DNA from: an uncultured Gemmiger sp.
GTDB taxonomy: Bacteria > Bacillota > Clostridia > Oscillospirales > Ruminococcaceae
NCBI GenBank assembly: GCA_944388245.1
Contig: CALXIA010000017.1
Span: 1 to 40,822, forward strand
Direction of reading: 5' to 3'
Length of the DNA stretch: 40,822 nt
Below the pieces are notes generated by a model. It saw only the letters and a list, made by a program, of their open reading frames with translations, did no database searches and was not told the origin of the DNA. Below, piece by piece: positions 1 to 40,822 of this stretch; position 1 is the stretch's first letter, and each line of letters begins with the position of its first letter. The translations under genes were made by a program, and so were the position numbers.

Positions 1-1
1 G

Positions 2-280
2 GTGCCCACCTCGGATTCCGCAGCGGATCCCACGGCGGAGCCCGCGCCCACCGAGACCCCGGTGCCCACCGCGACGCCTGTGCCGGCCGCGACCCCGGCG
101 CCTACCGGGACCCCTGTACCTACCCAGACGCCGGCTCCCACCGAAACGCCTGTTCCCAGTGAGACGCCGGTGGCCAGCCCCACGGCTGAACCTTCCGCCA
201 GCCCCACGGCCACCCCGTCGGTCACGGCCAGCCCGAGCCCCTCGGCGTCGGCTTCGCCCACCCCGACTCCGGCGCTGGCC
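2..280 (+). repeat. Pro/Thr-rich degenerate repeat linker
   Basis: Tandem degenerate repeats of roughly 18-24 bases encode P-T-x-T-P / P-A-P-T-E-T-P-V units at the visible N-terminus of the lysozyme. They probably form an extended, possibly glycosylated wall spacer. The left boundary is unknown because the gene is cut by the window edge. Confidence 0.7.
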
Positions 281-1102
281 GAGAGCATTGTTCTGTTCGA
301 CACCTCCACCAACTCGCTGGTGCCCAACAGCCAGTTCCGCCTGACCGCCAGCGAGATGCAGGTGGGCACCACCGTGCAGTACACCGGCTGGCAGACGCTG
401 GGCGGCAAACAGTATTACTACGACCCCGCCACCCATAAGCCGGTGACCGGCGTGCAGATCATCTCCGGTGAGATGTACACCTTCGGCGCCGACGGCGCGC
501 TGGGGATGAACCGCAAGGGCATTGACGTGTCCAAATACCAGGGCACCATCGACTGGAACCAGGTCAAGGCGGACGGCGTGGAATTCGCCATCATCCGCGT
601 GGGCTACCGGGGCTACGGCACCGGCGCTCTGGTAGAGGACAGCCAGTTCAAGAACAACATCAAGGGCGCTACCGCCGCCGGCGTCAAGGTGGGTCTGTAC
701 TTCTACAGCCAGGCCATCAATGAGCAGGAAGCGGTGGACGAGGCCGCCATGGTGCTGGCCCTGTGCAAGGGCTATCCCATCAGCTATCCCATCTTCTTTG
801 ATACCGAGAAGGTGGCCGGCGCTACCGGCCGGGCGGACAACATCAGCGCCGCCCAGCGCACCGCCAACGCGGTGGCCTTCTGCAACGCTATTCAGAGCGC
901 CGGGTATACGGCCGGCGTGTACTCCTATCGCGATTGGTTCTACTACAACCTGAACTTTGCCAACGTGCAGAAGTATAAGATCTGGATCGCCCAGTACCGC
1001 ACCACCCTGGACTTCAAGTACCGCTATGACATCTGGCAGTACACCTCCAGCGGTTCGGTCAAGGGCATCAATGGCCGGGTGGATATGAACATCGGCTACT
1101 GA
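2..1102 (+). CDS. GH25 family lysozyme (muramidase), 5' partial
   Basis: The reading frame is open from the left edge, so the true start and any signal peptide lie outside the window. Visible residues 1-93 are a low-complexity Pro/Thr/Ala/Ser linker with repeated P-T-x-T-P units, typical of a wall-spanning spacer. Residues 94-170 contain a GW/YYYD-type segment resembling cell-wall or choline-binding repeats. From residue 172 a GH25 catalytic domain follows: it begins GIDVSKYQGTIDW, and D175 plus the D-x-E pair D267/E269 (in FFDTE) fit the GH25 active site. Family knowledge: GH25 enzymes cut the MurNAc-GlcNAc bond of peptidoglycan. The protein is probably secreted for wall remodelling or competitor lysis. 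It is followed by a strong hairpin terminator and faces the serine dehydratase genes. Family call is firm; substrate preference and anchoring are not visible. Confidence 0.9.
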   Translation: MPTSDSAADPTAEPAPTETPVPTATPVPAATPAPTGTPVPTQTPAPTETPVPSETPVASPTAEPSASPTATPSVTASPSPSASASPTPTPALAESIVLFDTSTNSLVPNSQFRLTASEMQVGTTVQYTGWQTLGGKQYYYDPATHKPVTGVQIISGEMYTFGADGALGMNRKGIDVSKYQGTIDWNQVKADGVEFAIIRVGYRGYGTGALVEDSQFKNNIKGATAAGVKVGLYFYSQAINEQEAVDEAAMVLALCKGYPISYPIFFDTEKVAGATGRADNISAAQRTANAVAFCNAIQSAGYTAGVYSYRDWFYYNLNFANVQKYKIWIAQYRTTLDFKYRYDIWQYTSSGSVKGINGRVDMNIGY

Positions 1103-1111
1103 TCCAACCAA

Positions 1112-1166
1112 TAAAAAGGCAGCGCGCCCGCTCTCGTATACGAGAGCGGGCGCGCTGTGCTTTTTG
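1112..1166. terminator. Bidirectional intrinsic terminator between convergent genes
   Basis: A perfect 36-base palindrome at 1121-1156 (18-bp arms meeting at GTATAC) is flanked by an A-run at 1113-1117 and a T-run at 1161-1165. It therefore gives a stem plus U-tract in both directions, serving the lysozyme (plus) and the serine dehydratase operon (minus). Confidence 0.9.
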
Positions 1167-1177
1167 CGTCAAAACGT

Positions 1178-2062
1178 TTATACGGGCCGGCCGAACAGTT
1201 GTTCCCGGATGCGCTTGCCGGTGGGGGTGGCCGCCAGACCACCCTGGGCGGTCTCCCGCAAGGAGCAGGGGATGCTTTCGCCCACCTCTCGCATGGCCTG
1301 GATCACCTCGTCCGCCGGGATCACGCTGCGGATCCCGGCCAGGGCCATGTCCGCCGCGGTCAGGGCGTTGGTCACCCCGCCGGCGTTCCGCTTGATGCAG
1401 GGCACCTCCACCAGCCCGGCCACCGGGTCGCAGACCAGCCCCAGCTGGTTTTTGATGGCGATCGCCACCGCGTTTTCCACCATCTCCGGGCTGCCGCCCC
1501 GCATCTGAACCAGGGCGGCCGCCGCCATAGCGCTGGCACTGCCGCACTCGGCCTGACAGCCGCCCTCCGCCCCGGAAATGCTGGCCCGGTTGGCGATCAC
1601 CATGCCCACGGCCCCGGCGCAGAACAGGCCGTCCACCGCGGCGTCGGCGTCCGCCAGGCCCTGCTCCAGCAAAGCCAGCACCGCCCCCGGCAGAATACCG
1701 CAGCTGCCCGCCGTGGGCGCGGCCACGATCCGCCCCATGGCGGCGTTGTATTCCGCCACCGCCAGCGCGATGGCCACCGCCCGCGCCCCCACCGGGCCGC
1801 AGAGCGCCCCGCCCCGGGCCAGATAGTCCCGCATCCGCCAGGCGTCGCCGCCGGTCAGACCGCTGGTGGAGCGCAGCTCCCGCTCCGCTCCGTCCCGGGC
1901 TGCCGCCTGCATGACCTCCAGATCCTGCCGCATCCGCTGTACCAGCGCCTGGGCCGGGCTCTCGCACTGCTCGGCCTGATCGGCCAGAGCCAGGCGGCCG
2001 ATGGTCACCCCCTGCGCCTGCGCCTGGTTCACCAGTTCCCGAATCGTTGTATAGTCCAGCAT
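1178..2062 (-). CDS. sdaAA: L-serine dehydratase, iron-sulfur-dependent, alpha subunit
   Basis: This 294-residue protein is the catalytic subunit of the two-subunit, oxygen-sensitive L-serine ammonia-lyase, which converts serine to pyruvate and ammonia using a 4Fe-4S cluster rather than PLP. Visible family marks include the APTAGSCGILPG segment and the GGCQAECGSASAMAA segment, whose cysteines fit the cluster-ligand region, and the length is normal for SdaAA. The ATG at 2062 has a strong GAGGAGG ribosome site that overlaps the end of sdaAB, whose stop is 13 bases upstream. The pair is therefore co-transcribed as sdaAB-sdaAA and probably translationally coupled. It should act in the cytoplasm as a catabolic serine-to-pyruvate route during fermentation. 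Confidence 0.95.
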   Translation of the reverse strand: MLDYTTIRELVNQAQAQGVTIGRLALADQAEQCESPAQALVQRMRQDLEVMQAAARDGAERELRSTSGLTGGDAWRMRDYLARGGALCGPVGARAVAIALAVAEYNAAMGRIVAAPTAGSCGILPGAVLALLEQGLADADAAVDGLFCAGAVGMVIANRASISGAEGGCQAECGSASAMAAAALVQMRGGSPEMVENAVAIAIKNQLGLVCDPVAGLVEVPCIKRNAGGVTNALTAADMALAGIRSVIPADEVIQAMREVGESIPCSLRETAQGGLAATPTGKRIREQLFGRPV

Positions 2063-2075
2063 GAATCGAACCTCC

Positions 2076-2744
2076 TCACAGGGTATTGTTGGCCGGGATG
2101 GGCACGATCCGCAAAATGCCCGGCACGGCCCGCAGCGTGTCCAGAAGCGCCGGGTCCACCGCCGCGTCGGTCTCGATGGTCATGACCGCTTCGGCCCCCT
2201 TGTGAGGCCGGCTCAGACGGAAATTCCCGATGTTCACGCCGGAATCCGCCACCCTGCCGGTCACCGCCGCGATCATGCCCGGCACATCCCGGTGCAGCAC
2301 GATCAGGGTATCCCGCTCGCCGGTGACGCAGGTCTCCATCTCGTTGATGTGGCTGATCAGGATATTGCCGCCGCCTACCGAAGCGCCCTGTACCTGGCAG
2401 TGGGCGCCGTCCTTGCCCCAGAGTTCCAGCACCGCGGTGTTGGGATGGGCGCCGGGCAGGCTGCGGGGCTCAAAGGAAAAATCCAGCCCGGCCTTCCGGG
2501 CCAGGTTCAGGCTGTCCCGGATGCGGGCGTCGTCCGGGGCAAAACCCAGAATACCCGCCACCAGCGCCTTGTCGGTCCCGTGGCCCCGGTAGGTCTGGGC
2601 AAAGCTGCCGCACAGCCCGATGCGGGCAATGCGCACCGGCTCGCCCAGGATCTCGGCGGCTACCCGCCCGATCCGCACCGCCCCGGCGGTGTGGCTGCTG
2701 GAGGGCCCGATCATGACCGGCCCGATGATGTCAAAAATGTCCAT
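2076..2744 (-). CDS. sdaAB: L-serine dehydratase, iron-sulfur-dependent, beta subunit
   Basis: This 222-residue partner of SdaAA opens with MDIFDIIGPVMIGPSSSHTAG, the conserved SdaAB start carrying the SSSHTAG motif. Its C-terminal third is an ACT-like domain (VLHRDVPGMIAAVTGRVADSG), known in this family for binding the amino-acid ligand. The frame extends 11 codons further upstream, but the ATG at 2744 is chosen because a GAGGAA ribosome site lies just before it and homologs start there. It is the first gene of the sdaAB-sdaAA operon, preceded by a plausible SigA promoter about 95 bases upstream and a hairpin in the leader. Confidence 0.95.
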   Translation of the reverse strand: MDIFDIIGPVMIGPSSSHTAGAVRIGRVAAEILGEPVRIARIGLCGSFAQTYRGHGTDKALVAGILGFAPDDARIRDSLNLARKAGLDFSFEPRSLPGAHPNTAVLELWGKDGAHCQVQGASVGGGNILISHINEMETCVTGERDTLIVLHRDVPGMIAAVTGRVADSGVNIGNFRLSRPHKGAEAVMTIETDAAVDPALLDTLRAVPGILRIVPIPANNTL

Positions 2745-2804
2745 GTTGCGTTCCTCACAGGCAAGGTGTCCGCGCATGCGCGCACACGTTTTGTTTTAGA
2801 ATCA

Positions 2805-2830
2805 AGCTGCCGCGAAAAATACCGGCAGCT
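2805..2830 (-). promoter_or_regulatory. Leader hairpin upstream of sdaAB
   Basis: Arms 2805-2812 and 2823-2830 form an 8-bp stem (AGCTGCCG with CGGCAGCT) around a 10-base T-rich loop, within the predicted sdaAB 5' leader. No U-tract follows in the direction of transcription, so it is not a clear terminator. It may stabilise the mRNA or have a regulatory role. Confidence 0.35.
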
Positions 2831-2838
2831 ACCGCTAT

Positions 2839-2867
2839 ATTGTACCCTGGTTGCGTACAAAAGTAAA
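2839..2867 (-). promoter_or_regulatory. Putative SigA promoter of sdaAB-sdaAA
   Basis: On the minus strand, TTTACT (2867-2862) and TACAAT (2844-2839) are separated by 17 bases. The -10 box is good and the -35 box matches 4 of 6. It lies just after the acetyltransferase terminator and before sdaAB. Confidence 0.55.
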
Positions 2868-2898
2868 TGCCTGTGAGAGCTTTCTCTGGGGCAAACAG

Positions 2899-2932
2899 AA
2901 AAAACGGGCCTGCCGCAGCAGGCCCGTTTTTT
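2899..2932. terminator. Intrinsic terminator of the acetyltransferase gene
   Basis: A 15-bp perfect stem (2899-2913 with 2918-2932) has a CGCA loop. The arms start and end in A6/T6 runs, so it can end transcription on either strand. It begins directly at the stop codon of the minus-strand acetyltransferase. Confidence 0.9.
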
Positions 2933-3201
2933 CAAACCAGCAGATCCGCGTATTCCGGGTGAGTCTCAAACCAGCGCACCGCGTAGGAGCAGGTGGGCCG
3001 CGCCTTGCGGCCCTCAGCGCGCAGGGTGTCGGCGGCAGCCTTCAGCAGCTGCCCGGCCACCCCCTGCCCCCGCAGCGACGGGTCCACGAAGGTGTGGTCG
3101 ATCTCGGCCACGCCCTCCCGCTGGGGGAAGGTCACCTCGGCCAGCAGACGGCCGCTCTCATCCAGGGAAAAGATGCGGCCCGGTTCCTGACGAAATTCCA
3201 T
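2932..3201 (-). CDS. Small GNAT-type N-acetyltransferase (Acetyltransf_CG / YjdJ-like)
   Basis: A compact single-domain protein of 89 residues. The core HTFVDPSLRGQGVAGQLL carries the acetyl-CoA-binding R-G-Q-G-V-A signature, and the C-terminal PTCSYAVRWFETHPEYADLL matches the Cys-containing end of the small COG2388 GNAT subfamily. The substrate is unknown for most of this family. A GTG three codons upstream is possible, but the ATG at 3201 is preferred because GAGG sits 8 bases before it. It has its own promoter and terminator, so it is probably monocistronic. Confidence 0.8.
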   Translation of the reverse strand: MEFRQEPGRIFSLDESGRLLAEVTFPQREGVAEIDHTFVDPSLRGQGVAGQLLKAAADTLRAEGRKARPTCSYAVRWFETHPEYADLLV

Positions 3202-3219
3202 AACGATCACCTCGCCATC

Positions 3220-3248
3220 AGTGTACCAGAGCGGGCCGCTTCTGGCAA
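3220..3248 (-). promoter_or_regulatory. SigA-like promoter of the acetyltransferase gene
   Basis: On the minus strand, TTGCCA (3248-3243), a 17-base spacer and TACACT (3225-3220) lie 18 bases upstream of the ATG. Both boxes match consensus at 4 or more positions. Confidence 0.6.
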
Positions 3249-3261
3249 GGGGAAAGAATGA

Positions 3262-4599
3262 TTATCCCGCGGCCGTTACCTGATAGAGGGTCAGGCCGTT
3301 GTCGCCGGCGCACCAGTAGACCCAATCGCCTTCGGTCAGCGGCTCGGCCGGGTAGTAGACCGGGTACTCCGCCGCGTCCACGGCCTCTAGCTGAAGGATC
3401 TCGTTGCCGTCCTGATCCACAAAGCGGACGGGGGTCACCTCCTGGCCGGCGTCATTGTTGTAGAGGGTGCCCTTGGAAGCGCGCAGCAGCGGCGGGGTGG
3501 GCTGCTCTTCAAACTGGGCGTTGTACAGCCGAATGGCGCTGCTTCCCTGCACGCCGATGTACCGGTTGCCGCTCTCGTCCGGGTCGCTTACCATCCACAG
3601 ACCGGCCTCCAGCACCGGGTTGCCCTGCAGATCGGTGCCCACATCGTCCTGCAGTTCCTGGTCAAACAGAGCCAGCAGATCGCTCTGGAACAGGTCGATG
3701 CTCTCCGCGTCCACCGGCAGCTCGGCGCCGGTGCGGTCGTAGGCGACTCCGTTCAGCACGATGCCGCCCTCGTACAGGTCACAGGACGGCCAGGGGCAGT
3801 TGCCGATGCTGTAGGGTACGTCCGCCATCACCAGCGAGCCGTCCGCGTTGTACAGATCACCGTTATGGGTCTGCTCGTTCTCGATCATATAGTACCCCAA
3901 TTCCGGGTCTGCCCAGCCGACGTTCGAACTGGTGGCGATCACCTCGCCCTGGCTGTTGAAGATATCGTAGTAGCGGTAGATGCTGCCGGTACCGTTGGAT
4001 TCCTTGAACTCGTTACGCAAGCCGTACCCGACCTTGCCCAGCCAGCTGAGCTGGTCGTATACCGGCTCCACCACCATGTTGCCGTCCAGGTCGCTGTAGC
4101 CCCATTTGCCGTCCCGCAGGCAGGGTACCAGACCGTTGGAACCATAGCGGAAGGTGTGCCCCAGCCAGTAGATCTCCGACCGGCGGGAACTGCCAAAATC
4201 CGGATTGTAAAAATATGGGATCCCCACAAAGTCCACCTGGCTCAACTCATCCTGGGTGGCGGTGTACAGGGCCTTGAACTCGCCCGTTTCACTCAGATAC
4301 CCCGCCTGCCCGTCATTCTGGTAGACGAAGGCCCAGCCGTCAAAAAACGGGCTCACATGGTCGTAGCCGTCCAGCAGTGTGCTCTCGGTCAGGGTCAGGG
4401 AGCCCTCCACCGGCTGATCGGCAGTCAGCTGTTTGCCGGATGCGGCCGGTTCCGGGCTGGGGGTAGGCTCGGCCGAAGAGGCCGTCGGCGCCGATTCCGG
4501 CACCGATTCAGGTTGTGACAAAGGCTCGCCGGCGCAGGCGGCCAGCATGGCGCACAGGGTCGCCGCGCTGATCAGCCGAAGGATAGAAAGCTTTCGCAT
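3262..4599 (-). CDS. WG-repeat-containing lipoprotein
   Basis: This 445-residue protein starts with a lipoprotein signal peptide (MRKLSILRLISAATLCAMLAAC; lipobox LAAC, acylated Cys22), followed by a Ser/Pro/Glu-rich linker and a large extracytoplasmic domain. The domain contains WG-type repeats, for example GWAFVYQNDGQAGYLSETGEF and GKWGYSDLDGNMVVEPVYD, a beta-rich repeat of unknown biochemical role. The frame reaches a GTG four codons upstream; the ATG at 4599 is preferred for the signal peptide, with GAGGAG 11 bases before it. It is transcribed divergently from the BlaI-type repressor from a strong promoter flanked by dyads that also border the repressor's promoter, so it is probably part of that regulon. 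It could be a cell-envelope stress or structural lipoprotein; no enzymatic motif is seen. Confidence 0.8.
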   Translation of the reverse strand: MRKLSILRLISAATLCAMLAACAGEPLSQPESVPESAPTASSAEPTPSPEPAASGKQLTADQPVEGSLTLTESTLLDGYDHVSPFFDGWAFVYQNDGQAGYLSETGEFKALYTATQDELSQVDFVGIPYFYNPDFGSSRRSEIYWLGHTFRYGSNGLVPCLRDGKWGYSDLDGNMVVEPVYDQLSWLGKVGYGLRNEFKESNGTGSIYRYYDIFNSQGEVIATSSNVGWADPELGYYMIENEQTHNGDLYNADGSLVMADVPYSIGNCPWPSCDLYEGGIVLNGVAYDRTGAELPVDAESIDLFQSDLLALFDQELQDDVGTDLQGNPVLEAGLWMVSDPDESGNRYIGVQGSSAIRLYNAQFEEQPTPPLLRASKGTLYNNDAGQEVTPVRFVDQDGNEILQLEAVDAAEYPVYYPAEPLTEGDWVYWCAGDNGLTLYQVTAAG

Positions 4600-4630
4600 A
4601 CTCAAAAACACTCCTCACTTTTCATGATGC

Positions 4631-4646
4631 GATAAAAAATTTTATC
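4631..4646. promoter_or_regulatory. Candidate BlaI-type operator O1 (lipoprotein side)
   Basis: Perfect dyad GATAAAA-AA-TTTTATC. It lies a few bases downstream of the predicted transcription start of the WG lipoprotein and contains the half-site AAAAATTTTAT (4635-4645), shared with O2 and O3. Binding of a repressor here would block transcription or promoter escape. Confidence 0.55.
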
Positions 4647-4658
4647 ACGGTAAACAAA

Positions 4659-4687
4659 AGTATAGCGAAGACGGCCGGGAATGTCAA
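4659..4687 (-). promoter_or_regulatory. SigA promoter of the WG-repeat lipoprotein
   Basis: On the minus strand, TTGACA (4687-4682), exactly 17 bases, then TATACT (4664-4659). This is a near-consensus promoter with a start expected near 4652. Confidence 0.85.
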
Positions 4688-4688
4688 C

Positions 4689-4714
4689 AAAAATTTTATA
4701 AAAATAAAATTTTT
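4689..4714. promoter_or_regulatory. Candidate BlaI-type operator O2 (central)
   Basis: Perfect inverted repeat with 11-base arms, AAAAATTTTAT (4689-4699) and ATAAAATTTTT (4704-4714), separated by AAAA. It sits exactly between the two outward-facing -35 boxes of the divergent promoters. Confidence 0.6.
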
Positions 4715-4726
4715 CCACGGGAAGCC

Positions 4727-4755
4727 TTGACGGCATGGGCAAAACCGGGTAGACT
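4727..4755 (+). promoter_or_regulatory. SigA promoter of blaI-blaR1
   Basis: TTGACG (4727-4732), 17-base spacer, TAGACT (4750-4755). The start is expected near 4762, immediately before dyad O3. Confidence 0.75.
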
Positions 4756-4763
4756 AGAAGCAG

Positions 4764-4790
4764 AAAAATTTTATTTGAATAAATCTTTTT
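4764..4790. promoter_or_regulatory. Candidate BlaI-type operator O3 (repressor side)
   Basis: Half-site AAAAATTTTAT (4764-4774), a 4-base spacer, and an inverse arm ATAAATCTTTT (4779-4789) matching the O2 arm at 9 of 11 positions. It covers the predicted start region of the blaI transcript, which suggests autorepression. Confidence 0.55.
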
Positions 4791-4803
4791 GGGAGGTGGC
4801 TTT

Positions 4804-5172
4804 GTGGATACACTCAAACTGTTTGACGCGGAATTGCTGGCAATGCAGTATATATGGGAGCATGAGCCGCTGCAGGCTGCCCGGATGGCGGATGATTTTC
4901 TGGAGCTGTACGGCTGGAAGAAGAGCACCACCTACATTGTGCTCAAGCGGCTGGAGAGCAAGGGCGCGATCCTGCGGGAAAAGCCCAAATACCAGGTCCG
5001 GGCGCTGGTCAGCCGGGAGCAGGTGCAGCACGCCGAAACCGCCAATCTGCTGGACAAGATGTTCGGCGGCAGCTTTACCAGCCTGTTTGCCAGCTTTTTG
5101 TCCTCCGATCGGGTGTCGGATACCACCCTGGCCGAATTGCGGACCCTGATCGAAGAGAAGCAGAAAAAGTGA
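4804..5172 (+). CDS. blaI: BlaI/MecI/CopY-family transcriptional repressor
   Basis: A 122-residue winged-helix repressor. The N-terminal DNA-binding part has the family pattern: helices around LFDAELLAMQYIWEHEPLQAA, then WKKSTTYIVLKRLESKGAILREK as recognition helix and wing. It is followed by a C-terminal dimerisation helix pair. Family knowledge: such repressors bind short dyads as dimers and are inactivated through the co-encoded BlaR1/MecR1 metalloprotease. The GTG at 4804 is chosen because GGAGG sits 7 bases before it. The promoter region has three related dyads, so it probably represses itself and the divergent WG lipoprotein. The cognate sensor follows 28 bases downstream but is interrupted by a stop codon. 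Confidence 0.88.
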   Translation: MDTLKLFDAELLAMQYIWEHEPLQAARMADDFLELYGWKKSTTYIVLKRLESKGAILREKPKYQVRALVSREQVQHAETANLLDKMFGGSFTSLFASFLSSDRVSDTTLAELRTLIEEKQKK

Positions 5173-5200
5173 GCGCGGCGCATAGTATGGAGGTCGGGAC

Positions 5201-6952
5201 ATGATGGGCGCGTTTTTCGCGGTGCTCAATATGAGCATCGCCTCCGCGGTGCTGCTGGTTCTGGCGCTGGTCTGGCGCTGGGCGCTGCGGCGGTACGGCA
5301 CGGCCGGGTTCCGGTATCTGGTGTGGCTGCCCTTTTTGTTCCGCCTGTTGATCCCCTATTCGCTGCCCAGCGGTCTGAGCGTATACAATCTGTTCCACGG
5401 CGGGCTGGAAAGCCCCGGCGGCACGCTGCTGAGCATGGTGTACCTGGATCCCTCCACCCTGCACGCGCAGTCGCTGGCTGCCGGGCAGGCCCTGGCGGAA
5501 AAGCAGCTGCAAACGGTGGGCTGACTGGTCTGGGCGGCGGGGGTCGGCCTGATGGTCGGCGCGTTCCTGCTGCGCTATCTGCGGCTGCGGCAGGCGCTGG
5601 CCACGGCGCTGCGTCTGCCGCAGGGGGAGACAGGCCCGCTGCTGGTCCGGGTGGGGCTGCGCCGTAAGGTGCCGGTGCTCTGCACCGGCGCGGTGCAGGG
5701 GCCGATCGTCTTCGGCATCCTCCATCCCCGGGTGCTGCTGCCCATCTCCCTGTGGCAACAGGACGCGGGGCGGGAGTATATCCTGCTGCACGAGTTTACC
5801 CACGTGCGCTGGGGCGACTATCTGCTTTTGATGGTCGGCAATCTGGCGGTGGCGCTGCACTGGTTCAACCCGTTTGTGTGGATCGCCCGGCGGATGATGG
5901 CCCAGGATGTGGAGCGTGCCTGCGACGCCCGGGTGTTGCAGCGGCTGGACGAGCGGGGCCAGCTGGCCTACGCCGAGACCCTGGTAAACTGGGCGGGGCG
6001 GCGTTCCGGCTGGGGGTCCTACGCGGCCTTCGGTGACCGGGACGTGGTCCGGCGGGTGCGGGGGGTCCTGGGCTGGAAACGGTTGCCCCGCTGGACGCAG
6101 ATTCTGCTGACCTGCGTTACGCTGGCGGTGTTCTTGTGCTCCGCCACCAATCCTGTGCTGCGCCAGGACGCCTACCTGCCGGTCTCGTCGCCCTTTGTGA
6201 GCGAGGCGGCCAAAGAGCAATTCCGTCAGGCAGCCTTTCGGCTGACCGACGCGCTGGAAAGCGCCGATCCGATGGCGCTGGCGGAACAGGCCAGCATGGA
6301 CCCGGCCTATTTTGCGCCGCTCTACGCCGATCTGGCCGATCTGCGGCTGACGGTGGACGGTATGCGGCTGTTCTGCAACAGCGCCGACGCGGCGGAATTG
6401 TATCTGCGGGTGACGGTGGAGGACGGCGCGGGGTTGTACCAGGCCGGCCAGGGCACACTGGTGGCGCATCTTGTCCGCACCGAGTACCGGGCCGAGCCGA
6501 TCGTGGATTGCCTGATGCCCCAGACCAAGTACGAGACCATGCGCCTGGCGGATACCGGCAGCGAAGCCGCCCGCCTGGCGGTGCGGCTGTGCGCGGATCT
6601 GGAGCCGGGGGACTTTGCGGCGAACAACATCTCCCCGGTGGCGGTGGCGCGGGTGTGCATGGCCAGCGCCATTGCGGACAAGGGGGAGAGCCCGCCCTTC
6701 TCCCAGAAGCGGATGGAACAGCTGGCCCGGGAATATTTTGCACTGGACAGCTTTTCCTGCCAGGATCCCTCGGTGTACGACCAGGCCACCGGCACCTACT
6801 TTTACCAGGAGACCCCCGAGGCGCGTATGTGTGTGACCCAGTGGGACGAGATGGGCGAGGGCCGGGTCCGGGTGACGGTGGAAAGCTATGAGGATCCGCT
6901 GTGCCTGTATCCGCAGCGCCGGCTGGAATGTGAAATGCAAAAAACAGGCTGA
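5201..6952 (+). pseudogene. blaR1: BlaR1/MecR1-type M56 sensor metallopeptidase, interrupted by in-frame TGA
   Basis: One continuous 583-codon frame with a single internal stop, TGA at 5522-5524 (codon 108), most simply a TGG-to-TGA change. Before it lie an ATG with GGAGG and two or three N-terminal membrane helices. After it the frame continues at once with another helix and the M56 zinc-protease core: the HEFTH motif (His197, Glu198, His201 counting through the stop), then GDYLLLMVGNLAVALHWFNPFVW and the downstream E-R-A-C-D segment. A final membrane helix near FLCSATNPV leads to a roughly 260-residue extracytoplasmic domain, not a recognisable penicillin-binding sensor. Family knowledge: signal binding activates the protease, which leads to loss of BlaI. 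With the stop, only a 107-residue fragment would be made unless there is readthrough, internal restart at 5552, or a sequence error. Confidence 0.8.
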
Positions 6953-6968
6953 ACAACGGCCTGTTTTT
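6940..6968 (+). terminator. Intrinsic terminator overlapping the blaR1 stop codon
   Basis: Stem AAAAACAGGC (6940-6949) with GCCTGTTTTT (6959-6968), loop of 9 bases containing the blaR1 TGA, ending in T5. It stands between blaR1 and the surface-protein gene, whose ATG is only 28 bases further on. Confidence 0.7.
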
Positions 6969-6996
6969 GATAGAGAAGAACAAAAGGAGAATGACC

Positions 6997-9900
6997 ATGA
7001 AGCGATCTTTTGACCGGCTGTTGCGGCGGGTGGCCGCCGCAACACTGGGCGCCGCCCTGTTGTGGGGGGCGCTGGCCCCCGCCGCCACGGTGTGGGCGGA
7101 GGAGAGCCCGGTTCCCGCGGCGCAGACCGAACAAGCCGGCGCGGCGCAGGCCGATGCGACCGGCGAGCCGCAGGCCGGGGAAACCGAAACCGGCAGCGGG
7201 CAGGACCTGCTCCTGCTGTATGAGCATCAGACCGGCAATTCCGAAACGCCCTATGTGACCGATACCCTGCGGGACGGGGATACCATCCCGTTCTTTCAGC
7301 AGGTGTTCGGGGAGATCACCCTCTGCCGGGGGGACGCGGACCATCCGGTCCCGCTGAGCGAGACGACCGTCCAGCTGCTGCTGAACGGTTCGCCTGTGCC
7401 CGCGGAGGCGGTGCAGTTCGTGCCCCTGCATGAAAGCTATGCCCAGTATGGCGTGCAGGTTTCTGCCGATCCTCTGGGCCGCCTGCTGGGGCAGGCCAGC
7501 CCGAATTTCGGTATGGAACTGAAGCTGACCGCGGGCGGGGATAGCCTGACCATCTCGATCCCCAACGAGGGGGTCCAGGTCAGCGTGCCGGAATACGTCC
7601 AATCGCTGACCATAGAGAGCAGCGGGCCGGACCTGTACACGGCAAGCCTGTATCTGTTTGTGAGCGGTGATGTGCTGTACGGCATTTCCCCCAACATGGA
7701 CTGGATCGCTGCCAACATGCAGCTGACCGGGGATATCGCGGCCTATTTCACCGATCCCCGGGTGGGCGACAATTATGATCTGACCTTCAACGCCACCGAC
7801 AAGCTGGCGGAGCTGGAGGCACGCGAGACGGTGACCGGCCAGCTGACCTGGACCGGCAAGCTGGACCAGCAGCCGCACAGCCTGGCGGTGTCCTACACCA
7901 ACTCCGGCTGGTATGCCGGCTGGTACAGCTGCCTGAGCGCCGGCATCGAGCGTTGGTACACAGAACTTGGCCCCAACATCGAGGACCAGCTGATGGCGGG
8001 CCAGTCCGGCAGCTTCAAGCTGCGGCTGTATCCCCAGAACGCACGCCCCAACAGCGGCGGAGTGCCCCTTTCGCTGCAGGAGGAGTATCTGACCAAAGAC
8101 CTGCCGGCCGGCATGACCGCCACCCTGCAGCCGGACGGCGTGACGCTGCTGGTGGAATATACCCTGACCGGGCAGGACGTGCGGGACACCCCCTGGACCC
8201 TGACGGCGAATCTGCCGGGCATGAACAGCCCGGAGACGCTGGAGATCCGGGTGAAGCCCGCTCCTGCCTACTGGCTGGGCAGCTTCAATATGGACACTTC
8301 GCTGCCGCCCTATTCCTACCGGTACAGCAGCCTCACCAGCCTGCAGATCGACACCCTGTATGAGTACAACGCGGTGATCCCGCTGGTGGACGGCCGCCCC
8401 GCCGCCACCCGGGAGGAACTGGAGCAGAGCGGCATCACGGTGGCGGACAGCGCCGACCCGGACCTGATCCAGGCCGTGCCCCGGCAGCTGAACTTTACCG
8501 ACAGCATCGGCAAGACCAGCCAGGTGTGGGGCTTCTGCGTGAGCGCACTGGCGGAGAACGCCATGAACGAATCCCGTTCCCTGACCATTTTCCAGGGGGA
8601 TGAGACGATCGCCACACTGCCGTACAGCCTGAACGGCATGAACAACAACGGCTACCGCTGCACCGCCCTGCAAAGCGACAAGCTGGAGACCCTGCAGCTC
8701 AGCGATCAGGCCCGGCAGGGGACCATCTACGCGGTGAAGGACGACAGCGGCGCGGCCCTGCCGCTCACCGCCGCGCCCACCGTCACCGGCACGGCGGCGC
8801 AGAACCTGACGGTGGTCTGGAAAGAGGGCCTGTCCGGCTTCCGGGTGGACCGAAACGCCAACCAGGTGCCCGGCGAGGCCACGGTGGAGGTGCGCGTGGG
8901 GAACACGGTGCGCCGCATCGTCTATACCTTTATCCGGTATCCGGCGTCGGCCACCTATTACTCCAGCGGCCTGGACGGCTCCTACCGCAACTACACCGAA
9001 TCGCTGTAGTTCACCGGGGATCTGGCCGGCGTCAGCGGAAAAAATCCCCAGGCGGTGCAGACGGCCCGCTTCGTGGAGGACGGCAGCTTCGACCTCTATC
9101 TCTATTCCCAGCAGTACATCGCGGCGCAAAACATGGCGAACCCCACCGAGATGGGCCGCTACTACAGCTTTGCCGCCGAACTGGTGGACAGCATCCAGTT
9201 TTACACCTCCGACCCGGAGGTGCTGCGCATCGAGAAGCAGATCACCCATTCGGATGAGACCGACGGGGCGTTCCCGGGCAACGGCTATGCCAACCCGGAG
9301 GGCAACTGCTTCGGCGTGACCCTGACCCCCGGCGGCAAGAGCGGCAGCTGTGAGGTGTACGCGGAGATCCGGCTCAAGCGCCCCAGCGCCAACGACCCCT
9401 TCGGCTGCGATATGAGCAAGACCCCGGAAACTGTGACCATTGGCCATACCTTCACGGTCCAGTCCCGGGACGCGGCGGAGACCTATTACGCCGCCCCGGA
9501 TACCCTGCGGCAGGTGCTGGACAGCATCCCGGTGACCAGCACCCCGGTGCTGGTGCTGCTGGAGGGCGGGGACTATGCCATGGACCTGAACATCTCCGGC
9601 AAGAACCTGATCCTGCGCAGCGCCGACCCGGAAAATCCCGCCCGTTTCACCGGTGACCCGGACGCGGAGGGCGGTTTCATCATTCAGGTGAACGCCCCCT
9701 CCAGCAGCTTCGCGCTGGAAGATCTGGTGGTGGACGGCGGCGGCAAGCGGGGCGGCATCCAGCAGCTGGGGGATGAGTCGCAAGGCGTGCGGGTGCCCTT
9801 TACCATCCGCCGCTGCCAGATCCGCAACTGCACCACCGGCGTTTCGGGCCTGCTCATGGGCGGCCTGCGGCTGGAAAATACCCAGGTGGAAGCCTGCTCC

Positions 9901-11679
9901 GTCGGCGTGAACGGCGCCCTGCTGTATTACTGCACCCTGCAGAACAACGACATGGCGCTGGCCCAGGAGTACAACCTGAATATCACCCAGGACCTCACCG
10001 CCCGCTGGACCCGTTTTATGGATAACACCACCGACCTGGTCATCCTGACCGATACGATGGGCCAGGAGGCGTACACCGTAAACCTGCCCCAGAACTACTG
10101 GAACGGCAGTTCCACGCCCACCCTCAAGGTGCTGAAGCTGAGCGATACCAGCACCGAGCTGGAGAAAACGGTGAAGCTGTACACTTCGCCCTACTACATG
10201 GACGAATCGCTGACCACCCTGAACGTGGATATCAACACCACCCAGATGGAGAACGACACCCTGCTGCTGCCGGTGGAAAAGAGTGAGATCGGCGTGGGCG
10301 GCATGACCGTGGCGGCCGACGCGTTCGCCAACATTCAGCAGGCCGACAAGCCCGCCCAGTTCCCGATCCTGGGCACCGATTCCCGGGAGATGGCCCGCTG
10401 GAGTTTCGAGACCATCCAGGATACCACTATTGACACCAACCTGAACGTGGACACCGCCCTGTCGGACGGCGCCCAGGCCACGGTGGACAAGCTGCCCCAG
10501 AACGAACAGGACAAGGTGCTGCAGGAGGTCAATCTGAGCCATAACGGCCAGCTGCCTGGCCGGGCCACCCTGTCCATCAAGGCCACCCAGCTGCCCCAGG
10601 GCGGCGTGGACGCGCTGTACCTGTACTGGGTCAAGCCGGACGGCACCATCGTGCCCGCCGAGGTGGTGGACGTGCAGTACGACGCGGCCACCCAGTGCTA
10701 TGTGATCACGATCGATCATTGCTCGGAATACATCATCACCAACGGGAAGCTGGAGAATGTGGGGGAGGGCGGTTCTCCCACCGCCACGCCGGCGCCCAGC
10801 GCGGCCCCCACGGCCACCCCTGCGCCGACCGCCGCGCCCAGCGCGGCTCCGACCGCAACCCCGGCTGCGGGCGGCGGTAGCCAGCCGACGGCGACCCCGG
10901 CCCCCACCGCGGCCCCGGCCGCAAGCGCGACCCCGACCCCGGCGGCCATAGCCCGGCCGCGTCCCACCGCCACCGCGCAGCCCGCCCAGAGCGAGCTGAT
11001 CAGCGCGCAGCAGGTGATGGACGCCTTTAAGGATCAGCCGGAAGATGTGACCCTGGATGTGAGCGTCCAGAGCACCGTGAGCCAGAAAGCCTTTGAACTG
11101 CTGGCCAACCGGCCCGACGCCGAACTCCGGCTGGAGGGCGATGGCTATGCCTGGGTATTTACCGGCGGCACCATCCAGAGCGCGGAACTGCCCGACGGCG
11201 TGTTTGCCGCGGGCGTGACCCAGGGCGTGGACGATGACGCGGCCGCCCGGATCAGCCAGGTCGCCGCGGGCGCGCCCTGGTACGGCTTTGACACCGCCTT
11301 TTCCGGCCAGCTGCCCGGCCCCGCAAACCTGGAGATCGTGGTGAATACCACGGCCTTTGTGGGGATGCGCTGCGGGTTGTACTGGCTGCCCGAGGAGGGC
11401 GACGCGGAGCGTGTGGCCACCGTGGAGGTGGATGAAAACGGCCGCGTATCCCTGCCGCTGGAACACTGCTCGATCTATTTCCTGGTGACGGAGGAGCCGG
11501 TGGAGGACGTTGTGACCCCGCCCGCCGGTGAGGCGCCGACCCAGGACGCGGTGCAGACCCAGCCCCAGCCCGAAGCAGCCGGCGGATTCCCGCTGCTGCC
11601 GGTGGTGATCGGGATCGCCGTGGTGCTGGCAGGCGGACTGGCCGTGCTGGTCATTCGCCGGCGGCACAGCGGATCCTGA
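6997..11679 (+). pseudogene. Giant membrane-anchored surface protein with beta-helix region, interrupted by in-frame TAG
   Basis: A single 1560-codon frame broken only by TAG at 9007-9009 (codon 671); the same frame continues directly afterwards. The ATG at 6997 has GGAG 7 bases before it (an ATG at 6991 is too close). Residues 1-34 are a Sec signal peptide. Residues 35-850 are unrecognised beta-rich segments. Around 830-1030 there is a pectate-lyase-like beta-helix pattern (LILRSAD..., LEDLVVDGGGK..., IRRCQIRNCTTGVSG..., LENTQVEACSVGV...). A domain with a GQLPG...LYW...HCS.Y pattern occurs twice, near 1180-1250 and 1435-1505, on either side of a Pro/Ala/Thr linker. The C-terminus is a membrane helix (LLPVVIGIAVVLAGGLAVLVI) plus a basic tail. 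No sortase motif is seen. Likely an adhesin or envelope-structure protein. As read it is truncated at 670 residues and loses its anchor. Confidence 0.75.
10775..10985 (+). repeat. Pro/Ala/Thr-rich degenerate repeat linker
   Basis: Degenerate repeats encode P-T-A-T-P-A-P / P-S-A-A-P units joining the two GQLPG-containing domains of the surface protein. The composition resembles the lysozyme linker at the left edge of the window, consistent with a shared type of wall-spanning spacer in this organism. Confidence 0.65.
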
Positions 11680-11705
11680 TCTTCTTTTCCCCATACCATC
11701 AAAAT

Positions 11706-11749
11706 ACAGGAAACCGCCCGCGGACGTTTGTCCGCGGGCGGTTTCCTGT
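11706..11749. terminator. Long hairpin between convergent genes
   Basis: A perfect 20-bp stem (11706-11725 with 11730-11749), loop GTTT. U-tracts are weak on both sides, but the position between the convergent surface-protein and ABC-permease genes fits a bidirectional terminator. Confidence 0.75.
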
Positions 11750-11791
11750 TGAAAAAGAAAAGAAGAAAAGAGAATAAGAGGATGGCACAGA

Positions 11792-13651
11792 TCATTCCAG
11801 CCCCAGGGTGATGGCGTTGACCGCCTCGGTCAGATCCACCACCAGGGCCCGGTCCACCAGGCCCAGCGTCTCCCCGTCCAGGGTGGCCAGGCAGCTCTCC
11901 CCGTCATATTGGTAGAGGGCCACCGTCAGGCTGGGCCAGGTCTCATTGTCCAGGTGTACGGTAAAGGCGATCTCCTGCTTTTTGGCAGGGGTCTCGCTGT
12001 TGAATTCGCTCACCGTCAGCCCGTCCACCGCGCTCTGCACATCGGCAAACTCCACCTCGGTGTCGTTCACCGTCCAGCTGTCGCCGGCGGGGGTCAGGGA
12101 GTAGGTGGCGTCGTCCAGGGTGAAGTCCACGCCGGTCACCGCGTCCCAATCCAGGGCCAGCACCGCGTCCGGGCGCAGCGCGTCGTAGTCGGTGGCGGTG
12201 ATCGTTTCATAGGAATCCTCGTCCACGGTATAGACGATGGGGGAATCGTCCATCCGCATATATCCGTTTCCGTCCGCGTCCTGGCCGAAGGCCAGCACGA
12301 AGATGCCTTGTTCCTCGTCGGCGGTATAGGTCACGGTGAACCGGATGGCCGGGGCGTCCAGCCCCCACTGGGCCAGATCGTCCTCGGTGGCGGTGTAGCT
12401 TGCGTAGCTGGTGCGGTCCAGGCCGGCGAAGGTGGTCACAAGACCGGTCACCTTGCTGTCATCCAGCGGTTTCCAGCTGCCGTCCTGCTCCAGGTAGTAA
12501 TCGTAGGCGTCGGTGTAGGTCAGCTGCTCGTCCGGGCGGTATTCCACCGTCAGGCTGGCCGCCCCCTCCACAGTGATGCCGTCCAGAGTGTCATAGTCCG
12601 GGATGGTGTCCTGACGCATCAAATCGTCCCGGCTCTCCGCCAGGTAGTCCGCCGGGTCATCCTCGATCAGATAGACCGTGCCGGTTCCCAGGGTCACATA
12701 CCGCTTGCTGTCCATGGTGGAGTAGTCCCCCAGCTGCAGCACCGTGTCCCCGTCGGCGGTGGTCAGGGTCACCGTGCCGGTGGGGCTGGCCAGCCCGTAC
12801 TGGGCGAAATCTTCCACATTCTCGATCACAAAGCTGGCGGTCACGCTGGCAAAGTGCGCCAGCAGATCGGCCATCTTGTCCTGGTCGATCGGAAAGTCCG
12901 CGTCCTCCGCGTCCTGCCAGACCCCGTCGGTGCAGGTGAACCGCAGGGTGGTATCCCCGGTGGTCCAGGAAACGGCGGTCAGGTCCTCCTCCGGGAGGGC
13001 CAGGATCTCCTCGCTGGTGGTGGAGATGCTGTCCATATGCCGTTCCACGCCGGTGGCGATGAAGATGGCCAGGCAGAGCACCGCCAGCGCCACCAGATTG
13101 AAGGCGGTGGAGGCGATGTAGTCGGCCAGGGAGGCGCTGTAGTAGCAGAAGAGCATCACCACCACCCCGATGCCCGCGGCCATGCCCTGGGATTCGGTCA
13201 GGGAAGAGATGAACATGCCGATGGCGATCAGGGCCAGCCCCAGAAAAACAAAGGCGATCAGCGCTCCGTAGGAGGTGGGCAGGTAGACCTCCCCGTAGAG
13301 GGAGAAGATCAGCGGGTAGAGGCAGGCCACCAGCATGGGGATCACGAACACCAGCGCCATGGCAAAGTATTTGCCCAGGATCACATCGGTGGAGGAGAGG
13401 GGCAGCAGGGAGAGCAGCTGATCGGTCTTCTGCTTCTTCTCCTCCGCCAGCACCCGCATGGTCAGAATGGGCACCAGGGCCACAAAGCCGATACAGAAGG
13501 TGCCCAGGGCGTACTCAAAGTTGGCCACCGCCGCGTTGATGTTGTAGAGCATCGCGCCGATGCCGATGAATTCCAGCAGAAACGCCCCGAATACGTAGGC
13601 CAGCAGCCCGTGGCTGTACAGGCCGGCCTCATGCTTAAATACCGCTTTCAT
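11792..13651 (-). CDS. ABC-2/GldF-type permease fused to a DUF4340 domain
   Basis: This 619-residue protein has two unlike halves. Residues 1-200 carry about six hydrophobic segments and the GldF-like permease pattern (KHEAGLYSHGLLAYVFGAFLL, then MRVLAEEKKQKTDQLLSLLPLSSTDVILGKY). From about residue 207 it becomes a soluble, Asp/Thr-rich domain of the DUF4340 type, with repeated units such as DLTAVSWTTGDTTLRFTCTDGVWQDAEDADFPIDQDKMADLL. Known context: related clusters encode ATPase, GldF permease, GldG protein and DUF4340 protein separately. Here GldG is absent, and the last hydrophobic segment (183-201) looks like the N-terminal anchor of DUF4340 rather than the end of GldF. The ATG at 13651 has AAGGAG and overlaps the ATPase gene by 17 bases. 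Substrate unknown; an extracytoplasmic DUF4340 part is inferred. Confidence 0.8.
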   Translation of the reverse strand: MKAVFKHEAGLYSHGLLAYVFGAFLLEFIGIGAMLYNINAAVANFEYALGTFCIGFVALVPILTMRVLAEEKKQKTDQLLSLLPLSSTDVILGKYFAMALVFVIPMLVACLYPLIFSLYGEVYLPTSYGALIAFVFLGLALIAIGMFISSLTESQGMAAGIGVVVMLFCYYSASLADYIASTAFNLVALAVLCLAIFIATGVERHMDSISTTSEEILALPEEDLTAVSWTTGDTTLRFTCTDGVWQDAEDADFPIDQDKMADLLAHFASVTASFVIENVEDFAQYGLASPTGTVTLTTADGDTVLQLGDYSTMDSKRYVTLGTGTVYLIEDDPADYLAESRDDLMRQDTIPDYDTLDGITVEGAASLTVEYRPDEQLTYTDAYDYYLEQDGSWKPLDDSKVTGLVTTFAGLDRTSYASYTATEDDLAQWGLDAPAIRFTVTYTADEEQGIFVLAFGQDADGNGYMRMDDSPIVYTVDEDSYETITATDYDALRPDAVLALDWDAVTGVDFTLDDATYSLTPAGDSWTVNDTEVEFADVQSAVDGLTVSEFNSETPAKKQEIAFTVHLDNETWPSLTVALYQYDGESCLATLDGETLGLVDRALVVDLTEAVNAITLGLE

Positions 13652-14612
13652 GGGTGGGCTCCTTCTTTCCGGACGGTTCGTCCTCGGTCAGTTCGATAAA
13701 GATGTTTTCCAGATCGGCCCGCACCGGGGTCATCTGAAGAATGGGCCGTCCGGCCTGGGCAAAGGCCAGGAAGATGGCCCGGGCCGCGGCGTTCGCGTCC
13801 CCCTGCAGGGTCAGCTGCGCCCGGCAGCCGCCCGCCGCCGCGTCCGCCTGTGCCTGGCAGCCGGTCACCGCCGGCACCCCGGCCAGCAGCCCGCGCACCT
13901 GGTCGGGGCTGGCCTCGGCGCACAGGGTCATGCGGCCGGCGGAGGCCATGGCCGTTTCCAGGTTCTGCGGGGTGTCGAAGGCCACCAGTTTGCCATGGGC
14001 GATGATCAGCACGCTGCCGCAGATCGCCTGCACCTCGCTCAGGATATGGCTGCTCAGGATGACGGTGTGCTTTTCCCCCAGCTGGCGGATCAGATCCCGA
14101 ATCTCGATGATCTGCAGCGGGTCCAGCCCCACGGTGGGTTCGTCCAGGATGATGTAGGGCGGGCTGCCCAGCAGCGCCTGGGCGATGCCCACCCGCTGCC
14201 GGTAGCCCTTGGACAGATTCCGGATCAGCCGCCCGGCCATCTCGTCCAGCTTGGTTTCGGCCACCATCCGGGCCACCTCGTCCGGGATCTGCCGGGCCGG
14301 GATGCCTTTGGCCTCCGCGACGAACCGCAGATATTCCCAGGGCGTCTCCTCGGTATAGAGGGGCGGGATCTCGGGCAGATAGCCGATCAGCCGCTTGGCC
14401 TGGCGGGCGTCCTCAAAGATGTCGTGGCCGTCGATGGTCACCTCGCCCGACGTGGCGGCCAGGCAGCCGGTCATAATGTTCATGGTGGTGGATTTTCCCG
14501 CCCCGTTCGGGCCGAGAAATCCGTAGATATGGCCGGTCTCCAGGGTGAAGGAAACGTCGTTCACCGCTGTAAAGTCGCCGTATCGTTTGGTCAGATGTGT
14601 AACCTGGATCAT
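13635..14612 (-). CDS. ABC transporter ATP-binding protein (Gld/ABC-2 type)
   Basis: A 325-residue ATPase with Walker A GPNGAGKST, Q-loop region, signature LSKGYRQRVGIAQALL, Walker B IILDEPTVGLDP, the H-loop in ILSSHILSE, and a C-terminal extension of about 100 residues as in GldA-like or multidrug exporter ATPases. The ATG at 14612 follows GGGAGG by 8 bases; upstream in-frame codons lack a ribosome site. It overlaps the start of the permease-DUF4340 gene, so the two form one transporter operon, probably an exporter or an envelope-localised complex. Substrate cannot be read from sequence. Confidence 0.9.
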   Translation of the reverse strand: MIQVTHLTKRYGDFTAVNDVSFTLETGHIYGFLGPNGAGKSTTMNIMTGCLAATSGEVTIDGHDIFEDARQAKRLIGYLPEIPPLYTEETPWEYLRFVAEAKGIPARQIPDEVARMVAETKLDEMAGRLIRNLSKGYRQRVGIAQALLGSPPYIILDEPTVGLDPLQIIEIRDLIRQLGEKHTVILSSHILSEVQAICGSVLIIAHGKLVAFDTPQNLETAMASAGRMTLCAEASPDQVRGLLAGVPAVTGCQAQADAAAGGCRAQLTLQGDANAAARAIFLAFAQAGRPILQMTPVRADLENIFIELTEDEPSGKKEPTHESGI

Positions 14613-14754
14613 GGTAGATACCTCCCTAGTTCCTGGCATCCACTCTACCACGCCGGGCTGAAACGAAACTGAAAAAACGCGCCCGGTCTGTGAAAGTTCC
14701 GCGAAAGGCGTCCGCGCTTTCTGTCGGAAAGGGGGAGTTCCCGCCCGCGGGCAG

Positions 14755-14795
14755 AAAAAACGCCGGACACAGAGGGTTTGCCTCTGTGTCCGGCG
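14755..14795 (-). terminator. Intrinsic terminator of rny
   Basis: A 15-bp perfect stem (14761-14775 with 14781-14795), loop GTTTG, followed on the minus strand by a T6 run (14760-14755). It lies 23 bases past the rny stop. Confidence 0.92.
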
Positions 14796-14817
14796 TAAGA
14801 CGGTATATAGGAAAATC

Positions 14818-16380
14818 TTATTTGGCGTACTCCACCGCGCGGCTCTCGCGGATCACGTTCACCTTGATCTGACCGGGGTAGTCCAGTTCCTCCTCGATCT
14901 TCTTGGTGATGGCCCGGGCCATCAGGATCAGCTGATCGTCGCTGACCGCCTCCGGCTTGACCATGATCCGCACCTCGCGGCCGGCCTGCACCGCGAACGC
15001 GGTATCCACGCCCTCGAAGCTGCAGCTGATCTCCTCCAGGTTTTCCAGGCGCTTGATATAGCTCTCCAGATTCTCCCGGCGGGCGCCCGGCCGGGCGGCG
15101 CTGATCGCGTCGGCCGCCATGACGATAAAGGCCAGCGGGGTCTTGGGCTCCACGTCGCCGTGGTGGGCCTCGATCGCGTGGATGATGGCCGGATTCTCCT
15201 TGTACTTGCGGGCGATCTCCACACCGATCTGGATGTGGCTGCCCTCGATCTCGTGATCCAGCGCCTTGCCGATGTCATGCAGCAGGCCGGCGCGGCGGGC
15301 CTGGGTCACGTTGACCCCCATCTCGGCGGCCAGCAGCCCGGACAGCCAGGCCACCTCCAGCGAGTGGTTCAGCACGTTCTGGCCAAAGCTGGTGCGGAAC
15401 CGCAGACGGCCCAGCAGCTTGACCATGTCGGGATGGATGCCGTGCAGCCCCAGGTCCATCACGACCTTTTCGCCCTCCCGCTTCATGCTGATCTCCAGCT
15501 CGCGGCGGCATTTCTCCACCGTCTCCTCGATGCGGGCGGGATGGATGCGGCCGTCGCTGACCAGCTTTTCCAGCGCCATCCGGGCAACCTCCCGGCGGGT
15601 CTGGTCAAAGCTGGACAGGGTGATGGCCTCGGGGGTGTCGTCGATGATCAGGTCCACGCCGGTGGCGGTCTCCAGCGCGCGGATGTTCCGGCCCTCACGG
15701 CCGATGATCCGGCCCTTCATCTCGTCGCTGGGCAGCGGCACCACGCTCACGGTGGTCTCGCTGGAATGGTCCGCGGCGCAGCGGGCGATGGCCTGGCCGA
15801 TCATCTCCCGGGCGATGTTGTCCGCCTCGTCCTTCAGATTGGCCTCATAGGCGCTGATCCGCATGGCCTTCTCGTGGGTCAGTTCCTCATCCAGCCGGTT
15901 CAGCAGCAGCTGTTTGGCGTCCTCCTGGGTCAGGCCGGCGATGGTCTCCAGTTTTTCCATCTGGCGCAGCTTCAGCTGTTCCAGTTCGTCCAGCCGGGCC
16001 TCCACCAGTTCGCTGCGGCCCTTCAGGTCCTCTTCCTTTTTCTCCAGGGCGGTGGTGCGCTTGTCCAGGGATTCCTCCTTCTGGTCCAGCCGGCGCTCCT
16101 GCCGGGACAGCTCGCCCCGGCGCTCCTTGACCTCCTTGTCGGCCTCGGCCTTCAGACGGAAAACCTCGTCCTTGGCCTCCACCACGGCTTCCTTGCGTTT
16201 CTGCTCGGCGGTGCGGATGGCCTCGTTCACCAGCCGCTTGGCTTCTTCCTCGGCGCTGCCGATCTTGGCCTCGGCCGTCTTGCGCCGGTAGAGCGAGCCC
16301 GCGTAAAACGCGAGGGCGCCCACCACAACGGCCACGACCAGACCCACCACGACGCACGCAATAACAATGCTCGGGTTCAT
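14818..16380 (-). CDS. rny: Ribonuclease Y
   Basis: A 520-residue membrane-anchored endoribonuclease that initiates mRNA decay. Domains in order: an N-terminal membrane helix ([24 protein letters not shown]), a long charged coiled coil to about residue 200, a KH RNA-binding domain ([15 protein letters not shown]), an HD metal phosphohydrolase domain with [12 protein letters not shown], and the conserved C-terminal domain ending in [10 protein letters not shown]. Length and order match the family. The ATG at 16380 is preferred, with GGAG 12 bases upstream; an in-frame TTG abuts the ribosome site. It ends in a strong terminator and is transcribed divergently from thrS. Confidence 0.96.
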
Positions 16381-16663
16381 GGATGGTGTCAACTCCTCAA
16401 AATATACTTGCTATCTTGAGATGGACCGCCGAACAGGGGGACGCCTTCTGCGAGAGTGCTATTCAATTCTTTATAAGTTGGGCAAAACAACCACACGGAC
16501 CGCTCCACAACGCGCGCCGTGCACAGAATTCAATCGCAAAACTTATAAAATACTATAAAGGGGATGGCCCCAGAAAACAGTCAGGCGGGGGCAGATGCCC
16601 CGAACGGTCCACCAAAATATCAATATTATTGTAAAGTAGAATCTGCGCAATGTCAAGAAAGAG
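16381..16663. other. Intergenic region between rny and the thrS promoter
   Basis: About 280 bases, more AT-rich than the surroundings, holding the rny 5' region on the minus strand. Several TATA-like boxes occur (for example TATATT near 16404-16409 on the minus strand), but none has a convincing -35 partner. A GGGGGCA/TGCCCC hairpin lies near 16585-16600. The decamer TTTATAAGTT (16470-16479) recurs inverted at 16540-16549. No gene is supported here. Confidence 0.5.
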
Positions 16664-16692
16664 TTGACTTTTGGCGGCGGTGGGGGTATAGT
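16664..16692 (+). promoter_or_regulatory. SigA promoter of thrS
   Basis: TTGACT (16664-16669), 17-base spacer, TATAGT (16687-16692). Transcription is expected to start near 16699, giving a leader of about 380 bases. Confidence 0.85.
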
Positions 16693-16698
16693 ATAGGC

Positions 16699-17024
16699 GA
16701 CGGCGAAAGCGGTGCGCTTTCCTCGCCGTTAACCGACTGTTTCATCTTGCAAAAGGTGTGGATGCGGCCATGAGCCGGGCGCGTCCGCCGCAGCAGAGAG
16801 GGCCGCCGTTCCCGCCGCGGGAACGCGCTGTGAGCGGCCTTGCGCGGCGTCCGGTCTTACCAACCGCGGAACCGCGGGGGAGAACCCCCGCCGGGCTGGC
16901 CCGTTACAGCCGAAAACGAGGGGCGTTCCGCTTTGCGGCGGGGCGCAATCCGGGTGGAACCGTGGAGCGTGCGTTTGCGCCGCTTCATCCCGTGGCAGCA
17001 GTTGCGGGGTGAAGCGGCTTTTTT
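16699..17024 (+). promoter_or_regulatory. T-box riboswitch (threonine) upstream of thrS
   Basis: The canonical T-box sequence GGGTGGAACCGTGG lies at 16952-16965. Upstream are long GC-rich paired segments with an AGAGAG element at 16795-16800 (Stem I), and a candidate specifier codon ACC (Thr) at 16859-16861. A leader terminator with U6 follows. Established mechanism: uncharged tRNA pairs with the specifier and T-box, stabilises the antiterminator and allows thrS transcription. The specifier position is inferred; the T-box sequence and terminator are seen directly. Confidence 0.9.
16979..17024 (+). terminator. T-box leader terminator
   Basis: A 14-bp stem (16979-16992 with 17005-17018, with G-U wobble) and a 12-base loop are followed by T6 (17019-17024). 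It is mutually exclusive with the antiterminator formed by the T-box sequence just upstream. Confidence 0.9.
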
Positions 17025-17080
17025 CATTCCCGCCGCCGGCAAGGCGTGCGGACAAGGATTTTAGAAAGGAAGAAAACACG

Positions 17081-18982
17081 ATGATCAATGTGGATCTGAA
17101 GGGCACTGTGCGGCAGTATGAGGCGGGCACCACCGCCGCCGAGGTGGCCAAGAGCATCGGCATGGGCCTGTACAAGAGCGCCTGCGCCGCCAAGGTGGAC
17201 GGGGAACTGTGCGATCTGCGCACCCCGCTGGAGAAGGACTGCGCGCTGGAGATCCTGACCTTTGAGGACGAGGGCGGCAAGCACGCCTTCTGGCACACCG
17301 CCGCCCATGTGATGGCCCAGGCGGTGCAGCACCTGTTCCCGGGCGCCCATTTCGGCATCGGGCCGGCGGTGGAAAACGGCTGGTACTACGACATCAAGGC
17401 CGACCGGCCGCTGACCACCGGCGATTTTGAGGCCATCGAGGCCGAGATGAAGAAGATCGTCAAGGCCGACCTGCCGCTGGAAAAGCGGGTCATCACGGTG
17501 GAAGAGGGCCGCCAGATCTTTGCCGGCCAGACCTACAAGCTGGAACTGCTGGAGGAGTACGCCGAAAAGGGCTGGGAACTCACCGTCTACCAGCAGGGGG
17601 ACTTCACCGACCTGTGCGCCGGCCCCCATCTGATGAGCACCGGCGCCATCAAGGCGGTCAAGCTGACCAAGGTGGCCGCCGCCTACTGGCGGGCCGACGC
17701 CACCCGGGACAGCCTGGACCGGCTGTACGGCATCGCCTTCCCCAAGGCCAGCCAGCTGGAGGAGTACCTGCACATGCTGGAGGAGGCCGCCAAGCGTGAC
17801 CACCGCCGCCTGGGCAAGGAACTGGAGCTGTTCGCTTTGATGGAGGAGGGCCCGGGCTTCCCCTTCTTCCTGCCCAAGGGCATGGTGCTGAAGAACACCC
17901 TGATCGACTTCTGGCGGCAGATCCACCACGAGGCGGGCTACCAGGAGATCAGCACCCCCATGATCCTGAACCGGTCTCTGTGGGAGCGCAGCGGTCACTG
18001 GGATCACTATAAGAACAATATGTACACCACCGTCATCGACGACACCGATTTTGCCATCAAGCCGATGAACTGCCCGGGCGGTATGCTGGTCTACAAGACC
18101 CAGCCCCGCAGCTACCGGGATCTGCCCCTGCGGATGGGCGAGTTGGGCCTGGTGCACCGGCATGAGCTGTCCGGTGCGCTGCACGGCCTGATGCGGGTGC
18201 GCTGCTTCACCCAGGACGACGCCCACATCTTCATGACCCCGGACCAGATCAAGGAAGAGATCAAGGGGGTCGTGAAGCTGATCGACCAGGTGTACAGCCT
18301 GTTCGGCTTTGAGTACCACATCGAACTGTCCACCATGCCCGAGGACCACATGGGCAGCCAGGAGGACTGGGACCGGGCCACCGACGGGCTGCGCAGCGCC
18401 ATCGAGGAATTGGGCCGGGAGTACACGGTCAACGAGGGCGACGGCGCTTTCTACGGCCCGAAGCTGGACTTCCATCTGGTGGACGCCATCGGCCGGACCT
18501 GGCAGTGCGGCACCATCCAGCTGGACATGCAGCTGCCCGAGCGGTTTGAACTGGAGTACACCGGCGAGGACGGCCAGAAGCACCGGCCGGTCATGATCCA
18601 CCGGGTGGTGTTCGGCAGCATCGAGCGGTTCATCGGCATCCTGATCGAGCACTTCGCCGGCGCCTTCCCCACCTGGCTGGCCCCGGTGCAGGTCATGGTC
18701 ATCCCCATCACCGACCGCCAGCACGACTATGCCCGCGAGCTGGTCAAGCGGCTGGACAAGGCCGGCATCCGGGTGGAGGGCGACTACCGCAGCGAGAAGA
18801 TGAACTACAAGATCCGCGAAGCCCAGCTGAAGAAGATCCCCTATATGCTGGTGGTGGGCGACAAGGAGATGGAGAGCGGCCAGGTGGCCGTGCGCGCCCG
18901 CAAGGAAGAGAAGGGCGGCGTCATGAGCGTGGAGGCCTTCCTGGACCAGATCCGCGCCGAGATCGACAGCAAGGAGCGGTAA
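17081..18982 (+). CDS. thrS: Threonyl-tRNA synthetase
   Basis: A 633-residue class II aminoacyl-tRNA synthetase with the usual architecture: an N-terminal TGS domain (residues 1-60), an editing domain with HTAAH near residue 72, a catalytic core with MNCPGGM (zinc Cys), the LGLVHRHELSGALHGLMRVR motif 2 region and the VFGSIERFIGILIEH motif 3, and a C-terminal anticodon-binding domain. The ATG at 17081 follows AAGGAAG; the frame extends upstream into the T-box terminator, which is not coding. Expression is controlled by the preceding threonine T-box. A hairpin terminator follows. Confidence 0.97.
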   Translation: MINVDLKGTVRQYEAGTTAAEVAKSIGMGLYKSACAAKVDGELCDLRTPLEKDCALEILTFEDEGGKHAFWHTAAHVMAQAVQHLFPGAHFGIGPAVENGWYYDIKADRPLTTGDFEAIEAEMKKIVKADLPLEKRVITVEEGRQIFAGQTYKLELLEEYAEKGWELTVYQQGDFTDLCAGPHLMSTGAIKAVKLTKVAAAYWRADATRDSLDRLYGIAFPKASQLEEYLHMLEEAAKRDHRRLGKELELFALMEEGPGFPFFLPKGMVLKNTLIDFWRQIHHEAGYQEISTPMILNRSLWERSGHWDHYKNNMYTTVIDDTDFAIKPMNCPGGMLVYKTQPRSYRDLPLRMGELGLVHRHELSGALHGLMRVRCFTQDDAHIFMTPDQIKEEIKGVVKLIDQVYSLFGFEYHIELSTMPEDHMGSQEDWDRATDGLRSAIEELGREYTVNEGDGAFYGPKLDFHLVDAIGRTWQCGTIQLDMQLPERFELEYTGEDGQKHRPVMIHRVVFGSIERFIGILIEHFAGAFPTWLAPVQVMVIPITDRQHDYARELVKRLDKAGIRVEGDYRSEKMNYKIREAQLKKIPYMLVVGDKEMESGQVAVRARKEEKGGVMSVEAFLDQIRAEIDSKER

Positions 18983-19004
18983 GCCTCTTTTTGCGCATAC
19001 GAAT

Positions 19005-19040
19005 ACAGGGGGGAGCCCAAACGGGCTCCTCCCTGTTGTT
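19005..19040. terminator. Terminator between thrS and the SDR gene
   Basis: A 14-bp stem (19005-19018 with 19023-19036, one G-U wobble), loop AAAC, followed on the plus strand by TGTT-rich sequence. It lies between convergent genes. Confidence 0.8.
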
Positions 19041-19042
19041 TG

Positions 19043-19894
19043 TTATATGGTTTGCAGCGCCCGTGCCAGCGCGTCGGCCGCGTCGGCAAATCGCACCCCC
19101 GCGGCCCGGGTCTTGGCCGGGTCCATCCGCAGTTCCCGGCCCGGCAGGTCTTTGGGCCGGGCCAGCGCCGGGTCCGCGCCCAGCGCCGCCAACCCCCGCC
19201 GGGCCAGCTGACACGCGGAAAGGCCCGCCTCGTTGGGGCTGCCCCAGTTCCACACCCCGCCCGGCAGGGTGAAGGCTGTGGGCAGATTGACCAGCAGTTC
19301 CCACACGTCGGTCACCCCCCGCCGGTCGGCGGCGGAAAACTCCATCGGTTCCTTTTGCCCGGCCAGCCGCCGCAGGGTCTGTGCCAGATCGCCTCGCCGG
19401 CAGGGGTAGGGCCGGGCGTCGTACAGCCAGGTCAGCCGCAGGCAGACCGCCCCTGGGGCCAGCGCCGCGCACAGGGATTCCGCCGCCAGCTTCTGCTGCC
19501 CGTAGGGCTGCGTCGGGGCGCAGGGCTCTTCCTCTTTATAAGGGCCGCCGCCCTCCCGGCCTGGCCGCCCCAGATAGACTTGGTCGGAACTGCAGAACAC
19601 CAGCCGGGCCCCGGCGTTGCCGCAGGCCCGCGCTACCAGACGAGCCCCTTCCACATTGATCCGCTCGCTGCCCGCCGGATCGGCGGCACAGGCCCCCACA
19701 TCGCTCACCGCCGCTGTGTGCAGCACCCGGCTGGGACAAAATTCCCGGAAGACCCGCTCCACCGCCGCCGGGTCGGTCAGGTCCATCTCCCGCCGTCCCA
19801 CCGCCAGCACCTGCCAGCCGCTAAGCCCGGAAAAGCAGGCCGCTGCCCGGCTGCCCAAAAATCCGTTTGCCCCGGTGATTAAAAGTCGTTCCAT
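19043..19894 (-). CDS. NAD(P)-dependent SDR, RmlD-like sugar-nucleotide reductase/epimerase
   Basis: A 283-residue extended short-chain dehydrogenase. The Rossmann motif TGANGFLG (residues 7-14) binds the dinucleotide, and Tyr131-x-x-x-Lys135 (YGQQK) is the catalytic pair, with Ser/Asp in CSSDQVY upstream. The pattern SSDQVYLG and the overall length resemble dTDP-4-dehydrorhamnose reductase (RmlD) and related SDR family members, but no other rml gene is nearby, so the substrate is open. The ATG at 19894 has AGGAGGGCGAGGG before it. It has its own good promoter and appears monocistronic. Confidence 0.85.
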   Translation of the reverse strand: MERLLITGANGFLGSRAAACFSGLSGWQVLAVGRREMDLTDPAAVERVFREFCPSRVLHTAAVSDVGACAADPAGSERINVEGARLVARACGNAGARLVFCSSDQVYLGRPGREGGGPYKEEEPCAPTQPYGQQKLAAESLCAALAPGAVCLRLTWLYDARPYPCRRGDLAQTLRRLAGQKEPMEFSAADRRGVTDVWELLVNLPTAFTLPGGVWNWGSPNEAGLSACQLARRGLAALGADPALARPKDLPGRELRMDPAKTRAAGVRFADAADALARALQTI

Positions 19895-19916
19895 GCCCTC
19901 GCCCTCCTTTTGGGCC

Positions 19917-19945
19917 AGTATACCCGGCCCGGCCGGACCCGTCAA
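19917..19945 (-). promoter_or_regulatory. SigA promoter of the SDR gene
   Basis: On the minus strand, TTGACG (19945-19940), 17-base spacer, TATACT (19922-19917), 22 bases upstream of the ATG. Confidence 0.8.
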
Positions 19946-20066
19946 CTCCTCCTTTGCCTGCATATATGCACAAAATATGCATGTTAATTCATTTCGCTAA
20001 AGTGAAAGATGCGGGATTGCACAGAAAAAAGGCAAATAACAGAAAGATGTTCGGCGGATTTACCTA

Positions 20067-20095
20067 TTGAAAATGAAAGAATATTCATGTATACT
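20067..20095 (+). promoter_or_regulatory. SigA promoter of the amino-acid ABC importer, with internal dyad
   Basis: TTGAAA (20067-20072), 17-base spacer, TATACT (20090-20095). The spacer contains ATGAA-N6-TTCAT (20073-20088), a dyad that could be a repressor site. Confidence 0.8.
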
Positions 20096-20136
20096 GCATA
20101 TACAGTCAAATGAGACTGGAAAGGATGGGACCAATC

Positions 20137-21087
20137 ATGAAAAAGGTATTTGCAACTGTTTGCGCGCTGACTCTGCTGGTCAGCCTGCTGGCCGGCTGCG
20201 GCGGCGCCGCCTCCGGCTCCGACAACGCTTCTTCCGCCGCCACCGGCAGCAGCGCCGCCGCCGGGGATTCTTCCGCCGTTGAGGAGAAGGCGGAAGGCTG
20301 GTGGAAGGAAGAACTGGCCACCGTAACCGACGGTGTGCTGACCGTGGCCACCAGCCCGGACTTCGCCCCCTATGAGTTCTACGCCATCGACGAGAACGGC
20401 AACGCCCAGCTGGCCGGCTTTGATATGTCTCTGGCCCAGTACATTGCCGACTATATGGGCCTGACCCTGGAGGTCATCCCCATGGACTTTGACGGCGTGC
20501 TGGCCGAAGTGACTGCCGGCAACGTGGACCTGGGCATGGCCGGCCTGAGCCCGGACCCTGACCGTATGGACGCCATGGACTTCTCCGACATCTACTACCA
20601 GGGCGGCCAGTCTCTGGTGACCGTGCAGGCCAACAAGGACAAGTGGTCCTCTCTGGCCGACCTGAACGACGCTTCCCTGAGCATTGGCGCCCAGCTGGGC
20701 TCCATCCAGTATAACCTGGCCATGGAGAACACCCCCGACGCCGACATTGTGACCCTGGCGAAGGTGACCGACGTGATCGCTGATCTGCTGGGCGAGAAGC
20801 TGGACGCCGCCTTCATTGAGACGGTGGTGGCCCAGAGCTATCAGAAGAACTACCCGGACCTGTACATCGCCTTTGACGTGCCTTACGAGGTGGAGGGTTC
20901 CTCCATCGGCGTGGCGAAGGGCAACGAGGCCCTGCTGGCCGGCGTGAATGAGGCCATTGCCGCTGCCCTGGCGGACGGCAGCATGGACACCTTCGTGGCC
21001 GAGGCCAACGAGCTGGCTTCCGGCGAGACCTACGAGGGCCTGCTGGAAGGCGACAGCGCCGATGCCAGCGCCTCCTCCGCCGCCTGA
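20137..21087 (+). CDS. Polar amino-acid ABC transporter substrate-binding lipoprotein
   Basis: A 316-residue extracellular solute-binding protein of family 3. The signal peptide ends in the lipobox LLAGC (Cys21). A Ser/Ala-rich linker follows, then the binding domain starting LTVATSPDFAPYEF with the family hallmark GFDMSLAQYIADYMGLTLEVIPMDFDGVLAEVTAGNVDLGMAGLS. The ATG at 20137 is chosen for the signal peptide and the AAGGA site upstream. It is the first gene of a binding protein - permease - ATPase - peptidase set. The exact amino acid cannot be read; cystine, glutamine or other polar amino acids are all possible. Confidence 0.93.
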   Translation: MKKVFATVCALTLLVSLLAGCGGAASGSDNASSAATGSSAAAGDSSAVEEKAEGWWKEELATVTDGVLTVATSPDFAPYEFYAIDENGNAQLAGFDMSLAQYIADYMGLTLEVIPMDFDGVLAEVTAGNVDLGMAGLSPDPDRMDAMDFSDIYYQGGQSLVTVQANKDKWSSLADLNDASLSIGAQLGSIQYNLAMENTPDADIVTLAKVTDVIADLLGEKLDAAFIETVVAQSYQKNYPDLYIAFDVPYEVEGSSIGVAKGNEALLAGVNEAIAAALADGSMDTFVAEANELASGETYEGLLEGDSADASASSAA

Positions 21088-21113
21088 TCCCAGGCACAGA
21101 TCTGTATGACCGA

Positions 21114-21147
21114 CAATTCCTCTCCGTCTTCCGGCGGGGAGGAATTG
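21114..21147 (+). other. Intergenic hairpin between binding protein and permease
   Basis: Stem CAATTCCTC (21114-21122) with GAGGAATTG (21139-21147), extended inward by four pairs to 13 bp. No T-run follows. Such hairpins commonly protect the upstream binding-protein mRNA so that it is made in excess over the membrane components. Confidence 0.55.
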
Positions 21148-21184
21148 CCATCCCAGAACATACCCCCCGAAAGGAGTTTCTGCC

Positions 21185-21970
21185 ATGAGCATTTCTGTCT
21201 CCGGCTTTGAAAAAACCTTCCAATACGCCCAGATGTTCAAGGAGGGCATGCTCTGCACTGTCTACCTCTCCCTGTTCACGGTCATCCTGGGCTTCATGCT
21301 GGCGCTGGTGCTGGCGGTCATGCGGATGAGCAACTTCCGCCCGCTGCGCTTTCTGGCCATGACCCCGGACGGCCATATGCGGGAGGAGGGCTTTCTGGCC
21401 TTTGTCAGCCGCTTCAACCCCATCAGTTTTGTTGCCACCGTCTATGTGGAGGTCATCCGGGCCACCCCCATGCTGGTGCAGCTGTTCATTGTCTATCAGG
21501 TGGTGTTTGATAAGGACGTGATCAACCTGCCCTCCGTCACCGTGCTGGGCTTTTTGAAGCTCAACCGCTTCCTGCCCGGCGTGGTGGCGCTGGCGCTGAA
21601 CTCCGGCGCCTACCTGTCCGAGATCATCCGGGCGGGCATCCAGTCGGTGGACGGCGGCCAGACCGAGGCGGCCCGTTCCCTGGGCCTTGGCCAGGGCCAG
21701 ACCATGCGGTTCATCGTGCTGCCCCAGGCCATCAAGAACATTCTGCCCGCCATCGCCAATGAGTTCGTGACCATCATCAAGGAATCCGCCATCACCTACA
21801 CCATCGGCGTGGCGGACCTGATGGCCGCCGTCAAGGCCGCCCAGGCCGGCACCTTCCTGGTGCTGGAGCCGCTGCTGGTCGTGGCCGCTCTCTACTTCTG
21901 CCTGACCTTCCCCACCAGCAAGATCATTGCCTATTTCGAAAGGAGGATGCGCCGTGGCGACCGCCGATAA
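21185..21970 (+). CDS. Polar amino-acid ABC transporter permease (HisM/GlnP type)
   Basis: A 261-residue inner-membrane subunit with an N-terminal helix ([26 protein letters not shown]), several further helices, and the EAA loop near residue 160 ([26 protein letters not shown]) that contacts the ATPase. The ATG follows AAGGAG. Its 3' end overlaps the GTG start of the ATPase by 17 bases. A stretch around residues 56-75 ([19 protein letters not shown]) is a slightly longer cytoplasmic loop than in the shortest homologs. Confidence 0.93.
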
Positions 21971-22730
21971 TCTGATCCAGGTCATTGACCTGAAAAAATA
22001 CTACAACCACGGGGCCATCAAGGCCCTGGATGGCATCACCGTGGACATCCGCAAGGGGGACGTGATGGTGGTCATCGGGCCTTCCGGCTCCGGCAAATCC
22101 ACCTTCCTGCGCAGCCTCAACCTGATGGAGATGCCCACCGGCGGCGCCATCCTCTTCGACGAGGTGGATATCACCAAAAAGAAGGTGCGCAACGAGGCCG
22201 GCAAGATGGTCAAGCTGGACATCGATAAGCACCGCCAGAAGATGGGCATGGTGTTCCAGCATTTTAATCTGTTTCCCCACATGACGATCCTGGGCAACAT
22301 GACCCTGGCCCCCATCCAGGTCAAGCATATGCCCAAGGCGGAGGCGGAGGAAAAAGCCCGCAAACTGCTGGACCGGGTGGGCCTGGCCGACCGGGCCGAC
22401 GCCTACCCCATCCAGCTGTCCGGCGGCCAGAAGCAGCGCGTGGCCATCGTGCGGGCGCTGATGATGGAGCCGGAGGTCATGCTCTTTGACGAGCCCACCA
22501 GCGCCCTGGACCCGGAGATGGTGGGCGAGGTGCTGGACGTAATGAAAGAACTGGCCCAGGAGGGGATGACCATGGTGGTGGTCACCCACGAGATGGGCTT
22601 TGCCCGTGAGGTGGGCAACCGGGTGCTGTTCATGGCCGACGGCCGGCTGTTGGAGCAGGGCACCCCGGCTGATATCTTTGAACATCCCCAGCACCCGCGC
22701 TTGAAGGATTTCTTGAGCAAGGTGCTGTGA
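21954..22730 (+). CDS. Polar amino-acid ABC transporter ATP-binding protein (GlnQ type)
   Basis: A 258-residue ATPase with Walker [11 protein letters not shown]-loop [13 protein letters not shown], signature LSGGQKQR, Walker [15 protein letters not shown] and switch His in [12 protein letters not shown] start at 21954 is chosen because AGGAGG lies 7 bases before it; no in-frame ATG fits. It contains the insertion [20 protein letters not shown] before the Q-loop, seen in many Firmicute homologs. It completes the importer and overlaps the permease gene, indicating translational coupling. Confidence 0.94.
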
Positions 22731-22752
22731 TCGCGGAGGCAACGCAAATTAC

Positions 22753-24198
22753 ATGGAGACCACAAACAAACAGGCCGCGCTGGCGGCCATCGACCGGTAC
22801 GCCGACCTGCTGTGCGGCGTCAGCGACAAGATCTGGGATTTTGCGGAACTGAGCCTGCAGGAGAGCCGTTCGGCCGATCTGTATTGCGCCGAACTGGAAA
22901 AACTGGGCTTTACCGTAGAGCGGGGGATCGCCGGCATCGACACCGCCTTCTGCGCCAAATGGGGCAGTGGCAAGCCGGTGATCGGCATCCTGGCCGAGTA
23001 CGACGCGCTGAGCGGGCTGTCCCAGCAGGCGGGCAAGACCGAGCCGGTGCCCCGCACCCCGGGCGGCTGCGGCCACGGCTGCGGCCACAACCTGCTGGGG
23101 GCGGGCAGCATGGCCGCCGCCCTGGCCATCAAGGAATATCTGACCCTCACCGGCCATCCCGGCACGGTGGAATTCTACGGCTGCCCCGGCGAGGAGGGCG
23201 GCGCTGCCAAGGCCTTTATGGCCCGGGACAACATCTGGCGGCATCTGGACGCGGCCCTGACCTGGCACCCCGGCGAGGTGAACGAGGTGGTCACCGGGTC
23301 CTCCAACTCCTGCATCCAGACTCAATACTTCTTCCACGGGGTGGCGGCCCACGCGGCCGGCGCGCCGGAGCGGGGCCGCAGCGCCCTGGACGCGGTGGAA
23401 CTGATGAACATCGGGGTGCAGTTTTTGCGGGAGCACATGGGGGACAGGTGCCGGGTGCACTACGCCATCACCGACGCGGGCGGCCGCAGCCCCAACGTGG
23501 TGCAGGCCGAGGCCTCGGTGCTCTACATGGTCCGGTCCAACAAGGTGGCCGAGGCGGTGGAGCTGCAGAAGCGGGTGGATGACATCGCCGGCGGCGCCGC
23601 GCTCATGACCGGCACCACCCTGACCAAAAAATTTATCGACGGCCTGGCGGACACCGTCTCCAACCACACGCTGGAGAAGGTGCTGTACGCCAACTTCGAG
23701 ACCCTGGGGGTGCCGCAGCACACCCCGGAGGAACTGGCCTTTGCCGACGCGCTGGCGGCTACCTGCCCGGCGGGGGCGCGGGATTCCGGCATCGGCGCCC
23801 ACCACAGCGAGGAGATCGCCCGGCAGGTGCGGCAGCTGCAAAAGCAGGCCGGCCACGCCATGAACGATTTCCTGGCCCCCTACTACGACGGCCCGGCCTT
23901 TGAGCCCGGCTCCACCGACGTGGGGGATGTAAGCTGGCAGACCCCCACCGGCCAGATCCATCTGGCCGCCTGGCCTGCCGGCACCCCCGGCCACAGCTGG
24001 CAGGCGGTCAGCTGCGGCACCACCGGCCTGGCCCACAAGGCCCTGCTGCAGGCAGGCCGGGTGCTGGCCGCCGCCGCCATCGACCTGTACGAGCAGCCGG
24101 AGACCCTGGCCGCCGCCCGGGCCGAGTTTGAGACCGCCACCGCCGGCGGTTATGTATGCCCCATCCCGCCGGACGCAGTTCCCACCCTGGTGGACTGA
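22753..24198 (+). CDS. M20D-family amidohydrolase (AbgB-like)
   Basis: A 481-residue cytoplasmic metallohydrolase of the p-aminobenzoyl-glutamate hydrolase subunit B type. Metal-site motifs are visible: GCGHGCGHNLLG (Cys/His), CPGEEGGAAKAFM (catalytic Glu-Glu), TWHPG and a C-terminal TPGHSW. The central lid domain lies at about residues 200-320. It starts 22 bases after the importer ATPase gene and is most likely in its operon, so it probably cleaves an imported acyl- or aryl-amino acid or small peptide to release an amino acid. The true substrate is unknown. AbgB acts with AbgA in E. coli; no AbgA is present here. Confidence 0.88.
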   Translation: METTNKQAALAAIDRYADLLCGVSDKIWDFAELSLQESRSADLYCAELEKLGFTVERGIAGIDTAFCAKWGSGKPVIGILAEYDALSGLSQQAGKTEPVPRTPGGCGHGCGHNLLGAGSMAAALAIKEYLTLTGHPGTVEFYGCPGEEGGAAKAFMARDNIWRHLDAALTWHPGEVNEVVTGSSNSCIQTQYFFHGVAAHAAGAPERGRSALDAVELMNIGVQFLREHMGDRCRVHYAITDAGGRSPNVVQAEASVLYMVRSNKVAEAVELQKRVDDIAGGAALMTGTTLTKKFIDGLADTVSNHTLEKVLYANFETLGVPQHTPEELAFADALAATCPAGARDSGIGAHHSEEIARQVRQLQKQAGHAMNDFLAPYYDGPAFEPGSTDVGDVSWQTPTGQIHLAAWPAGTPGHSWQAVSCGTTGLAHKALLQAGRVLAAAAIDLYEQPETLAAARAEFETATAGGYVCPIPPDAVPTLVD

Positions 24199-24223
24199 CC
24201 GTTTCCCGGCAACCATCCTTTTT

Positions 24224-24252
24224 GCGCCCCGGCGTCAGCAGCGCCGGGGCGC
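24224..24252 (+). terminator. Hairpin terminator of the importer-peptidase operon
   Basis: An 11-bp stem GCGCCCCGGCG (24224-24234) with CGCCGGGGCGC (24242-24252), followed by GGCTGTTTTC. The U-tract is modest. Confidence 0.7.
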
Positions 24253-24271
24253 GGCTGTTTTCGGGGCAAAA

Positions 24272-24314
24272 CAAAGCGCGCGGCTTTTGCAGTTGTCAAA
24301 AGCCGCGCGCTTTG
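24272..24314. terminator. Terminator of the DUF378 gene
   Basis: An 18-bp perfect stem (24272-24289 with 24297-24314). On the minus strand it is followed by the T-rich run TTTTG. It lies 20 bases past the DUF378 stop. Confidence 0.85.
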
Positions 24315-24333
24315 CCGGGTTTTGTATGCCGTA

Positions 24334-24558
24334 TCAAGCCATGCCGTCGCTCTTGCCCGCGTCCGGGGCCGGGGCGAACAGCCCGGGGATGGCGCAGAGC
24401 GCCGCCGCGCCGATCACCGTGAAAACGATCCGGCTGATCAGCGACGCGGTGCCGCCGAACAGCCAGCCCACCGCATCGAAGGTGAACAGCCCCATCAGCC
24501 CCCAGTTCACGCCGCCCAGAATGAGCAGCAGCAGTAGGATCTTGTTGAAAAGGTTCAC
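24334..24558 (-). CDS. DUF378 family small membrane protein
   Basis: A 74-residue protein with two hydrophobic helices: NLFNKILLLLLILGGVNWGLMGLF carries the NWGL motif typical of DUF378 (YuzA-like), and ISRIVFTVIGAAALCAI is the second. The tail is short and charged. Function in the family is unknown. A GTG start at 24558 is preferred because the AAGGAGGGAG site lies 8-11 bases before it; an upstream ATG at 24585 would put that site inside the gene. It is flanked by its own terminator. Confidence 0.85.
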   Translation of the reverse strand: MNLFNKILLLLLILGGVNWGLMGLFTFDAVGWLFGGTASLISRIVFTVIGAAALCAIPGLFAPAPDAGKSDGMA

Positions 24559-24622
24559 GTTCAGGTCTCCCTCCTTCCTTGGCATAGTCTGACCGGGAGG
24601 GGAAGAGGTTATTCCTGCGGAC

Positions 24623-24658
24623 CGCAAAAAGGCCGTCCCCGCGCCGGGGACGGCCTTT
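24623..24658 (-). terminator. Terminator of the ACT-UPF0210-membrane protein operon
   Basis: A 13-bp perfect stem (24628-24640 with 24646-24658), followed on the minus strand by T-rich sequence including the arm's own TTT (T5 in total). It lies 15 bases past the stop of the polytopic membrane protein. Confidence 0.88.
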
Positions 24659-24673
24659 CATTTGATATTCGGG

Positions 24674-26002
24674 TCAGATCTCCCACAGGGAGATGAACTG
24701 CACCCCCGCCATGGGCAGCAGGATCACCGCCGCCAGCAGCTTCTGCCACAGCCGGTCCAGCCGCAGCCGCCGGCCCACCAGCACCGCGCAGACCGCCGCG
24801 CCCATCGCGAAGAGGAACCCGGTGCGCTCGCCGGATACCGCGGCCGCCGGGGTGAACCCGATGGCCGCCCGGGTGGCAAAACCGCTCAACAGCACCGCCA
24901 GCCCGGCGAAAGCCTCCGGCGTGTGGCCCAGCGCGATGTAGACGCAGCCGCACACCAGGGCAAAACAACCGCAGAGCAGCAGAAAGGGGATCCAGGCGGT
25001 GAGCTGGTTGCAGTTGGACACATGCACCGTGCCCACCCCGCGGGCGGCGGCCATCGCGTCCCGCAGCGCGGGCACCAGGTCCTTGTAATGGCGGAACAGC
25101 AGCCCCAGGCTCAATTCCACCGCCAGCGGCACCAGCGCCGCCGCCCGGTACAGCCAGTTGCGGCTGACCTGCCACACCGCCGCCGCCAGGAGGATCAGAA
25201 ACAGCGCGTAGAGCAGGTTCCGGTCCAGAAACATCTCTCCCAGCGCGCCGGACACCCCCGCCTCCACCTTGGAGAGGAAGGACTGCATCCCGAAATCCTT
25301 GTAATAAGAAACGATCTCGTTCTCGGTGCGCATGGCCGAGCCCGGGCAGGCCAGCATGTAGACCAGCCCCGCCAGCGACAGGGCCGCCTCCGCGAAGAAC
25401 AGCCGGGGCAGCGGCTGTTTGTGGAACACCCGCCAGCCGCCCCAGCAGGCCAGCAGCAGGATGGCCAGCACCATGGTCTGCTCCATGTTCACCGCGCAGA
25501 CCATCCCCAGCACGGCCGCTGCCGCGCCCCAGCGGCCGCCCCAGCCGTCCAGGGCAAGAAAGCCCAGGCAGAGCCCGGCCAGCGGCCACAGGTAGTTCAG
25601 GGTGGTCACCACCCAGCCGGCGGTGCTCAGATACCACCAGGGGTAGAGCCAGAGCAGCGCCGCCAGCAGCCAGTTTTCCCGCACATCGGGGGCGGCGCGG
25701 CCCCGCAGCAGCCGGCTCAGCGCCAGGGCCAGGCCCAGGATCACGGCGCTGTCCGCCAGCCGCCATACCCAGCGGGGCAGGGTGGAAAAGACGCAGAACA
25801 GCGCCTCGATCACCGTCCGGGAGGACCAGGTCTGATAATGTTCCACCAGAAAGCCCACCAGGGACCGCTGCCCCAGGATGCTGCCGTAAAAAATTTCGTC
25901 CGCGTCCACGATCACCAGCCCCAGATGCCAGACCAGGGTCAGCGCGCCGAATACGAAAAAGGGGGTCAGCGGATTCCGCAGCCCCTGCCGCAGTTTGTTC
26001 AT
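24674..26002 (-). CDS. Polytopic membrane protein, DUF6056/GT-C-like
   Basis: A 442-residue integral membrane protein with about 11 hydrophobic segments across its length. The first extracytoplasmic loop has DADEIFYGSILGQRSLVGFLVEHYQTWSSRTVIEA, an acidic D-A-D-E motif followed by an S-R motif, resembling DUF6056 and other GT-C glycosyltransferase-like proteins that use lipid-linked sugars. That resemblance is from memory and unverified. The ATG at 26002 overlaps the TGA of the upstream 163-residue gene (ATGA), with GGGAGG 6 bases before, so the pair is translationally coupled. Role probably in envelope polysaccharide or glycolipid assembly, as inference only. Confidence 0.65.
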   Translation of the reverse strand: MNKLRQGLRNPLTPFFVFGALTLVWHLGLVIVDADEIFYGSILGQRSLVGFLVEHYQTWSSRTVIEALFCVFSTLPRWVWRLADSAVILGLALALSRLLRGRAAPDVRENWLLAALLWLYPWWYLSTAGWVVTTLNYLWPLAGLCLGFLALDGWGGRWGAAAAVLGMVCAVNMEQTMVLAILLLACWGGWRVFHKQPLPRLFFAEAALSLAGLVYMLACPGSAMRTENEIVSYYKDFGMQSFLSKVEAGVSGALGEMFLDRNLLYALFLILLAAAVWQVSRNWLYRAAALVPLAVELSLGLLFRHYKDLVPALRDAMAAARGVGTVHVSNCNQLTAWIPFLLLCGCFALVCGCVYIALGHTPEAFAGLAVLLSGFATRAAIGFTPAAAVSGERTGFLFAMGAAVCAVLVGRRLRLDRLWQKLLAAVILLPMAGVQFISLWEI

Positions 26003-26490
26003 ACAGCGCCTCCCGTCGTGGTCTGCCCGGTGTGGATCAGGGCGTTGTGGCCGTCGCTCCGGTAGGCAAAGCAGATCTCCAGCTCCCCGGCGGGCAGCTG
26101 ATCGGTCAGCGCGAAGCCGTACAAGCCGGCGTAGAGCGCCCCGGATTCCCCGGTGGCGTCCACCGCCGCCTGGCTCTGCTCCATGGTGGTGGGCAGCCGG
26201 TAGTATTGGCCGGCGGCCGGATCATAGAGCACGTACTGGCAGTCCACCGCGCCGGGGCCTTCGCCCCGTACCAGGGCCCAGCCGCTCAAAGTCAGCACCC
26301 CGTTGCCGGGCGCGGCGGCGCACTCGTAGACAAAGCCCTCCGGCGCCGGTTCGGTGTAGTCGGCCGGGTCCAGCCGCCGCACCGACCGCAGATCGGCGCG
26401 CAGCAGAAAGGCGAACAGCAGAATGCCCGCCGCCGCCAGCACCCAGAACCCCCACAGCAGCCGGGGATCGGCCGGTTTGGCCGGTTTCAT
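25999..26490 (-). CDS. Single-pass membrane protein of unknown function
   Basis: A 163-residue protein not recognised from any family. Residues 12-30 form one membrane helix (LWGFWVLAAAGILLFAFLL). The rest is a predicted extracytoplasmic beta-rich domain with short patterns such as LTLSGWALVRGEG, YYRLPTTMEQS and GLYGFALTDQLPAGELEICF, reminiscent of a carbohydrate-binding-like beta-sandwich. It sits 19 bases after UPF0210 and overlaps the downstream polytopic protein by 4 bases, so the two membrane proteins probably work together. Good ribosome site GGGAGG. Confidence 0.7.
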   Translation of the reverse strand: MKPAKPADPRLLWGFWVLAAAGILLFAFLLRADLRSVRRLDPADYTEPAPEGFVYECAAAPGNGVLTLSGWALVRGEGPGAVDCQYVLYDPAAGQYYRLPTTMEQSQAAVDATGESGALYAGLYGFALTDQLPAGELEICFAYRSDGHNALIHTGQTTTGGAV

Positions 26491-26509
26491 AGGCGTACCT
26501 CCCGAAAAA

Positions 26510-27877
26510 TCAGTTTTTCAGCGCCTGCATGGGGGCCGGGATGCGGCCGCCCCGGGCCACGAACACCTCCGGCGACCAGCCGCTGATGGGCATGATCGGC
26601 CCGTAGCCCAGCAGCCCGCCAAAGTCCAGGATCTCGCCCGCCTTGCGGCCGATGGCCGGGATCACCCGCACGGCGGTGGTCTTGCTGTTCACCATGCCGA
26701 TGGCGGCCTCGTCCGCGATCAGGCCGCTGATCACCGCGGCGGGGGTGTCGCCGGGCAGCACCACCATGTCGATGCCCACGCTGCACACGGCGGTCATGGC
26801 CTCCAGCTTTTCCAGGCACAGGCTGCCCCGCTCGGCCGCCTTGATCATGCCGTCGTCCTCGCTCACCGGGATGAAGGCGCCGGACAGCCCGCCCACGTGG
26901 TTGGAGGCCATCACGCCGCCCTTTTTCACCGCGTCGTTCAGCAGGGCCAGCGCGGCGGTGGTGCCGCAGCAGCCGCAGCTCTCCAGCCCCATCTCCTCCA
27001 GGATGTTGGCCACGCTGTCCCCCACGGCGGGGGTGGGGGCCAGGGACAGGTCCACGATGCCGAAGGGCACGCCCAGCTGCTGGGCCGCCAGGTTGCCCAC
27101 CAGCTGGCCCATCCGGGTGATCTTGAAGGCGGTGCGCTTGATCAGTTCCGCCACCTGGTCCAGCGGGGCGTCCTTGGGCAGTTTGGCCAGCGCCGCGCGC
27201 ACCGCGCCCGGGCCGGAGACCCCCACATGCACCACGCAGTCCGGCTCGCCGGGGCCGTGGAGGGCCCCCGCCATGAAGGGGTTGTCCTCCGGCGCGTTGC
27301 AGAACACCACCAGCTTGGCCGCGCCGATACACTGGCGGTCGGCGGTGAGTTCGGCGGTCTGGCGCACCACCTGGCCCATCCGGGCGATGGCGTCCATATT
27401 CAGCCCGCTCTTGGTGCTGCCGATGTTCACCGAGGAACAGACCACGTCGGTCTCGGCCAGCGCCCGGGGGATGGCGTCGATCAGCCGCTCGTCCCCGGCG
27501 GAAAAGCCCTTGTGCACCAGCGCGCCGAACCCGCCGATGAAGTTCACACCCACCGCCTTGGCCGCCTTGTCCAGGGCCTTGGCGTAGTCCACCGGGTCGG
27601 CCTCGGGGGCCGCGCCCAGCAGCATGGCGATCGGGGTCACGCTGATGCGCTTGTTCACGATGGGGATGCCGTAGTCGGCGCTGATCTGTTCCACCACCGG
27701 CACAAGGCGCGCGGCTTTGGTGGTGATCTTGTTGTAGATCTTCTCACAGGCGCGCTTGGGGTCCGGGTCGATGCAGTCCAGCAGGCTGATGCCCATGGTC
27801 ACGGTGCGCACGTCCAGGTTTTCGTCGGTGATCATCTGGATGGTCTCCAGAATGTCCCGCGTATTCAGAATACTCAT
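26510..27877 (-). CDS. UPF0210 (DUF711) family protein
   Basis: A 455-residue cytoplasmic protein whose start, [32 protein letters not shown], and internal [22 protein letters not shown] and [10 protein letters not shown] segments mark the UPF0210 family. It has no assigned reaction; structurally it is related to pyruvate-formate-lyase-like folds (family knowledge), but no glycyl-radical loop is seen. It is encoded 21 bases after the small ACT-domain gene, a pairing common in Firmicutes that suggests an amino-acid-responsive complex. Start ATG at 27877 with GGGAG. Confidence 0.92.
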
Positions 27878-27898
27878 CTTTGTTTCTCTCCCGCCCTG

Positions 27899-28168
27899 TC
27901 AGATGTGATGCATCGCCTCAAAGACCTCCAGCCGGGTGATGGTCACCTGCATGCCCATCTCCTTGCCCAGCTGTTCCAGCGCGGCGCGCACCTGCTCATG
28001 AGGCGCGGTGCAGCGGCTCAGGTCCACCAGCATGATCATGCAGAACATCTCCTGCATGATGCTCTGGGTGATGTCCTCGATATTGATGTTGAGGCTTCCG
28101 CACACGCCCCCCACGCGGGCCACTACGCCCACCGTGTCCTTGCCCACAACCGTGATCACAGCTTTCAT
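27899..28168 (-). CDS. ACT-domain protein (UPF0237 family)
   Basis: An 89-residue stand-alone ACT domain (MKAVITVVGKDTVGVVARVGGVCG..., then INIEDITQSIMQEMFCMIMLVD). Such domains bind amino acids as small regulators. The frame runs far upstream on this strand, but the ATG at 28168 is supported by AAGGAG 7 bases before it and by family length. It heads an operon with UPF0210 and two membrane proteins, transcribed divergently from the Lrp-type regulator. Confidence 0.92.
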   Translation of the reverse strand: MKAVITVVGKDTVGVVARVGGVCGSLNINIEDITQSIMQEMFCMIMLVDLSRCTAPHEQVRAALEQLGKEMGMQVTITRLEVFEAMHHI

Positions 28169-28222
28169 CTCTATACTCCTTCCCAAATTAAAAACAACGA
28201 TCGGTCTGCCAAGACCATAACA

Positions 28223-28228
28223 ATTATA
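28223..28228 (-). promoter_or_regulatory. Candidate -10 box for the ACT-UPF0210 operon
   Basis: A perfect TATAAT on the minus strand, 54 bases upstream of the ACT gene. The matching -35 position (28251-28246) has only weak similarity, and it falls inside the dyad at 28241-28260, so a regulator there could affect both directions. Confidence 0.45.
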
Positions 28229-28240
28229 GCAGGCCGCGGG

Positions 28241-28260
28241 CAAATATGCTATAATATTTG
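28241..28260. promoter_or_regulatory. Dyad CAAATAT-N6-ATATTTG over the lrp-side -10 box
   Basis: Perfect 7-base inverted repeat (28241-28247 and 28254-28260) overlapping the plus-strand TATAAT at 28250-28255. Its place directly before an Lrp/AsnC-type gene suggests an autoregulatory operator controlling both divergent units. Confidence 0.55.
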
Positions 28261-28333
28261 GCAACACGGCGCGCAAACCGCGCCGCACTCTGCGAAACGG
28301 CCCGGCAAACCGGGAGGGAAAGGATGGTATGGG

Positions 28334-28810
28334 ATGGAACGTATGCTGAAACTGCTGGAGCAGAACGCGCGGTTGAGCGTGGAGGAACTGGCCGCCATGC
28401 TGGGGGTCAGCGCCGAGGAAGCGGCCCTGCAGATGGACAAGTACCGCAAGAACGGGGTCATCCGGGGGTTCAACACCCTGATCGACTGGGACAAGGTGGA
28501 CGACGGCCGGGTACAGGCGGTGATCGAGCTGCGGGTGCGCCCCAAGAAGGACCGGGGCTTTGACGATGTGGCCGCCGCCGTGGCCGCCTTCGACGAGGTG
28601 GAGAGCCTGCTGCTCATGAGCGGCGGGTACGATCTGCAGGTGGTCATGCGGGGCAAGAGCTTCCAGGATATCGCCCTGTTCGTGGCAAAGCGGCTCTCCC
28701 CGCTGGACGACGTGCTGGGCACCGCCACCCATTTTGTGCTGCGCACCTACAAAAAAGACGGCCAGCTGTTCCAGGACGATGAGCCGGAGGAAAGGGAGAC
28801 GATGTTTTGA
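28334..28810 (+). CDS. Lrp/AsnC-family transcriptional regulator
   Basis: A 158-residue regulator. The N-terminal winged helix (MLKLLEQNARLSVEELAAMLGVSAEEAALQMDKYRKNGVIRGF) binds DNA, and the C-terminal RAM/AsnC effector domain (residues 60-140, including LLLMSGGYDLQVVMRG) binds amino acids and forms octamers in the family. The ATG at 28334 has AGGA upstream. Its last codons overlap the start of the aminotransferase gene, so it probably controls this amino-acid operon and its own promoter. Confidence 0.9.
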   Translation: MERMLKLLEQNARLSVEELAAMLGVSAEEAALQMDKYRKNGVIRGFNTLIDWDKVDDGRVQAVIELRVRPKKDRGFDDVAAAVAAFDEVESLLLMSGGYDLQVVMRGKSFQDIALFVAKRLSPLDDVLGTATHFVLRTYKKDGQLFQDDEPEERETMF

Positions 28811-29988
28811 GCATGGACTATGAAAATCTGATCTCCCCCCTGGCGGCGCAGATGCGGCCTTCCGGCATCCGCAAGTTCTTCGATATCGCCGCCGAGATGG
28901 AGGAGTGCATCAGCCTGAGCGTGGGCGAGCCGGACTTCAAGACCCCCTGGGCCATCCGGGACGCGGCCATCAACAGCCTGCAGCGGGGCCGCACCCGCTA
29001 CACCGCCAACGCCGGCATGAAGGAACTGCGCGCCCAGATCGCCGCCTATATGGACCGGCGGTTCGGCCTTTCCTACGATCCCGCCCACGAGATCCTGGTC
29101 ACGGTGGGGGGTAGCGAGGCCATCGACCTGGCCATCCGGGCGCTGGTCTGCCCCGGGGACGAGGTCATCATCCCGGAACCCTGCTTTGTCTGCTACGACC
29201 CCATCACCACCCTCACCGGCGGGGTGCCGGTGCCGGTGCCCCTCAAGGCGGCCAACGGCTTCAAACTCACCGCCGACGAGTTGCGCGCCGCCATCACCCC
29301 CCGCACAAAGCTGCTGGTGCTGCCCTTCCCCTGCAACCCCACCGGCGCGGTGATGGAAAAGCGGGATCTGGAGGCCATCGCCCAGGTGCTGCGGGAGACC
29401 AACGTGATGGTGCTGTCCGACGAGATCTACGCCGAGCTCACCTACGGCTCTCACCGGCATGTGAGCATTGCCAGTTTGCCCGGCATGGCCGAGCGCACCA
29501 TCGTGGTGAACGGCTTCTCCAAGACCTATGCCATGACCGGCTGGCGGCTGGGCTATGCCTGCGGGCCGGCCCCGGTGCTTCAGGTCATGCTCAAGCTGCA
29601 CCAGAACTGCATCATGAGCGCCCCCACCACCAGCCAGTACGCGGCCATCGTGGCCCTGCGGGAGTGCGATGACCAGATCGAGCAGATGCGCCAGGAGTAC
29701 GACATGCGCCGCCGGCTGCTGGTGCGGGAGTTCAACAATATGGGCCTGGCCTGCTTTGAGCCGGGCGGCGCGTTCTATGTGTTTCCCTACGTGGGGGGCA
29801 CCGGCCTTTCCAGCGACGAGTTCTGCCAGCAGCTGCTGCGCCGCAAGCACGTGGCCATCGTGCCCGGCACCGCCTTCGGCGCCTCCGGCGAGGGGTACGC
29901 CCGGGTCAGCTACGCCTACTCGGTGGCCCATCTGCAGGAAGCGCTGTCCCGCATCCGGGAATTCCTGTGGGAGCTGCGGGGATGCTGA
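28807..29988 (+). CDS. Class I/II pyridoxal-phosphate aminotransferase
   Basis: A 393-residue fold-type I aminotransferase, close to the aspartate aminotransferase-like (PatA/AspC) group. PLP-binding Lys239 lies in GFSKTYAMTGWRLGY, with FPCNPTGAV and the C-terminal Arg region YARVSYAYS also present. A TTG start at 28807 fits GGGAG 8 bases upstream and overlaps the regulator's TGA; the ATG at 28813 is an alternative. It also overlaps the next gene by 7 bases. The preferred amino donor is not readable; the neighbouring Lrp regulator suggests amino-acid control. Confidence 0.92.
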   Translation: MSMDYENLISPLAAQMRPSGIRKFFDIAAEMEECISLSVGEPDFKTPWAIRDAAINSLQRGRTRYTANAGMKELRAQIAAYMDRRFGLSYDPAHEILVTVGGSEAIDLAIRALVCPGDEVIIPEPCFVCYDPITTLTGGVPVPVPLKAANGFKLTADELRAAITPRTKLLVLPFPCNPTGAVMEKRDLEAIAQVLRETNVMVLSDEIYAELTYGSHRHVSIASLPGMAERTIVVNGFSKTYAMTGWRLGYACGPAPVLQVMLKLHQNCIMSAPTTSQYAAIVALRECDDQIEQMRQEYDMRRRLLVREFNNMGLACFEPGGAFYVFPYVGGTGLSSDEFCQQLLRRKHVAIVPGTAFGASGEGYARVSYAYSVAHLQEALSRIREFLWELRGC

Positions 29989-31136
29989 GCCCGGTGGTTG
30001 TGCGCCCCGTGGCCTCCTACGAGGACACGGCGGCCCTGGACACAGCGGTGGAGACGGTGTTCGCCGCCCTGCCCGCCGAACGGCAGCCCGGCCCGGCCAG
30101 CCGGGTGCTGCTCAAACCCAACCTGCTGGCCCGCCACACGCCGGACAAGGCGGTGACCACCCACCCGGCCCTGCTGCGGGCGGTGGTGGGGGCGCTGCGC
30201 CGCCGGGGGGCGACCGATATCCTGCTGGCGGATTCTCCCGGCGGACTGTACAACCCTGCCCGGATGCGCGCCCTCTACGAGGGCACCGGCATGGCGGCGC
30301 TGGCCAAAGAGCTGGACATCGCCCTGTACAGCGACTGCAAGAGCGTGACGGTGCCCGGCCCCCAAGGGGGGCTGGTGCGGCAGTTTGAACTGATCGAGCC
30401 GGTGGCGCAGCGGGATTACATCATCGACCTGCCCAAACTCAAGACCCATGTGATGACCGGGGCCAGCCTGTCGGTCAAGAACCTGTTCGGCTGCATCCCC
30501 GGGCTGAAAAAGGCCGAGTGGCACACCCGGTTCCCGGATAAGGAGCGGTTCGGGGAGATGCTGGCGGACCTGTACCGGACGGTGAAACCCGCCCTGACCA
30601 TCCTGGATGGGGTGGTGGCCATGGAGGGGGACGGCCCCTCCGGCGGCAGCCCCCGCCCGCTGGGGCTGGTGCTGGGCGGCGCGGACCCCTTTCTGGTGGA
30701 TCTGGCCGCCTGCCGCGTCATGGGGATCGAGCCGGCCCGGGTGCCCTACCTGGCCGCCGGCATCCGGCAGGGGCTGTGCCCGGAGAGCTTTCCGATGGAG
30801 GCGCTGGACGGGGAGGCGGCCCTGCTGGCGCCGGTGCCCTTCCGGCTGCCCGCCAGCTACGGCGCGGGGGACACCGACTTTGCCCGCCATGTGCGGGGCC
30901 CTCTGGCCTGGGTGCTGCCCCGGCTGGAGCGGTGGGCCGCCCCCCATCCGGTGGTGGACCGGACCAAGTGCATCGGCTGCGGCCGCTGCGCCGAGATCTG
31001 CCCCCGCCATACCATCGAACTGAAGGGCGTCGCCCGCATCCGGCCGGAAAACTGCATCCGGTGCTTCTGCTGCCATGAGATGTGCCCGGTGCAGGCCATC
31101 CAGGTCAAGCGGCTGCCCCTGTTCCGACATCTGTGA
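29982..31136 (+). CDS. DUF362 and 4Fe-4S ferredoxin-domain protein
   Basis: A 384-residue protein with an N-terminal DUF362 domain (residues 5-280; motifs LLKPNLL, YIIDLPKLKTHVMTGASLSVKNLFGCIPG and ILDGVVAMEGDGPSGGSPRPL) and a C-terminal pair of 4Fe-4S clusters (CIGCGRCAEICPR and CIRCFCCHEMCPV). DUF362 proteins are iron-sulfur proteins of uncertain function. The ATG at 29982 overlaps the aminotransferase stop, and GGGAG precedes it. Stable co-translation with the aminotransferase may indicate an electron-linked step on the same substrate, but that is speculation. Confidence 0.9.
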   Translation: MLSPVVVRPVASYEDTAALDTAVETVFAALPAERQPGPASRVLLKPNLLARHTPDKAVTTHPALLRAVVGALRRRGATDILLADSPGGLYNPARMRALYEGTGMAALAKELDIALYSDCKSVTVPGPQGGLVRQFELIEPVAQRDYIIDLPKLKTHVMTGASLSVKNLFGCIPGLKKAEWHTRFPDKERFGEMLADLYRTVKPALTILDGVVAMEGDGPSGGSPRPLGLVLGGADPFLVDLAACRVMGIEPARVPYLAAGIRQGLCPESFPMEALDGEAALLAPVPFRLPASYGAGDTDFARHVRGPLAWVLPRLERWAAPHPVVDRTKCIGCGRCAEICPRHTIELKGVARIRPENCIRCFCCHEMCPVQAIQVKRLPLFRHL

Positions 31137-31144
31137 GGTGTGTT

Positions 31145-32035
31145 ATGCGCAACCAAGTCACCGTGATCGCCCCCGCCAAGCTGAATCTGGCGCTGGACGT
31201 GGTGGGCACTCTGCCCGGCGGCTACCACGGCCTGGACATGCTCATGCAGGCGGTGAGCCTGTATGAGACGGTCACCCTGCGCCGCAGCCAGAACCTGACC
31301 TTGCGGCTGCCGGGCAGCCGGGTGCCCGCCAACGACAAGAACACCGCCTACAAGGCGGCGCTGGCCTTCTTCTACTACACCGGCCTGCTGGCGGGGGTGG
31401 AGATGGAGATCCGCAAGACCGCCCCGGTGCGGGCGGGCATGGGCGGCGGCAGCGCCGACGCGGCCGCCGTGCTGGTGGGGCTGAACGAGCTGTACGGGGC
31501 CAAGCTGTCCATGAGCGAACTCTGCGCGCTGGGGGCCCAGTTGGGGGCGGACGTGCCCTTTGCCCTGCTGGGCGGCACCTGCCGGGTGCAGGGCAAGGGC
31601 GATCTGATGAAGGCTCTTCCCCCCTGCCCGGACTGCCGATTCGTGGTGGTGATGCCCAGCGTGGGGGTCTCCACCCCGGAGGCTTTCGCCCGGTACGACC
31701 AGATGGGCAGCCCGGTGCATCCGGACTGCGACGCGCTGGAGGCCGCCGTGCGCGCCGGGGACCTGCGGGCCCTCTGCGCCGGGATGAGCAACGCCCTGGA
31801 ACTGTGCAGCGGCGCGAAGGAGACCCCCCGCATCCGCCGGATGCTGGACGAGGCCGGCGCGCTGGCCAGTATGATGACCGGATCGGGCGCGGCGGTGTTT
31901 GGGGTGTTTGAACGGGAAGAGCCCGCCCGGGCGGCCGCGGCCGCGCTGCGCCGGGCCTACCGGCAGGTGTGGGTGCTGGCCCCGGACGCGGGCGGCGCCC
32001 GCCTGGCGCCCCGCCCCCGCAAAAAAACGGAATAA
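31145..32035 (+). CDS. ispE: 4-diphosphocytidyl-2-C-methyl-D-erythritol kinase
   Basis: A 296-residue GHMP kinase of the non-mevalonate (MEP) isoprenoid pathway, phosphorylating CDP-methylerythritol. Marks: an N-terminal APAKLNLALDVVG, a GHMP ATP-binding loop VRAGMGGGSADAAAVL, and a C-terminal MMTGSGAAVFGVF. The ATG at 31145 follows GAGGTG and lies 8 bases past the DUF362 gene, so it is probably in the same operon, upstream of spoIIR. Confidence 0.95.
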   Translation: MRNQVTVIAPAKLNLALDVVGTLPGGYHGLDMLMQAVSLYETVTLRRSQNLTLRLPGSRVPANDKNTAYKAALAFFYYTGLLAGVEMEIRKTAPVRAGMGGGSADAAAVLVGLNELYGAKLSMSELCALGAQLGADVPFALLGGTCRVQGKGDLMKALPPCPDCRFVVVMPSVGVSTPEAFARYDQMGSPVHPDCDALEAAVRAGDLRALCAGMSNALELCSGAKETPRIRRMLDEAGALASMMTGSGAAVFGVFEREEPARAAAAALRRAYRQVWVLAPDAGGARLAPRPRKKTE

Positions 32036-32100
32036 TCTTCCAGCCGCAGGTCCATACTCCCGCTGCGAAACAAAACGCGGGAAAGGACGTGCGGTTTTTT

Positions 32101-32709
32101 ATGGCAAAACGGGTACTTACGAAAAAAAACCTGGTTCGGCTGGCGGCGGCCCTGGTGTTGGGGGCGTTGGCGGCGGCGCTGTGGCAGGGGATCGCCTTTG
32201 CCCGGCTCTGCGCCCAGGTGCGCCGGGATACCCTGCGGCTGCATGTGCTGGCCGCCTCGGACAGCGCGGAGGATCAGGCGCTGAAATTGCAGGTGCGGGA
32301 CGCGGTGCTGGCCACCGCCGCCCCGCTGCTGGCCGCCAGCGGAGATACGCGGCCGGCCCTGGCCGCGGCCGCCGACGCGCTGCCCGCCCTGGAGCAGGCG
32401 GCCGCCGGGGCGATCCGGGCGGCGGGGGAGGACTGGCCGGTGCAAGCCAGACTGGTGCGCCGGTATTTCCCCACCACCGACTACGCCAATGGCCTGACCC
32501 TGCCCGCCGGCTGGTACGACGCGGTGCAGGTGGAGATCGGCCCCGCCGCCGGGCACAACTGGTTCTGCGTGCTCTATCCCACCCTCTGCGAGGCGGCCGC
32601 CGGCGGCGGCTACGCCCGGCCGGAGGAGAACGATCTGGTGGTGGGGGACTATCTGGTGCGGTTCGCCGCGCTGGAGTGGTGGCAGCGGCTGACCGGCCAG
32701 GCAGAGTGA
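32101..32709 (+). CDS. spoIIR: Stage II sporulation protein R
   Basis: A 202-residue secreted signal protein. An N-terminal membrane anchor/signal helix (LVRLAAALVLGALAAALW) is followed by the family patterns LRLHVLAASDSAEDQALKLQVRDAVL, RRYFPTTDYANGLTLPAGWYDAVQVEIG and HNWFCVLYPTLC. Established role: in endospore formers, SpoIIR made in the forespore triggers SpoIIGA processing of pro-SigmaE in the mother cell. The ATG at 32101 has a modest AAAGGA site. It follows ispE by 65 bases. Its presence indicates the lineage has, or recently had, sporulation genes. Confidence 0.9.
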   Translation: MAKRVLTKKNLVRLAAALVLGALAAALWQGIAFARLCAQVRRDTLRLHVLAASDSAEDQALKLQVRDAVLATAAPLLAASGDTRPALAAAADALPALEQAAAGAIRAAGEDWPVQARLVRRYFPTTDYANGLTLPAGWYDAVQVEIGPAAGHNWFCVLYPTLCEAAAGGGYARPEENDLVVGDYLVRFAALEWWQRLTGQAE

Positions 32710-32764
32710 GAGGCACCCTTTTCGTCCCGGCGGCATAGGCTGGCGGGAAGGGAGGGGATACCCC

Positions 32765-33556
32765 ATGACAGAAGAGAAAATCACCCTGGCGGCGCTGCCG
32801 CCCTATTTCGGCACGGTGCTCAAGACCGGTTCCCAGGGGCCGGACTGCGCTTTGGTGCAGACCTGGATGAACGGGCTGCAGGGCCGCTGGCCCAATCTGC
32901 CCAAGCTGACGGTGGACGGGGACTACGGCGCCAAGACCGCCCAGGCGGTGACCCAGTTCCAGACGCTGGCGGGCCTTGCCGCCGACGGCCAGACCGGCCA
33001 CACGACCTGGGACGCGCTCTACACCGCCTGGGCAGGGCAGAAAGGCGCGGGCGAGGTGTTCTGCGGGATCGTGGTGGAGAGCGGCGCCCGGGGCGCGGTG
33101 GTCAAGAGCGTGCAGCAGCAGCTGGAGGTGTGCGCCGCCGTCTACAAATCCATCAACAAGCCGGAGAGCGACGGGCACTTCGGAAGCGCCACTGGCGCGG
33201 CGGTGAGCCGGTTCCAGCGGGAGATGGGCCTTTCCATCGACGGCCAGGCCGGCAAGACCACCTGGACCAAGCTGCGCGCCGCGGCCGCCGCCATCGCCGC
33301 CGGCAACCCGCTGCCCAGCGCGGCCCGTTATCCCAATACGGTGCTGAAGGTGGGCTCCACCGGGGATTCGGTGCGGTGCGTGCAGGCCTGGCTGGGGGCG
33401 GTGCAGGCCGCGGCCCTGACGGTGGACGGCCAGTTCGGAGACAGCACCCGCAAGGCGGTGGTGAAGTTCCAGACGGTGGCCGGCCTCAAGGCGGACGGCA
33501 TGGTGGGCAGCGCCACCTGGAGCGCGCTGCGCACCGCCTTCAACGCCACCCTGTAA
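32765..33556 (+). CDS. Protein with three peptidoglycan-binding (PG_binding_1) domains
   Basis: A 263-residue protein built of three tandem PG_binding_1-like repeats of about 75-80 residues. Each holds the LTVDGDYGAKTAQAVTQFQ or equivalent G-x-F/Y-G-x-x-T motif and ends in a T-W-x-x-L segment. There is no signal peptide and no catalytic domain. The ATG follows GGGAGGGG. It is 55 bases after spoIIR, which suggests a sporulation- or cortex-related wall-binding role as in spore proteins with the same domain. A strong terminator follows. Confidence 0.85.
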   Translation: MTEEKITLAALPPYFGTVLKTGSQGPDCALVQTWMNGLQGRWPNLPKLTVDGDYGAKTAQAVTQFQTLAGLAADGQTGHTTWDALYTAWAGQKGAGEVFCGIVVESGARGAVVKSVQQQLEVCAAVYKSINKPESDGHFGSATGAAVSRFQREMGLSIDGQAGKTTWTKLRAAAAAIAAGNPLPSAARYPNTVLKVGSTGDSVRCVQAWLGAVQAAALTVDGQFGDSTRKAVVKFQTVAGLKADGMVGSATWSALRTAFNATL

Positions 33557-33567
33557 AAATCCTTTGT

Positions 33568-33601
33568 CCCGGCCGGTCGCCCGCCCGGCCGGGCATTTTT
33601 T
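33568..33601 (+). terminator. Terminator of the ispE-spoIIR-PG-binding group
   Basis: A 9-bp stem CCCGGCCGG (33568-33576) with CCGGCCGGG (33585-33593), followed by CA and T6 (33596-33601). Confidence 0.88.
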
Positions 33602-33645
33602 GTGCCGGAGGGGCGAAAGCTGTCGCAATCCGGGGCGTTGGCTCG

Positions 33646-33651
33646 TATAAT
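33646..33651 (+). promoter_or_regulatory. Candidate promoter -10 for the Bce two-component genes
   Basis: Perfect TATAAT 32 bases before the response regulator. The -35 region (TCGCAA at 17 bases) is poor, as expected for a weak or activator-assisted promoter. Confidence 0.5.
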
Positions 33652-33682
33652 GAAAAGAACAAGCGAGAGGGGGAAGTGCCAC

Positions 33683-34363
33683 ATGTATCGGATTCTGATG
33701 GTGGAGGACGACCCGGCCATCGCCGGGGAGGTGGCCCGGCAGGCGGCCAACTGGGGCTTCGAGGTGCGGCAGGTGGAGGACTTTGAAACGGTGATGGAGC
33801 AGTTCGCCGCCTTTGAGCCCCATCTGGTGCTGCTGGATATCACCCTGCCCCGGTACAGCGGCTACCACTGGTGCACCCGCATCCGGGCGGCCAGCAGCGT
33901 GCCCATCGTGTTTCTGTCCAGCGCAGCGGACAATATGAACATGGTGATGGCCATGACCATGGGGGCGGACGATTTCATCGCCAAACCCTTTGATATGGAG
34001 GTGCTCATCGCCAAGCTGCAGGCGCTGCTGCGCCGCACCTACGACTTTGCCCAGCCCACCCCGCTGCTGGGCTGCGGGGGCGCGGTGCTGGACACCGCCG
34101 CCGCCGTCCTGGCCTGGCAGGGGCAGAAGATCCCCCTGACCAAGAACGAGAACCGGATCCTGCAGGTGCTGCTGGAGCACAAGGGCAAGGTGGTGGAGCG
34201 GGACACCCTCATGACCCGGCTGTGGGAGACCGACAGCTATGTGGACGAGAATACCCTGACGGTCAATGTGGCCCGGCTGCGCAAAAAGCTGGAGGCGGCC
34301 GGTCTGCACGATTTTATCCAGACCCAGAAGGGCGTGGGCTACAAGGTGGGAGGCACGGTATGA
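33683..34363 (+). CDS. bceR: BceR-type OmpR/PhoB response regulator
   Basis: A 226-residue regulator. The receiver domain has MVEDD (acidic pocket), phosphoacceptor Asp52 (LLDITLP) and Lys in IAKPF. The C-terminal winged helix includes VERDTLMTRLWETDSYVDENTLTVNVARLRKKLEAAG. The segments VFLSSAADNMNMVMAMTMGADDFIAKPF are typical of BceR-like regulators that respond to cell-wall antibiotics. It overlaps the kinase by 4 bases (ATGA). Start ATG at 33683 with GGGGAA upstream. Confidence 0.92.
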   Translation: MYRILMVEDDPAIAGEVARQAANWGFEVRQVEDFETVMEQFAAFEPHLVLLDITLPRYSGYHWCTRIRAASSVPIVFLSSAADNMNMVMAMTMGADDFIAKPFDMEVLIAKLQALLRRTYDFAQPTPLLGCGGAVLDTAAAVLAWQGQKIPLTKNENRILQVLLEHKGKVVERDTLMTRLWETDSYVDENTLTVNVARLRKKLEAAGLHDFIQTQKGVGYKVGGTV

Positions 34364-35349
34364 AGACGCTGCGGTGGCTGGGGGGCTATCTGTGGGCCCG
34401 GCGTGGCGCGCTGGCGCTGCTGGCGGTCTGCTGCGGCATCTTCGCGGTGGTGCTGGCACTGTACGGGGAAAAAGGGGAACCGGCGCTCTACGCGGGGGCT
34501 CTGTGCGCGGTGGTGCTGGCGGGGGCCGGCGTCGCGGGCGCGGCGCGGGAATACGCGCTCTGCCGCCGGCTGACCCGCCTGCGGGAGGAGCTGGCCGCCG
34601 GGCTGGGGGAGCTGCCCGCCCCTCGCAGCCCTGCCGAGGCCGAGTACGCGGCCCTGTGCGCCGCGCTGGAGGCCGACCGGGGGGACGCCGCCCGCGCCGC
34701 CGACGCCGCCCGCCAGGACATGCGGGAATACTACACCCTCTGGTCTCATCAGATCAAGACGCCGCTGGCGGCGCTGCGGCTGCTCACCCGGGGCGATCCG
34801 GGCCGGGCGGCCATGGAGGCGGAACTGGTGCGGGTGGAGCAGTATGTGGAGATGGCCCTGTGCTATCTGCAGGCCAGCAGCGGCCAGGACCTGGTGCTGC
34901 GGGTCTGCCCGCTGGACGGGGTGATCCGGGCCTCGGTGCGCCGGTTCGCGCCGCTGTTTGTGCAGAAGAAGCTGGCCCTGTCCTACGCGGGCACCGATCT
35001 GACCGCCCTGACCGACGAGAAGTGGCTGGCCTTCATTCTGGAGCAGCTGCTCTCCAACGCCCTCAAGTACACGGTCAAGGGCGGCATCACCCTGCGGGTG
35101 CTGCCCGGCCCGGCGCTGCGGGTGGAGGACACCGGCCCGGGCATCCCGCCCGCCGATCTGCCCCGCATCTTTGAGCGGGGCTACACCGGCTGCCACGGCC
35201 GGGCGGACAAGCGGGCCACCGGGGTGGGGCTGTATCTCTGCCGCCGGCTGGCCGACCAGCTGGGCCACCGCATCACCGCCGAAAACCGGCCGGAGGGCGG
35301 GGCCGCCTTTACGCTGGATATGACCCCCGTGCCGGTGCGGGCGGAATAA
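34360..35349 (+). CDS. bceS: BceS-type intramembrane-sensing histidine kinase
   Basis: A 329-residue kinase with only two N-terminal membrane helices (about 15-35 and 43-62) and almost no external loop, the signature of BceS-like sensors that rely on their ABC transporter for sensing. The phosphoacceptor His130 is in LWSHQIKTPLAALRLL. The ATP-binding domain has an N-box LLSNALKYTV, G1 VEDTGPGIPPADLP and a G2-like TGVGLYLCRRLADQLG. It is translationally coupled to the response regulator. Confidence 0.93.
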   Translation: MKTLRWLGGYLWARRGALALLAVCCGIFAVVLALYGEKGEPALYAGALCAVVLAGAGVAGAAREYALCRRLTRLREELAAGLGELPAPRSPAEAEYAALCAALEADRGDAARAADAARQDMREYYTLWSHQIKTPLAALRLLTRGDPGRAAMEAELVRVEQYVEMALCYLQASSGQDLVLRVCPLDGVIRASVRRFAPLFVQKKLALSYAGTDLTALTDEKWLAFILEQLLSNALKYTVKGGITLRVLPGPALRVEDTGPGIPPADLPRIFERGYTGCHGRADKRATGVGLYLCRRLADQLGHRITAENRPEGGAAFTLDMTPVPVRAE

Positions 35350-35360
35350 CCTTGCAAAAC

Positions 35361-35388
35361 TGTAAGCGGCACCCCTGCCGATTGTAAG
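35361..35388 (+). promoter_or_regulatory. Direct repeat TGTAAG, candidate BceR binding sites
   Basis: TGTAAG at 35361-35366 and 35383-35388, spaced 22 bases (about two DNA turns) apart, each followed by GC-containing sequence (GCGGCA / GCA). They lie just upstream of a promoter that lacks a -35 box and drives the ABC genes, a layout expected for an activator. Confidence 0.55.
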
Positions 35389-35421
35389 GCAAAGCGATGG
35401 CGCGCGGCCGGTCGGCGGGGG

Positions 35422-35427
35422 TATACT
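35422..35427 (+). promoter_or_regulatory. Candidate -10 box for bceAB
   Basis: TATACT preceded by GC-rich sequence with no -35 match, consistent with activator-dependent transcription by the upstream response regulator. Confidence 0.6.
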
Positions 35428-35484
35428 TTTGCCTGGAGGCAGGGCCGGAGAGGGCCCCGCCGCACAAAAGGAGGGCGAGAGACC

Positions 35485-36252
35485 ATGAACATTTTGCAGG
35501 TGGAAAACCTGAAAAAGACCTACACCACCCGTTTCGGCGGCAACCTGGTGCAGGCGTTGAGCGACGTTTCCTTCTCGGTGGAGGAGGGGGAGTACCTGGC
35601 CATCATGGGGGAGAGCGGCAGCGGCAAGACCACCCTGCTGAACATCCTGGCCACCCTGGACAAACCCACCAGCGGCCGGGTGCTGCTGGACGGGCAGGAC
35701 ACCGGCCACATCCACGCCGGGCGGCTGGCGGCCTTCCGGCGGGACCATCTGGGCTTTGTGTTCCAGGACTTCAACCTGCTGGATACCTTTTCGCTGCGGG
35801 ACAACATCCTGCTGCCGCTGGTGCTGGCCAATACCCCGGTGCGGGAGATGGACCGGCGGCTGCCGCCCCTGGCCGAGAGCCTGGGGCTGGAAAAGCTGCT
35901 GGACAAATTCCCCTATGAGGTGTCCGGCGGGCAGAAGCAGCGGGCGGCGGTGGGCCGGGCGCTGATCACCCAGCCCCGGCTGCTGCTGGCGGACGAGCCC
36001 ACCGGCGCGCTGGACAGCCACGCCGCCGACAATCTGCTGCGCATCTTCGACGAGGTGAACCAGCTGGGCCAGACGGTGCTGATGGTCACCCACAGCACCA
36101 AGGCGGCCAGCCACGCCAAGCGGGTGCTGTTCATCAAGGACGGGCGGCTGTACCACCAGCTCTACCGGGCTGATCAGACACCCGAGCAGATGTTCGCCCG
36201 CATCTCCGACACCCTGTCGGCCATCGCGGCGGGAGGGGTGCGCTATGAGTAA
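35485..36252 (+). CDS. bceA: BceA-type ABC transporter ATP-binding protein
   Basis: A 255-residue ATPase with Walker A GESGSGKTT, Q-loop FVFQDFNLLDTF (typical of Bce/MacB-type ATPases), signature VSGGQKQRAAVGRAL, Walker B LLLADEPTGALDS and switch His in VTHSTKAA. The ATG at 35485 follows GGAGGGCGAG. It overlaps bceB by 8 bases. Together with bceB and the upstream two-component system it forms an antimicrobial-peptide sensing and detoxification module. Confidence 0.94.
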   Translation: MNILQVENLKKTYTTRFGGNLVQALSDVSFSVEEGEYLAIMGESGSGKTTLLNILATLDKPTSGRVLLDGQDTGHIHAGRLAAFRRDHLGFVFQDFNLLDTFSLRDNILLPLVLANTPVREMDRRLPPLAESLGLEKLLDKFPYEVSGGQKQRAAVGRALITQPRLLLADEPTGALDSHAADNLLRIFDEVNQLGQTVLMVTHSTKAASHAKRVLFIKDGRLYHQLYRADQTPEQMFARISDTLSAIAAGGVRYE

Positions 36253-38197
36253 CCGTCTGTACCCCCGGCTGGCTTTGTCCAATCTGCGCAAGAACAGCCG
36301 GTTTGTGATCCCCTACATCCTGGCGGGCGGCGGCGCGGTGGCCATGCTCTACATCGTGGGCATGCTGGCCATGGACAACGGCCTGGGCAACATGTTCGCC
36401 GGGTACTGGGTCAGCCTGCTCATGGCCATGGGCCTGGGGGTGGTGCTGGTGTTCGGGGTCATCTTCATGCTCTACATCAACTCCTTTTTACAGCGCCAGC
36501 GGCTGCGGGAGTTCGGCCTCTACGCGGTGCTGGGAATGGAAAAACGCCACATCGCGCTGGTGCTGCTGTTTGAAACGCTCTTCAGCGGCCTGGCCATGCT
36601 GGCGCTGGGCCTTGCCGCCGGGCTGGGGCTGGGCAAGCTGGCCTTTCTGGTGCTGCTGCGGCTCATCCGGCTGCCGGTGCCCCTGGGCTTTACCGTCTGC
36701 GTGCCGGCGCTGGCGCTCTGTGCCGCCTGGCTGGGCGGGGTGCTGGTGCTGTCTCTGCTGCTCAACCTGCGCCGGGTGCTCACCGCCGACCCCATCCAGC
36801 TGCTCTACCAGGGCCGCAAGGGCGAGCGGGAACCCCGCACCCGCTGGCTGCTGGTGCTGCTGGGGCTGCTCACGCTGGGCGGCGGTTACGCCGTCGCCTG
36901 GCTGGTCACCTCCCCGGTGGCGCTGATCCTGGTCTTCTTCCCGGCGGCTGTCCTGGTCATTATCGGCACCTACTGCCTGTTCACCGCCGGCAGCGTGGCG
37001 GTGCTCAAGGCCCTTCGGCGGGACCGGCGCTACTACTACCGGCCCCGCCACTTCATCACCGTGTCCGGCCTGCTCTACCGCATGAAGCAGAACGCCGCCG
37101 GCCTGGCCAGCATCTGCGTTCTGTCCACCATGGTGCTGGTCATGATGATCTGCACCGTTTCCCTCTATTCGGGCATCAGCCGGTCGCTGGATATGCGGTA
37201 TCCCCTGCAGTTCTGCGGCTCGATGTCGGATATCACCCCTGCCCGGCAGGCGGTGGAGGCCTCTGGCGCGCGGATCCTGCGCCAGTATGAGTACGACTCG
37301 ATCGCGTTTGCCGCCCAGCTGGCGGACGACGTGCTGGTGCCGGACGCCACGGCGGACACGGTCTGCGAGATCTACGCCCTTACCGCCGAGGGCTACACCA
37401 CCCTCACCGGCAAGACCCTGACCCTGGAGCCCGGCCAGATCCTGTTCGGCAGCCTGGAAGGGGAGACCTTCCCCTGGCCGGGGCTGACCATCGGGGACAC
37501 CCGCTGGGAGATCGTGGGCGGCTGGGACGCGCCCATCGTGGACGGCCGGGTCTACGCCTACATGGCGCCGGTCTACTACCTGGTGGTGCCCACCCGGGCC
37601 GATCTGGAGGCGATCGAGCGGTTCCAGCAGCAGGCCTATGGGGAGCACGCCAGCGCCATCGCCACCGTCTGGGCTTTTGACACCGCCTGGACCGAGACCG
37701 CCGATATCGCCGCCCTCAAGGCCGATATCGAGCAGGCGGTGGAAAACTCCGATGTGAGCGGCTGGATCGACTGCGGCGCCACCGACCGGCAGGAGGGCTA
37801 CGCCATGTACGGCGGCTTTCTCTTCCTGGGGCTGACGCTGGGGCTGGTGTTCCTGCTGGCCACCGCCCTGATCATCTACTACAAGCAGGTCAACGAGGGC
37901 TACGATGACCGGCACCGGTTCCACATCCTTCAGCAGGTGGGCATGAGCCACAGAGAGGTGCAGGCCACCATCCGCAGCCAGGTGCTCACCGTCTTCTTCC
38001 TGCCGCTGCTCACGGCGGGCATTCACACGGCGGCGGCCTTTCCGGCCATGACCCGGATGCTCTCGGTGCTGGGCATCGGCACGAACCGGGTCACCCTCTA
38101 CGCGGTGTGCGGCCTGGCCGCCTTCGGGGTGTTCAGCCTGATCTACGTGGGGGTCTATGCCCTCACCGCCCGGGTCTACACCCGCATTGTGGGTTGA
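36245..38197 (+). CDS. bceB: BceB-type ABC transporter permease (FtsX-like)
   Basis: A 650-residue permease. It starts with the FtsX-like cytoplasmic/first-helix pattern (LALSNLRKNSRFVIPYILAGGGAVAMLY). There are about ten membrane helices, with the second FtsX domain at the C-terminus and a large extracellular domain at about residues 315-520 between helices 7 and 8, the feature that binds lipid-II-cycle antibiotics in BceB. Established role of the family: it removes bacitracin, lantibiotics or similar peptides from their target and signals to the partner kinase. Which peptide is unknown. Confidence 0.93.
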   Translation: MSNRLYPRLALSNLRKNSRFVIPYILAGGGAVAMLYIVGMLAMDNGLGNMFAGYWVSLLMAMGLGVVLVFGVIFMLYINSFLQRQRLREFGLYAVLGMEKRHIALVLLFETLFSGLAMLALGLAAGLGLGKLAFLVLLRLIRLPVPLGFTVCVPALALCAAWLGGVLVLSLLLNLRRVLTADPIQLLYQGRKGEREPRTRWLLVLLGLLTLGGGYAVAWLVTSPVALILVFFPAAVLVIIGTYCLFTAGSVAVLKALRRDRRYYYRPRHFITVSGLLYRMKQNAAGLASICVLSTMVLVMMICTVSLYSGISRSLDMRYPLQFCGSMSDITPARQAVEASGARILRQYEYDSIAFAAQLADDVLVPDATADTVCEIYALTAEGYTTLTGKTLTLEPGQILFGSLEGETFPWPGLTIGDTRWEIVGGWDAPIVDGRVYAYMAPVYYLVVPTRADLEAIERFQQQAYGEHASAIATVWAFDTAWTETADIAALKADIEQAVENSDVSGWIDCGATDRQEGYAMYGGFLFLGLTLGLVFLLATALIIYYKQVNEGYDDRHRFHILQQVGMSHREVQATIRSQVLTVFFLPLLTAGIHTAAAFPAMTRMLSVLGIGTNRVTLYAVCGLAAFGVFSLIYVGVYALTARVYTRIVG

Positions 38198-38223
38198 GCC
38201 AAGGCGGAAACCAAACAAAAAAT

Positions 38224-38256
38224 CAACCGCCCCGGTCCATCGGACCGGGGCGGTTG
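38224..38256. terminator. Bidirectional terminator between bceB and the small lipoprotein
   Basis: A 15-bp perfect stem (38224-38238 with 38242-38256), loop ATC. On the minus strand it is followed by ATTTTTTG, a good U-tract for the lipoprotein; the plus-side tract is weaker. Confidence 0.88.
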
Positions 38257-38316
38257 TGCTTGCAGGGGAATCCAGAAGAAAGAAAAGCGTTAAGAAGACA
38301 CGAATGAAAAATGCGA

Positions 38317-38538
38317 TCAGGCGTTGGCGCTGTCGGCGGCGCTGCTGCTGCCGCTCTCCAGGGCGGCGCTGCTGCTCTCCTCGGCGGCGGACACGCTGGA
38401 AGAGGTGTTTGCCTGGCTGGAGGAGGAAGAGCCGGTGCCGGTGCAGCCGGCCAGCAGGCCGGCGGCCAGTACGGCGCAGACCAGAGCCACGCCCAGGCGG
38501 GCGGCGGTGCGATTCTTTTCAGTATGTTGCAGGTTCAT
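38317..38538 (-). CDS. Small Ser/Ala-rich lipoprotein
   Basis: A 73-residue protein: an N-terminal basic region, a hydrophobic segment and the lipobox LLAGC (Cys32), then a tail of almost only Ser, Ala, Glu and Thr. The mature part resembles the linker of the amino-acid-binding lipoprotein in this window, but no folded domain follows. The ATG at 38538 has AAAGGAG before it and the terminator serves it. It could be a genuine tiny surface lipoprotein or the remnant of a larger one. Function unknown. Confidence 0.75.
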   Translation of the reverse strand: MNLQHTEKNRTAARLGVALVCAVLAAGLLAGCTGTGSSSSSQANTSSSVSAAEESSSAALESGSSSAADSANA

Positions 38539-38705
38539 GATGTTCTCTCCTTTGTTTGTGTGCCGTTTGGCAATGGTTTGTGCTTCGGGGCAGCGGTTTC
38601 AAAGCCGCCTCCGAAAGCATGGCCCCAGTATAGCCGGTCCTTGTGTGCAATTTGTTAGAAACAGCTTAAGCTTTTCTGTGGAAAAGGTGACAAAACGGTG
38701 TATCT

Positions 38706-38733
38706 TTGCCCGCCGGCAGGTCTGTGGTATAAT
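38706..38733 (+). promoter_or_regulatory. SigA-like promoter of addB
   Basis: TTGCCC (38706-38711), 16-base spacer, perfect TATAAT (38728-38733), 33 bases before the addB ATG. Confidence 0.65.
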
Positions 38734-38766
38734 ACCCATATCCCATAGAAAACGAGGTGTCGCGCC

Positions 38767-40822
38767 ATGTTGCAGCTGGTGTTGGGGCCGTCCGGCTCCG
38801 GCAAAACCCACCATCTCTATGCCAGTATCCGGGAGCGTGCCCGCCAGGGCCGGCGCAGTATTCTGCTGGTGCCCGAACAGTTCACCTCCTCCACCGAGGG
38901 GCGGCTGTACCGGCTGCTGGGGGATGAGCTTTCCGGCTTTGTCACCAGCTACAGCTTCACCTCCCTGGCCGAGGCGCTGCTGCAGCGGTACGGCGGGGCG
39001 GCGGTGCGCACCCTGGACGACGCGGGCCGGGCGGTGCTGATCCGCCGGGCGGTGGCCTCTTTGGGGGACGAGATCGTATGCTTCGGGCGGCACAAGCGCA
39101 GCGCCGCCTTCTGCCAGATGGCCGCCGACACCATCCGGGAGTTGAAGAATGCCGGGCTGGACGGGCCCCGCTTTCTGGAGATCGCCCGGCGGCTGGGCCC
39201 CGGCAACGAGAAGCTGCAGGAACTGGGCTTGATCTTCACCGCCTACGAGGCGCTGCTGGCCCACGCCGCCATGGACCCGGAGGACCGGCTGGAGGCCGCC
39301 GCCCGCCGGCTGGAGCCGGACTTCTTTGCCGGGCAGGCGGTGTTTGTGGACGAGTTTGACGCCTTCAACGCCTCCAAATACCGGCTGCTGGAGGCCATGC
39401 TCCCCGCCGCCGAGTCGGTGACCGTGGCCCTGTGCGCCGACGGTCTGGCCGATCCGGACGCGGGGCTGGGGCTGTTCAGCCGTGCCAAGCGGGTGGCCGC
39501 CCTGCTGCTGGACGCGGCCCGCCGCGCCGGTGTGCGCTGCGCCGCGCCGGTGGTCCTCAACGGGGACGAGCGGCACCGGGACGCCCCCGGCCTGGCCCGG
39601 CTGGCCCGGCTGCTCTGGCAGGGGGACTGCGAGGAACAGCCCGCCCCCGAGATCACCCTTTCCCGCTACCCCGGCCGCCAGCAGGAGGCCGCCGCGGTGG
39701 CCGCCGCGGTGCAGAAGCTGGCCCGGCAGGGGGTGCCCTACCGGAAGATGGCGGTGATCTGCCGCAGCGCCCCGGACTATCTGCCCGCCGTGCGGTACGC
39801 TTTCCGGCTGGCGAATATCCCGTTGTTCTGCGACGAGGCCACCACCGCCGAGCACGCCGCCCCGGCGCTGCTGGTGCGGGCGGCGCTGGGGCTGGCCCGC
39901 CGGGGCCTGTCCAGCCAGCCGCTGCTGGCACTGGTCAAATCCGGCCTGTGCGATCTGCCGGAGGCGGTGTGCTGCGCGCTGGAAAACTACGCCTACACCT
40001 GGCAGCTGCGCGCCGCCGACTGGCGGGCCCCCTTTACCCGCTCGCCGGAGGGGTTCGGCGGCCGGCTGGACGGGGAGGCCGCCCGCCAGCTGGAACTGGC
40101 CGAGCAGGGCCATGCCTTTGTGGTGGCCGCCGCCGAGCGCTTTTTGCAGCGGGTGAAGGCCGACGGGTCCGCCGCCGCCATGAGCCGGGCGATCTGGCGG
40201 CTGCTGGAATCGTTGGGCGCGCCCCGGCGGCTGGCCGTTCTGGCCGAAGAACTGCGCGCCCAGCAGGGGGAGGGCTACCTGGACGCTGCCGACGCGGTGC
40301 GAGAGTGGAACACCGTCTGCGACCTGCTGGACCAGATGGACCGGCTGGTGGGGCCGGAGGAACTCACCCCCGCCGAGTACGAAGAGCTGTTCGGGCTGCT
40401 GCTGCGCACCACCGACCTGGGGCACATTCCCCAGACGCTGGACGCGGTCATTCTGACCACCGCCCGCCGCATGGGCCTGGAGGACGCGGACTGGGTCTTT
40501 GTGGTGGGCCTGGGCGAAGGGGAGTTTCCCCAGGCCCCCGGCGGCACGGGGCTGCTGACCCACGCCGACCGGGATGCCCTGATCGGCCAGGGGGTGGAGA
40601 TGCTGGACAGCTTTGAAAACCGGGTCATGGGGGAGCAGGGCTATTTCTACAAGGCCCTCACCGCCGCCGGAAAAGGTCTGTGGCTCTCCTGGTGCGAGGG
40701 GGCGGCGGGCACCCCGCTCACCAGCGCGCTGTCCGGCGCGGTGCGCCGGCTGCATCCCGCGCCGCCCGCCCTTTCTTCCGCCGACTATGCCCCCACCCCC
40801 GACGCGGCGCTGGACGCGCTGG
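38767..40822 (+). CDS. addB: ATP-dependent helicase/nuclease subunit B, 3' partial
   Basis: The frame is open from the ATG at 38767 to the window edge (685 codons), so the C-terminal nuclease and 4Fe-4S part is not visible. Residues 1-20 hold Walker A GPSGSGKT (residues 7-14). Further family features are LLVPEQFTSSTEGRLY, SFTSLAEALLQRYGG, VFVDEFDAFNASKYRLLEA, and YPGRQQEAAAVAAAVQKLARQGVPYRKMAVICRS. AddB is the inactivated-helicase subunit of the AddAB recombination machine that processes double-strand breaks and reads Chi. The ribosome site GAGGTG is 7 bases upstream. addA would be expected just downstream. Confidence 0.93.
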   Translation, partial: MLQLVLGPSGSGKTHHLYASIRERARQGRRSILLVPEQFTSSTEGRLYRLLGDELSGFVTSYSFTSLAEALLQRYGGAAVRTLDDAGRAVLIRRAVASLGDEIVCFGRHKRSAAFCQMAADTIRELKNAGLDGPRFLEIARRLGPGNEKLQELGLIFTAYEALLAHAAMDPEDRLEAAARRLEPDFFAGQAVFVDEFDAFNASKYRLLEAMLPAAESVTVALCADGLADPDAGLGLFSRAKRVAALLLDAARRAGVRCAAPVVLNGDERHRDAPGLARLARLLWQGDCEEQPAPEITLSRYPGRQQEAAAVAAAVQKLARQGVPYRKMAVICRSAPDYLPAVRYAFRLANIPLFCDEATTAEHAAPALLVRAALGLARRGLSSQPLLALVKSGLCDLPEAVCCALENYAYTWQLRAADWRAPFTRSPEGFGGRLDGEAARQLELAEQGHAFVVAAAERFLQRVKADGSAAAMSRAIWRLLESLGAPRRLAVLAEELRAQQGEGYLDAADAVREWNTVCDLLDQMDRLVGPEELTPAEYEELFGLLLRTTDLGHIPQTLDAVILTTARRMGLEDADWVFVVGLGEGEFPQAPGGTGLLTHADRDALIGQGVEMLDSFENRVMGEQGYFYKALTAAGKGLWLSWCEGAAGTPLTSALSGAVRRLHPAPPALSSADYAPTPDAALDAL

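Follow-up and report, generated by a model that had tools for sequence, protein, structure and literature searches.

A three-operator divergent promoter and the predicted BlaI/M56 regulon of WG-repeat lipoproteins and a giant secreted-type protein

The window analysed here, a stretch of 40,822 nucleotides from an uncultured Gemmiger sp. (contig C17 of genome G000, which comprises 1.97 Mb in 64 contigs and is 75.3% complete), contains a divergent promoter with three operators between the gene for a WG-repeat lipoprotein (WG1) and that for a BlaI-family repressor. This observation, first made in an initial annotation of the DNA, is real and is confirmed by our analysis. It is very probably best explained by a BlaI/M56 switch that acts through ATTTTAT-N4-ATAAAAT operators and has WG lipoproteins and a giant secreted-type protein as its joint outputs.

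In the proposed mechanism, a dimer of the BlaI-family protein would bind the 18-bp operators, of which one separates the two −35 boxes and the other two sit on, or immediately after, the predicted starts. Bound repressor would thereby block both promoters and silence the BlaI–M56–giant protein operon as well as the divergently transcribed WG lipoprotein gene. The M56 membrane protease would inactivate BlaI in response to an extracytoplasmic signal, which is probably not a β-lactam but a ligand of envelope or glycan nature. With BlaI inactivated, the WG lipoproteins and the giant secreted-type protein would be expressed in concert. We infer binding by the window BlaI, repression, cleavage by M56 and the kind of signal from sequence comparisons, which point to a predicted regulon that is conserved and to a variant form of BlaI/M56 control.

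The divergent promoter and its operator array

The features of the locus are collected in Table 1. Both outward-facing SigA promoters of the initial annotation were recovered (11/12 on the minus strand and 9/12 on the plus strand), and the promoter scan returned a third promoter-like match on the plus strand (4681–4710); all transcription starts are predictions. The perfect dyad with 11-bp arms that had been seen between the −35 boxes is present as AAAAATTTTAT-AAAA-ATAAAATTTTT at 4689–4714. Allowing up to three mismatches, the window contains this arrangement only there and at 4764–4789 (2 mismatches), with a mean of 0.00 in shuffled sequences. The half-site AAAAATTTTAT had been counted three times direct and once inverted within 130 bases. 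The count is exact, with direct copies at 4635, 4689 and 4764 and the inverted copy at 4704, but the span is 140 bases. When one mismatch is allowed, a fifth copy is found at 23626 (0.01 expected).

The unit conserved in relatives is an 18-mer, ATTTTAT-N4-ATAAAAT, which refines the dyads described initially. At up to three mismatches, exactly three such sites exist in the window, all of them in this divergent promoter, where they flank and separate the two outward promoters; shuffle controls gave a mean of 0.06 sites, and three were reached in none of 100 shuffles. Related dyads had also been placed just past each predicted start. The one on the BlaI side stands. On the WG side, the dyad GATAAAA-AA-TTTTATC is present at 4631–4646 but is out of register, being a neighbouring, differently spaced arrangement, and the unit that matches the relatives is shifted to the position given in Table 1. 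The motif does differ from the TACA/TGTA core: the promoter contains no TACANNTGTA, and a scan for it at one mismatch gave two occurrences in the window, both outside the promoter, against 2.16 expected. Neither a tRNA nor an Rfam match at gathering score was found in the whole window.

Table 1. Features of the divergent locus, in window coordinates.
Feature	Position	Strand	Basis
WG-repeat lipoprotein gene WG1, 445 aa, predicted target	3262–4599	−	PF14903 match; lipobox-like LAAC by eye
WG-side operator, weak, 3 mismatches, overlaps predicted WG1 start site	4639–4656	.	Pattern scan
Predicted sigma-70 promoter of WG1, TTGACA-17-TATACT	4659–4687	−	Promoter scan; region conserved in five-promoter alignment
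Central operator, perfect ATTTTATAAAAATAAAAT, between both −35 boxes	4693–4710	.	In all five aligned divergent promoters
Predicted sigma-70 promoter of BlaI operon, TTGACG-17-TAGACT	4727–4755	+	Promoter scan
BlaI-side operator, 2 mismatches, just past predicted start site	4768–4785	.	Pattern scan
BlaI-family repressor, 122 aa, GTG start	4804–5172	+	PF03965; alignable with MecI structures
M56 (BlaR1-like) membrane protease gene, in-frame TGA 5522–5524	5201–6952	+	PF05569; HEFTH
Extracytoplasmic domain of M56 protein, putative sensor, not penicillin-binding by sequence	6146–6949	+	
Giant secreted-type protein gene, in-frame TAG 9007–9009	6991–11679	+	G003 homologue 1562 aa

Conservation of the sites and the predicted regulon

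Close relatives of the window BlaI (E up to 1e-38; clade BlaIs in what follows) occur in 12 of 396 family genomes, as 15 genes with the window's counted. A predicted dyad operator is present at the window BlaI's own promoter, and 10, 11 and 14 of the 15 genes have an own-promoter site at no more than one, two and three mismatches, respectively; one, on contig C1 of G000, has no operator in its own promoter at up to three mismatches. The initial annotation had suggested sister genomes as the place to look for conserved dyads, and the layout indeed recurs in the divergent promoters of four relatives, namely G003 (four sites), G001:C23, G244 and G260:C75, the last of which faces the M56 gene and not BlaI. 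G000 shares its genus with G001 and G003. In an alignment of the five divergent promoters, the operators and the promoter boxes form conserved islands. The branch nearest the window (G003, G033, G001:C23, G170 and G244) has a site before the −35 box and a site after the start, and its BlaI-side position is occupied by sites with 0–3 mismatches. In a second branch, a single site follows closely on the start; it shows no mismatch in G229, one in G001:C7 and G260, and three in G357, G192 and G313. These comparisons support the proposal that operators of one type would act on the BlaI operon as well as on the WG lipoprotein gene, and the outcome that the initial annotation had named as refuting it, a lack of conservation, did not arise.

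A search for WG1 covered 14 genomes (the 12 that have a clade BlaI plus two that lack one) and found it in eight, the window's counted, all of which belong to the 12. It occurs in three of 100 sampled relatives, and all three have a clade BlaI. Each of the eight WG1 promoters carries at least one site at no more than one mismatch and at least two sites at no more than three, with a site ahead of the −35 box and another beyond the −10 box, as judged by eye; the WG-side position holds 0–2 mismatches in G003, G001, G244, G260, G170, G192 and G357. The tie of the sites to their target genes holds even where the genes lie apart. WG1 faces BlaI in four genomes (G000, G003, G001 and G244), and in the other four of the eight it is not beside BlaI: in G260:C75 it faces the M56 and giant genes, and in G170, G192 and G357 it lies elsewhere in the genome. 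The only close BlaI found in G260 is on contig C25, apart from M56 and the giant gene on C75, and no M56 or giant gene was found in the 14 kb around it, which suggests a split system kept together by operators.

The match of WG1 to the PF14903 WG_beta_rep model covers one stretch and scores 33.7 bits (cut-off 25.6); its homologues score 27.8 (L038), 25.3, just under the cut-off (L040), and 40.4 bits (L057). The lipobox-like LAAC was spotted by eye, so that the lipoprotein assignment is putative, and the structure model is poor (pLDDT 52.0). A second WG family of about 840–890 aa is present in five of the 14 genomes, with six genes besides two weak partial matches, and half of these six (G003:C45, G357:C100 and G357:C27) have their own site at no more than one mismatch. 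At G003:C45 (L099), a perfect 36-base palindrome containing the operator (3110–3145) lies over a −10-like stretch, judged by eye, and precedes a WG lipoprotein gene of the second family that has no linkage to BlaI. Elsewhere, the second-family gene is the second gene behind WG1 (G244) or follows the giant gene of the BlaI operon (G033). The copy in G170:C12 has an internal stop, and its single three-mismatch hit breaks the core arms and is not claimed as a site. A crude WG-motif regular expression was run on 19 loci of 8–20 kb (18 around other BlaIs, and L042; L051 was left out), a span too short to catch distant WG genes. Its only match was a weak one in L042, so that WG outputs look limited to this BlaI clade.

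The WG lipoprotein gene, which had been regarded as the output of the circuit, is not the sole one, as the giant secreted-type protein in the BlaI operon is another predicted target. Homologues of the giant protein occur in four of 100 relatives, which are exactly the four with a clade BlaI. The gene has a site of its own, between it and M56, at four loci (G001:C7, G357, G192 and G229), just past a promoter-like stretch by eye. The protein gives weak matches, below the cut-offs, to DUF4957 and to a pectate-lyase-like model. It has a signal-like start, with a hydrophobic stretch and basic residues at the C-terminus (by eye).

Both the M56 and the giant gene of the window carry in-frame stops. 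A single TAG, located elsewhere, interrupts the giant gene of G001:C23 (L040) as well, and the G170 copy (L055) is broken across reading frames; uninterrupted copies of M56 and of the giant gene exist in relatives, M56 being intact, for example, in L038 and L040. The stops may mean that the switch of the window genome is locked or decaying, or that they were misread by the assembly. With M56 interrupted, induction in this strain is doubtful, and if the stops are real, the window's M56 may have lost the ability to relieve its repressor.

Sites with at most one mismatch number 33 in 6,112 promoter bases versus 0 in 291,977 other bases, counted over 24 intervals of 20 loci that were chosen after the sites were known (L042 and L100–L104 left out); 1000 mononucleotide shuffles of the promoters contained a mean of 0.011 sites and at most 1. 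The fairer number is the genome-wide tally, in which 33 of the 45 sites at no more than one mismatch in the 12 clade genomes lie at BlaI, WG or giant-protein promoters and 12 are off target. The on-target share is 11 of 13 in G000, G001, G003 and G033, and 22 of 32 in the eight further genomes, whose 10 off-target sites compare with 13 for a reversed-pattern control. G313 has no on-target site at this threshold. In G297, a BlaI and a perfect site are present, yet no M56, giant or WG1 gene was found with the BlaI. G002, which lacks a clade BlaI, has one site; in ten further genomes, all lacking a close BlaI, there are 44, versus 27 for the reversed pattern. A lone site is therefore weak evidence, and the argument is carried by site clusters and gene context. 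Some of the genomes, including that of the window, are incomplete, and the consensus table of the sites is circular and descriptive only, as the pattern itself served to select its sites.

Isolated operator-like sites at G003:C44, G002:C41, G002:C2 and G001:C34 lie in or near unrelated genes and are not claimed. At G033:C3 (L100, 5486–5503), a one-mismatch operator lies over a plausible promoter of an 1118-aa secreted-type protein; it was tallied as off target, and the protein is a possible further member of the regulon.

Repressor, membrane protease and putative sensor domain

The window BlaI belongs to the family defined by PF03965 (77.2 bits, cut-off 22.6) and aligns with MecI structures (E 1.6e-9). 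It falls below the NCBIfam cut-offs for resistance-type BlaI/MecI exceptions (59.1 vs 180; 36.9, 22.9 and 22.4 vs 250 bits) and below that of the CopY/TcrY model TIGR02698 (45.5 vs 121.95 bits). The segment that we take as the recognition helix is KKSTTYIVLKRL in 13 of the 15 clade BlaIs and has one change in the other two; this comparison did not include the BlaI relative L036, whose reading frame contains an internal stop. Among 27 non-clade BlaIs examined, several with NKNTTYT-like segments show ACTAT-N4-ATAGT dyads, and two with KKPTTYTVLRK show GTTTAT-N4-ATAAAC. Since helix segments pair with dyad types in this way, the operator type seems to track the recognition helix, and TTTAT half-sites are not private to the clade.

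The GTTTAT-N4-ATAAAC dyad, an intermediate operator type, stands at the own promoters of the distant BlaIs L021 (G052:C27, 45% identity) and L031 (G044:C22, 39%). Nine more distant BlaI loci (37–44% identity) have no perfect TTTAT-N4-ATAAA upstream, and the distant locus L061 has one perfect copy 3.7 kb downstream. L042 (G000:C1) contains two convergent clade BlaI genes (7623–8722), and no M56 relative was found within this 16.5-kb locus; one of its BlaI promoters has a TTTACAC/GTGTAAA-like dyad by eye and not the TTTTAT operator.

The two pieces of the interrupted M56 protein, searched apart against PF05569, scored 28.6 (below the cut-off of 31) and 105.7 bits, and the HEXXH motif is present as HEFTH. 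This part of the protein is ordinary. The C-terminal extracytoplasmic domain, compared among six homologues, has no SxxK motif, no Pfam match and no match to transpeptidase families. To the generic BlaR1 profile, the intact homologue L053 aligns at positions 6–275 of 585 only (105.9 bits, cut-off 400), and the window piece at positions 153–274. The penicillin-type sensing circuit that the initial annotation had envisaged is therefore not supported, and the M56 protein does not read as a β-lactam sensor. In a model of medium confidence, the first half of the sensor domain is NTF2-like in look, and it also resembles residues 38–158 of PBP5. These residues are not the penicillin-binding part of that enzyme. 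Campylobacter Pgp2 is reported to have a peptidoglycan-binding NTF2 domain (PMC8038945), so that an envelope ligand for the M56 sensor is a fair guess, no more.

Alternative readings and relation to known systems

The operators might be real and yet have another main binder, either a clade BlaI paralogue encoded on contig C1 or several BlaIs acting together. G000 does have three clade BlaIs, two of them on C1 with 61–62% identity and the same or nearly the same helix segment, and one of these has a two-mismatch site in its own promoter. We nevertheless consider this reading unlikely, as a single clade BlaI is present in ten other genomes (G003, G033, G170, G192, G229, G244, G260, G297, G313 and G357), all of which except G313 have at least one on-target site at no more than one mismatch. 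A true β-lactam circuit, with penicillin acting on the M56 protein and WG1 as a resistance or wall-repair output, we regard as decidedly improbable given the sensor domain described above. BlaI/M56 pairs are usually taken as antibiotic sensors, an interpretation also found in PMC8457756. It is hardly credible that the dyads are UP-element-like or bendable promoter DNA whose symmetry arose by chance: they are A/T-rich and adjoin promoters, but their spacing and arms are conserved where neighbouring bases diverge, a number of sites are placed beyond the −10 box, the dyads also occur at WG genes that are unlinked, and the promoter shuffles contained almost none.

We therefore retain the BlaI/M56 switch with WG lipoproteins and the giant protein as joint outputs. 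The initial annotation was correct about the operator array and, by sequence, about the regulatory link; the revisions concern the scope, now a dispersed predicted regulon, and the trigger, for which there is no sign of penicillin sensing. In its broadest form, the proposal is that a BlaI/M56 branch of gut Oscillospiraceae is an envelope switch, with a non-β-lactam NTF2-like sensor, TTTTAT-N4-ATAAAA operators and a dispersed WG/giant-protein regulon, and we give this slightly better than even chances. If it is true, WG-repeat proteins gain a defined regulatory context, and BlaI circuits have a role in surface remodelling apart from antibiotics and copper. The predicted regulon points to envelope outputs and to a sensor that lacks a penicillin-binding domain, and the operator provides an exact handle that predicts co-regulated WG and giant-protein genes at unlinked places. 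Among the matches listed in the literature searched, with subscription journals mostly outside, no title or abstract opening describes such a BlaI–WG/giant-protein regulon.

As in the BlaI/MecI–BlaR1/MecR1 systems of staphylococci and bacilli, a BlaI-family repressor adjoins an M56 protease with an HEXXH motif, and dyad operators are located at its own promoter. Unlike in those systems, the sensor lacks a penicillin-binding domain by sequence, WG lipoproteins and a giant secreted-type protein form the predicted output, and the operator core is TTTTAT-N4-ATAAAA, in place of the TACA/TGTA given in PMC7253601. The CopY/CopR copper repressors (same source) are homologous and also use dyad operators, and the window BlaI gives the weak match to TIGR02698 noted above; their consensus, however, is RNYKACANNYGTMRNY. 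Clostridium thermocellum BlaIs, as described in PMC8457756, differ from the present one in their half-site, CTAT there and TTTTAT here, and their targets comprise BlaR1s, hypothetical proteins and a putative peptidoglycan gene, KWG being absent from the main text. In other respects they are alike, with small regulons, a non-TACA half-site ending in TAT, several ordered dyads per promoter and autoregulation. For BlaI_0696, peaks precede three genes, one of which is its own, and gel shifts demonstrated binding of these BlaIs (PMC8457756). Since they bind GTCTAT/GACTAT motifs, BlaI operators without the TACA core have a precedent.
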